From contig JAGFMI010000001.1 of assembly GCA_021030905.1 (NCBI GenBank), positions 1,426,001 through 1,490,000 on the forward strand: DNA of 64,000 nt. Direction: 5' to 3'. Source of the stretch: Pyrenula massariospora. Lineage: Eukaryota > Ascomycota > Eurotiomycetes > Pyrenulales > Pyrenulaceae. The notes beneath the pieces are model-generated. The model had not been told where the DNA came from. It saw only the letters and a program-made list of their open reading frames with translations, and did not search any database. This document shows, in pieces, positions 1 through 64,000 of this stretch. Position numbers and translations under genes: made by a program. Position 1 is the stretch's first letter; each line of letters starts with the position of its first letter.

Positions 1-1737
1 CTTTTGGCTGGCGGCTCGAAACGCAGAGGACACTTTACATGGTCCTGTCCATTCATCCACTGTGTAAGGGAGGAGGGATTTAGACGACTTAGTAAACATA
101 TACCTTTTGTGTACGGATCGGGACGATCTAGGAATGAGGCCGTGGCATCGCCAATCGTTGCAAATATAGATTCCTTTCGTTGGTTAAGGTATCTCAATGT
201 CTCCATTAGGCACAATAACTTCATTATATTGCAGAAAACAACAATAGCCAAAATGGCTGGGATAAATTCAAGGGTACAGTGCTGTGGAAACTTTTCTTCA
301 ATCAAACAGTAGTCGATCTTATGGTAGCTTGGATTGAAGTGAGAGTCGGATGGCCCAAGATAAAGGCCAGCATGAGGCTGCGAAGTAGATTTTAGATCCG
401 CAGCTGTACATCCTATCGATTGATCCCGATTGACTGGTGAGTCTTTGCAGATCAAATCTCTGATTGTTGAGCGATCTTTTGCAACTAAACTTCCGAGAGC
501 TCGTTTGAAAGATGGCGAGAGAGCCCTACCTTCGTACGACAGTGCTATGAGAGAAGATCCGTTCCAAAGAGGCTGTTCCAAATGAGCCTGGTCGATTTTT
601 GACGTATCTAGTCCTGACGGGTATATTTCTGTTTCGTTTAACATCTTGGTGAGGTCGATAAAAGCCGCTCCAGGTGACATCCTAGTGATTCCGTTAATTG
701 GTTTGGTGAGGGCGATCAAATTCCTTTGATTTGTTAAGAATTCCACTTTGTACTTTGAGATACAATCGACAATGCTGTATGGCTTGAAATTTCCATCCTG
801 GAATGATTTCCTGATATTCTTAACATCCTGCGGGATTTTCCTTGGATCTCGTTCGGTGCCGAAGTAGTCATAAGTGTCAAAGGAACTATACACTATAGGC
901 TCTACGTAAGAACCGTTGTGGAGAAAATCTTCGGTGACAATCAGGTAAGCAACTTTATTTGCGCTGGTCGTCGAAAAAACAGCCGAGTTCCAACTGCACA
1001 GAATGTTAACTTTCCCAACTTAAGGGCTTCAAGTATAGCAATTCTACACTCTATAATCGTGCCAAGTGTGCATAATACTAGGATGATGAAGATCCAACTA
1101 AGAGAAGCATCTAAGTACTTACAGAAGGTGAAGCGGTAGCGTACTTGCACAAAGAAGAGACCAAAGCCATGTTCTTTTTCTCGTAATATGAAAAAGATTT
1201 CGGAAGCTTGGAATGCCAATATCGAGCGATCTTCTCTTAGCATGCGCACGATCGACATCCCGCCTTGTCGGGGAGCTAAGGCACTGCATAGCATAATTTG
1301 ATACACCAAGTAACACAGTCGATAGGATATTAATCAGTAAGTGCAATACCGTATCTGCCCGTTTGGCCACTCGACAAGAACCTTCGTACAGGGTTCCGGT
1401 TCCGGATGAAGGATTATACCGACGAGAGGCAATAATAAGAAGCGACATGTTGACGAGGAGAACGACAACAGCACAAATACCGCCAGCAGTCACGCCAACT
1501 CGCCATCCTGTGAGGCATTGACGCCTTGACCGTAAGGCTAGCAGTCTTTGTTTTGATCCAGCATGACTTTTCCTAAGTTTGATCAAGTTATTAGAGTTAT
1601 GCGCTATCAGCAGAATGAGATAACTTGCTTGTTCATAAGATCAAATCCAGGTGTCTTAGAGGCCTTTTCTGATGTTGATGTTACCTCATCGTTGCCCGCA
1701 GCTACTTCTGAATTTCTGTCTTCCTGTCGCAAGCCAT
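1..1737 (-). CDS. DUF6536 multi-span membrane protein, partial (3' end beyond the left edge)
   Basis: Fungus-specific membrane protein of the DUF6536 family; its biochemical role is not known. Exon 2 (1572..1123) encodes the family opening GWRVGVTAGG, a first membrane span, and the conserved LPLHLL. A 129-bp intron (1122..994, GTAAGT...GCAG) joins it in frame to exon 3 (993 to the left edge), continuing WNSAVF and later CLIEE...QHC, another membrane span, and GDATASFL, all typical of the family. The exon 3 frame is open for about 330 codons to the window edge. The 5' end is uncertain. One consistent choice is ATG at 1737 with a 32-nt first exon (1737..1706) and an intron 1705..1573. Another ATG at 1795 opens a 57-codon frame, but all its GT donors are in the wrong phase for exon 2. 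About 490 residues are visible; the family is usually 600-750 residues. Confidence 0.75.
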
Positions 1738-2707
1738 GAAGCTTAAGGTCCTTTATCTGATCGCCCCGAGAAATTAGGCTTACCATTCTCTTCATTTTAC
1801 TTAACGTAGATCAACCTGTGAGAGTAATTGAGGCAACGTAAAGACCAGACGAGGGACATTAACGGTGTCATCGAGCCACCGAGTAGTTTATCCCTCTTCG
1901 CTCAGGTGACAACAATGTCTTATTAAGGTATTCCACGGGGCCCTGTGTTTAGAGACCAAGTTTCATCCATTGGTCATTGCGTTCTGCTGTGGGGCTAAGT
2001 TTTATCCATTAGTCATTGCATTCTGCCGCGGGGCTAAGTTTTATCCATTAGTCATTGCGTTCTGCTGCAGGGCCGCAAGAACATTTCATAGGCAATGTCT
2101 TTCCTGAGCACTGCACAGAGTACATCCTTGGACCGCTGATGCTAGAGAACCAAAAATAGTAGGCTCGCTATTGTCTTTCTGGCGCCCGACTCGGGAGCAA
2201 AGCCCCTACATTCTGCACACCATAAATGCGAGGCTGGTGTGGCTTAGTTGTTAAAAGCGGGATCCTCGCGAGCGCCGTAACCTTAGATAAATGGCTAACT
2301 AACGGCTGCCCTCGTTAAGTAGTACAGCTCTCAATTCTAATATGTATCTTAGAACCCAATGATCAGAAGGTGGGAAATTGCAAAGCTGATAATGCTTAGC
2401 CTACATGGGAGGTTCGTGTATGCCAATTTAATATCAGCAAATCTGATCTACACTAATACTAAACTGATCGGCACCGAAACAATGTGTATCAGTCTGGGTG
2501 TATCCTCTACTTAACTGGGATGGGACGCGTAAGATTCCTGCGCGGCTGGGGACCGCTTCTACCGGGATTTTGCATGTACGCTAGGCTCTGGAAACAAATC
2601 CTACAGGGAGGAACTCGGCTCAAACGTAGAGCGTTTTAATGTGTCTAAAAAATCTTTGGGGGCAATTTTCCATTGATTCGTAGTATTCGCGAAGAGGTCT
2701 CATCGGA
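1738..2707. other. Intergenic region upstream of the DUF6536 gene
   Basis: I see no coding potential here. The only structured element is the 39-bp tandem repeat at 1966-2073. The interval should contain the promoter of the leftward DUF6536 gene, but I recognise no core elements. Confidence 0.5.
1966..2073. repeat. 39-bp tandem repeat, about 2.7 copies
   Basis: Copies start at 1966, 2005 and 2044, exactly 39 bp apart. Each begins TCCATT(G/A)GTCATTGC and runs through GGGGCTAAGTTTTA. The third copy stops after TTCTGCTGCAGGG. Differences between copies are mostly G/A and C/T transitions. The array lies a few hundred bases upstream of the DUF6536 gene and is non-coding. Confidence 0.85.
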
Positions 2708-2986
2708 TTATTGGTAAGTTCCTCTTCGGACCAAAAAAATCACATGATCCGAGCCAGGCAACAGCTGGACGAAACCTAGGCCGGTCACCCACTCAGCCAC
2801 TTGCTCAGGCTGAGGTGTGCCTCTTGGAATGGCAGGCTGTTTGACTTGCAATAGGGTCCAAGGCACAGTATGGCCTAATGAACCTATCGTTTTCGGTGGC
2901 AGATGCACCCTCTTTAATATGGTATTATCGGTAAAGGTGACATTCTTAGGTGCAACATGTGTTAACCCAAAAATAGTCTCAGCCAT
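2708..2986 (-). CDS. Possible small hypothetical protein (92 aa)
   Basis: An open frame from the ATG at 2986 (MAETIFGLTH...) to a stop at 2708. I do not recognise a family and see no signal peptide or membrane span. The composition looks protein-like, but a frame this short in a gene-poor region could arise by chance or be the remnant of a longer gene. It has no obvious introns and no partner gene nearby. Confidence 0.2.
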   Translation of the reverse strand: MAETIFGLTHVAPKNVTFTDNTILKRVHLPPKTIGSLGHTVPWTLLQVKQPAIPRGTPQPEQVAEWVTGLGFVQLLPGSDHVIFLVRRGTYQ

Positions 2987-5543
2987 CTTTTTTTGCTTGC
3001 TCTCCACAGAATTGTATCTTCTTATAACCTAGCTTATCCTTGCTACTGCCATTTCTTACATCTATCAAGGTGACTTCCTTAGCTTTCGCTCTCCATGTGT
3101 GTGAAAGTAAGGCGTAGTGGGGATTTCCGCAATTACAAAGTTGATAAGGCTAAACTCAAAAGTCTTGCTACATTGTAGAAGACGCATCCTAGCGCGTGCA
3201 GGTCTGTCGGAGTACGCGGCGGTAACGGGTTCAGTTTAGCTCAAAGCGAGCAGGTCAGATTGGGAGACAGGACTATGGTGGCTCGCTCGTCGGTAGAGAA
3301 TACCATGATCAAACATAAATGTCAGCGAGGATCCCGGCAAAGCGAGGGCAGTAAGCTTACCATCTTTAACGCATCGCTTTTTAGTCGCGAAACAGCGTAT
3401 GAATAAGTATATCGTTGAGATAGCATGAGGCTGTTGTAGCGACGACATAATCGTGCCGCCTAGACAGCGGTAAAACGATACATGCAGATAGCGACAGCCA
3501 ATCAAGACGATAACGAGTGATGAAGATGAAGTCTCATCACCTGCATTTTTTGGTACCGTTATCATTTTGCGGCAGCGAAACGCAGACAAGAATAGGCTGT
3601 TAGAATAGCGCGAGATGTGGCTCAGATTACAGCTATTTTACACCCCACGGTATTCGGGTCGGTCCTCGGCTATACGTCACTTTCGGTTAAAGTACCAGAC
3701 AGGGTTACTCCGCGGCATGAGATGGCAGCACAGACTGCGAACAACGTGGATGATAAGTCTGATAATTACTTGTACAGTATAGTAGAGATGAGTTGCTGCT
3801 GTCTATATATCGTATATGAAGTCGGGTGCGATGAAGATTAGTATCTCTGGAAAGCAGGAATGGTTTTGTCTGGTTCTTAGTAAGGCAGAGTAATCGTGTC
3901 TTTACCGAGCCGGAGTCTGGTATTTTTATACGAGCGCCGATTGTACAATGAGACGATGGCTTCGGAACAGAAAAACATCTTGGAAGATCGATCGTAGTAA
4001 CGCGTGGTCAAGGAGAGCTGATCGAAGTCGAAGTACCGTTAACCTATGTCACCAGATAGGGTATTTCACCACGTCGGGATGCCGATTAGTAATTGCTGCT
4101 GAGTCCGCGGTGCCAAAACCAGGCACCAGTAAGGCGAAAACTAGTTTTGAGGGTCGGAACAGGGAACCAGGAATCCAAGCCCAATCACTTGTACTAGGGC
4201 GAGTCGCTCGGAAAGAAGCCGTCTCGGCTGATCAAGGGGCGTAATCTGAAATCCCCTAACACTCAGGGCGCTTGCTTAGGCACGTGAAAGCTGGGAGCAG
4301 TGCTACACAGCCACGGCTCAGGTCGGCTTACCCATCGCTCAGGTTAAAACAGCAAAGCTAGATGACGACTCCCGTCGTTGTCGGCGGTACATACCGCCCT
4401 TTTCGTAGGGCATTGTCACCGGTGGTGGGACTATATAATGCAGCATCGTTCACCCTTGCAGAACTTATCCGAGCGACTTAGGGCGGGGGGATAAGCCCCC
4501 AATATTTTGTGACTAGGCTCAATCTCGGCTCAAACCCAGTATGAGTTACTCAGGTTGGCCGCCTCTCTGCTTAGTCCCTTTTTCGGTCTCCTACTCTCGT
4601 TGGAAACTTATATCTTGCGCGTAGATATCTTCCCTCGAGGGATATGACAGCTTCATATAGTCATCTATAAGCGACCAGTTTAAGGATCTTCAGGTCCTGA
4701 AACTTGGCTCTTATTACGTACCGAGCTGCTTCGCTAGCACAGGTCCGAAGAAGTACGAGTGTCTATAGAGAACTGCATTCGAAGCATACGCTGTATAATA
4801 GGACCGTCACATAGACAACGCTTAATTTCGATCTCCAAGCTGTCTATGCCATTTGAAGGAAGTTCCTTGGGTAGTTATGATCCCAGACAATACCCGATTA
4901 TACATTACCTTCGCTAAGGGTGTATTGAAGTTGTGCTTTGATGTATTCTGAAATATGTCAAGACTATTGAGAGTCTGATGGCTAGTCTTGAATTTGATAA
5001 TTGAGTATAGAAGCAACAAACGTGGTTAGGCTATGTAGCACCGTCAGCCACTAATAGATGGCCACATTGAGTCGATAATCTCCCGGGCGTCAGAAGGGCT
5101 AATTTGAAAGGCGCAGTCTCGATCGCCGCGTGTCAAGCTGCCAGCTTCGCCTCGAGGACGAGGCTGCTAGAGGCGACGCAGTGCAGATAGCTGAAAATGA
5201 TACTGTCTAGCTCTTGACTATCCGGTGCTGACCCCAAGACTGCCGCTCGTAGTGACCTTTTGGATTTAAATCAGCACGGTGATGGAAAAGTGTGCGAAGT
5301 AGCTTACGAGATTCTCGAGCTACCGATGAAACACGTTACACCGAAGACTCCTCATTCACGTCGAACCGACCTTGAAGTCCCATTTCATATCTCCTTGGTC
5401 TTTCGTTTCTTGCGGGGACTTTCGTGCCGCTTTGCAGGCGAAATGGCTCGGCCCCGCCTCCCAGAGCTCTTCGAGCGCTGAGAGTTAAAAGTCTCCACTT
5501 GAAATCTAGTAACTCCTTGGCTCAAGGTACTTTCTCTCGATGC
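2987..5543. other. Gene-poor interval
   Basis: No gene can be supported over about 2.5 kb. Open frames here (such as 3948-4244) lack recognisable domains. The interval contains the first copy of the 86-bp dispersed repeat (4358-4443). It also contains a short hairpin near 5147-5170, with GCCTCG and CGAGGC arms. Confidence 0.5.
4358..4443 (+). repeat. 86-bp dispersed repeat, copy 1
   Basis: Runs from CTAGATGACGACT to ACTATATAATGCAG. It matches 8885-8970 in the same orientation over all 86 bp with no gaps and about 7 mismatches. Most mismatches are C/T or G/A transitions. Similarity stops sharply on both sides. The core holds the perfect palindrome GGCGGTA-CA-TACCGCC. It may be the relic of a small mobile element or of a duplicated segment. 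Confidence 0.85.
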
Positions 5544-7440
5544 CTAGCTATTCATTTCAGCTTCTTCGGACTTGTATCTTTCTCGCATAGATCTAGATAC
5601 ATTTGGCGGTGGCATGGACATTGAGCTTCCCGGTCGGCTGTCTCCAACAGCTGGCGTTTGCGCCTTACTACTTATATTGCTCCCAGGCTTACCGGATTGA
5701 CCGTAACGGTAATCGTTGAATGCTGTCTCAAGAGGAATCACGTGGCTATTTTTCCAGGCATTGAAAGCTTTTTTTCTGACATTTACTTCAGCTTGTCGGA
5801 GAAGTACCAGCAGCTGCTTCTCTCCATAGCCTTTGATGATTTTCTCAAAGGCCTCGATGACCTCAAGGCGACTGAAATTCTCGCCTCCAAAGCTTTTGTA
5901 TATCTGGTATTCGAACTGAAGAGGATAATCTTCGACAACGCGGTTGAAACACAGTTCTGTGTCTGTGGGCAGCTCCACTGCCCGATGGACTCGTATTATA
6001 GCACCCTTTTCTGACGTTGTGACGGAAAAGACTCGAACATGTTTGAAAAACGCTGGGGTTTCTTCTGCTTCTTTGAAAAACTCGTGAATATTATGAAGTG
6101 CTTGACTGGCGCTGTTAAGCGCTTGGCTTAGCGCTATCCTGTCATCTGGCTCCGCTCTAGATCGTTTTGCTTCCACAAAGAAAAATCCAAAGGCTCTATC
6201 TTTCTTATTCTCCTTAATACCCTCGTAGCAAATGAGGTGTTGAGTTTTAGGAGGCAGCTTCTTCCAAAGGTCTGGGCTAATGATCGTACTCGCACGGAAA
6301 GAGATGCAGAGGTCTGGCCTTGCAGCTGTAGTATAGATCTTTGGCTCTCTGTCATTCATGTCGGGCTTTTTGTTTATTGGCGCTCTTTTGAATCGGGCAG
6401 TTGGCATTGGAGGACAATCCCATGGAGCTTCAACGCTGAACATCAACAGACTTTCCGAAAGTTCATTCAACATCTTATCGTCAGGGAAAATCAAGTGATG
6501 TCGATTGATCATGTTCATCATGGCAGTTCGCTGAAATATTGCTTCCTGTTGATTTTTGCAAAACCTTAGATCTGCTAACCACAATCTGTCCAGGAAACCA
6601 GCAATCGATGCCTCGTCTGCGTCTCGATTCATCTGATATTGCTCTAGATAGGCCCACTCTGGGTCTTGATACTTGGTTTCTTTGAGCAGAACGTTACGAT
6701 CTTCCTCAAGGGTTTTCTCGAACTCGGAGCTGTAGGCGCTGATCCCTCCCATTTCTTGAGCTGCGTCTATGCCAAGTATTATATGAATGGCAGCCAAGAC
6801 CTCGTTGCTGAATGAAGGGATGTAGCCGTTGCGCTGAAGAAGAATCTCTTCAGCATCTGGTAACTCTCGTGACCAGGGCAAGGTTTCGAGGTCGAGACTG
6901 TGGGTTTCTTCGCTTTGGGAGGCAGAAGATGTGAAGTCCAAGGTTCTCTGACTTCCAAGGGTTTCTTCAAAGGCTGCTTCAATGCTAGGAAGAGGCTGGA
7001 AGGCGGATGGCACACCCGGCTCCTGATGTCTTTGTCTTGCAAGGCGCGGCTTCGCTCGCGTTGGTGATTTAACAGTACGAGACGATATCTCGGGCCTTTG
7101 CTTACCCCTGCCTGTGACTTTTTGTATATCGTCTTGCTTCTCCCAAAGAGGAGAACCCCGAGAACTTCGTGTGTGTTTTTTCGGACCTGCAAGCACTGTC
7201 CTCTGAGAATTCTAATCGAAAGTAAGCTGAAGAATTCGGATCTTGCTGTTCTCATGAACAATGGTATACGGCCAGTTGAAGACATACTTTCAAGCTTTTC
7301 TGCTTATCTCCAGGCCTTGAAGATTCTCTGCGACGTGTAATACTCCGGGTCAGTGCTTGAGGTAAAGGCTTCGGCCGGCCAATAGGTTGCTTTGTCTTGA
7401 GGGAGGTAGAACGACCCTTTGAAGACTTTTTAGGAGGCAT
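5544..7440 (-). CDS. DUF7924-domain hypothetical protein (606 aa)
   Basis: Two exons: 7440..7288 and 7211..5544, with a 76-bp intron (GTATGT...GATTAG). The ATG at 7440 (MPPKKSSKGR) is the first methionine in frame. The N-terminal 120 residues or so are basic and low-complexity. The middle and C-terminal half match the fungal DUF7924 family. They include FGFFFVEAKRS followed by repeated ALSQALNSASQAL-type helices, then HVRVFSVTTSEKGAIIRVHRA. DUF7924 proteins are numerous and variable in Pezizomycotina genomes; the FVEAKR stretch recalls nuclease-like folds, but no function is established and I do not assign one. It stands alone in a gene-poor region, as accessory members often do. Confidence 0.75.
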
Positions 7441-10400
7441 GAAGGATCTAGTCTGATTCAGAAAGCTGCGTGTCAACTTCTAGAGCGCTTTTCAGTGACA
7501 TCTTTACTTGGCATTTCACTGCTTTGTTTTTTCTTTGGAAAACGCAAGAAAAGACTCACGGCTCAAAAATACTATATGTCAGGTTGCGTCAGATTTGCAT
7601 ACCACTCGCGATCGGGACAAACGGCTGAATGAAAGGTAATCGGCTAGAGAAGAAGGCAACTAAATCTCCATAATATGACCGGCATGTATGAGCAGAGCTT
7701 GAGTGCAAAGATTACTGAGGTCTAGCCGAATTGTGTCAAGTAATCTGCCAATTATTGCTACTCAAGCAAGCTCTTAGCCGCTGTGCAGACACTCAGCCAA
7801 ACCGTATAGTCATGGGAGTTCTTCACCGCAAATTGGATTGCCTACGGGGAAGGAACGGGCCGCGTTTCTAAATGAAACATCCAACTAGCCTTGCGGCTCA
7901 CTAAAAGTAGCATACTGTCAACAAACGCGTCCATCTTTACTCTCCTGTCAGGCTGGAATGTAGAGGCTTTCCACATGCACCAATATGGTAACTCACAGAC
8001 CAAAATCGGCAGGTTCCCAGACAACACAGGTGTTGAAACTTGTCAGGAATGACACCTATCCCCTCATCCCCACCTTTCCGTCTGCCTTCTTTCGTCCCTC
8101 CCCTTCCCGTTCCCCCTTTCTCGTCCATCCTGTCGTCTAAATGTTTGTCGAACAGATATTTACATACATAGCGTTGCCATAGAGACGAGGTCATGTGACT
8201 GATCCACTCGGCCTAACAACATCTGTACAGACGGGGTTCGTACCACTAAAGCGTAGCTTTAGTATACGTATGGGCTTAACCCATCAGAAAGGGATCAATT
8301 TTCGGGACCTCGACTATATCTACTTCAGAGCATGCTGGTAGGGGGCTGGGGTTACACCCTGTCCACGACCGTCACCGCTCTAACAACCTAGGCCCACCTT
8401 TATCTTCAATGCCCAGACCGAGCATGGGGGCCGTACTCGCTGATCACGCCTCGCAGAGATCGGTACGGCTGTTCTAATCTGCAGGAGACGCCGCCTAGAT
8501 CGAGCCTTCAATTTTATCGTTCTTTGCGGCGCAAAACGTTCAGCGAACCCAGAACCATCTCCATTCCCACGTAGGCCGTCGCCACTCACGTCGATTAGTG
8601 ACTAGTCATGTACGGCGGTTCCGCTGTATCAAGACTCAGGATCAATCATCAGGGATACGATCCCTCCCTTGTTCAGTATCTTCGTCCCCTGCGATCTATG
8701 TGGGCCCGATTTCAAGACCAGCATATCACAGTGACTCAAGTTAGATCAGGGTGAGCTCAGCCGCGGTGTAGACGAAGCCTGATTTCAGTCTCTTTCAATG
8801 GTGGGGCGTCAGTAGAGTATGAATCTTAAGACTAAAAATGACTAAGGAATTAAGAATATATCTAACTAAATCGAGTCTTTGAAACTAGATGACGACTCTC
8901 ACCGTTTTCGGCGGTACATACCGCCCTTTTTGTAAGGCATTGTCACCGGTGGTGGGACTATATAGTGCAGTACGTGTCGATCCAGATATACGCAAACCCG
9001 TCTTGCTTGGCCAGAGAGCAAGCTTCACATACTTTTGCGAAGCCAGCCTTGTGTCGAACGAGAGATCGGTCGCCTTGGACGTCCTGAAAAGTGACTTCGT
9101 CATCCTCCCAGGTATGTGACAAGATAGCGAATGGCTGGAAACAAGTCCGTTACCCTCAGTGAAGGCCTCTAGCAGAAGAGTCTCAGTATTAAGTAAGCGC
9201 ATCTCGACAAAATCAATAGCAGGTTGCGTCTGGCCACATTATTTTCTTAGTCGCAAGGTTCAAAGGTAATGACTTTTCTTTTTACACGCTGCCTTCGGGG
9301 CTTCTCTAGACTGTTCGATCAATCCTCAGTAAGAGAGCTCTCCGAAGCGTGCACAATTGCAACACCTGGATGGTGAGACCGTCAACGACGAGAGGACGTA
9401 GGATTAGCGCCGAATTGAAGAGTGCAAGCGACCAAAGTCTCCACTGCAGACGAATAGAGAGAAATTCTCTCCAACAACAGCTGCCTTTCTGTCGACAATC
9501 AATCCACTTCCATGCCAACAGCTATCACCAAAAACCCGAAGGCTCCCGCGGAAGTCTCTGAAGCAAGCTAAGGCTTCAGCCATACCTAGAGACGCTGTGC
9601 AACCCAGCAGTGTGAGGCTGGGAAATATCGGGCCGCGCCTGTTCCAGAAAGGTTGAGCGGGCAGAAATCACACGGAAGGACGTCACTAAGAAAATCATGA
9701 AATCGTTCAAACCTTCCAACTCTGCTTAACATCGATTGACAACCGTGCGTTTCCTCCGGCCTCCCCCTCAAATCAAAGACTTGAAAGAAGACAGCTCTTT
9801 TGAAGGGACGAAATCAGCGGCGCAGACCCAATGAAGTAGTGCAAGTAAACCAAATATTATCAAGGCTTGGCATGGCAGCAGAGATCTTGGATCGTCTCGG
9901 CAGCCCCCAATCAATTATTGAGCGTTACTGTAACAGTATACGAGTCGACGCGATCGGCTTTCGGATCCGTGAGCGATCGTCGCGATCGCGTGCCCCCTAT
10001 CACCTCCTTATCTTGCTGCTTGGCCAACCCGAGTTAGGAACAGAAAGACACGGCAGAGGAAGCCCGAATTTCGCTAATAAAAGGAATTCGGGGGGTCCGG
10101 GCACTGCCGCCGCTTAACACATTTGTACTGGCACGCCATGCCGTCTCATTCCTCTACGTAGTGCACTCACGCATTATTGAACGGTGATATACCCTCCGAT
10201 GCCATTGCAACTTTGATGCCAGAGATCGCCGCGCCGTAAGCCCCAGCATGTGGTAAGGGAAATAAAAACTTGGCTGCGGAGCGAAAATGCTTGTCTCAAC
10301 TTTTTCCCGTCCTTGAATGGCTCTCTTCGCCGCCTTTTGTCTCTAGGTGCGCTGAATTGATACCTCGTCATCGGATCAGATTACGAGCTCGGAACCGAGA

Positions 10401-10523
10401 CTGCTGATAGCACCACCAAGACAGCAATCGAGGGCAGCGAAAAGGTTGTTCATCAATAACAGGTCGACCTGATCACGCGAGCGACGATAATGTTAGGATA
10501 GGCGGTGAAAATACTACATTTCA
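7441..10523. other. Gene-poor interval of about 3 kb
   Basis: I can support no coding gene here. The interval contains a pyrimidine-rich tract (about 8045-8140) and the second copy of the 86-bp repeat (8885-8970). Short open frames overlap on both strands without any recognisable family. The last few hundred bases should contain the promoter of the membrane protein starting at 10524. Confidence 0.5.
8885..8970 (+). repeat. 86-bp dispersed repeat, copy 2
   Basis: A direct repeat of 4358-4443, about 4.5 kb away, ending ACTATATAGTGCAG. About 91 percent identity with no indels. The perfect palindrome GGCGGTA-CA-TACCGCC is preserved in both copies. C-to-T and G-to-A differences dominate, which fits repeat-induced point mutation or ordinary transition drift. 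Confidence 0.85.
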
Positions 10524-11891
10524 ATGGCATCCCCGAAACAGGACCATGAGAACGGTCAGATTGATACAGTGACGACAAAAACCGATAACTCTCCCGGCAC
10601 TCATCACCTCAAGTTCACAGAGAGTGCGAAACAGGCAGCGGGACAAGTATCAAGAAAGCTCCATCTGCACCGTGAAAAAACGCGCGGCCCAAGCGAAGCT
10701 CGCCAAAGGCGACAGTCTCACGTCGTTGCGACTGATAATGCACCGCACCTCCCCTTCTATATTCATTTTAGGAATGCGGTGTATGGCTCTTTGATTATGT
10801 TCACTACTTTTCCGTACTGGGACATGGCATTCTGGAGCGGCTGGTCTTATACCTGGGGATCCGTACTCTTCGTCATCGACGGCGCGTGGGCATGGACGCC
10901 TCTCCAATGGCCCAAGTCGGAGTTTCATGGAGAGTCTAAATACGGAGTCGGTCTGCTGTTCTTTATTGGTGCACTCTTCTACCAGCTCGGTGCCACGATG
11001 GCGTATCTTGAAGCGATCAATGATGGGTCGTTTGGAGGATCCGCGATGAAGAGACATCTCGAAGGGCACGATGACGAGAAGAAGAGACTTATGGATGATA
11101 AGTTACATATGTTCTTCGGCCATATGATACCGCATCATCATTCCCATGATGATAACGACGAAGAACTCGAGAAACAGAAGTCAGTTGACCCAGAGGCTGG
11201 TTGGAAGGTGAAGGATACGGCCGAAAGAGCCGGGTCTACCTATCCTGAAGACAAAGCTCCTGCTCCGAGGCGTGGCGGAGTAGACATGGGCCCCACTGAG
11301 GAAGGTGAATTCCACGAGTACCTGACCTGGCGCTGGTGGCCGACCTGGCACGCTCTAAAAACATATCATCTTAAAGAGTTAGGATATGTTGCCTGCGCCA
11401 TTCAATTGTTTGGCGCAACACTTTATGGGATCTGTGGAGTCATCTCGTTGCCTGGAATTCTTTCCAATTTCCAGCCGTGGCAAGAATTGGGTGGGTATTG
11501 GATTCCGCAGACAGTCGCTTCCGTATGCTTCCTCACTGCCGGTATAATGTTCACCCTTATCACACAGGATAAGTGGTTCCGACCTCTACCGCACCGTATC
11601 GCCTGGTGGATCGGGGTCTGGGCTACCATAGGATCTGTGGGATTCTTGTAAGCTACCTTTTCCCCAGCCCTTGGCTTATTGCTGATCTCCAACAGACTGT
11701 CTGCTTCTTTTGGGATACGCGCGAACGACTCGACTTGGTGTGAATACCAGAGCTCTCTGTCAAGTATGTGGGGCTCCTTTGCATACTTGACCAGTAGCTG
11801 GCTGCAATGGTACGAATCTGTGAATAAAGGACCTGTCCTAGCATTTCCGAACAACCGCATTCCGGTTGTAATGAGGGATCATATGGCTTAA
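10524..11891 (+). CDS. Fungal polytopic integral membrane protein (439 aa)
   Basis: Two exons: 10524..11647 and 11696..11891, with a 48-bp intron (GTAAGC...AACAG). Splicing turns the apparent stop after VGFL into a continuation GFLLSASFGI...SSMWGSFAYL...WLQWYE, a typical ending for this uncharacterised ascomycete family. I count about seven hydrophobic spans, beginning near residue 90 (VYGSLIMFTTFPYWD). A charged, histidine-rich loop in the middle (HHHSHDDNDEE) precedes a Trp-rich stretch (LTWRWWPTWHA). The N-terminal 85 residues are hydrophilic. The function is unknown; the His/Asp-rich loop could bind metal, but that is only a guess. No neighbouring gene clarifies its role. Confidence 0.8.
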
Positions 11892-12676
11892 TGCTATCCC
11901 TTGAGCTGCTGATCATGCCAAATATTGGAAATAATCAAAGTTTTCCGTGTCCAGTGCAGCCCCTCCCAAAAAGCGACAGCTTGAACACAAGGATTCGAGA
12001 ATTAGAATTACTATTATTTGAAGCGACGAGGAACTGTTGCAGAGCCCTTGCCGTCATTTCCGGCAAGGCCAGATGTTGACTTTAGGAGGAATCGCGAGAG
12101 GGTTTGGTGTTGCTTGTGTGCTTGAGAAAATGCTGGGCCCTTGGATGATCTGCAGGTTCGGAGGAATTTTATTGAGAGCATCGAAAGGTTTCACTGGATA
12201 GGTTTTCACCATAGTGAAGGTCTTCATGCAATCCGTCCTCGGTCATGCATGGAGAGTAAACCGAATATATCTCCGTATCCTTCAGTATATAGGAAGAACT
12301 ACGATCGGAGATTGATGGGAGCAATCGTAGAATAGCGATCCTCTTTCCACCGATGCTTCTTCCATATTTGTGTCGTGTGAGCTGTCAATGTATTGGCGAT
12401 CAGCCCGTATGAGTTTTAGGGTAGCAGAGATTGAAGCTTCACGTACTAACACTGAAAAGGTATCGTATCAGAAGCTGCAGATATATTGTCGGTAGGCGCG
12501 ACTTATTCAAGAAAGCCACGAAGTGTCTCTCCTTCAAAGTCAACCGTGTGTATCCTCAGCCAACTTTAGCTTATAGATGTGGGGTAGTACGTCTCCAACT
12601 TTTGGAAGATTAAGAAATAGATACTTAACAACTGAGAAGTGAGTCGAGGCAATTTTAATGCTATTTGTTCAACACA
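11892..12676. other. Intergenic region between the membrane protein and the amidase gene
   Basis: I see nothing coding. It should include the 3' UTR of the upstream gene and the promoter of the amidase. No repeats were noticed. Confidence 0.5.
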
Positions 12677-14789
12677 ATGAGAGTACCTACCGTGCCTTGG
12701 GAAGCACGAGCGGCAGCAAAACGAGCCAGCACCATAGCCAAAATTCCAGCCAAATGGAGACTGGGTTCTAAGGATCTTGAGCGGGCCGCAAAGCGGCGTG
12801 ATCTAACCGGCGCGTTTATCCAGCAATTTCTAGATGATGAGGAAACATCTATCGTGTCGATAGATAGCGCCGCTATTGTTGATGCTGTCAAGCAAGGAAG
12901 GCTTACGGCTTCTCAAGTAACCGTTGCATTTTGCAAAACCGCTGCGATTGCCCATCAAATTGTGAGTTGCTTAGCTTTTTCCTGATCTTATCAGAAGAAT
13001 CGTGGACATCATGTCTATATGAGAGTATCCCAGGCGCCGTGGTCTGATGACAGGAACCGGTAGAACAATTGTCTCCACGAGATTTTCTTTGAGCAGGCAA
13101 TCCAACGTGCAAAGGAACTCGATGATCACTTCACTCAGAAAGGGGAAACAACAGGACCTCTACACGGCCTTCCGGTCAGTCTAAAGGACCAGTGCCACGT
13201 GAAGGGCAATGACACCACGATGGGCTATGTTGGGTGGATTGGCAGCAACCTAGGTATCAAAGACCCCAGCCAGAGACATGAGGTGGAGAGTCAAATTGTA
13301 TCAGAGCTACTCTCGCTCGGAGCAGTGCTCTATTGCAAGACCAGTCTTCCCCAAACCCTTCTTATCGGCGAGACCAAGAACAACATCATTGGCGAAACTC
13401 TCAATCCTCACAACCGGAACCTCTCGTGTGGTGGCTCTTCCGGAGGCGAAGGAGCCTTACAGGCACTTCGAGGAAGCACTCTAGGCGTAGGGACCGATAT
13501 CGGCGGCTCTGTACGTATACCCGCCGCCTTCAACGGTATATTCTCCATTAAACCTACCCCGGAAAGGGTTTCCTACAAAGAAGTCGCAAATACAAACCCC
13601 GGCCAGAACACCTACCGTTCCGCTGTTGGGTTCCTGGGCACCTCTCTTCAAGGCTTAGAGCTCATCTTTAGATCTATTCTCTCAACTCAGCCTTGGATGC
13701 GTGACCCAGCTGTCGTTCCCTTCCCTTTCCGCCAGGATGTCATGGATGCGTTTTCTTCTCGCGCAAAACCGGACGGGACAGCAAAAGCCTCTGGGCCACC
13801 ACTGAAGCTTGGAATATTGTGGACGGATGGCGTCGTGCGACCTCATCCTCCGATCATGCGTGGTCTTCACATGGTCGTTAATGCTCTTGAACAGGCTGGG
13901 CACAAGGTAGGCATCAGCATCTTCGGCCTTTAACCCCTTTTGAAGCAGTGCATACAAGTTCTCACACTCTCCAGGTGGTAGCTTGGGATCCCCCCTCACA
14001 CGCAACGGCCAAAAACATCCACGTAAGTCGATCATCTCTGCTGCAACATTCTACGCTTGTTTCGCGTGCAGGCTTCAGCTAAATTGAACCTCCCTCAGGT
14101 ATCTTTCCTCAACGCCGACGGAGCCCACGACGTACACAAGCAGCTCGACCTATCAGGCGAGCCCCTAATTCCCGAACTGAGGGAATCTATGGCGTTAAGG
14201 AAGCCGACAGAGCTACTGGAGTATCAAGACTTGACGCTCCAAGGCCTCGAATTCGAAGCCGAGTATTCCGACTACTGGAATAAGACCGCGGACGAAGATG
14301 GTAAGTTAGTACTAGGAACGGATCCGGAGAATATGTCTTCTCACGCTACTTACAGGGCAAATCGTGGACGCTGTCATCATGCCGGTGGCGCCACATGCGG
14401 CGGTGATACCGGGGAAGTACTACCACACAAGTCAGATGTGCTCACCAGCCCGATTGTGTTCCTTCAACTAACTCTCCTGGTAGCCTACACCGAAGCCATC
14501 AACCTCCTAAACTACAGCGTGGTCGTGATCCCCGTAACCAAGGCTGACAAATCCATCGACGTTTTCGACGACTCCTATCAGCCGCTGAACGAAATCGACA
14601 AGAAGAATTGGGACGCTTGTAGGCCTCTTCGTGTTCTAGCTCCAGGCCAGTCCTCTAACCCCCACTCCAGATGATCCTGAGATATACGACGGCGCCCCCG
14701 TCGGCGTGCAGCTGGTGGCGCGCAAGTTTGAAGAGGAGAAGATACTGGCGATTGCGAAGATTGTGTGCGCCTCGCTGGAGCGCGGCTGA
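12677..14789 (+). CDS. Amidase-signature family enzyme (acetamidase-like, 577 aa)
   Basis: Hydrolyses a carboxylic amide to acid plus ammonia; the substrate cannot be read from sequence. Seven exons: 12677..12961, 13064..13906, 13975..14022, 14072..14300, 14356..14430, 14484..14618, 14671..14789. All joins stay in frame. The Ser-cisSer-Lys triad is present: Lys in GLPVSLKDQ, the cis-Ser in CGGSSGGEG, and the nucleophile Ser in GTDIGGSVRIPAAFNG. The C-terminus keeps the family pattern NLLNYSVVVIPVT...YDGAPVGVQLV. Length is as expected for fungal acetamidases (about 540-580). There is no signal peptide, so it is probably cytosolic. The ATG at 12677 is the first methionine in frame. It is convergent with the epoxide hydrolase gene, 443 bp away. 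Confidence 0.9.
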
Positions 14790-15232
14790 AGACTCGGGGG
14801 GTTGGTTGAGATCCGCTCTTGGAGGATGGGCGGGCACGCTTCGAGCTTGGGGTCCTGGCGATGCTCGTGGCTATTTCGAAAATGAATCAGTACCGTCGAC
14901 TCTTTGAAGCCTTTTCACATGGCCCAGGACACACTTAGCATTCCATTTAATGACAAGGGCAGCGCTGACTTGGGATGACCCCACATCGAAGCTCCATATA
15001 AATACCAACTTCATACAGTCTCCACTCACTCGTCGGCCGAATGATTTTCAACGTTTCAATAGCAACTTCTCTGACCGAGAGACAAATGTCAGACCCCATC
15101 TTGCAGGTGTCGTTGAGCTCGTACCTCAAGTCCCTAGCGACGCTTGAAGCTAGTCACCGCGACAACGGAAATAGAAGCTCTCTATACGTTCAGAAAAGAC
15201 TTAAGCATTAGATGTATCTCCCGTAACAGAAA
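14790..15232. other. Short intergenic region between convergent genes
   Basis: 3' flanks of the amidase (plus) and epoxide hydrolase (minus). I see no gene or clear terminator signal. Confidence 0.5.
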
Positions 15233-16612
15233 CTACCTCGATCCGTAACCATCGTACCCCTCCACGATCCCATAACAAGGCCCGCCTCTACCAAACATAC
15301 CCCTTAAGTCCGCCACAATCGCGTCTGGACGTTCCCACGCTGCAAAATGACCTCCGGTCTCCTGCTCACTCTCCCAGACAACCTCTCCCAGCGTCCGTCC
15401 CCACGCTCGCGGTGGAACTGCGATCTCCTTGGGAAAGTACGCCAGGCCGAGCTTCACCTGCGGGATCCACTTTTGCAAGGAGTCAGTAGTCACGGATTCG
15501 TGGTGCGTCCCTTCGTAGTATATCCGCGCGCTCGCCTCTGGGCCGGCTGTGGAGAAGTAGTAGATAGACACCCAAGTGAGGATCTCGTCTGGTGTCCAGG
15601 GATAGGCGTCGGTCCAGAGGTGGAGTTTCTCGTAGATCCAAGAGAGGAGGGCGACAGGGCTGTCGGCTAGGCCGAAACCGATGGTCTGCGGTTTGGTGCT
15701 TTGCAGGAGATTGTACCCGTAGCCACTGTCCATGAACCAGGCGGAACGGCGGAGGCCGTCACGTTCTTGAGCGCTGTATGGTGTGAGGAGGTGACGCAGG
15801 TATGTGGTTGGATTTTGAGCGAATTTTGGAGGCTTGGCGAGCACGAGGTTGAGGTGCGATGCTTTGCAATGTTCTGGGTATAGGAGGCCGATCGCACGCG
15901 TGACCGAGTATCCCCAGTCACCGGCTTGTGTGACTGATGGGACAAGTTTAGCATGATGATTACTGTGTATATTCTAGGGGCCGAAGTTTACCGTATTTCG
16001 CATATCCGAGCTTGAGCATCAGTTTGTTGCAGATTTCAGCGTACTGGGGGAGGCAGAATCCCTGCTCCGACACCCCATCCGAGAATCCAAAATTGGGTAG
16101 AGACGGGGCAACAACATGAAAGGCCGGCGAGTCACTCGTTCCCTTCAACAATGGAAGCAATTTTTTGACTTCGATGAAAGAGCCGGGCCCTGTCCCTGTC
16201 AGAAGCGTGGTCTAGGAAAGTAGGAGTAGGTGGACACCTACAGCCATGAGAAAATAAAAGAGGAATGGCTTTCTCATCGTCGGATCTTTGATGTACAACT
16301 GGCAAATCATTGTCAACGCATGCAACCAATTGTCGAAAGTATTTGCATACAGTGAATGCCAATGTCCCCAAATTTTTCTACATTAATACTTGTCTTGAAC
16401 TGAGGCAATTCGTTTAGCGATGATTCTGCTTTCCGCCAATCGAATCCTGTCCTCCAATATTGAGCAAGCTTTTGAATTTCAGGGACAGGAGTTCCTAGCT
16501 CCCAGTTGTCTAGACTCTCTAATTGGCTTGGAAAGGTCGAATCTGATAGACGCTGGGACAATGCCTTAAGGCGAGCATCGGGAACAGAGATCTTGAACGG
16601 TTCGATAGACAT
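15233..16612 (-). CDS. Epoxide hydrolase, microsomal (EHN) type (407 aa)
   Basis: An alpha/beta-hydrolase that opens epoxides to diols. Four exons: 16612..16351, 16298..16242, 16195..15992, 15933..15233. Residues 1-110 or so form the EHN lid domain, beginning [15 protein letters not shown]. The oxyanion-hole motif HGW follows, interrupted by an intron inside the Trp codon. The nucleophile Asp is in QAGDWGY, rebuilt across the third intron, and the catalytic His is in [11 protein letters not shown] near the C-terminus. Tyrosines in [17 protein letters not shown] fit the cap region. Unlike mammalian microsomal EH there is no N-terminal anchor, so it is probably soluble. Such enzymes detoxify plant or xenobiotic epoxides or act in secondary metabolism; nothing here identifies the substrate. 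Confidence 0.9.
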
Positions 16613-17512
16613 TTTGAGATTATGATATAGACGTTACAAAGGTGCCTACAGATGCGAGATATGAGAAGTCATTCACGTTCTTATATCCATCAGTATAGCC
16701 CCTATTGCTTCCAAGCTGACAAACCATCTACGGCGTCGAGGTGATCGGCTGGGAGATCCTGTCACGCCGTGAATGAACACGGGACTATTTCTTGTGCCCG
16801 AGACCATTGTGACTCTTAGGATCACCATGTCCAACGTGAATGAAATCTAGCCTACGTTCACCTTTAACAAACTTGTCTTGAAAACAAGCTCAAATATTAC
16901 AAAGCAGAGGCCGCAAACCTTGGTCAATGCCGTCACTTCTGGACTTTTTTCTTCGTGGCTTTCGGTGGCACGGCGGTGGATGGCCCGTGGCGGTCTTGGC
17001 AACATCCAGTTTTCATCGGGTGATATTCATTTCACAGGCTCTTTTAATGAGCCTCATGCAACAAATTCATGACTCGACAATCATGTCCCGGTTTTGTTCA
17101 GTCCTGGAAAACGCTCAAATTCGGCAATCCATTTGCTGACTTCGCTCAATTTTAAGCCGAAAGGCGTGAACCCTGGTCACGGTTATCACTTTTCTACATG
17201 AAACACCAAACAAGGACAAGTGGATCATCTCCCTCACCGTTCATTGGGGCTGAAAATGAAGTCGCCCCGGAGAAACAAGCATGTTCGCAATAATGGCATC
17301 AATTGTATAGATTGAGATGATTTCAAAATCCACAGCCCCCTCTTCTGATGAGGAGAGGGCTGAACGATAAGTACGGTGACCATTCTCTCCATCATTTCTT
17401 TCTCTACCAACTCTACGAGCCTTCTTTTCTTGTATAAAGATTTTTATGCATCGTTTGCCGTCACTCATTCAAATTTGGTGTTTTCTGCTTCAGCGGCCTT
17501 GACGTTGCGGCT
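16613..17512. other. Divergent promoter region between epoxide hydrolase and GH28 genes
   Basis: 900 bp between divergent genes. I see no supported coding sequence. It should hold both promoters. Confidence 0.5.
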
Positions 17513-18949
17513 ATGTATTACAAAAACTTGCTTGTGAATGCCATTCCCCTGTTCCTTCTTCCCTTTGCCAATGCACAACTTTCAGGCTCCGTAGGACCGA
17601 CAACCACGTTTGACGCAAAGAAGGCGGTCAAGGTTTGCGATGTTACAAGCTATGGAGGAGTAGCCGACGGCAAAACGGACGTGGGCCCAGCCATTCTCAA
17701 AGCTTTCAATGACTGCAAATCTGGCGGCGTTGTGAATATTCCAAACGGCAATTTTGCCATGTCTACTTGGCAGACGCTATCAGGAGGAAAGGCTTTCGCC
17801 ATCAACCTCGATGGTGTTATCGTTCGAACCGGAACGGCAGGCGGGCACATGATAATCGTTCAAAAGGCTCAAGACTTTGAAATGCGCAGCACTAGTGGGA
17901 AAGGGGCCATGCAGGGTTATGGCTATCAGTTTCACCAGCAGGATCAGTATGGTCCTCGTCTTGTTCGCCTAGCCAGTGTGACCGACTTCTCTTTCCATGA
18001 TATTGCATTAGTCGACAGCCCAGCCTTCCATCTAGTAATGGACACGGTGGCAAATGGTGAGGTCTACAACTGCGTTATCAAGGGAGGAAATGAAGGTGGT
18101 TTGGACGGAATCGACGTCTGGGGTAGTAACGTGCATATTCACGACGTCGAGGTAACGAATAAGGACGAATGTGTCACGGTCAAGAATCCATCCAGCAACA
18201 TGCTGATCGAGAATATATATTGCAATTGGTCGGGAGGATGTGCAATGGGCTCCTTGGCGGCCGACACCGGTATGTATTTGAGCTATCTTGCGAATACAGC
18301 GCTGACAGGATGTCGAACAGCCATTAACAACATTGTCTACAGCAATGTCTATACATCCAAATCCAACCAAATGTACATGTTTAAATCCAACGGCGGATCC
18401 GGAACAGTCACTGATGTGACACTGCAAAACTTCATCGGCCATGGCAATGCGTACAGCTTCTATATTCAAGGGTACTGGTCTTCTCAGGATACCGCCGCTG
18501 GCAACGGCGTTTTGTACACCAATGTTACTGCCAATAACTGGAAAGGGACTTGCGCAAACGGGGTCCAGCGCGGACCGATAGAAGCCATCTGCCCCGATGG
18601 TGCCCCTTGCACTGACATCAATATCTCCGACTTTGCAATGTGGACTGACTCAGGCAGCTCACTTGTGAACAAGTGTCGGAGTGCCTGGGGTGTTGGCGGC
18701 TGCTTAGCAAGTGGTACTGCGGAGACCGCGTATTCAACATCAACTAGTACCGTTGCTGCTGCCCCGTAAGTGGTGTGAGCTACTTGGTTTGAATGCTGCT
18801 GACCTTGACTCAGATCTGGATATTCTGCTCCAACCATGCCCAGTGACCTGGTCAATGGTCTCGGGATAACCGCCAGCATCGACATTCCAGCCCTGCCTAC
18901 GAGCTATTTCCCGGGTGTAGCACCTCTTTCAGCAGTTGCGGGATCATAG
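17513..18949 (+). CDS. Secreted GH28 rhamnogalacturonase, RhgA-like (445 aa)
   Basis: Predicted endo-rhamnogalacturonan hydrolase cleaving the alternating rhamnose/galacturonate backbone of pectin. Three exons: 17513..18269, 18321..18765, 18814..18949. Residues 1-21 are a signal peptide (hydrophobic IPLFLLPFANA). The parallel beta-helix body has the rhamnogalacturonase-type active-site region GLDGIDVWGSN...TNKDECVTVK, with D-E rather than the polygalacturonase D-D. GCAMGSL and NQMYMFKSNGGSGTV follow. The C-terminus (STSTSTVAAAPSGYSA...) matches the RhgA tail. The first intron (18270..18320) is 51 bp with no stop codon, so unspliced mRNA would add 17 residues inside a conserved segment. It is probably pectin-induced; I did not identify a regulatory site. 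Confidence 0.92.
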
Positions 18950-20792
18950 ACTATTCTCAAAACAGACATACCTGCGAGAATATTGTTTCGAGATCTCAAA
19001 ACTCTATCTATGGGACCTTCATTGGCACGGCGGCCGCCTAGTTCGGCCCTTTCACTCCGTCAAGGGCTGTAAAGATAACGTTCAAGCCAGACAAAGCCTA
19101 AAAACCACAGACATTTTGTGGGTGATCCTGTAACGCGTCTTTACTGGCAAGCTTGTTATGAGGATAAGCACGCTGCAGCGCGTATGCGCTGTGCAAATTG
19201 GAGACGAAGTGCTCGTAGTCTTCTCTATAGGGGTTTCGAAGAGAGTTCTGCGCCGCAGCCAAACTTTATGATCGTTTCGTGCCTACCTTTGCGAGAGCCA
19301 GTCGAAATGGAGACCCCTTTAGCTCCAGGAAACCTTAGACCATGGTTCCAGGAGAATTTAGTCAGATGCCGATTGCGTACCCGACAGCTCCTACGCAATG
19401 AGATGCAGATGTCCGACAGCCATTCATGAAAGCCTCTTTGTGTTTTGCGTGTTTTTCCATGTCCAGCCCCATACTCGAGCCACGGAAATAGGGACCTTTC
19501 ACGCTGCACCGTTGTTTGCAAGTCTCCCAAGAGACTGGATGGGGAGATTGAGTAACCCTCTCGGCGCAATATCATCCTCTTTGAGAATCGTATCTTTCCT
19601 CGGCGAGCTCTGGTCCTGCATTAGCCTTTCGGGGAGATGTACCTGCACGGTGTCCACGCCACCCTTCCTTTGTAATGCGGCACATCGAAGGGCACAGACA
19701 CCAACCTGTAGGCTAGGTGGGGCGAGGTGATCTGGGGAAGGCTGAGGCTAGGCTCTATCAAGAGACGTGAAACCGAGGCTTCCCGTGCGCCCAGGCACGC
19801 CAGGAACAAGTCGACCACACGTAGCACCGTGGTTGTCGCTCCACGTGTCAGGGGGCAGAATGATCAGGTCGCCTTCCATGCCCGAGCTGACCGTCGCGAT
19901 CTTGATGTCTTGGAAACATTATGCCGAAGTCGTTTTGAATGTCGTGGCATCGCGGCAATGGCATTGTTCGCATGGACTGGTGGGTTCAGCGCGGCCGTGA
20001 CGGCCGGTTTGCATGGAATCTTTTTCCAAATAGTCAGATAGCATGATAGTGTGGACGCGTCTCTAAGCGACCGTTCAAGTGATGGGACAGTAGAACCAAC
20101 AAAGAGACCTTCCTGATCGAAAACTCTCAGGGACTAATGTAGAGGTCTTCATTGGTGTTGGGTCGGTTGAGTGGTGTGTACAGGTTCCTGGCTAAGCCGT
20201 TAAATCTGAATCAACGTGGTTAAGCTTAGTGGGAAGTCGAAGCCGAGAGCCGACTCACCAATCCTGGCGTCGACCTGCCCCTGACTCCGCACCTGGAAAC
20301 TTGAGCTGTCGGAGGCCATCCGCTCCAAAATCCGTACTCCCACACCCACACCTTCACCCATACCCACCGCAAATTCTATCTTCCCACCGTTAGTGTTCCT
20401 GCACACAGAAGCTGGCAGCGCTCGACAGCATGCCGCATCGACCGCTGATAGGTCAATTAGTTGATCATCATCCCACCTTCACCGACTGTACCTTTGCATG
20501 TCCCCTACAGAAAAAGGGGATCTTTCTCTAAATTTCCGCATCTCCCCTGCCATTCCTCTTGGACGCGACGTGTACATTGACCGCATTACCTTTAGGCACG
20601 CCGCGTCGGGACAGATGAAGCTGCTCCTTTCACTGAGGCTCCAGGCATCTTGGCTGCCGCGCGTAACAGCTTCTCAGCATATACCCACCGTCAAAGTCAA
20701 TTTCCGTGCTTGCGGGCAGCAGCCTTAAATTTTCAGAAAAAAGAACTTCTGTTGCGATAGCGGCACTTCACCCCTACCGATCAGGAAATCGG
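18950..20792. other. Intergenic region of about 1.8 kb
   Basis: No convincing gene on either strand. Short frames at 19.1-20.0 kb have no family resemblance and overlap one another. The right part should be promoter and 5' UTR of the long Sec7 gene. Confidence 0.5.
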
Positions 20793-23700
20793 ATGGCGTC
20801 CCAAGGCAGCCGCGTCTCATCCACACCTCCCAACAATTCTCCAAGGGTAACGGCAGCTAAATCGGCCCCCTTTAGTACACCCTCTCCACCGCGCACTCCT
20901 CCTTCTCAAGCATCAAGACGAGCTGGCTCTAGGCCTGCGGAAAATGCTGTGAAAGCCCGACCTCCCCGCGAGACATTCCTCGATGACATTACTCCTACAG
21001 ATGCTGCAAGGGATGCCGCCACCGGAGAAGGGGATCCCCATGACTTGTCTCTCTCCCCGAGACACGTCGCGCGCGCGTCCATGTTCGATAATATGGTCTT
21101 GTCCCTTGACCAATTCTCAAATTTGGGCAATACAGCGCCTCTGAAAGCGCCGTTGTTCTCACCAGAACCAAGCGCACCAGATCCCCCAAGCTTGCGAAAC
21201 GCTGCTCTAAAATTCGCACGTCAACGTGGTCATACACTTTCTTCATCGGTTTCCTCCGACACTTCATCGCATACCGAGGATCATCCAAGGATAGGGGTAT
21301 CCGGGAGGACGGCTGGCAGGTGGAGAAATAACAGCACTTCAAATTACCACACTGACCTGAAGCGCATACCAAGCGATAAGGACGAATCTGACCCTCCCAC
21401 GAGAACAAAGATATCTGATGCCCAGAGAGCCATGCCTCGCGGCGAGCGCATGCATAATTTCAGGAGCCACCGAAGCAGAAAGAGCAGTAAGGGAAGTAAG
21501 AGCAGCGGCTCTTCAAGTCTCGACTTGACTCAAATGATTGCTGGATCACGGATCGAGAAATCAGACCATCGGCGCTCTCAAAGCTTTGACCTTGGGCAAA
21601 GGAATTATTATTACCATGGGCTGGAGAACAACGTCACGAAAGATGGCAACGCTGACACAATTGAATTTGATGCAGCACCTACACCGGTTATACACGGAGG
21701 TCCAAGCCGTGGGGGTGCCTCTCTCCGCCCGCCTCCTTCGCCTGGACCAGAGTTTGGACAACCTTCACTGTCTCGCAGGAATAGCACGACGTCGTCTAAG
21801 AGTCGTCATACACGAAAGACTGGTACAGAAACGTTGGGCACTTCCATTATTAAAGGTCGTGAGGATCGTGCCGGTCCTAGGAGTCCGCTGAACCGGACCT
21901 TTGCTAATGTCGATACCGTTTCCCCTGGTCCGTCCTCTTTACAAGCACCTGCGGATCGTACACCAGCTTCACAACCCCGACCTGGCTTTTTCAGACGGGT
22001 CTTTGGCTCTTCGAGAAGCGTGAATCCCAGTACAGAGAGCCTTGCCACTCAAACGGCCATCGGAAGCCGGTCCGCTTCTCAAGTGAGCGAGCATCTCCTA
22101 AATTCCCCAAACAGTCGCCCGATGTCCCCTAGCAAGCTCCAGAAACCACCACAAAGAGAAGGCTCGGCTCCTAGTTCGGCAGGAAAGGATGCTCCACATA
22201 CTCTCACTAAGAAACCATCCTCGTTTTTCCGTCGGAGAAAGAAATCACTTACGGAAGCTATGCCTGTGCCTGAAATATTACAATTACATCCAGCTGCTCT
22301 TCAGCCATACAACAAAGAAAGCGCGAAGGTACCCCAACCAAGCCCTGTAAGTAGTTTGAGACTGGTCATGGATCCATACTTGGCTACACCCTCAACTGCT
22401 GGTATTCCGGACGCTTCGAAGGTTCTGCATTCACCTACAGATCAGCTTCTAATACAGACAACGTCTTCTGACCCTGGACCTTCTGTTGAAGCTGAACAAG
22501 ATCCTCGCCGGAAACCTCCAGTCCCGGTTCCCCGCGATATGGCTCGCATGCTTCATCCTTCCTCTTCAAGTTTAGCTATCCCAGGCTCGAACCGGAATTA
22601 TGATACTTTCCTAGCTGATAGCTCTGGAAATGAAGATGCCAGTGTCGTGTCAAGGAGGTCATCTCAAAGCCGCCAACACGCCGCAGCTGTCGAACGTACC
22701 GAGCCGAAATCTGTCCAATCGATAACCAGTCCTCTCAATTCTCCCGGCTCGCAGTATGTGCTCGTGTCTGAGAAAAATGGACCGGAGTCACAAAGCACTC
22801 AAGAACGGGTATGGCTTGACGGCAATTCCTCAGCGGAGATGTTCAAAGATGAAGGAAAAGCTTCTCCTCGCCAATCCCGGCATGAATCTCCAAAGGCATC
22901 TACTTCGGATTTGAGCAGTTATGCTTCGGCAAGCAGCATGCCTCAAGTGGCCCAAGCTTCAGACAATGAGACGCATGAACCGCAATCTCCTTCGGCTGGA
23001 AAAGCACGTGATGCTGACGATCTTGGCATGCGTCCCAATGAACCTAAAACCTGGGAAGTGGCTGGGAAAATTTTCAATCATAGCGAGAAAATGCTCGATT
23101 ATCAGCGGACAGCGGCTTGGCTTGGAGAGTCAGGGCCGGAGAAAGAGCAGCTACGGAAGGCGTATATGCAGTTGTATGATTGGTCGGACATGAACGTGTT
23201 AAACGCTCTACGCTCATTGTGCTCTCGGATGACGTTGAAAGGTGAGACTCAGCAGGTTGACCGTATGCTGGATGCGTTCTCAAGACGCTGGTGTGAATGT
23301 AACTCCAATCACGGTTTCAAATCTAGCGACGTCGTGCACACCATCTGTTACTCAATTTTGCTGCTCAACACCGATCTGCATCTCGCGGATATCGAGCAGA
23401 AGATGACTCGGATTCAATTCATTCGCAACACTTTGCCAACCATAAGACGTGTTGCGACTGATTCGGCACCCGATGCGTTTGAGACGGCCAGAGCTGGCAC
23501 GTGGCCTGGGCCCAATGCCGATACTCCCGAACCAACGTCCGCGAGCGGACGCGCATCAACTTTGCCATGGGATTCGAAGGAAGCTCGCCCTTCCATAGAC
23601 GCAGAGTATACGCCAAGACCGACTGGACGACCAACCGAGAGACTGAACCGGGAAGACTCTGCTGACAACGACCTCGTTAAAGGTCCCCTGGTATCGGCGC

Positions 23701-25301
23701 CTTTCTCTGGTTCTCTTCGAGCGTGGGAGTCAACGATTGAGTCAATCCTCAAGACCATCTATAACTCAATCTCAAAACAGCGGCTGCCACTGTATAACGC
23801 CGCGCCAGAGCCTGCTGATCAACCCGAGTGTGCTCCAAACCTTTTGACGGCTACCACCAATATGCTGCGGAGAACACCAAGCACGCTCAGCAAAGCACAA
23901 TCCGAGATGTCGAGAGGGAGAGGTGCGGAGCATCGCTCCACCGCCTCCAGATGGACCTCTAAAACAAGGTCTCGTCCGCGCCTCTACCCAATGTCTACCA
24001 TGGGTTCAAGCCGTACAAGTTTCGATGAACAATCATCAGTGTGGAGTCCAACAGGCTCAAGTACGTGGAGCAAAGCATCTCTTGGTAAGACATTGACGTC
24101 AATGTCTGTTGACTCATTTGGGTCCGAATATCCACGTGGAGATTACCAAAGGTCAATCGGTTTCGCCAATGCTCTTTCTCAAGCTATTATCCGGGAAGAT
24201 ACCCCAGGTTATTCAGGCGAAGACGAACAACTACAGGGAATGCGAGCCTTACCCTTACTCGAAGACGAATCGCTCGGCCTGGTTGGTGCTCCTTGGGCGA
24301 AAGAGGGCATGCTCAAGCACAAACATCACCTCGACGGAGTTGATAAGCGTTCTAAGGATAGGAATTGGAACGAATGCTTTGCCGTCATTGAAAAAGGCTG
24401 GATGCGTCTCTTCTCCTTTTCCGTCAACGCCAAGTCTATCCGGCAGCGCGCCAACCGCCAGAAAATGAGCAATGTCGTCGGGGGTGGCAATTGGATGGAA
24501 AATGCAGAGGAGATATGGAAATTCCTTCTCCGCCAGACTATCGCATCCGCACTCCCTCCACCGGGCTACAGCAAAGCCCGGCCACATGTCTGGGCGTTGA
24601 GCCTCCCAACCGGTGCAGTCCACCTCTTCCAAGTTGGAACCCCAGACATCGTCCGCGAGTTCGTCTCAACAGCCAATTACTGGAGCGCTAGGCTGTCGAA
24701 AGAACCGCTCTTCGGCGGCGTCAGCAACCTCGAGCACGGCTGGAGCGACGCGGTCATCAACCGTTCTCTCATCCCAGACCAGAGCCAACAGCAGCAACCA
24801 CCACGCACGTCTTCCTCGGGCAACCTCCCCCGCCCTTCCATCCAATCCTCCCTCCGCAGCAGCATCGACATGCCCTCGTCCCGCCCCCGTCTGCCCGGCG
24901 ACAAAATCTACATCGCCGACTGGACTCCCCCGAGCCAATCCCTCGTCTCCTCCCAACTCCTCGAGGTCGACCAGCTCCGCGCCTTGCAGACATATGTCCG
25001 AAGCGTCGAGGAGGAACTGCAGCGCCACAACGAGCTGCGCGCCCCGATGCTGATGGCGTACAGCCGGGGCAAGGAGAACCGCGAGAAGGCGCTCGGCAAC
25101 TGGGAGCGGAAGAGCAGTTACCTGCTCAAGGAGATTGTCAAGTTTCGGACGTACTGCGATAGTCTTGCGCAGGCGGGGGCTGAGCGGGAGAAGGTTGTGA
25201 AAGAGAGGGAGGAGAGGGAGAGGGAGGTTGAAAAGATGGCCGGGGAAAAGCAGGAGGGGAAGATGACTAGTAATGGTGAAGAGGACGCTGTCGCGGCATA
25301 G
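20793..25301 (+). CDS. Sec7-PH Arf guanine-nucleotide exchange factor, EFA6/Yel1-like (1502 aa)
   Basis: Predicted activator of an Arf GTPase (Arf3/Arf6 type) at the plasma membrane, acting in polarity, actin and endocytosis. A single uninterrupted exon; the first ATG in frame is at 20793 (MASQGSRVSS). Residues 1 to about 740 are disordered and Ser/Pro-rich. The Sec7 domain lies at about 752-880, including FNHSEKMLDYQRTAAWLG and SILLLNTDLH. The catalytic glutamic-finger segment reads MTLKGETQQVDRML, keeping the Glu. A PH domain follows at about 1166-1300 (EGMLKHKHHLDG...NWNECFAVIEKGWMRLF). A C-terminal coiled coil lies at about 1385-1490, ending in Glu/Lys-rich heptads. Sec7, PH, then coiled coil is the EFA6/PSD order and separates it from BIG/GBF exchange factors. 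The Yel1 assignment is by architecture and is moderately certain. Confidence 0.88.
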   Translation: MASQGSRVSSTPPNNSPRVTAAKSAPFSTPSPPRTPPSQASRRAGSRPAENAVKARPPRETFLDDITPTDAARDAATGEGDPHDLSLSPRHVARASMFDNMVLSLDQFSNLGNTAPLKAPLFSPEPSAPDPPSLRNAALKFARQRGHTLSSSVSSDTSSHTEDHPRIGVSGRTAGRWRNNSTSNYHTDLKRIPSDKDESDPPTRTKISDAQRAMPRGERMHNFRSHRSRKSSKGSKSSGSSSLDLTQMIAGSRIEKSDHRRSQSFDLGQRNYYYHGLENNVTKDGNADTIEFDAAPTPVIHGGPSRGGASLRPPPSPGPEFGQPSLSRRNSTTSSKSRHTRKTGTETLGTSIIKGREDRAGPRSPLNRTFANVDTVSPGPSSLQAPADRTPASQPRPGFFRRVFGSSRSVNPSTESLATQTAIGSRSASQVSEHLLNSPNSRPMSPSKLQKPPQREGSAPSSAGKDAPHTLTKKPSSFFRRRKKSLTEAMPVPEILQLHPAALQPYNKESAKVPQPSPVSSLRLVMDPYLATPSTAGIPDASKVLHSPTDQLLIQTTSSDPGPSVEAEQDPRRKPPVPVPRDMARMLHPSSSSLAIPGSNRNYDTFLADSSGNEDASVVSRRSSQSRQHAAAVERTEPKSVQSITSPLNSPGSQYVLVSEKNGPESQSTQERVWLDGNSSAEMFKDEGKASPRQSRHESPKASTSDLSSYASASSMPQVAQASDNETHEPQSPSAGKARDADDLGMRPNEPKTWEVAGKIFNHSEKMLDYQRTAAWLGESGPEKEQLRKAYMQLYDWSDMNVLNALRSLCSRMTLKGETQQVDRMLDAFSRRWCECNSNHGFKSSDVVHTICYSILLLNTDLHLADIEQKMTRIQFIRNTLPTIRRVATDSAPDAFETARAGTWPGPNADTPEPTSASGRASTLPWDSKEARPSIDAEYTPRPTGRPTERLNREDSADNDLVKGPLVSAPFSGSLRAWESTIESILKTIYNSISKQRLPLYNAAPEPADQPECAPNLLTATTNMLRRTPSTLSKAQSEMSRGRGAEHRSTASRWTSKTRSRPRLYPMSTMGSSRTSFDEQSSVWSPTGSSTWSKASLGKTLTSMSVDSFGSEYPRGDYQRSIGFANALSQAIIREDTPGYSGEDEQLQGMRALPLLEDESLGLVGAPWAKEGMLKHKHHLDGVDKRSKDRNWNECFAVIEKGWMRLFSFSVNAKSIRQRANRQKMSNVVGGGNWMENAEEIWKFLLRQTIASALPPPGYSKARPHVWALSLPTGAVHLFQVGTPDIVREFVSTANYWSARLSKEPLFGGVSNLEHGWSDAVINRSLIPDQSQQQQPPRTSSSGNLPRPSIQSSLRSSIDMPSSRPRLPGDKIYIADWTPPSQSLVSSQLLEVDQLRALQTYVRSVEEELQRHNELRAPMLMAYSRGKENREKALGNWERKSSYLLKEIVKFRTYCDSLAQAGAEREKVVKEREEREREVEKMAGEKQEGKMTSNGEEDAVAA

Positions 25302-26285
25302 GAGCTGGATGACACGCGGGATCACCAAGGGGTGGACGACATGCTGGACCAGGTTTCGGAAGATGTGTGGAATGTGTTCTTTGCCGATTTGCTCCCGGAT
25401 CTATACGAAGTACGCGGTTGAGCTTTTTTTTTAAATTCGAACCTTGTCTTTTAGTAAGGCGGATGTTGCGCATACGTGGTGGTATTTTGCACCAAGAACC
25501 CTTGATTTTCTGAACAATTTTGACGCATAGCGGGTTTTGATGAGCTGGGTGGCTGCTGTTTGTTTTTGCAACCCTTTATGCTTCCACTTCTTTTCCGACG
25601 ACTGTACTCTTTTTAATTATCCTGTACCTTTAGCGAGCGTCATGACTTCCTGAGCGAAAAGAAATGGAAATGAATTTTGTCCGCAGCGAGGCGCGTCTGA
25701 GAGAGAGAGAGATAAAGCACGAATGAATAACACTTCTCTACCCTTCTAACGAACGAGACCCGTGTCTTTTCGTATAGTGAAACACTGAATTAGCGGGGGA
25801 AATGTAGAGAATGCGTGTATCGTAAGGCTTGCTTGCTCACTCGGTTGGCAGCTGATGTTTCTTTCAACTGCCAGCCAACCTAGGTAGTGCACGGTAGCGT
25901 AAGGGAACGAGCATAGGTCTTTCAAGAGTTGCCAATGCATGATACCTAGATAAGGTCTCTCTCTAAGCCATTGGCACAGCAACAACAGCACCGCGCGATC
26001 TATCGGGGGTATCTATCGGTCGCAATTATACAGTACAGTAGTAACAAGGTTAGATCCCAAGTTTGCCCCTACTCCATGCCGCGTCGGTTACAATCTTCAC
26101 CTCCCGAAAAGGATGCACAGAACTTGAATGGAGACAAACTTCCCACGGTAAAACCCGATCCCGAAAAAAAAATCTTCAAACTCCCATCCCAGGCCGGCAG
26201 CCGGATCTTAGGCTTAGTAACGGTACGAATGGGGGCGTCTCCGAACGCTCGGTGAAGATTCTAGCAAGCCCTCCCCTCCCCTCAC
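25302..26285. other. Intergenic region between convergent genes
   Basis: 3' flanks of the Sec7 gene (plus) and ATG26 (minus). It contains a short GA microsatellite near 25699-25712 and T-rich runs near 25424. No gene seen. Confidence 0.5.
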
Positions 26286-29200
26286 CTAACTCTTCCTCTC
26301 CTTCTTCACCAAAGCCGCATGACCACCACTCCCGCCCGCGCTCTTCATCCTCTCCCCATACCCCTTCGTCCTCACCTCCCCCTCGACCTCCACGCTCTCC
26401 ACCGCCCGCACCCCCCTCGCGCTCAGCCTCGCCCCCGGGACGTGATTCGGGTTGAAGTTCTTGATCTGGCGCTGCAGCTCCGGGTCGCTCTCGTCGCCGA
26501 TGAAGGTCCAGCTCTCTTCGTCGTCGTCTGTGCCCTTGGCCGACGGATCGGTGGCGGCGGCGTTGGGTTGGGTGTGGTGGGAGGAGGATGATTGTGCGTG
26601 CTGGCGGGCTTTGATCAGGGTCTTGGCGTACTCGAGGTCGCGGTAGATGGCTTGGATGGCGGTTGCGACGCCGTTTTCCTGCGGTTGAAGATTGTTAGCT
26701 GCGAGGAGGAACAACCGTTGGATTGAGAGAGATAGGGAGTAGGGAATAAATCATCAAGCGGGTTGTCGAGACGTACCTTCCTGATCTGCTCCCCCAAAAC
26801 CTTGGCCTTCACAATCATCCGTTCACTGTGCACCGCTTCCCAAAGCGCCCTTGCAAACAGCGTAACATTGATCTTTTTGAGACAGATGCCCACACCCAGG
26901 TCTTCCACGCGACCGCCGAAGAAGAATTGATCACCGAAGAAAGGTTTGATGATCGTAGGAAGACCAGCTCTTAGGCTTGCGCCAGTAGTGCCGGCTCCAC
27001 CGTGGTGGACCGCGGCGTCGATCTGCTGGAACAGCCAGTCGTGTGGCGCGGACTTGATCTGCAGGATCTCGGGTGGAAGAGCAACTTCAGGCTTGACGGA
27101 GGCAGGGTCGCCCAGACGATCACTCCAGCCTTTTGAGAGGATGCAGCGAACATCAGCTTTGAGGACGGAATCAACTACCGTGCGGGTCAGAGCCGCTGGG
27201 TCGGAGACGACGATTGAACCGAAGCCGATGTATACAAGTTTCTTGCCGTCCGCGCGTGCTGCCGCGATGAATTTTGTGAGATCTTCAGGGGGTTCCCATT
27301 TATTGATATCGCCCTCATCGAGAAACCAGTAGCCAGTGACGCGGACCCAGTCGCTGTAATCAAGCGGAGGAACGACGACATGAGGAGAGAAATTGTACAA
27401 GAATGGAACTTTGTTCGGCTGCATCTTGTCAAGGTTCGTGCTGCGGAGATCAAGCTCTTTCTTCCGCCATCGGTTCACTTGTCCTGCGATCGCCTTCCAA
27501 AAGATGTTGTCGAACATTACATAGGTGAACCAGTTGTAGGCTCCACCTATCCTATGATCTGGCACCGCGAAAGCATGGGGATATGCGCGTGTGCGGGTCC
27601 ATGGCATGGTGAAAGCTCGGAAGTACGGAATCCCAAGGGCTTCGGCGATATGAATGCCAGCCATTGCAGACGGCGATTCAATCAAAATATCCGTGTCCTG
27701 ACAAGCCTTCCATGCCGAAGATAGAAGGTCATCGATCCAGCCTCGGAACTTCACGGAAGCCTCCTTCAAGAATGAGTATGTGAACATACCATTCTCAACA
27801 CAAATGCGCATCAGTTCGGCTGGGTCGCCTTCTACGGCGTGGAAGTCTATGCCGTGTTTTCGAATCCAAGGTTCAAACTCTGCATGGGTGGCAATTTTGG
27901 GTCTGTGACCTTCTGCTAGCAAACCTTTGCAAAGAGCAATGTAGGGCTGTACGTCGCCCCGTGACCCAATCGTGAGACACGTGATCCGTAAGGACTCAGT
28001 TGGCTTGAAGTTAAGAATGGATGCTCTTGGGTCATCAAAGAGGATTGGCGGTGTTTCAGGACCCGTGTCTGAAGTCTCGGTTTTCAAGGAATGTGGGAGC
28101 TCAAGGCCGTGATCAGCTTGTCCGTCTTTTCTAGCTTCCTGAAGGAGTTCATTCTCAGCCTTAGCTACATCAGCATCCTCTTGCTCTTCGGCTGCCAGCA
28201 ATCCAGACTCAATTAAAGACTTGATGTTCTCAAGACTTTCATGCAATGTGACCGCACAATCGTCTCTAGAGTCCGCGGCATTGAATTCAAAGAAGAGCTC
28301 CTCGTAGCCCTTGATGACAAGAACGAGCCCATGATATCCAAAGCGAAATCCCTTCTCTTTGTGAACAGTTTCGACATCCTTCAATGGAAGGATTAGTTTG
28401 GTTCTTGTGCCAGGCAGCAGGCTCCGAAAGCAGAACTTTCGATCACTGATATATATTTTACCGTACAAAGGCAGTACTCTATTGAGATATCCGAAGTAGG
28501 TTGCTTGTAGTCTTTCGTTGAATGGTAGCGTGAAATGAGCACGGAAACGGTCTCCATGCCCAGTAGAAGCTTCCGCATCCTCAGAGTCAAACATTGCATT
28601 GTCGGGGAGCACATCCTCGTTCTCGCCGTAGTGACGCCTGCTACCCTGCCACATGCCGGAAACCTTTTCAAGATAGCCCATCGACTCTGTCGCTAATAAA
28701 TTACTCATGCGTTTGGAAGTGCTTTTCAAATAACCAGCGAATCCGGCAGCACGTTGCAAAGGAAACGACCCGGACTTGAAGATCTCCTGTAATGAATTAC
28801 TTCTTGGTAATTGGCCGCTGTCTCCTGGATCTGACCCAGGTGGGGGGCTTTTTGATGCTGTTGGCCGAGCTCGAAGACTCTCATTCCCAGTATGGGCCCT
28901 GGAAGGTGGATGAACTTTGATGTCTGCTCGAGGCGAACAAGACCTGGCAGTGTCTTCAGAATGTCTTCGGAAGTTGTCTCCTGAGCCAGCAGGTGAAGCT
29001 CGAAGACGATTGATAGTTGGTGAATGAAACACATCACTGCGATCGAGGATTTGACTGGCAGAGTCACGAGTATCTGTAGCGGAATTGAGTATGAGCGATG
29101 ACTCAGTGTCCTGTTCCACAGACTGCACATAAGAGTCTGATGAGCTCTGCTGCTTCGCTCCTGGTGACTTTCCGCCTTGTCGGGTCCTGCTCATGTTGAG

Positions 29201-30886
29201 TCTGCTGGTACTACCGCTCCGCCTACCTCGATCAAAGCTTGCTCTACCATAGATGTTGCTATCAAGGTCGGGACGGATCAACTCTCGACTTGAGCGACCC
29301 CATTCACGGCTTGAACGACCCCATTCTCCACTAGGTCGAGGTGAGCTGCGTCCACTTTCAGCAGGAGAGTGTGGCATTAGCGTAGCCTTGACACTATCCT
29401 TGAGAAGACTATTTGGTGGGGCACGAACGCTAGGCGACATTACATCAAGGGATTTTCGTGCAGATGGTGACTGAGATCGAGAGCTTCGTCCATCTAGCGG
29501 CGAAAGCAAGTCTTGCGACAGCCTTTGCGCAGGCGTGTCATCCACCAGTCCACGTAATTTGCTAAGGGCATCACGGCCAAAGCCGAAGAACGCAAAGTAA
29601 TATTCGTCCAAGGCGTAGCTATCTCCGCTTTCCATGACTCGGATCGTAATAGTCTCTGCAAAGTCAACGACCGTATTTTCTTCAATATCCAGGACATTGT
29701 CGATTGGCAAAGATATTTTGACGCTATCGCCGTCGTTGTGGGAACGGAAAATGACCTTCTGCAAGGTTTTTACCCATTCCTTCGCGCTTGTAGGGCTGTC
29801 TGCTCGGAAATAGTACGTACGATGATCGGTAGTAACTAGAAAATCTTTCGTCTCCTTAGTGCCATCTGCTAGCGAAGCCGAGATGGCATATCGAAGGTCA
29901 ATGTTCCCACTTGGGAAATACAAATCGGCTGGGTTCGTGTAATAAGACAATACGTCACCCTTTAATGTGAACCAGTATCGATTGTACTTGGGATTCTGCT
30001 TTCCACGCTTCGCAAGGTAGCCACTCCTTGCGACAAGGTTGGACTTCTTGGGTAGATATGCGTAGAAGCAAATGTGCTTTTTGGTAACGTATAAATACCC
30101 TTGAAGAAACACTGTCTTCATCAGCCAGCAAGGATACTCCGAGAGCACTTTCTCGGGTTGTTCAAACCCAAAAATTTCCATTAAACGAATAGCAAGCAGT
30201 GTATCAGGGGATGAATTTGTCCTTTCCCGTTTTAGAGAGCTGTCAATCCGTTTGGTAGAGTCCAAATTTGAAGCGTCAAACTGCGCTTGTGCTTCAATCA
30301 TACGACTCATGACTGGAGCATCCTGGATCATCATACTACCTGAACTCGATACAGGCGGAGTTGCTTGTTCTTCAGATGTCTCTTTTCCGTCAGACCCATA
30401 CGTGGTGGTTTTTCTTGATGTCCTTAAATGTAATTTAGGCAGCGACTGTAGCAGTCTGCTTTCCGACTTCTTGCGCACATGCCTCTCCTCCGTCCTACCC
30501 CTTTTCTCCTGATCGCTGGGTTTGCCATACCGATCATCATTTTGAGAGCGCCTATCTTTGGAAATTGTGGGTCTTGGAGCAGGTAAGCTTGGAGAGCCGC
30601 TACCGGGCTCATGGTCAGGCTCGCTATCGCTCGAGTCTTCGAATCGTTGGTTGAAATTAGTGTTGGATCCTGCAGCTGCGATCATGGAGAAGATGGACTG
30701 GTTCATATATTGGGGAGCAACGGTGCCCGCGCCCCTTGCAGGCGCTGCAGCGTCGTCTTGAGCATCATCGCCATATCGTAATCGTTCGGGAACTTGGTAG
30801 GAGGGCAGGCGATTCATTTGCTTTGGCCTCTTGGTCAATCTCTTGCGCGCAACGCGTTTTTTCAAGTCTTCATCGGCTGGAGGCAT
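26286..30886 (-). CDS. ATG26: Sterol 3-beta-glucosyltransferase (UGT51/ATG26, 1500 aa)
   Basis: Transfers glucose from UDP-glucose to ergosterol, making steryl glucosides. In some yeasts and plant pathogens it is needed for pexophagy. Two exons: 30886..26777 and 26678..26286, with a 98-bp intron (GTACGT...CCGCAG) joining LGEQIRK to ENGVATAIQ. Domains in order: a disordered N-terminus, a split GRAM domain (about 235-285 and 385-445) with a PH domain inserted (about 287-382), a second GRAM (about 760-870) opening [17 protein letters not shown], then the GT1/GT28 transferase. The transferase starts at [15 protein letters not shown] (about 963) and carries the UDP-binding signature [19 protein letters not shown] (about 1293). 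The C-terminal 100 residues are low-complexity. The first in-frame ATG (30886, [10 protein letters not shown]) is chosen; an upstream GTG is not used. Confidence 0.95.
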
Positions 30887-31675
30887 ATTTGTAGGGAATG
30901 GCAGCACGTGGCAGTGAAGTAGCGAGGGTCACAAAGGCTCGGCAAATGGCTTCGTGACAACTCGGTAGACCAGTAGTCGCGATGGGCCCAAGTGCAGGGA
31001 GTCGATCGGAAAATTGCAGCTGATAGATCACCTGCGGTGGCCGTCTTCACCTGACAGGCAAGCACGGGCAGTGGCTGGCGCCATCGTCGGAGGACGGGTC
31101 TGCATCGGTTGAAAATACTAGACAAAGACGCAAGACTCAGACAGGTCGAGGTTCTTACGGCGAAAGGGGGATCGCCAACTTCTAATCGGGTTACTTTTCA
31201 ACAGACGCAATACACGGACAGGAAAGTTCAGATGCCAGGATGCCTGCACGAGACCGCGTCGGTGAGGGAAGGAGAACAAATCAGAAATGATTTCATCCAA
31301 CGGCTCGGCGGCCCCACAGCCTACTCTATTATCAGCGGCACGGTCCACCTCAGCCTCGTGAAACATCCCCCCCAGGTTTCTTATTTTCAGAGACATCAGA
31401 TCGCATCTGAGACTTTCGCTACGGAACAATAAGCTTTTCGCCAGATTTCAGCCAGCGACATCAATACGTCCCAATCGCCATCTAACCATTTGAGCCCCCA
31501 AAGTCGGGCCGATATTGAAACAAAGACTGCTTTGAGTTCTGTACAGAGAGTACCATTGTACGCTTTGAATTATCCCGTCAATGCGAGGGCAAGGTCAGAA
31601 CCTTCTGAGAACGCCTTCCGAGCTACAGCGGTTTTCGCCAACAAGACTGCAAAGATTTCGTAATAAGCGCTATCG
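30887..31675. other. Intergenic region between ATG26 and the NAB3-like gene
   Basis: Promoter and 5' UTR of ATG26 and the 3' flank of the NAB3-like gene (both minus strand). Small open frames on both strands overlap and show no family features. Confidence 0.5.
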
Positions 31676-34502
31676 TTACTTGTAGCGTGACAGCTGGTCC
31701 ATGATACTCTGAACGTTCGGCTGCCCTCCTTGATGGGGATAGCTACTGCCATAGCTTTGCGGCGTAGCTTGAGGATTGAACGCATAACCGTTACTCGGTT
31801 GCTGAGATGTAGAAGAAGCCTGATACCCAGCTGACTGCTGCTGCCGAGCAACATTGCTGAGGAGACTAGCCAGATCCGCTGGATTACCATTGACTGGACT
31901 CAATGCCGACGGTTGGGGGACGTTGGCTGTGGTCTGTTGCCCCTGTGGTTGTTGCAGAGCACCGAGAAGCTTTTGCAATGAAGACGAATCTAGGTTTGGG
32001 AACATGCTAGCAACGTTTGGCTGGCCAGTGGCCGGATCGGGGGGGTTTTGATATGCATGTGCAGTTGTAGGACCTTGCTGGGGCGCTGGCGCTCGATAAT
32101 TCTGGGTTGGCGCGTACCCAAATGATGTCGCAGGAGCAGCATGCTGGGTTTGTCTCGTGTGGATAACAAGATCTGCTGCGACACCGACGTCAAGGCCTTC
32201 ATATTCTATTCGCCGTCAGCTGGTTACCGTAATTACATTTGAACGCGGACTTACCATTAAAGCTAACGTTCTCGGCCCCAGAACTGCGATCAAAGACCTG
32301 TATTGGGATTTTTCCACTAGCCTGGGTGAGGCGATCAAGCTTGACAACAGCCTGCACTCCCTCTAGGACCTGTCGCTTAATTACGGCTTGGAGCGTGATT
32401 CTCGGGCTGAGCATCAAGACATCGCATCGTAGCTGTTTTGATCGGAATCCATTTTCAATAAACCAAACGAAATTTCTGTAGAATTCTATTATCAGTAGAG
32501 CCTTAAACAATTATCATAAAGGACAAACCTGTCGACCTCTTCCAAAATAACAATTTGCACGTCTGGTACATCCTCTGGACGTCGCCTAGGAATTAGATAA
32601 TCAGGATCGTTATCCTCGTATCCTCGACTTCTAGGTACTGGACTAGTGAATCTTCCCTCGTTTCTCCCATAAGTCGGAGATCCTCTTCTCGCATCCCATG
32701 ACCCATACCGTTCGCTGCTAGCTTCTCGCATGCGGTAATCCCTAATGGCAGCTCCTCGGGGTGAAGGGGATCGCGGTGGTCTATAGTCATCACGTCTTCG
32801 ATTTGGCTCGTCACGGAAATCACTAAATGGCAGCCTATCACCATGTGACCTGTCATTACCACGACGACCGCCACCGCGCTTTCCAGGAGACCGAGAGCGC
32901 CGCCGTTTGTCGTGCTTGGCATGCTCTGCAGGTCCCGAGTTTCGCGTGTTCTTTTGCGGCTTCGACACTTCGAGATCTATTGAATGTTAAGATCGGTTTT
33001 TCTCAAGTAAAAGGTAGGAGCAATCTACTTACGAATCTTCCTTCCGCGAATAGCAACGCTTTGTTCTCGTTCAAGGGCCTCATAGCAAGACGCTGCATCC
33101 AAAAATTGGACGAAACCATAAGCCTGTTTTATCGAGATTTGGGCCAACTTGCCATGTTTATGAAAAATATGGAACAAATCTCTCTTCGTTACCTTCTCAG
33201 TAGGTAGGTTGCCTACCATGCTATCAGTACTCGTGAACCTTAGGGATGTAGTTGAAACTTACCAACAAACAATCTCGACCCTGGCGGGAAGCGGTCCCAA
33301 ACGCCTTCCGTCACATATCTGCGCTCCTCGTGTAAGAAATAGTCGTACTTCTTCTGGATTTCTGGGCCCCATCGAACGTCTTCTTCCTCATCTTTCTCAG
33401 GATCATCAACGCCAGCGGACTGTACATTTTCCACGGTGGGACTGGGCTGCGTCATGGAGGCTTGAGGTGTGTTTTGATATGTGGAAAGGTTTGGGGGCGG
33501 TGGTAGGGCACTGCCGGATGTAGTGCCTGGAGCGCCTGAAGGAATTATGATAGCTGGTAACGGAGTGTTCACATTGTGACTACTCTGGGACCCTGCTTGA
33601 CCTGATGGAGCTTGATAATTGGGCACATTAGTAGCTTGAGGCGGCATCTGATGGTAGGACTGAATGTCTTCATTTGGTGAATAGTTGGGATGCATCGAGG
33701 GCTTCTCTTGTGGGGGAGGTCTTGGAGGCAGTCCTGCCGCGAGAGAAAGTGGCTTTTCGATGGCAAGTTGGGCAGCGCCAACATCCTCTTGGCTTGCAAC
33801 CGTGGTTGGTGCCGTGATGCTATCTGCGGGAGGGGCAGTAGACGTGGATCGAGAGAGATTATCAAGGAGTGTCTGGAAATTGACACCATCATCGCTAGCC
33901 TCATTGGATGGGTCTGCTGCTTGGCTAGCAAAAGGCATGCGATCCTCGGTTGGGACGACCTGATTTTCGGATGCTTCAAGTTTGGTGCCAGATAGGTCAG
34001 GCAAGCCATTTGACTTACTGCTCTCAGCGGTGGCTTCAATTTGGGGGGAAGAAGTAGAATTTAGGGTCGGCTGTGAAGCATTATGGGCATCTGAGACGTC
34101 GCGTAGTTGACCGTGAAACAAAGCATTGCTGTTGGCAGCAGCAGCGGAAGACTGTTCAACTCCAGCACCATTTGTCATATTTGCAGACCCAGGAGAAAGA
34201 AAGGTATCTGTCCGAGTGCCACTCTCGTGGGAAGCTACGGTTTCGCCTGGCTGAACGCCAGGCACCGGCTCATACATGTTCAAGGAAGTTTTGGGGAATG
34301 TTTGAGGTACATCTGAGCGAGCAGGCGGGGACGCGAGATCCATGTTGGGAGGAATATCGTAGGTCGCCGTGTCGTTGAAAATTGGATCCATCTGGTGTTT
34401 GAGGACTGGAATATTCGATGGCTCTGGGATATGGACAGGTCTCGGCGACTCTGGGGTTTGGGATCGGCGAAAGTGCGTATTTAAGGGGGAGTCGATCGTC
34501 AT
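31676..34502 (-). CDS. NAB3: Nab3-like nuclear RNA-binding protein (872 aa)
   Basis: Predicted RNA-binding subunit related to yeast Nab3, which directs early transcription termination of non-coding RNAs with Nrd1 and Sen1. Five exons: 34502..33263, 33212..33033, 32976..32529, 32475..32255, 32205..31676. Residues 1-400 are disordered. The RRM (about 408-478) is split across exons: SRLFVGNLPTEKVTKRDLF (RNP2), then QAYGFVQFLD (RNP1). An Arg/Ser/Gly-rich section (about 480-600) follows, then a conserved post-RRM domain from VPDVQIVILEEVDRNFVWF through LSPRITLQAVIK, as in Nab3. The C-terminus is Gln-rich with low-complexity repeats, resembling Nab3's self-assembling tail. Whether filamentous fungi run a full Nrd1-Nab3-Sen1 pathway is less clear, so function is inferred from yeast. 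Confidence 0.85.
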
Positions 34503-35830
34503 GTGAGCAGAGTGTAAGAATATGATTCACAGACGGAGCAGCCAATGTCAGGCGCGCTCTATCTTTGTCTTCAAGTTGAGGTGGTCAAGCCACGGCAAAC
34601 ATAGGCGAAGATGCGGAAAGGACTGGGTGTATTGCGAAGCTACAGATCTAAGTAAGAGAACCTGTGCGAAGGCTGCTGCATTATCATGGCGCTTCGACGC
34701 GGTGAATATGAGAGAAACTGGACGAGAACTATTGGGTTAAGGCCGGCGCTATGAAGAGATGAGGTTGGATGCGGTGGTGATGGTAGGTTTGCGCGAAAAA
34801 ATGTTGTCATGGAGCCTTATCCGCTTTGGCGGATGGCGGGGCCCATCTTCGGTCGAATATTTATCCGGCAACTTTTCGACTTGAGGTCGAGGTCGAGGTC
34901 GATCGACGCTGGCACCCCTGGCCGTATCTAATCATCAGAACGATGCCACTAAGATAATAATGCTGCAAAAGATATGCCACACTGCAATCAAATACCCCTC
35001 TACCAAGCTTTCTTTCTTACCAGGACAGGAAATATCAATTCTTCAACCCGCCCGAGTCCTTGAACGCCAAATCGGGCTTAGTTCTTTCAGTCGTAAGCCT
35101 TAATTTCCCGCTGGTCTCTCGAGTCCCTTTTTCCCTTTTACGTATTTATAAAGTATCTATACTCTATGTGACTCTGGCTTCAGAATTACTACTCTGTCTC
35201 TTAAATTCTCGGAGGAATATAGCTCCTTGCTCGGCGGCTTAGCGTTGAGCCGCAGCGGCAGACAGAGTCCATCCATAAGGCGTGCTCCGGCTTTCCTAAA
35301 TAATAAGACGTTTCCCGTAGCTCCTTTCGTCAGCGCGGATGGACGTCAACCTTTGCACACAACTCCTCTCAAGCATGTCGCAACCTGTCACAATGATCAA
35401 TAAGCAGTATCACCCAAGTCATATGTCGACAGTGGTTCAGAGTGCCGGGGAACAGATTAACTTGGAGAACTCGTTAACGAAAAATCCCATAAGCGCCGAG
35501 CCCCAAGAAGAGTATTCGCATTTGTATCCTCTAACAGAAATGGCTTCAGAAGTACTACTTAATTACAGTCAGCTACCTCAAGCGTCATTCGACGTGATTT
35601 CGATGAGATTTAGGTAGCTGTACCAATTGCAATATTCGACAGTATACTAAAGCCGCAACTTCTTTCAGATGTCTGGTCTGATTTGCCATTTCCACGAAGA
35701 AGTTGAATGGCGTCTTCAAATTGGTTATACTCACTTTACTCTTCTCTGTTCCAAATCTATACTTCCCACATTATGACCCGTGTCAAAAACCTGGGAAAAA
35801 GGGGTTCCAAAAAAAGGCTTACATGGAGCT
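34503..35830. other. Intergenic region with a short hexamer repeat
   Basis: Upstream of the NAB3-like gene. It contains about four GGTCGA-like hexamers at 34883-34906. A 9-bp inverted repeat, CAGCTACCT / AGGTAGCTG, lies at about 35570-35620. An open frame at 35339-35617 (MDVNLCTQLL...) might be an upstream exon of the split gene at 35831-36268, but the available splice sites do not join in frame. Confidence 0.4.
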
Positions 35831-36268
35831 ATGGATATCGCAAGGAGCGCGTGGAGAAGCCTGCACGATACTATAGACACTTTCCAAGAAGTGCTTTCTA
35901 GAACGACTTTCAAAATTGCCAGAGCTGGGGACAGCATTCCTGCTGTCGAGAAGTTGTAAGATATATTCTAGCCAAAACCACAGGTTTAAAGCTATGTTGC
36001 TAAATTGTAACCCCTGAAAACCCCTTTAAGCTCTTACAGCCATAATATTATTACCGATCAAGATTCTATAAGTTTGCACTATTATTGTGACAACGCTAAA
36101 CAAAAATTGAATGGCACTTCGAGATGGCGGGTGCGTCCGGATTTGAAGCCTTTCAATGAGCTACCAGCGTCTTACGTACCGCAGATGGACCAAGTAAGAC
36201 CACCCACTGACTTTGAAGAGCCTTCTCAAGAACAGGAGGGTGTCAGCAATGAAATGTTCAGGGTTTGA
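35831..36268 (+). CDS. Uncharacterised spliced gene or gene relic (at least 117 aa)
   Basis: Two exons, 35831..35955 and 36040..36268, are joined by an 84-bp intron with a strong donor (GTAAGA) and acceptor (CTCTTACAG). The join reads AVEKF|HNIITDQDSISLHYYCDN in frame. The combined frame ends NEMFRV and looks protein-like: an amphipathic helix-rich start (MDIARSAWRSLHDTIDTF), then a charged tail. I recognise no family. An upstream open stretch in the same frame (from about 35669, MSGLICHFHEEVEW) is separated by an in-frame TGA at 35773. A weak intron (GTTATA at about 35724 to AAAAAAAG at about 35817) could remove it. So this is either a short gene with an unclear 5' end or a decaying copy. 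Confidence 0.35.
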
Positions 36269-39071
36269 TTGTAGGTTGTTGTCTTGGAAAAGTTCAGGCG
36301 GCGACCTGACGGACATCCGGGCTCCCTCTCTCTCTTACGTTGGGGGGGTGGTGGTCGCAAGAACTTAACCACTGTTCGTACAACCCTTACTTCGAATCTT
36401 CTGTTCCTTCTTCGTTGCGTCCAGATAAACTCAAGCTGAGGCCTACTACTACAGATGTAAGATGAATAGCTACAAACTGGCCTGTGGTTCATTTCAACCA
36501 TAGTTCCGGAATAACAGAGATTAGGATGCATGATTCGGTTCCTTGGCTACCGTCCTTTAGAGTGATGAGAGCTTTTGTCATCCTCCACGAGGTTCGCAAT
36601 ACTTTATTTTCAACGCCGCTTCGAGTGAATGCTAATGGACTTCGGTCTAATAGTTGAGTTTCTCGGCTCCTCGGAATTGTTAGTCGCTCTTGAGCTTTGT
36701 CTACCTCTGCTCTTTTTCGTCTTGCGCACACCTTTGTCTCCGTCAACATATTATCATTCTGCAGAAGTAATGCTCGCGGCGTTCATCTCAGACCGTCTAT
36801 CTTTAGCTAACCCTCTCCCGCTCTGTCTAGTCTCTGAATTCCCTCCAATGGTTTAGTTCACTTGGGCTGATCCCGAGCCAGGGCTCAATTGGAACGAGAT
36901 TCAAGATTGAGTCTAGTCTCACACGTGACGCTATTCAGAACGCGAATAATTTCGTCTTTTACACTGTCCTCGTAGAAATGCGCGATTACGGATGGGTCCG
37001 CCCGCGTGAGGATCGACGCGCACGCCGGGTTGAACTAGCGATGCTAAGGCCACTCATCCCACCTGCACCAGAGAGAAGCACGAAGAAAGTGACACGACAC
37101 TGAAAAACACTAAGAGGAGATTTCTATGTGGGGATGAAGCTACCATCTCGGATGGGAGAAATCGTGTGGATTCAGGTGGAATAGGATCGGTTGGCTTCCA
37201 GGCTAAAAGGCAGTGACTGTACTCCGGGATTAAGCGTGATTGCTGGGTAATGAGGTAAAGTCTTTAAGCATTCAGGACTGTCACGACTTGATGCTTCTTC
37301 AGTAATATCAATGGTATCTCGCTCTTTAGGCCTTAAGCTCCCACGTGTTGCTGTCCAGGTCCGTAGGGGAAGTGATCTGTGAAGTCAAAGTGCCTGGTGG
37401 CTAATTTTAATAGTACGCTGGAGGGTTGAAAACAGGAACGCCCGCTCGGTGTGACGAGTTCATCAAGACCACACAGAGGCTCAGGTCGCGGAGGTTGTTC
37501 GTATCGATAGTCTAATGATGAAACCCTCATCGACGGGCAGAAATAGAAACTTGCAAAGGTAAGTTTAGAAAAATGTTGTTTTAGATGAAAAGTCTCGTAA
37601 GAAACTCGGAAGATATTGGGCCTACCGATATTTCATAGCCGCCGGTATTGAGGCTTACCCGAAGGAGGCTCCAAGTAACGACGTTTTCCAAACTACTCCT
37701 AGGGCAATTGTTAGTAGCCAAGTGCTGATGATAAACACCTAATAGGATAGGATACCTGCATAAATTTATTGCGATCGACGTCAGCGTGCAGTCACGCCGA
37801 GTGACACAGCAGCCTTCGATCCACGAGAACTCATGGGCGCATTGTGATCCTCAATAGGGTGATAAGTCGTCATTTGGAGCGGAATGGAGAAAGAGATAGC
37901 GAGATGCCAAGGGGCCGAAAGCGTTTCAGAGTTTGATGGGCCATGGGGTGGTCCCTTAATCTCCGGTTGGTGCGGGCCTCATCCTTGTCTGCTCCTAGCG
38001 TTGTTGGCTGGCGCCGCTCACAGAACACAGATCAATCTGTCAAACACATGAACGCCGCCCAACCAGGCCAACACCATGCAACCGCCGAAGTCCTTCGATT
38101 GCCTCTAGCCTATTATTTCGCCTCCCTCAGAGACATCGATTTGCGGCCTGGGACAGCCATGTCTTTGGCCAGCGGCTCTGGCCCTCACTTCTTGCTCGAC
38201 GCATGTCGATTATGCAGTTGGCCTCCGCCTGCACAACGAGGATAGCGAACGGTAACAGCAAGGAACGCCGTTGTTAATCGACGTTCTTGGCAGACACTGG
38301 ACACCAGCGGCCGAGCAGGAGGCCTGGGCCGCTCACGAAGGCTGGCTTGTCTGAGGTTTGTTAGCTGTCGCCGCAGTGTTTCTGGCGGCGGCACAATGAT
38401 GAATTCGCAATCTTTGCCAGATGTTCAGGAATCTGTCCAAGATAAAGGTTTTTATATTTACTTGATCACGGAACATGTATCATTATATCGTTTGCATCGG
38501 ATATCGGTTTCGACTGGTCAAGCAATATAGTGTCTTGGGCAAGGGGTGTTTTGATTGAGTGACGATCCAGCGGCGGTGACGAAGGCTAGCGCCACCTTCA
38601 ATTTCCCCCCTTCGAGCTTCCCCCTTCCCTCGCAACGCAACACAACACACTCTCACTTTCAGTCCTTCTCTTATGCTCGCTTTGGCTTGGTCCACATTCC
38701 TTCGTTTTTGGAAGAGCGGAGTCGATTCTCCCTCACATTCCTACCGGTAGACCTCAGTCGTTAGCCTGATTTCACTCGTTTCAACCGCATTCCACCCTTC
38801 CAGTCGCTGCAATTGCACATTCTTTCAGCGGTCGCCTTTGCGGAAGTTGCATTTTGGTCACTGATGTAGGTGCCAGTCAGTAACAAAGGTACCTTGTGGG
38901 TTTCTCATTGTTTACATTCGAAGTCTGAATGAGCGTTGCTGTGTCACCGCGGATGGTGATGGCGCGCTCTCAACCTCGCATCCCGTTGGATTTCCTGCTC
39001 GTCGTCGTTTACTGACTCGGCCGCCGTAGGCTTCACCACCAGACCCTTCATCTGTTCCTCTGCTTTGCAAG
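36269..39071. other. Long intergenic region (about 2.8 kb)
   Basis: No supported gene. Small frames on both strands lack motifs. The right end should hold the promoter and 5' UTR of the GH17 gene at 39072. Confidence 0.5.
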
Positions 39072-40343
39072 ATGAAAGCCAGCTTGTTCGCCCTAGCGGC
39101 GGTGTCGTTTGTCGAGCTTGCTGTAGCGCAGCCACACAGTAAGTCTAAATGTATTATCTAGCGTAGAATTACAATTAATCGTCGCTTAGGACATGGTCAT
39201 CGCCATCAATTACAACATGAGAGACACGAAAAGCGCGATAGTAGTGTTATGACGGACTATGCTACTGTGACGGCGTCTGAAGTTATTGTCTGGGTTGATG
39301 AGTCTGGGAAGTTTGTGAGTCAAGAGACTAGGGGAATCCAACAAACCATTGCCGCTCCTGCCCAATCGACCTCGACATCCGAAACTTCATCCTCGGCTGC
39401 TGAACCTTCTTCGACCTCTTCGACCCCAGAGCCAACGAGTTCTTCGAGTTCGTCGGACGCGCCTCCAGCCACCACCGAAGCACCTGCTCCTTCTTCGTCT
39501 GAAGCACCTTCATCATCTTCAGCACCTCCACCAGCGTCTTCAGGTACGGGATCAGGTGCTATGACTGGTGCTGGGAAAGGGGCTTGCTACACTCCGTACA
39601 ATAATGACGGGACTTGCAAAGACCAAGGCGCAATTTCGAAGGACCTTGATGCGCTTTCCGCCTACCCCTTAATCCGAATTTATGGCGTTGATTGCAATCA
39701 AGTCACAAATGTTCTGTCTGTTGCTCGCCAAAAGGGTAAACAGGTTATGCTTGGCATAACCAAAATTGACAATGTGAATGGGGATGTTGGCTCCATGGTT
39801 CAGCAAGCAAATGGCGATTGGAGTGGAGTATACGCGATCAATATTGGTAATGAAGTTGTGAATAGCGGCGGGAACCCTGGCGACGTTGTCAATGCCATCA
39901 ACACGGCGAAGGGTCTTCTTAAAACTGCTGGTTATCAAGGACCTGTTGTCACGGTCGACACCCAAAACGCCATCCTCGCCAATCCCTCCATCTGTCAAGC
40001 ATCTGACTTTCCAGCGGCCAATATCCACGCTTTCTTCAACGTCAATCTGGGAGGCGCAGATCAGGCGGGCTCCTGGGTACTTTCACAAGCACAAGCCGTT
40101 TCCAAGGCCTGTGGCGGAAAGAATACTCTGGTCACAGAATCCGGCTGGCCAACACAAGGAAACTGCGGCGGAAACAATTGTCCCAACGTTCCCAGCCAAG
40201 AAAACCAAGCCAAAGCTCTTTCAAGCCTAAGGAGCTCTTTCTCCGAAAACCTTCTTCTGTTTTCTGGCGGAAGCACCGCCTGGAAAGCAAAGGACCCTGG
40301 ACCGTATGGCATCGAACCATACTGGGCCATGGCGTCCCCATAA
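39072..40343 (+). CDS. Secreted GH17 cell-wall beta-glucanase/glucanosyltransferase (406 aa)
   Basis: Family GH17 enzyme related to the fungal BtgE/Scw cell-wall proteins, acting on beta-1,3-glucan. Two exons: 39072..39138 and 39190..40343, with a 51-bp intron right after the signal peptide (MKASLFALAAVSFVELAVAQ). A KR dibasic site near residue 38 may be a Kex2 cleavage site. Residues of about 70-140 are a Ser/Thr/Pro-rich linker, expected to be O-mannosylated. The GH17 barrel starts at KGACYTPYNNDGTCKDQ. The proton donor Glu is in INIGNEVV and the nucleophile Glu in LVTESGWPT. The C-terminus keeps GPYGIEPYW. The short first exon, ending just past the signal peptide, is supported by the in-frame join QPH|RHGHRH. 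Confidence 0.9.
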
Positions 40344-41223
40344 GTTCCATTTTCGTCATCTTCAGTCTGCCGCATCTTGATCGGCGTCCAAAGGATAACT
40401 TTGATTGATCTTGACCTGAGTCTGCGTCATCTAAGGTCATTTCACGAAAGGCGACGGGAGCATGATCTTTCTTCTGATATACATTTTAACTAAGCTTCGA
40501 TGAGAGAATCTAAGATTCACGTGTACTTTAAAGACATGAGAGGAAGAAGGGTGGGAAAAGCTAGCCAGCAAAATTTGATACCACCCATTGTGTTAATATC
40601 ACCCATAGCTGCAAAATGAAAAAAGCTTCCAAAACTCCGGTGGTCAACAGCATTGAAGAAGTTCTACCATCTGAGCAAACGTATTATAGTTCAAGGATCC
40701 AAAGCTTTCGGCTCGACGGTGCGCAGTATTACGCATGCTGAAGGTCAATTACAATGTCTATTACTACATCCCGCTGCAGCCTTCAAGTAGCCCATTATAG
40801 AGCTTTCCGAGCCTTGCTGGAAGCCTTACCGCAGCGAAGCACATCTTTATATGTACTCTAGGCGTGCTAGTGATAGGGGCCGTAATCTTTCCAAAATTGG
40901 AATCCTGCACGGAAAACCAACATGTGCGGGCCGCGATCTTCGAGATGCCAAGCTCTGTAAGGGCCAGAATGTTGCCTCGGGGGGTGTGAGACGATTTCTC
41001 GCTCTCCTTCTCTTGCTCTCGCTTAGTGATCGCATTGTGCAGGTTATTGAGATTGTCCTTACTCCTTGGAGTCTGCAGTAGTCTTGAACACAACGTTGTG
41101 CTGGCGACAACCCCAATCCTCGTCCCGCCATCTCGAAATTCTGCGCCGGGACCTGCAGACTGATGCGGAAGAATTCAATCAGGCACGCGACCTGACTGCT
41201 GGGTCACGTAAACGGGTGGCACC
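40344..41223. other. Intergenic region between GH17 and GH47 genes
   Basis: 3' flank of the GH17 gene and promoter/5' UTR of the mannosidase. No coding sequence supported. Confidence 0.5.
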
Positions 41224-44200
41224 ATGCTTCGAATTCGCCGTTATAGATTATTCCTTTTCGTCGCCGCACTAGCTGCACTAACCTTTTACCACCTCAGCAA
41301 CGTGCAAAGCTGGGATTCCTCGCCTTCATCCTTAGTCCCGCAAGTAAAGACGCCGCCCAGCCCGGAAGGAGTGACGGAAGGGAAAAAACAAGAAGATACC
41401 CCCAAGCAGGAACCGATCAAAGCAGACCCTATCAGGGAGGAAACGTCGTCGACCTCGACCGAACCCGAGACAACCTCATCGACAACCTCCACCGACGCAA
41501 CGCTTGATACCTCGACCACTGTTGAAGATGTCAACGCAATCACTACGAGTACCTCCACCGACCTTACCTCAACCTCCACTACATCCTCATCCGAAGCCGC
41601 GACTACAACATCGAGCACCAATTCCAAGGACAGCATCAATGACGGTACCGAGACAGAATTTGGACAGCAGGGGCAAGGCAGGCTCGAAGCCCATCCGCTG
41701 AAGAACGGTCTACCACAAACGCACTGGGAGAAGCAGAAGGAACATTTCCCTATCCCTGAAGAGTCACTTGTACCCATTCCTACCGGCAAGCCGAAAAGTA
41801 TCCCCAAGATTCAAAATGATTTTGCCAAGGATGAGTCCACCACGGCTAAGATTGAGCGGGAACGAAAGCTGGATGCTATTAAAGAAGCATTCAAGCATGC
41901 GTGGTCCGGGTACAGCAAAAAGGCCATGGGACATGACGAATTGACCCCAGTCTCTGGTGAACATAAGAATCCTTTCAATGGCTGGGGGGCAACACTGGTT
42001 GACTCTTTGGATACACTATGGATCATGGGCTTGAAGGAAGAATTTGAAGCGGCACTGCAGTATGTTAAGAAAATTGATTTCACGACAAGCACTCGGAAGG
42101 ACATTCCTCTATTTGAGACGGTCATCCGCTACCTAGGGGGGCTGCTCGGTGCCTATGACATCTGTGAAGGCCAGCACAGAATTCTTCTTGACAAAGCCGT
42201 CGAACTAGCTGAGATTCTGATGGGCGCTTTCGACACACCAAACCGAATGCCAATCACCTTCTATCACTGGGCTCCGTCCTATGCCTCACAACCACATCGC
42301 GCCAGCACCCGTGTTGTCATGGCGGAACTTGGCTCTCTGTCCGTCGAATTTACTCGACTAGCTCAACTAACAAAAGAAGCCAAGTACTACGATGCGATTG
42401 CACGCATCACCGATGCCTTGGAGAAGTTTCAGTCTAAGACTAAAGTTCCGGGTTTATGGCCGGTTCATGTTGATGCCTCTGGATGTAAAAAGCCTGAAAG
42501 GGCAATCTCGCAGATTGCTCATTCCAACTCAAATGGCCCGAAGGCACAAGAGGCGCTACCAGGTACAGCTAATCAGCCGAGTTCGGAGAAGGGTGCTGGA
42601 GCATCAGGCGCTTCTGCAAAGATTGACAAGGATGACAGAGAGTCAACTAAGACTAGTTCAAATCTACGGAAGAGGCAATTAGACGATTCTGGCAACGTTT
42701 CGAAGAATCCATCAACTCCAGCTCCTGACGAAGAGCCAGCCATCCCACCTGGTAAAAACGCTCCTACTGGCCCAAAGGGGTCAGTAGATAAAGCTCACAC
42801 TGGTAGTCAAGTCGAAATGCCTAAGACACCGTCCAAAGCGCAGAAAGATGCTTCTCTGGACGTTGATTGCGAACCTCAAGGCTTGGCGTCTCCGCCTTAT
42901 GCCGATTGGGAAGACTTTCAGATCGGAGGGATGGCAGACTCGACTTTCGAATATCTTCCTAAGGAGTATATGCTTCTAGGAGGGCTGAAAGATCAATACA
43001 AAGAGATGTATCTTGATTCCGCCGATGCTATCAAGAACCATCTTTTGTTCAGGCCAATGACTATGGACGAAGATCGACCAATACTTTTCTCCGCTAAACT
43101 TAAAACAGCTGGCATGAAGGAGAAGATTTTGAGCGAATCCGACTCATCGGCTGTGTCGAATAAGAAAGACCCAGAGTACGTATACGAGGGGACCCATTTG
43201 ACTTGCTTTGCAGGTGGAATGTTTGCTGTCGGCGCGAAGATCTTTGAACTCAGGGATGATCTTGACATAGCCACAAAACTCACAGATGGCTGCGTGTGGT
43301 CGTATGAATCAACAAGTACGGGCATTATGCCTGAAGCGTTCCAAATGCTACCTTGTGAAGACAAGCAGGCATGTCCTTGGAATGAGACTGCTTGGTACGA
43401 AGCACTTGATCCCAATCGAAAGTCGAGAGAAGAATCAATAATTAAATGGAACGAAAATCAACAAAGGCTCGAAGAACAGCGACTGGCGGAACTAAAAGCC
43501 AAAAAAGCTGCTGAGAGCCAAAGTAAGACGGAGCAGTCCTCCACACAAGGTGAAAACTTGAACAAAGAAACGGTCCCCAATCAAGGGTCCTCGTCCACTA
43601 CTGACTCTGATAAACTTGCCAAGCGACAAGTTAGCAAAGGCCGCATTACCTATGAGGACGATAGCACTCCGAGCAAGGCAGATTCATCTGACGCTAAAAA
43701 AGATGCGGGTAAAGGCGAGGTCGGAGCAACCAAGACCACAATACAAAAGGTAGATTCAGGCTCAACGTCGGCAGAGGATCAATCTGAACCGATTAGCCCC
43801 GTTTTTACGCCGTTGCCAATCCCTGACCACGTAGAATTCGCAAAGACGAAGATCGAGGAAGGTCGTTTGCCGGGAGGCGTGACCAAGATCGACAGCCGCA
43901 AATACATTCTGCGACCTGAAGCCATTGAATCGGTGTTCATTATGTTTCGTATTACTGGTGACGAATACTGGCGTGAAAAAGGATGGAAGATGTTCAACGC
44001 GATCGAAAAATATACCCGTACCGAACTTGCAAATTCCGCAATTCTTGATGTTACCAGCGCAGTTCCTTCCTTTGATGATACCATGGAGTCTTTCTGGCTC
44101 GCCGAGACTCTCAAGTATTTCTACCTTCTGTACAGCAATCCAAGCGTGGTAAGCTTGGATAATTATATCTTGTGAGTAATCTGCCAGCCACCTTCGTCGT

Positions 44201-44261
44201 GTATTGCTAACCGGGCTCCAGGAATACGGAGGCGCATCCATTTAAGCGTCCCAAGTACTAG
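41224..44261 (+). CDS. GH47 class I alpha-1,2-mannosidase with large insertions (995 aa)
   Basis: Membrane-anchored ER/Golgi alpha-1,2-mannosidase trimming N-glycans or acting in ER quality control. Two exons: 41224..44171 and 44222..44261, with a 50-bp intron. The second exon supplies the invariant ending LNTEAHPFKRP, whose Thr binds calcium. Residues 6-25 are a signal anchor (RLFLFVAALAALTFYHL), then a Thr/Ser-rich stem to about 150. Catalytic (alpha/alpha)7 segments: WGATLVDSLDTLWIMGL, IRYLGGLLGAYD, THLTCFAGGMF, STGIMPEAF, ILRPEAIESVF, DTMESFWLAETLKYFYLL. Length far exceeds the usual 500-650 because two hydrophilic insertions (about 425-545 and 740-860) break the catalytic domain. Both contain KRQ dibasic sites. 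It could be an Mnl2-like ERAD mannosidase; I cannot decide between that and a processing enzyme. Confidence 0.88.
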
Positions 44262-44698
44262 CAGGCGCATGGTTTCATTTTTACCTAAGCATTTCCCGGG
44301 TCGTATGTTTGTGCCGTTGATGTAGGATAACGGAACATTGGCGTCTTATCACAGAACGAGCCGGGAGGGCGGTGCATGACTGGTTGCAAGGCATCTGGAG
44401 CATCTGTACGGGTCAGGCATGTCTCATTAACGTCTAGATCTTGCCAATCAATGAGCAAAAGATAATGGCAAGCATCGTGTAACTATCCCTCGGGGGTTGA
44501 GGCCTCTTGCTCACCGTAGTACACTGCTCTGATCCCAAATCCTTGTGAGACGCATCTCCACCTGTTAGAGGCGCACATGTCATGTTTCGCCTTCCGTCAC
44601 TCTCCAACTCCTCCATGTCATGCATTCCGCACTGCATGCAGCAAATGGCTAAACGTCATGCTACTCCTCCATAATTGCTTTTCTTGTCGGGATGGAGA
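44262..44698. other. Short intergenic region
   Basis: Between the mannosidase stop and the LDB17 start. An out-of-frame ATG at 44692 precedes the LDB17 start by 7 bp. Otherwise nothing seen. Confidence 0.5.
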
Positions 44699-47287
44699 AT
44701 GGACGACGAGGTCTCGTATAGCTTCGACAATGAACAGCAGTTCTGGGACGGTAAGCTCGCCGATACCCTCCCCCACGACCAATGCTTCCGTCATGTACCC
44801 AGTGCAATGGACCTGACCTTTTGGGCCACTAGAATTGGACGAGATAGTCTCTACTCTCTGCGAAACGCACGAATTGATCGATAACGTACTCCGATCCTTT
44901 CTCAAGCTTACCACTAGTTGTAAAGGTAAGCTAAACCTCCAACTTGTTGCTTGGACCCAATGCAGCTGACCGTCTGATCAAGGGCAATATATCAACTCCG
45001 AGTACGACATCGCGCGCTGTAACTATCGGCTCCTCTCCTCAAATCTCTTTGCCAATAATGGAGACTACGTGCGCCAGCAGCTCATCTACTGCCTGCTGCA
45101 GGTGAGCCTATCCAAAGTTGTCGCATTGTGCCGAAAAGCCCAACTGACAAACCCAGGATGACGCGCCTGACGTTCTCCACATCATCGTTTCATTTCTACT
45201 CTTTGACGGGCGTCAGAATGAAAAGACCTTTGAGATGATGAATGGCGAGGGAGGGTTTCCTCGGCTTATCGACCTCATAGCGAGCTTCGAAAGAAATGAA
45301 GAGGCGGGACTACATCGATTACTGATGGAGATGCTCTATGAGATGAGTCGCATACAAAAAGTCAAGTTACAGGATCTCGGTTGGTGGTCCAAATATCTCT
45401 ACAAATTTCAGGCGAGCTCTTGTCCGGACGCGCTGACCGCTACTATCTGATTTAGTCATCGTCGAAGACGACTTCGTCCGGTTACTGTTCCAGATTATCG
45501 AGGAACTTTCAGACGACGTAAATGATCCCTACCACTATCCAGTGATCCGAGTCTTAGTCAGTTATTTTGGAAACGTTCATTACTTTGTCCCTGACGCATT
45601 CACAGTTAGTCCTCAACGAGCAATTCATGGTCTCGGAACATGGCCCAACTGCATCTCAGCCGCCAAGTGCTCCTCTCACCAACAAGGTCATGAAGATCCT
45701 TTCATCAGAAGGTAGCAAATATAAGACGTTTGGGGAAAATATCATACTTCTCCTAAACCGAGAGAGTGAGCGCCACCGGAAACCTTTTGACTATCTTCCG
45801 GCCGCGCGAGGATGCTGATCGGCAATACAGGCGAAACATCCCTTCAACTTCTGACCTTGAAGCTTTTATACCTGCTTTTCACTACACCTTCAACACACGA
45901 GTATTTCTACACAAATGATCTTCGTGTTCTTGTAGATATCCTCATCCGTAATTTGCTCGACCTCCCGGAAGATGCTGTTGCACTCAGGCACACATACCTG
46001 CGGGTCTTGTATCCGCTTCTTGCCCATACACAGCTGAGAAATCCTCCTCATTACAAGAAAGATGAGATTAGGCGATTGCTGGCGATGCTCGTAAGAGGTC
46101 AGAGTTTCGAGGAATCAAGCGAGAGCCAAAGCCATGCAGCGGACGGTGAAAATAAGGACCGTCAAGAACAGCAGATGCGGTATTTCGAAGACGTTGACGA
46201 AACTACTCTGCGTCTGGCAGCAAGATGCGGAAGAGTTACCTGGTTGCAGGATCCAGAACTGCTCCGAAAGTTGGTCGTCGATATTCCGCCAAAGCTTGAC
46301 ACTGACTCCGTGACCATGTCCCCTACTTCAAAGACTACATCCAAGTCCGCCACATCGCCAAGCTCAATCACGACCTCTTCTCCTTCTGTGCATACTCCTC
46401 CAACTCCACCACTGTCACGGAAACTTGTCAAAAGACACTCCTCTAAAGCCTCCAATGGCTCGACTGCCTCGTCCTCCACTCTCCAACCTCTTAACGTGGC
46501 AGCCGCTCAACTGGGCATGGACCTAGAGTCCGCACGGACAAGCAACATTAGCGTCCTTGAGGTTGCAGCACAGAGGGAGAAACCTGGTGTCATCACCCCA
46601 AGCCGAAAGGATGGCCCGTTCAGCCTGAAAGCGAAGCCCAGCATAAACGACATTGCTTCCGCTGGGACGAAGTTGAAGGAGCGGCCCGCACCACCACGAG
46701 CGCGAAGAAGCGGCTGGATGGGACGAAAGAAAGAAAAGCTGGCAGGAAATGAAGACCACTTGCGACCACCGCTCCCGCAACAAGAACCATCTCATGATCG
46801 GACCCCTCCGACCTCAAACCCTCCATCATCCCTACCATCGCACACCCACCAACCATCTCCGTTAGCCTCTACAGATACATCCACAACCACCATTGCACCC
46901 CATCCCAAGAAACCCCCACCAGCCCCCAAAGCCCGCCGCTGGCGCGGCAAACGCGCCAACGCAGAAGATTCGGAAACCCAACCCCCCCGCTCCCCCCAGA
47001 AACCTCCTCCTCCCGACGTCCCATCCCCTCCGCCACGCGAGAGACCGCCCGATCCGCTCCACGCAAAACAAAGCGTGGCCACGGCCCTCGGCCACGTCCA
47101 GGCCGACGCGGTCGAGGAGGTCTCGGAGAGGATGGAGAATGTGGGGTTGGCGCCGCCGAATCAGGCGCCGCCGCGGGGCGTGGTGGGACCGCAGATGAGG
47201 GTTGAAGGAGGTGCGGCGGGACGAGGAGGAGGGGGGAAGGTGGTGGTGGGGAGGAGCCCGTTTGAGAGTGGGAGTGAGAGTGATTGA
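44699..47287 (+). CDS. LDB17: LDB17/SPIN90-like endocytosis and actin regulator (734 aa)
   Basis: Homologue of yeast Ldb17 and SPIN90/Dip1, which activates Arp2/3 to seed linear actin filaments at endocytic patches. Seven exons: 44699..44750, 44833..44925, 44983..45101, 45157..45379, 45456..45556, 45606..45765, 45831..47287; all joins keep frame. The N-terminal 320 residues or so form the leucine-rich armadillo-like domain: [62 protein letters not shown]. The C-terminal half is disordered, Ser/Thr- then Pro-rich, with several PxxP runs ([17 protein letters not shown]) suited to SH3 partners. Intron density is high in the conserved half and absent from the tail. Confidence 0.88.
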
Positions 47288-47637
47288 GGGTGTTTCTGGC
47301 TATCTGAGGTATCTATGTCTGGAGGGGGTGGGCTGGGTGTTCGAGGGCAAAAGACGGGCGAAGTAGGAGGAGGCTCGACGTTATGACTGAAGTTGAGATG
47401 GGCGGAACGAATGCTACGGTGCCGCCACCGGCAAGACGAACCAAATTCACGTAGGATAGTATCATTATACAAGACCCGTCTATCAGGATACAACCCGTTC
47501 AAAGTTGTACCTGTATTACCTAATCTATCTCAGGAAGTGTAATAGTACCTAGGCTTCTTAAAACGAAAGAAAAAAGCTTCGATTGCTCCGAATCTCTTAT
47601 CCATTCCCTCCACACAAATTCTAGTCCCTTCCCAAGT
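47288..47637. other. Short intergenic region between convergent genes
   Basis: 3' flanks of LDB17 (plus) and noxB (minus). No gene seen. Confidence 0.5.
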
Positions 47638-49600
47638 CTAAAAGTTCTCCTTCCCCCACACGAAATTAAACCCCGGATCGCTGTACATATTGCACTTGAC
47701 GTGCAACTGGCTGCCCAGCGGCTTCGGCCCGCAGAAGAACACGCCCGCCTCCGCCGGGCTGTGGATCTTGCGGATGCCGCGGAAGACCATGTCCCAGTTG
47801 GGGCGGCCGAAGTTGGTCGGGGAGCGGAGACCGGTGATGGCGTCCTGGTCGGCGTTGGCGTCGTTGATCATGATGTTTGTTGCGTCGTCGTTTTTGATTT
47901 TGGCGGTTAGATACTATAGTTGTGGAGATTAGCAAAGGGGGTTTTTGCGACGGAGGGGGGAATATGGCCAAAGACGTACCGTGTGGATCTCGATGTGGTT
48001 CTGCAGATCCTGTGCCTCGATGGCAAGTAGCAAGCTTCGGAACCACTCGAAGCTGCCAAAGTCACGGCAGATCCAGAAGAAATACACTTTCCTAAGCCGG
48101 GTCTTTTTCTGAGGGTAGTTCATCCGATACCAGATGCTCTTGAGAATAGAGGCAAATGGCGTGACACCAATACCTGCACCGCAAAGAAGAGCGATCTCGA
48201 ACTTGAAGACGTCTTCCGAGGCAGATCCGAATGGCCCGTCAATATACACCCGTGGAAGGACGCGGCGAAGCGTGGGATCCACATCTGAACCTTTGGCAGA
48301 GGCGGCATCAAGACCAACAACTTCCGATGTATCGGCTCTCCTGCCGTCACCTTTGGCTTTGTCGAAGTCACATCCGAGAGCTTTGCCAAGGGCTTTTGTA
48401 AAGTTGCCCGCCATGCGGACGTGCACAGAAATGTAGTCTTCCTCTGGAGCGGAGGTGAGCGTGAAGGGGTGATACTGCCAGATGGAGACTTCTGGACAGC
48501 AGAGGAAGATATACTGGCCGGCACGGGTTTTGGTTTTCTCCTTCTTGATTTGTATCTCGCAGACATTGCTTGGGTGCTGGATGACTTTAGAGACGAATGT
48601 CTTGTGTCTGCCACGAATCTCACGCGCAATGCGTTCAAGAAGGTAGATGAACCCCCCGTAACCCCAGAAAATGTAGAAGACGCCGATATTGCTGCAGAAT
48701 GGCGGAGTGTCCGGCTTGATCATGCAGAAAGCACCGTGCACACTCCAGAAAACAAAGAAGACAATGAATAAGTGGTGAGTATACCAGAAACGCTCATAGT
48801 TTTTGCGGCGGGTTTTTTCGATGGATGTGATGAGCATGGCCATCAATGCGATGAGCATTACATAGCCAGACCAACCGGGACCGGTAACAAAATTAGCCAG
48901 CAACCAGCCTTTGAAGCCGAGACCCTGCTTTATGGAGAGCTGTGCAAAGTTGTTCCAGTGGGCAATCGTATGGACCCAAGTGAAGAACACAATTGAATAA
49001 GCAACCACTATGACCCGGTTAGTTATCAATAACAGCATGGGAGTGAGACTAAAGCTAACGCTTGTGGAAGGTGATATTTTTGTCTATAGTCGATTAGAAG
49101 GAAGGTCTAGCTGTAATCATTTCTGAAGCATACCAAATTGAATAATACCATTGAGAGGTGTTTGGCGGGCTAGAGATATCAAAGTGCGGCAGACAGCTAC
49201 AGACATTAGCACGACTCGTGCGATCTCGATTTCCAAATAGCTCACGGAATAGGATGAAAGCAATGTCGAAATGCAGCACAAGAGCAGCAGACCGAGCGAT
49301 GGGGTACGTGATCGTGAAAGTCGACCGCGCTGTTGTGAGGTTGTCTTTCAAGTCGTAATTCATGAAGCCAAAAGCGAATATCATAGCATGAACAGCAGCA
49401 AAGACGAAAACGAATAGTCTCCTGTATCCCTCGTTCACCATCCACCGGTCGAACTTCTCTTTTGTTGTGAGCTCTCTAGGTGCCTCTCCGCTCATTTCAC
49501 CGGACATCAGCATCCGCTGCAATGGCGACCATCGCGCTCTTTCTGATTGTTTCCCACTGCCCAGCATGGTGACTTCGGTATAAAAGTTTGACTTCTCCAT
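47638..49600 (-). CDS. noxB: NADPH oxidase catalytic subunit, NoxB (581 aa)
   Basis: Membrane flavocytochrome that makes superoxide from NADPH and O2. In fungi NoxB works with NoxR/Rac and a tetraspanin in ascospore germination and appressorial penetration. Five exons: 49600..49246, 49196..49134, 49083..49060 (only 24 nt), 49007..47980, 47913..47638. NoxB rather than NoxA is indicated by the hydrophilic N-terminal extension followed by TTKEKFDRWMVNEGYRRLF and LKDNLTTARSTFT. Haem histidines lie in LVLHFD, TWVHTIAHW and WYTHHLFIVFF...VHG. The FAD-binding motif is HPFTLTS, and the NADPH sites are GAGIGVTPFASIL and FFCGPKPLG. The C-terminus FNFVWGKENF is the typical Nox end. No EF-hands, as expected for NoxB. 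Length matches the family. Confidence 0.93.
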
Positions 49601-51623
49601 GGTTTGCCAACTCCTTCTAGCTCGCCTTCCGCCTCAGAGCGGATAGCTTATGAGAGTATTTAAAGATTGACAGGGGGCGCGAATGACGTCTAAATACTCA
49701 GCCCGCTGAGATCGGTTGGAATAAAGGAAGTGAGAGAGTCCTGTAATATAGTCAGAGGAAGAATATAGATGAAGGTTCAACATGAGTACTCACCGCTTGC
49801 TGCCAGCACCAAGTTCGGCTCCTCAGCGAAACGAAGGTTTGACTCTGTAGCCTGTCAGATGGCGCGAAGGGAGAGAAAGAAATTCAGGCTAAGAAGAGGA
49901 AAGACATAAGGAAAAGAAAGACCGTGCTAATGTGAGGCTCAGGCTCATTCGGCGTAGAATCGGGACTTGATCGCCTGCGAAAGAAAAGGACCAGGGGTCT
50001 AGCACGTGTATCAAAGACGCTGACGACGTCTGTGTACATCCCAGAAATGCTTGAGTTCCCAGCTGGAACAGAGATTGGCTGGAGCCATATTTCGCACAGT
50101 AACTGCTTCAGTGGCGGTGGGTACTTGGCTAAGGGCGCCGGGCTCCTATGGAAACAAAGGCCTGATGGTGATCTCCTTTGAAGTGGCATTATTCCGCTAG
50201 GGCCAAGAGCTATGCTCCCCGAGCCCTTGATAGCAGTTTCAGGTTTCCGCTGTGGGTTGGCTGGCGAGAGTCGGTCGTGTAGCTGCGGTGGAGATTCCTG
50301 GCGTCTCCTGTTTGACGATTGCTTCAGGTCGAGTCTCCGCTTAGCGCTGACTGAAGCGGGAAAGCGTCGCTCGCCCCCGGCTCCTAACCTCAGCCTCTAC
50401 CTCCTTAACGCCGAGTCATACCTGGCTATAATCGCTGAGATTTATCAAGTGTTCGCGAGGACAATGAGTGGTCTCATAATTGCCTGTCCCCTAATCATTC
50501 TCCGTCAAACGGAAGCTACTAACTAGTTGTGAATGGCCCCACTTCTACAATCTGCAGACAAAAGGACAAGTTCACAGGGTCTAAGCAACGAACCGTTCAA
50601 TCTCGCAGTAGTTTTCCTTCGACGGCTCGGAGATAGGCGAAAGCTATTCTAGGTTCGTATTGTCCTTCCAAGTGTCCATCTTCCCGATTTCTAGAGAGCC
50701 TAGAATCGGCATGATGATGCGTAGGAAAGCTCGTACCGCCATCTACTTGCCACTACTAAAACATTCACACCTGCATGATGTTTCGGACCTCACGCTGCGT
50801 CTAGTCTTTTCCTACCGATCGTGAAGCGGGAGCGCGGGTACTCTTAGGCGTTAAAACATTCCAACCACCGGCGCGACACGACTGTATCAGCTTCTAAACC
50901 GAGGAATCGAGTACCTTGACATAATGCGCTTGGAGCCGCTTGAACTTCGGGAATACAGGCTTCATCGGGTCGTACTCATCCTAAATGTTTCGATCGAATC
51001 TTTTGTGACCTCCGCCAAGGGGGGAGGACACATCATGGAAATCCAGCTTTTTCAGGTGCATCTTCGAATGCCATGTTCCAAACCAGTACGCTAGCCGGCC
51101 TTCCGCTCGAAGATCAAGGATTGGGGTAGAATAAACGACGTACATATACCCGGATGACAGTGCACATATATTTTGTCCCAAGAGGACTCTGTTTCTCGTC
51201 TTCGTAGGGATGGTTTGGCAACCTTTGCAAACCTAATCGGCAAGATCCAGGCACAGAATTTTGAGCATCCAAGGTATATCTCTAGGCACAGGCTTGCTAT
51301 TGAGTCTGACATAGGACAGAAAGAGATGGAAGTCAGGAACATTAATTCCAAGTCACAGGCTAGGTTCGGGGCAAGGTAAGACCGAAAGCTGGGCTATGAC
51401 CAATTCCCATTCTAAATAAAGTCATGGAAGCAAATAAATAGACGCCTGAGCTCGCACTCCTTGTATCGTGATTGATATGCATCGTAAGACCTATGAAATA
51501 AAAAAAAATCACATGCTGTACCACTGGTGTGCATGTGTCACCATGTCCAGATTGCCGAGCCCGTATTCTGATATTGCTGTTCTCGGTCACTACTGCACCC
51601 TCTGGTCCGCAATGACGTTTCCA
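49601..51623. other. Intergenic region of about 2 kb
   Basis: noxB promoter at the left and the 3' flank of the UBC4-like gene at the right. Small open frames have no recognisable family. Confidence 0.5.
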
Positions 51624-52419
<796 letters not shown>

Positions 52420-52838
52420 TGTAAATGTGTTGTGAGTTGCGAGAAGGTGTTGGCGAGGTTAGGAGTAAAGTAAGTGGGACAAAAGTGGGCTGAGCGGCAG
52501 GCGGTGTTAGTAGCGAGGCCAACCTAATCCTGAGATATACACACACTTTCTGTGTACCAATAGACGCTCCGACGGATTTCAAAGATATTATGAAGACCAG
52601 TGAAATTTTCTGACCCAGGAATTCGTGAACACCGCTGATGCTTTGTGTCGAAGTTGTTGGAATCGAAAAGTCAAAGGTTGATGGGTCACTTGGTAATGGC
52701 GGCATGACTGATAGTGATGCTAGGCTTCAAGGACCTTAGTGGCTTGGCGGGCGGCGAAGCCTAGAGCTCACCTCAATTGCAGCTCCTCCATCAACATCAC
52801 CACCACCGTCTCTTCATTTCATCCTTGGAAGACCAACC
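52420..52838. promoter_or_regulatory. Divergent promoter region of UBC4 (minus) and ATP8 (plus)
   Basis: 419 bp separate the two start codons, so both promoters and 5' UTRs must lie here. I did not find a TATA box I would trust. CT-rich stretches with several CCACC/CATCA blocks precede the ATP8 start (52780-52830). Confidence 0.5.
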
Positions 52839-53279
52839 ATGTCTTCTTCTCGCCTCCTTCGGCCTCTTACCCGGGTAGCTCAGCGTCAGCCCTTTGTGGC
52901 ACGCTCGGTCAATCGACCAGTGTTTGCACTTGCTATGAGCACCCAAACTCCTAAGCAACTTGTCCAGTCGAAACCTTCAGTGCAACCACAAGCGAAGACA
53001 TCAGAGCAATCCACAAGTCTGGCCAAGACGGCTACAATAGCCCATAGAAAGGATGTGGCAACGGTGAGGAATATGTAATGTTAACTACCTGATATGGCTA
53101 ATACTTGTTGCTAGACTCGTTTGCATACTGCCATGCCTCAGCTCGTTCCTTTCTTTTTCGTCAATGAAACCGTCGCCAATTTCAGCGCACTTGTTATTCT
53201 AATCTACTTCATGTCGAAATACGCCCTACCAAACAAGCTTCGCATATTCCTGGCCCGCCTTTTCATTAGCAAGCTATAG
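52839..53279 (+). CDS. ATP8: Nuclear-encoded ATP synthase subunit 8 with mitochondrial presequence (129 aa)
   Basis: Subunit 8 of the F1Fo-ATP synthase Fo sector, normally encoded by mitochondrial DNA. Two exons: 52839..53063 (75 codons) and 53115..53279 (54 codons plus stop), with a 51-bp intron (GTGAGG...TTGCTAG) between codons. Exon 2 encodes a six-residue linker, then a complete 48-residue ATP8. It opens MPQLVPFFFVNE, has one membrane span and ends ARLFISKL; both ends are the family signature. Exon 1 encodes an Arg-rich N-terminus without acidic residues for about 55 residues (MSSSRLLRPLTRVAQRQ, VARSVNRP), as in matrix-targeting presequences, then a Gln/Ser/Lys linker. It reads in the standard code and is spliced, so it is not a recent mtDNA insertion (NUMT). 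Convergent with the acyl-CoA dehydrogenase gene. Confidence 0.88.
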
Positions 53280-53453
53280 CAACTGGGATCGTCTTGCCCG
53301 CGAGAGCAAATTGGTGGGAATCAATACCCCGGAGCACGCACCCCCGGCCCAACTCTGTTGCTTTTGTCCAGCATTCAAGGGCAGAAAATAACGGACGTCA
53401 TATTTACTATGTACAGTGTTGGCAAGGATTAGATTATCTAAAACACAAAGCCT

Positions 53454-54842
53454 TTAACAAAATGCTTGGATCCCTGTGATGGCTCGTCCCAAAATTAATG
53501 CTGTGAAATTAGTCAACTTAAGACGCCCCCGTTTCATGCGTGGTTTTTACTCACCATGGATGTCACTTTGCCCTTCATAAGTCTGCGTCACGAACAAGTT
53601 CGCAACGTGTCTACCGATGTGATACTCGTCACTGACCGCGTTTCCACCAAAAACCTCCTGCAGTATTCTCGAGTTGACCAAAGCCCTGTCACAGTTCTGT
53701 CGTTTGATCATTGATATCATCTCTGGGGCAGCTTTTCCTTCATCCTTCAGACGGCCGACTTGGTTTGCCGCCAGGATGCCGTACGCAGCATCGGTTACGG
53801 CATCAGAAAGTTTCTTTTGCACCAATTGGTACTTCGCTATTGGATTGTTCTTGAATTGCTTCCTTTCCATGGCATATGTCCTGGTCCTCTCAATACAGTC
53901 CTCTAATGCTCCTATCACTCCCCACGCTATACCATAACGGGCTGAATTCAGACAGCTGAATGGTCCTTTCAACCCTTCCACTTCTGGAAACATGTTCGCT
54001 TCTGGTACGGGGCACTCGTCGAGCTGAATCATACCGGTAATGGAGGCTCGGAGCCCATTTTTGTGCTTCAATGGTGGAGTTTCTAGTGTCCCCGGCGGAC
54101 ACTCATCGCGCTCTATCACAAACCCTCGAATCTTCCCTGTACTTTGAAGCTTAGCCCATACCAGCATGACATCTGCAATCGGCGAGTTCGTGATCCATGT
54201 CTTAGCTCCTGAAAGCGAAAAGTATCCTTTCTTGCTGGGGTGCGGTTTGGCCACGCTTTCCATGGATCCAGGATCGGACCCGTGATTTGGTTCGGTCAGT
54301 CCAAAGCATCCTATTTTCTTACCCTTGGCCAATGGAGGCAAGAATTTCTGCTTCAGCTCTTCTGATCCGAACTCCTCGATCCCTCCCATGACCAGCGAGC
54401 TCTGAACAGACATGCCTGATCTGTAGCCCGAATCTACTCTTTCAACTTCGCGAGTAATCAGCCCAGATGCTACGCTGCTCACGCCGGCGCAGCCGTAGCC
54501 CTGGATTGTAGCCCCTAACAAACCAAGCTCACCCATCTCTTCTAGAATTTTCTTGTCATAGTCTTCATCCCGGTATGCGTCTATACATACACTCAGTCTT
54601 GTACTTTTAGCACCAACCTTGACCTACTGACCTAATACCCTTGGCAGCATCTGTTCTTGACAGTACGAGTGTGCGGTTTCTTGTATGGCGAGCTCTTCTT
54701 CAGTGAATAGAGACGTTGAGTTCAAAGGATCTTCCCAATTAAAAGTTGCAGGTGCATGAGCAAACCGTCGAGCTTCGTAACGCAACGGTGCTTTTATTCT
54801 ACAAGCTCTTGAAGCAGCTCGTAGGAGAGGATTTCGTATCAT
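53454..54842 (-). CDS. Mitochondrial acyl-CoA dehydrogenase, glutaryl-CoA dehydrogenase-like (427 aa)
   Basis: FAD enzyme predicted to oxidise and decarboxylate glutaryl-CoA to crotonyl-CoA in lysine/tryptophan breakdown. Three exons: 54842..54632, 54580..53555, 53500..53454. The Arg-rich N-terminus (MIRNPLLRAASRACRIK...RYEARRFAH) looks like a mitochondrial presequence. Acyl-CoA dehydrogenase motifs follow: CFGLTEPNHGSDPGSM (FAD/substrate), YFSLSGAKTWITNSPIADV, the C-terminal helical domain RKQFKNNPIAKYQLVQKKL, then QEVFGGNAVSDEYHIGRHVANL. The catalytic Glu sits in TYEGQSDIHG. The short last exon adds ALILGRAITGIQAF, the typical GCDH ending, joined inside the DIHA codon. ARYGIAWG and the conserved Arg favour GCDH over other acyl-CoA dehydrogenases. 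The first in-frame ATG is at 54842. Confidence 0.9.
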
Positions 54843-55388
54843 TTTCAACCGAGTTTGAAGTGCCAAAACTGAAATTGATCAAGAAAAGGAGCGGCCCAGT
54901 TCGAACAAAGAATTGAGAGCTGTTACTTTGAGAGTGTAAGGGATTAAAAGAGTCCTACGTGTTTTGCCTTCTATGACGGCAGAGACGGATCTGCGATAGA
55001 ATGCCTCGGCTCTGGCTCGGGGACGAAATACAGCGGTGCTGGAAACGGCGGAACGTCCCTTCAGAGTCTCTAATTCACAATCATTGAACTCTTCTCAGAA
55101 TTCATTTTCGAGTTGCATTTGCACAGCACCTTGTACAATGCGCTAGCCCATCTCTGTAAGATATGGCGGTAGTCACGTAGGCACGGCGTCTTCCAAGATG
55201 CCTTTTAATTCACCCCGCACTTTGCGGTAATTTGGAGAAGGTGCGCTAAGCCTGTTCCTGCAAAATTATCTGAGCAGCGCGCGTATGACGCCAATCCAGC
55301 TTCACGCGGTCCACGGTTGCGACAGGCTTCCATTCTCGCTATTTAGCAAGATCAAATCGCCCTCCACAGCTCAGACCGAGTCACCAGT
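54843..55388. promoter_or_regulatory. Divergent promoter region of the GCDH-like gene and FEN1
   Basis: 546 bp between divergent start codons, so it must hold both promoters. No recognisable element can be named with confidence. Confidence 0.45.
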
Positions 55389-56758
55389 ATGGGGATCAAG
55401 CGTGAGCTAGATACTGCTTGATTGACCTGCAACACTGACGCCGTGCAGAGCTGTACCATGTCATCTCAGAAAATGCCCCCGACGCCGTCAAGGAAGGCGA
55501 GATCAAGAATCATTTCGGCCGCAAAGTAGCAATCGTACGTGTTCTTTGTTTTGCAGAATCAAGCACTGACAATTACAGGATGCGTATGTCAAGCTTAGCT
55601 TTCCTAGTGATCGTCTCTCACGTTCGCAGTTCCATGAGCATCTACAGCTTCCTCATCCAAGTCCGTTCAGATGGCCAACAGCTGATGAACGAAACCGGTG
55701 AAACAACATCACATCTTATGGGTATATTCTATCGTACGCTGCGAATCATCGACAATGGAATTAAGCCCCTCTACGTCTTCGATGGAGCTCCTCCGAAACT
55801 CAAGTCTGGAGAGTTAGCGAAGCGATTTGCGCGAAAGAATGAAGCAAACGAGCAGTGGGAAGAAGCTAAGGAGACTGGTACAGCGGAAGATGTTGAGAAA
55901 TTCTCAAGACGGACTGTGAAAGTTACGCGGGAGCACAACGAAGAATGCAAGCGATTACTGAAGTTGATGGGTGTCCCTTACATCAACGCTCCGACGGAAG
56001 CAGAGGCACAGTGTGCTGTGCTTGCTCGGGCAGGGAAAGTTTATGCCGCCGCGTCCGAAGACATGGATACTCTCTGCTTCAACTCGCCCATTCTTCTTCG
56101 GCATCTGACATTCAGTGAACAGCGCAAGGAGCCTATTCAGGAGATTCATCTAGACAAAGTTCTTGAAGGTCTGGAGATGGACAGGAAGCAGGTATGCGTA
56201 GAAATTGAAGATGTCGTTTCACACTAATGTAGAAATTAGTTCATCGACCTCTGCATCCTACTCGGTTGCGATTATGTCGATCCTGTACCAAAAATTGGAC
56301 CTAATACTGCCCTAAAACTGATCCGCGATTACGGAAGCTTGGAGGAGGTGGTAAAATATATTGACAACGACCCTAAGCAGAAGTACAAATTGCCCGATGA
56401 CTGGCCATACAAGGAAGCGCGAGAGTTGTTCTTCAACCCTGATGTTCGTCAAGCAGATCATGAAGAATGTGACTTCAAGTGGGAGGCTCCAGACGTTGAT
56501 GGACTGATCAACTTTCTTGTGACAGAGAAAGGGTTCAGTGAAGACCGCGTCCGAAGTGCAGCAACAAGGCTGACGAAGAACCTTAAGACAGCTCAACAAG
56601 CTCGCCTGGAGGGATTTTTCAAACCAGTTGGAAGAACGGAAGAGGAGAAGGCGAACTTGAAGCGCAAGCACAACGAGAAGCTAGAGGCCGAGAAAAAGAG
56701 GAAGAAGGAAGACGCGAAGGCCAAGAAGGAGGCTAAAGCGAAGCCTCGTGGTGCATAG
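55389..56758 (+). CDS. RAD27: Flap endonuclease 1 (FEN1/RAD27, 394 aa)
   Basis: Structure-specific 5' nuclease that removes flaps during Okazaki-fragment maturation and long-patch repair. Five exons: 55389..55401 (13 nt), 55449..55534, 55579..55583 (5 nt), 55630..56191, 56240..56758. The 5-nt exon GATGC is required to read [14 protein letters not shown], the invariant XPG N-domain; its GAT codes for metal-binding Asp34. Other sites: VFDGAPP (Asp86), EAEAQCA and SEDMDTL (Glu158/160, Asp179/181), and [13 protein letters not shown] (helix-two-turn-helix with Asp). The PCNA box [11 protein letters not shown] lies near residue 340, followed by a Lys-rich tail. Length equals the family norm of about 395. 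Nuclear, probably also nucleolar or mitochondrial. Confidence 0.95.
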
Positions 56759-58175
56759 GACATCAGAGGAGACGGAAACTACTGCCTGTCATAATTTTCG
56801 AGTCATCACGATCCTCACAAAATTCGCAACTGTAAGTTAGCCTGGAGTTTATGGAAACCAAAATATTCCGTGGTGGACCCGTTTTAAAGCATCTGGATTA
56901 ACTCCGAGAAGCTCGAGGTGAACCGACATTTTTTGCCGCCGATTTTCTAGGGCTTAGGTGTATCGGACTGCGACTTCATGCAGGAGCTAGCTTAGAATCA
57001 TTTGTGATGTAAATGGGTCAGAAAATGCCGGTCACCTTTGCCCGCTTCCACGGCAAGACGGGCCTCTTGATGCGTCAGGTCTTGGCAAACCAGGCTAGCT
57101 TTGAAATCACATGATGTCGGCGACGACATGCATTCCCCATGATCCACACCCATTATGATCACAGAGCTATTCTACGATCACGTTGGTAGTAGATGTACCT
57201 GTTAAGAATTTACATTATCCATTAAATCATGTGATTATCCATTGTGTGACTTGAGATCAATCATGAAAGGATGCCAGTATTTTCAGTGCACTCCCAGTTC
57301 CAAGCTCGAGCGACTCGCAACCCCACCTAAAAGCCAAGAAGAGATCTGGCTGCACCATACGTGGCCTAGAAGCCCAAAAGGTCTTGGGTCATTTCGGCTC
57401 AGGAAGGTTTCGGAGGCCAAAAGAATAGGAAATTAAGTCTATGGTTCCTATCATCAAAAGGTGAGAATGAAGAAAGAAACACGGTAACTCTCGCGTCGTT
57501 TATGCCCGATGACTTTCTGTCAGACCTTGGCCTTTGATTCCCAAAAGAAGGCTCTAACGAAACCTACGGCGTTGGAAATGCAAGGCACCGCTTGGTAGAA
57601 GTAAAGACTACCTGAAATCCTCAATTGCACAGCTCCAGGCTTCGGCAGAAAGTGCATCCATAACAAGTAGTCACGCAGATGGCAGGAATGTGGAAAGACA
57701 GGTGCCAAGCAACAAGAGGATGGGAGTTACGAGAAAAGGTAGTCTCTTATTATCGCACCGGGCGGCTCGTGAAGTTTACAATGGTTGGCGCGTGTGCTTG
57801 ATGGGTCGAGTGGAAAGGAGATGAGATTTGGGAAATGATGGGGGGGAGGAGGGTAGGTCGAGGAGCGGAGGGACCCCGTGACTGCAGGTTCGCATGATTG
57901 GCAGAGGAAGGCAGCCGGAGCCAATAGGAGTGACAGAAGCCGCTGTACGGGATCAGACTAGTGAGTCTTAGCGGCGTTTGGGAGGACTTTGCTGATCTTG
58001 CCGGCCCGCGGCGCTATAACTACGAGTAAACACCCGCCATCGCGCGTCCCTCCCCCTCCTGCGCCCATTTCCACCAACGCCCATCCCGCCGCTGTTCTCG
58101 ATTGCCATTCCCGGTCCAGACGAGTTTCATCGATTATAAATCTGCCGCTTCATTAAGCATCAAATTTGGTCCGAA
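56759..58175. other. Intergenic region of about 1.4 kb
   Basis: 3' flank of FEN1 and promoter of histone H1. No gene supported on either strand. Confidence 0.5.
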
Positions 58176-59371
58176 ATGCCTCCCAAAGCTACCACGAAGA
58201 AGGCCGCTGCGCCCAAAAAGACTGCTTCTAACCCCACTCATGGCTCTTACAAAGGTATGCCATCCACCACCACGCCATCGGATCACCTTCGCTCTTTTTG
58301 TATCGTGGTCGCGTATCAATGCTGATTTGTGATTCCAGATATGATCAAGGATGCCATCCTCAATGTGAGTTGGTGCTCTTTGCGCTTGGCCCTCTCGCAA
58401 ATACAACGTACACCATCCTTCGACTAGAGGAAAACAATCCTGCAACCACCATGAAGCCTCCTTTGAAGTTTTTGCTCTAGGAACATTAACTAACGCGTCT
58501 CATGGATCAGCTCAAAGATCGTTCGGGCTCTAGGTACGTTTCATTCACAGTCTATCGTTGCAAGGGCGGTTGACGGTCCTCACGGTCGCAAACCCCCAAT
58601 TCAGTCAGACACTAACTATTCTCCTCCCCAACAGCCGCCAAGCGCTCAAGAAATATGTTCAGGCCAACAACAAGATCTCTGTCAACAGCCCTGCACAATT
58701 TGATGTTCAATTCAACAAGGCCTTGAAATCAGGTGTCGAGAAAGGAGACTTCACGCAACCTAAAGGTAAGCTTAAGTTGTCTATCAAGCCTGTTCATTGC
58801 AGTATCTTGGTAAATTGATGTCAATGCTGGCGTTTGGTGCTAACCTCACGATGCTATAGGCCCCTCCGGCCCTGTCAAGCTGGCAAAGAAGGAGAGCACC
58901 TCCAAACCAGCTGCAAGCAAGGTCAGCATCCCAAGATAATCCCTTGCCTACAGCACTCATACGATACAGACGCCCTCGGAGAAGAAGCCTGCTGCCAAAA
59001 AGGCCAGCACCACGAAGAAGACTACTACCAAAGCGCCGGCGACGAAGAAGGCTACCACAACGAAGAAGTCTTCGACCACGAAGGCCAACACAGCTAAGCC
59101 TCGAAAAGCCGCGAAGGCCGCTCCAACATCTGTCAGTCTATCTTAATGACCCCTAACCCCGCAAAGCATATATACTCATTTTTGATAGGCTCCTGCTGTT
59201 GTTGACGCCCCGAAAGTCCTAGGCAAGACTAAATCAGGCCGTGTCACCAAGACGAAGGCGCCCGCTGCTTCTACTACAAAGAAGACCGCCACCAAGAAGA
59301 CTGCGGCGAAGAAAGCCACGCCAAAGAAGTCAGCGACTCCCAAGAAAGCAGAGGAGAAGGCTGCATCATAG
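58176..59371 (+). CDS. HHO1: Linker histone H1 (221 aa)
   Basis: Binds linker DNA and compacts chromatin. Seven exons: 58176..58254, 58339..58364 (26 nt), 58511..58533 (23 nt), 58635..58765, 58860..58921, 58970..59131, 59189..59371. The winged-helix H15 globular domain lies at about 20-90: [30 protein letters not shown], then FDVQFNKALKSGVEKGDF with the conserved GPSGPVKL. The C-terminal half is a long Lys/Ala/Thr/Pro tail (KKTTTKAPATKKA). There is one globular domain, unlike the two of yeast Hho1, as in other filamentous fungi. The small exons 2 and 3 are needed to build the first helices of the domain. Typical replication histones lack introns; fungal H1 genes are spliced. Confidence 0.93.
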
Positions 59372-60291
59372 ACGCCGCATAGTCTAATTGTTCTTGTACG
59401 TGCTTTCTCTGGATGCGGTATGACAATGGCGGCTCGGTGGTGTTGAAGGTACTCGCAACGCATTCGCATGAGCTCGGGCAAGTTCTGATCTATGCTTGGT
59501 CTCTGCGAAGTAGATCAGGCGAATGCTCTGTATGAATGGAGAGTTCTTGCGCTGGCATCTGGTGGAATGAAAGTATTCTGGATCAATGGGGTAATGGCGT
59601 TGATATGATATCTTTGATGGAGTTTATATGGGTTTTTGCGTTGTCGTGGTGTCATCTCCTGTGGGTGATGGTCACAGCAGCGCTGCAAATATACATCTTC
59701 AACCCTCCTTACCTGAACAAAGTTCATCTCGTGCATTGCGAGTCTCGTCATACACTACAAATCTCGACAATCTAGAGAGTTGCTCATCTCCGTATCGTCG
59801 GCATGAGGCGTAAAATATTGCAAAAGGAAATATCTACCAGTTCATAACCTCTTCTTGGGCGTTGATGTTCATGCGACTAAGCCACGTCAAGGTATTGTGA
59901 TCATTTGGCCCCTTTCGGGCAGCCAAAGTCGGCTAGTAAGGCCAAAGCCCCCACGGCTCCTCTCATTGGCCTCCATTAACCTTAGACGTGCCTCACGGAC
60001 GTGGTCAGTAGCTGGTCCAACGTTGAAACCGTACCGGGTTGTTCGACCTCGAGATTAAAGGTCATTAGAGATTCTCGCCGCTACCTATATCCAAGTCCTA
60101 TTTCGAAGATCGGCCCTGTTGGCTCTCCAACCTTCCTCGGCCGGCTTGGGCGGATGCTCAGCAGAGACCGACCCGAATCTCCCAAATTTCTCTTTCTCAT
60201 TCTCACGACCCACTAATCTCACACCTCGATGTGGCCCTGATCTCTCTTTCAATATCTCTCACTCTTGAGCTCTCAATGCCGAAACGATACG
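59372..60291. other. Intergenic region between H1 and the PIP5K gene
   Basis: 3' flank of H1 and promoter/5' UTR of the PIP5K gene. No coding sequence supported. Confidence 0.5.
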
Positions 60292-63245
60292 ATGCCATCC
60301 TTTCCCGGGGATGATTCACGCCAAATTGTACCAGCGAGCAACACATCTTCCGTTGACTATATCCCGCGAAAATCACATGAGAACACGCTCAGCCAGGTTT
60401 TCACCTTGACAAACGGCGCCACTCAAGAACTAGGAGCGACCGATCAAAAGCCTGACCCTTTAAAACATGCTGGCATCAGGACGAGCAATGTTTGTTCTTC
60501 ATCCAACGTGACGCCGAATGGAAGTATCAATGGGAATAGGGAGCGATCTCACTCGAAAGCGGGAAGCATACACTCTATGTCAAGCGTTAGGGCGGCTCGA
60601 ATAGCGGAAAATGGGAGACGGAGTCCTGCGCCTGCACCTAGTGATGGGCAGCATCGCCTATCACGCTCAGAAAGTGCTCATAAAAGAGAAGTAAATGGCA
60701 TTGTACAAATACCGGCTCGGCCACCAGAGAGCTCGCTTCGACTAGTCACAAATGGGGACAATCGAAATTCCGAGGACCATGACTGGTCTGATATCCAAAC
60801 CGCTGATTCCACAACACGATCACCTTCTTTGCCTCCCAACGACGTCCATGGCTCCGCTCCAGACGGCTCCTATTTCACGCCCAAGAAGACAAATAGCCAT
60901 TTTACACGACACTCTTCCCCTCCCGCCGTGTCTTCGCCCCACAGCACGATAGATTCTGCCACTGCGTCAGGATTTCCGAAGCTATCCCATCGTCATACCC
61001 TCCAAGTCCCCAAGATTTCCACCACGGCCGGTCGATCTTCCCGAGACTTTTCCTTCTCCGCTCACCCCGAATCTGAAGAGATCTCGGCCGGGACTGGAAG
61101 ATTTTCTCCAACGACGCCTGGTCACCGGAGAGCATCTCTCAATTTAATGAGAAGGCCTACACGCTCCCTTGCGTCCGACCTCCACCTTGACGAAGTCCCT
61201 CAGGACGAGGATGCGGCGAGGTGGACAGAGGCAATCAGGCAAAAGAGAGCCAGCCGAAGAAAGCGGAGAGAGGAGGAAGACGACGAACGCGTCATTGTTG
61301 GTACCAAAGTCGATCAAGGTCACGTCAACTGGGTAACTGCGTACAATATGCTCACAGGCATCCGGTTCACGGTGTCACGGACAAATGCAAAGATGGACCG
61401 AGAATTAACGGATGCTGATTTCGATGCCAAACACAAGTTCTCGTTCGATGTCACAGGGAATGAATTGACGCCGTCGGCGAAGTACGATTTCAAATTCAAA
61501 GATTACGCACCTTGGGTTTTCCGTCATTTGCGGGCGAAGTTCAGACTTGACCCTGCAGACTACCTTATGTCTCTTACCAGCAAGTATATTCTCTCAGAGC
61601 TTGGCTCCCCCGGAAAGAGCGGCAGTTTTTTCTATTTTTCTCGGGACTACAAATACATCATCAAGACCATCCATCATGCGGAACATAAGCTCCTGAGGAA
61701 GATATTGCGAGAATACTACAACCACATTGAGCACAATCCGAACACGCTTCTGTCTCAGTTTTATGGCCTCCATCGGGTTAAGATTCCATTTGGCAGAAAG
61801 ATCCATTTCGTTGTCATGAATAACCTGTTCCCACCCCATAGAGACATTCACCAAATGTTCGACCTGAAAGGCTCCACCATCGGGAGAGATTTTAGAGAAG
61901 AAGATTTGGAAAAGAATCCCCGGGCGACAATGAAGGATCTGAATTGGCTGAGAAGAGGGCTACATCTCGAACTTGGACCGGGCAAGAAAGAGATGTTCAT
62001 TGCTCAAATGAAACGAGATGTAAGCTTACTACAGAAGCTTCAGATCATGGACTACTCCCTATTGGTAGGGAAGCACGATCTCGAAAAAGGAAATGAAGAG
62101 CAGTTGCGAGACAAGACTCTTCGAGTCTTTCAACCTGGTGGAGAGAAATTCGAAGATGAAGCTCCCTACAATACGCTGATACGCACCCCGTCTCGGCTAG
62201 AGAACGCCAAAAAGGCGAGGGAGCTACGGATGACGCTTAAGAAGGAAAAGCCAGTTCCGATGGGCTCGATGAGTACCAAAATGCCTGACGAGATGCTTGA
62301 TGAGCGAAAGGAGCGCTTGTTCTACAATGAGGAAGGTGGTTTTCGTGCAACGCATGAAAATGGCCAGCCGGGCGAGGAAATATATTATCTAGGTATAATC
62401 GACTGCCTGACTCATGTGAGCAACTGATTTCCTTTTTTTCTGATTGATGACTCTGTTGCTAAAATGCGCTGTAGTATGGAATCGTCAAAAAGCTGGAGCA
62501 TTTCTGGAAAGGGCTTTCCAACAATTCCTCCCAGATTTCACCCATCCGACCAGAGCCTTACGGCGAACGATTCATCAATTTCATTACCGGAGTCACCATG
62601 ACAAAAGAGGAAGCAGAGCGTGAACCTCCGAATCGAAGCTCAGAAAAAGATAGAGCCTCCATCGCACAGACGGATGGAGTTCGGTCACACCCTGCGTCTT
62701 TTGAGGGAACCAGGTCAAGCAGCGAGCGTCTTGGAAGATCACCCGTGGAAAAGACACTAGAAAAGGCCCAGAAAGAAGCAAAGAAGTCTGAAAGACAAGG
62801 CCGGAATGAATCAGAGACCCCTGAACGAGTCTTGGCAACGGCGAGATCTCCAAGCGCAGAACGCTCGGATGGTGTCAAAGGGACCACTTTACCCGTCGTA
62901 GAAGAAGCTGGTGAGGCCGCGAGCACTGGTGGCAGAAGTGGACACAGCGGACACAGCCAAGAGCATGATTTACTTGCTACAGAAGAGGAACACAGGGGAC
63001 GAAGCAGCAGTGAACGACATGATCAGCGTGATCTTAACGGCGACAGCGGTCTTGGCAGTGAGATGACAGAGTCTCCGATAGAGCGTACATCAACAAAACA
63101 GTCTGCTCAGCAACACAATTTCTTACCAACCCCGCCGAAATTGGAACCAATGTTCTCTGTAAGCCCGACGCCTTTAGATCCAACAAAATCCCATGGCAGG
63201 AGGTCCAGCCCCGACACCAGAGATTTCGCCCGACATACAAGATGA
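60292..63245 (+). CDS. MSS4: Phosphatidylinositol-4-phosphate 5-kinase (MSS4 family, 964 aa)
   Basis: Phosphorylates PI4P to PI(4,5)P2 at the plasma membrane, controlling actin, polarity and endocytosis. Two exons: 60292..62415 and 62475..63245, with a 59-bp intron inside the catalytic domain ([21 protein letters not shown]). The first in-frame ATG is 60292 ([10 protein letters not shown]); an upstream TTG frame is not used. Residues 1-330 are disordered and Ser-rich. The PIPK domain (about 330-745) includes [20 protein letters not shown] (G-loop and catalytic Lys), [22 protein letters not shown] (catalytic Asp region), [13 protein letters not shown] and the activation-loop/end segment YGERFINFI. 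The C-terminal 220 residues are polar and disordered. It is the class member expected once per fungal genome. Confidence 0.93.
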
Positions 63246-64000
63246 AAAAGTTTCCGACTACCTGAACAAGTCGATTTGAGAATCTAAGACCAAAATGATG
63301 AAGGCCGATGCAACCTGGCGATCCCCTTGAGATCGTACTATATTTCATTTGTTCTGGCTGGTGGGCATTGGGGTCTTCTTGGGTACCTGAACATAGAATT
63401 GGCGAGCATTGGCGAATAACCTCATTTTAGAGAGGTATGGAGTCTCGAGGACCCTTTTTCGGCGCCTCACCATATTATTAGACACTGCTTGTTCTTACCA
63501 CCATTGTTTTGGTGGTGTTGTATTAGGGGCACTACAGAAGGCAACAGAGAGCAAGCGAGGTTTTCGTCCCTTGTAGGCGGTGAGAGGATACGCATCATAT
63601 GGCGTAAGGGAGACAACAAACCACCCCAGTTGGTTGTATAGTTATGTAATTCTACTGACGAACGAGCGGAGGGCTACCTCTCTTTTACTTGTTGACGACG
63701 ATGCGGAGAAGGGGCGGCAAAATCAAGTAGCAGTAGACAAGACATGTCATGTCGCGATTGTCAAAAGTTTCAGACTCGGCTCGTCCACGTGGAGTTTTAC
63801 GTATCCCATAAAGTAAATTTTAGCACATGAAGCGTTTCAATGCCGGCTTTTGGAGGGTCTCCAGCCTGGTCTTTAGAACCTCAAAGCGCGGCCACGTTCC
63901 CGAATGATTAAATAGTCTAGAACCCGGGTAGACAAGATATTTACAGGCCTGACACAAATATTAATATTTGGCGCGGCTTCTGCGTATTCGTGGATATCTT
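63246..64000. other. Right-edge intergenic region
   Basis: 3' flank of the PIP5K gene to the end of the window. No coding gene supported. Confidence 0.5.

Follow-up and report, generated by a model that had tools for sequence, protein, structure and literature searches.

We find that Pyrenula massariospora carries a complete gene for ATP synthase subunit 8 (atp8) in its nuclear genome, and we propose, at a probability of roughly nine in ten, that it is a working gene which arose by an old functional transfer from mitochondrion to nucleus and whose product would be imported by means of a cleaved presequence. Many relatives keep atp8 in their mitochondrial DNA (mtDNA). The gene lies at 52839-53279 on the plus strand of the window, by which we mean the whole 64-kb stretch of DNA analysed, and translation together with an enumeration of splice choices gives two exons and a 129-residue product. 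The coordinates, lengths and intron placement set out in an earlier note on this DNA, which had drawn attention to the gene, came out the same when derived again in this way. The features of the locus are as follows.

51624..52419 (approximate), minus strand: multi-exon gene for a ubiquitin-conjugating enzyme, divergent upstream neighbour (PF00179 on 51767-52009; other exon pieces by eye)
52839..53063, plus strand: exon 1 of atp8, 75 codons, an Arg-rich leader and likely mitochondrial presequence (translation, splice enumeration, whole-genome search)
53064..53114, plus strand: phase-0 spliceosomal intron, 51 bp, GTGAGG...TGCTAG with a branch-like GCTAAT (frame-keeping splice enumeration, motif scan)
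53115..53132, plus strand: first six codons of exon 2 (TRLHTA), still part of the leader, with a putative cleavage site at R77-L78
53133..53279, plus strand: full ATP8 coding part, 48 residues and stop (PF05933 E 2.4e-18, yeast Atp8 identity)
53547..54536, minus strand: gene for an acyl-CoA dehydrogenase, convergent downstream neighbour (PF02771, PF02770, PF00441; a long open frame, more exons possible)

The intron sits between codons, six codons 5' of the ATP8 start, and exon 2 (53115-53279) comprises 54 codons and a TAG stop, reading TRLHTA and then the 48 residues MPQLVPFFFVNE...ARLFISKL. When GT-AG introns of 40-200 bases were enumerated, 13 choices kept the frame, five of which keep the whole of ATP8; among these five, the GTGAGG...TGCTAG intron is in our judgement the best formed, with the most canonical donor. 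Its GCTAAT, close to the 3' splice site, is one of four branch-like matches. Over the 64-kb window, Rfam and ARAGORN returned no matches. The ubiquitin-conjugating enzyme gene and atp8 start about 420 bp apart and point away from each other, and the stretch between them (window 52420-52838) may serve as a shared promoter.

Judged by sequence similarity, residues 82-129 are ATP8 at a level far beyond chance. The PF05933 profile matches them over its full length (positions 1-48 of 48) at E 2.4e-18 and 66.5 bits, against a curated cut-off of 26.1, and a gapless alignment with yeast Atp8 (PDB 6b2z) gives identity at 23 of 48 residues. Window ATP8 and yeast Atp8 have in common the conserved MPQLVPF start and a basic tail ending RLFISKL. 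The idea that the locus encodes a full 48-residue ATP8 is thus upheld by a complete domain and by the yeast alignment. Across the 37.8-Mb, 33-contig assembly, PF05933 yields a single match at E <= 10, the gene at 52839-53279; this is the fungal model, chosen after the general ATP-synt_8 model (PF00895) gave no match in the assembly, and it produced one below-cut-off match among 14 prokaryote controls, where PF00895 produced none. Relatives of exon 2 were also sought by pattern in a viral and a prokaryotic contig collection, with 40 and 236 matches respectively, none of which was confirmed as a relative.

The assembly also contains two contigs of partial mtDNA. C25 (23,950 bp, GC 0.25) was reached via COX1 matches, and C26 (15,175 bp, a near-perfect palindrome that is partly N) via PF00361. 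Table-4 frames read by eye place a partial nad5, nad4L, cox1-cox2, cox3, atp9 with a further partial copy, nad1 and atp6 on C25, and nad4 and nad6 on C26. Cytochrome b has no match in the assembly, and the PF00361 matches are confined to the two arms of a single nad4 frame, the truncated nad5 of C25 being missed; the mitochondrial genome is therefore incompletely represented. The earlier note had proposed looking for atp8 in the mtDNA of the same species, and on these partial contigs we find none. On C25 the DNA upstream of atp6 contains no atp8-like frame, and a profile run with all filters off recovered the atp8 of the window but gave no convincing match on either contig, the profile having been built from window ATP8 and yeast Atp8, with no independent mitochondrial positive control. 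Apart from the window gene, the profile scored better than E 0.1 only on C26 (11.8 bits, E 0.014, in both palindrome arms); this match was rejected as chance, as its frame has 28 residues and its surroundings resemble small-subunit rRNA by eye. Mitochondrial atp8 has likely been lost.

As part of the mtDNA is unassembled, a second functional atp8 might lie there, in which case the species would be at an intermediate stage with copies in both nucleus and mitochondrion. However, the usual place of atp8 in ascomycete mtDNAs is next to atp6, according to excerpts of two papers (PMC4366305; for Mycosphaerellaceae, PMC7999263), which is not the arrangement here, and the reports of Pleosporales and Macrophomina mtDNAs, in the portions drawn on, list no atp8. 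We regard two functional copies as very unlikely, and we infer that atp8 is absent from the unassembled mtDNA as well.

Several further observations concern these contigs. On C25, the end of cox1 continues without a stop into cox2 (C25:1463-3148, by eye), as in Stemphylium, and this gene pair occurs in Dothideomycetes, of which it may be typical (PMC4366305, in excerpt). The palindrome of C26 (C26:1902-15175) is 99.9% identical over 13.3 kb and reflects either an artefact of the assembly or a genuinely inverted form of the mtDNA. The nad4 frame of C26 (C26:2272-4464, 731 residues) runs past the expected end of nad4, its added tail containing CPIC...CYKC, and another frame, at C25:12979-13323, has a Cys-rich ending similar to that tail; both are possible zinc-ribbon extensions.

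C25 carries an intact atp9 frame at C25:16880-17134, and the lack of mitochondrial atp9 seen in Pleosporales is thus not found here. A partial, rearranged second copy lies at C25:13264-13635, its pieces 88% and 94% identical, near a cox3-like fragment. PF00137 gave eight matches, two of them on C25 and six nuclear, in pairs on C18, C19 and C32. The nuclear six were rejected as atp9 because they read by eye as V-ATPase proteolipids, and for this reason atp9 appears to be mitochondrial only.

The atp8 locus has a nuclear composition as well as nuclear neighbours. GC3 is 0.56 in exon 2 and 0.45 in exon 1, with 0.54 in the adjacent acyl-CoA dehydrogenase gene and 0.12 and 0.19 in mitochondrial atp6 and atp9; TTA accounts for none of nine Leu codons in exon 2, for 32 of 40 in atp6 and for 6 of 12 in atp9. 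When the window was compared with C25 and C26, four short matches appeared at E <= 1, the best two at E 0.37, and relative to these two contigs the locus shows no mtDNA-like sequence or flanks. A 32-bp stretch just 3' of atp8 (53427-53458) that is 81% identical to C25 (E 0.37) is taken as chance. Together with the single PF05933 match, these values argue for an old transfer rather than a fresh NUMT, and the intron, alongside the codon usage, also points to an old event. A NUMT whose upstream reading frame is fortuitous, with the real atp8 still in the mtDNA, could appeal to the 32-bp stretch and to the partial state of the assembled mtDNA, with its N in C26 and no match for cytochrome b; but it would have to accommodate an uninterrupted, full-length PF05933 domain, splice sites that join ATP8 in frame with an Arg-rich leader, a nuclear GC3 with no TTA Leu codons in exon 2, a best match to C25 and C26 of only E 0.37, and a mitochondrial atp6 with no atp8 upstream. 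We consider it extremely unlikely. The same evidence, from gene model and single match to neighbours, codon usage and atp6, agrees with the earlier note in reading the locus as a nuclear ATP8 gene rather than a NUMT.

Upstream of ATP8, the product has an 81-residue leader that is Arg-rich and, from its composition and hydrophobic moment, is likely a mitochondrial targeting extension. Residues 1-55 include six Arg, three Lys and no acids, and the first acids of the product fall at residues 56 and 72 and then at 93, inside ATP8. The best 18-residue hydrophobic moment is 0.67 (residues 5-22). Of 5000 shuffles of residues 2-56, each offering 38 window starts where the real sequence offers 40, 54 reached this value. 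An Arg-rich, acid-free N-terminus of about 55 residues had been described before as resembling a mitochondrial presequence, and the nine basic residues, amphipathicity and lack of acids agree with that description. Eight R-x sites are candidates for processing, R22-S23 and R77-L78 included. The short N-terminus of Atp8 faces the intermembrane space, and cleavage of the leader near R77-L78 seems likeliest for that reason.

We propose that the cytosol makes a 129-residue precursor, whose Arg-rich, amphipathic N-terminus would carry it through TOM/TIM23. One or more matrix proteases would then cut off the leader, perhaps near R77-L78, leaving an ATP8 of 48 residues to be inserted into the membrane part of the ATP synthase next to Atp6, which the mtDNA itself encodes. 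The earlier note had further suggested that the membrane span is less hydrophobic than in mtDNA-encoded ATP8, which would ease import. The best 19-residue Kyte-Doolittle mean is indeed lower than in yeast (1.62 vs 2.41), but yeast is the sole comparison and a distant one, and the difference cannot show an adaptation to import. For nuclear expression of yeast Atp8, a targeting sequence and adjustment of the code were enough, as stated in an excerpt of PMC3420929.

How the leader arose bears on the exon layout. Exon 1 had been read as the import signal and exon 2 as the transferred gene; the intron does part most of the leader from ATP8, but six leader codons remain in exon 2. Compatible with the anatomy, and with an old functional transfer, is the capture of the leader as an exon from a gene for a mitochondrial protein, rather than its growth from upstream sequence, and a phase-0 intron near the ATP8 start that splits most of the leader from its passenger speaks for this. 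Against it count the six leader codons in exon 2, the fact that a later insertion could also explain the intron, and the results of the donor search that had been suggested with exon 1. Run on this genome, that search found no donor gene; the whole-genome comparison returned exon 1 itself and one match on C21 (37% over 43 residues), rejected as noise at E 1.11. No other match rose above noise, but presequences diverge fast, and a donor may have escaped such a search. We hold exon capture to be a tentative proposal, somewhat less likely than not.

Nuclear atp8 has been described in other ascomycetes, in papers known to us from excerpts. Stemphylium lycopersici has nuclear atp8 (TW65_04673) and atp9 with TargetP-predicted leaders (PMC5626475). 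It resembles the present case in a nuclear ATP8 with a predicted targeting extension, in mtDNA without atp8 (here, C25 and C26) and in a single cox1-cox2 frame, and differs in that atp9 is nuclear there and lies on an mtDNA contig here. Both atp8 and atp9 are stated to be nuclear for Pseudoshiraia (PMC11881002), and PMC7272585 cites the same for Pyrenophora tritici-repentis; in both, nuclear atp8 is shared with P. massariospora and nuclear atp9 is not, and the excerpts describe no presequence for either. The transfer proposed in the earlier note stands as an event, but it is less new than implied, the S. lycopersici case having been printed in 2017.

Absence of atp8 from mtDNA is also on record in the excerpted literature. 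It was missing from 9 of 20 fungal mitochondrial genomes analysed (PMC7225605), neither atp8 nor atp9 was detected in reported Pleosporales mtDNAs (PMC11167856), and loss outside ascomycetes is given for three Conidiobolus species (PMC8632527). Neofusicoccum parvum has atp9, and in the set of that study only M. graminicola has atp8 and atp9 together (PMC4366305). The mitochondrial genes of Macrophomina phaseolina include atp6 and atp9, not atp8, in the portion of PMC8451660 drawn on, the tree legend of which nonetheless gives atp8 as one of the genes used across 15 species. These Botryosphaeriales, with atp9 present and atp8 not listed, show the mitochondrial state seen here and not that of Pleosporales. 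In the limited collection of literature searched, and in its excerpted text, we found no description of nuclear atp8 in Botryosphaeriales. Nuclear expression of yeast ATP8 and of Podospora ATP9 has been achieved experimentally (PMC3420929, in excerpt); yeast ATP8, recoded and given a targeting sequence, is functional when expressed from the nucleus, but that gene was engineered, whereas the present one is natural.

With nuclear atp8 and mitochondrial atp9 in one assembly, transfer looks stepwise. We suggest, as a proposal evenly poised between right and wrong, that this genome is an intermediate of that process, with atp8 already nuclear behind its own leader and atp9 still mitochondrial; and that, if the leader and intron position are common to Pleosporales, a single transfer of atp8 took place before that order diverged from its relatives, atp9 having moved later and separately. 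The phenomenon as such has been published before, and what P. massariospora adds is nuclear atp8 alongside mitochondrial atp9 in a single assembly, the gain over published cases lying in detail and in taxon range. It offers a natural case of an organelle gene for a membrane protein that resides in the nucleus with an apparent import tag and an exon layout that is still legible. Taken together with homologues from related orders, the gene could date the transfer of atp8, place it in order relative to that of atp9, and probe the origins of import signals.
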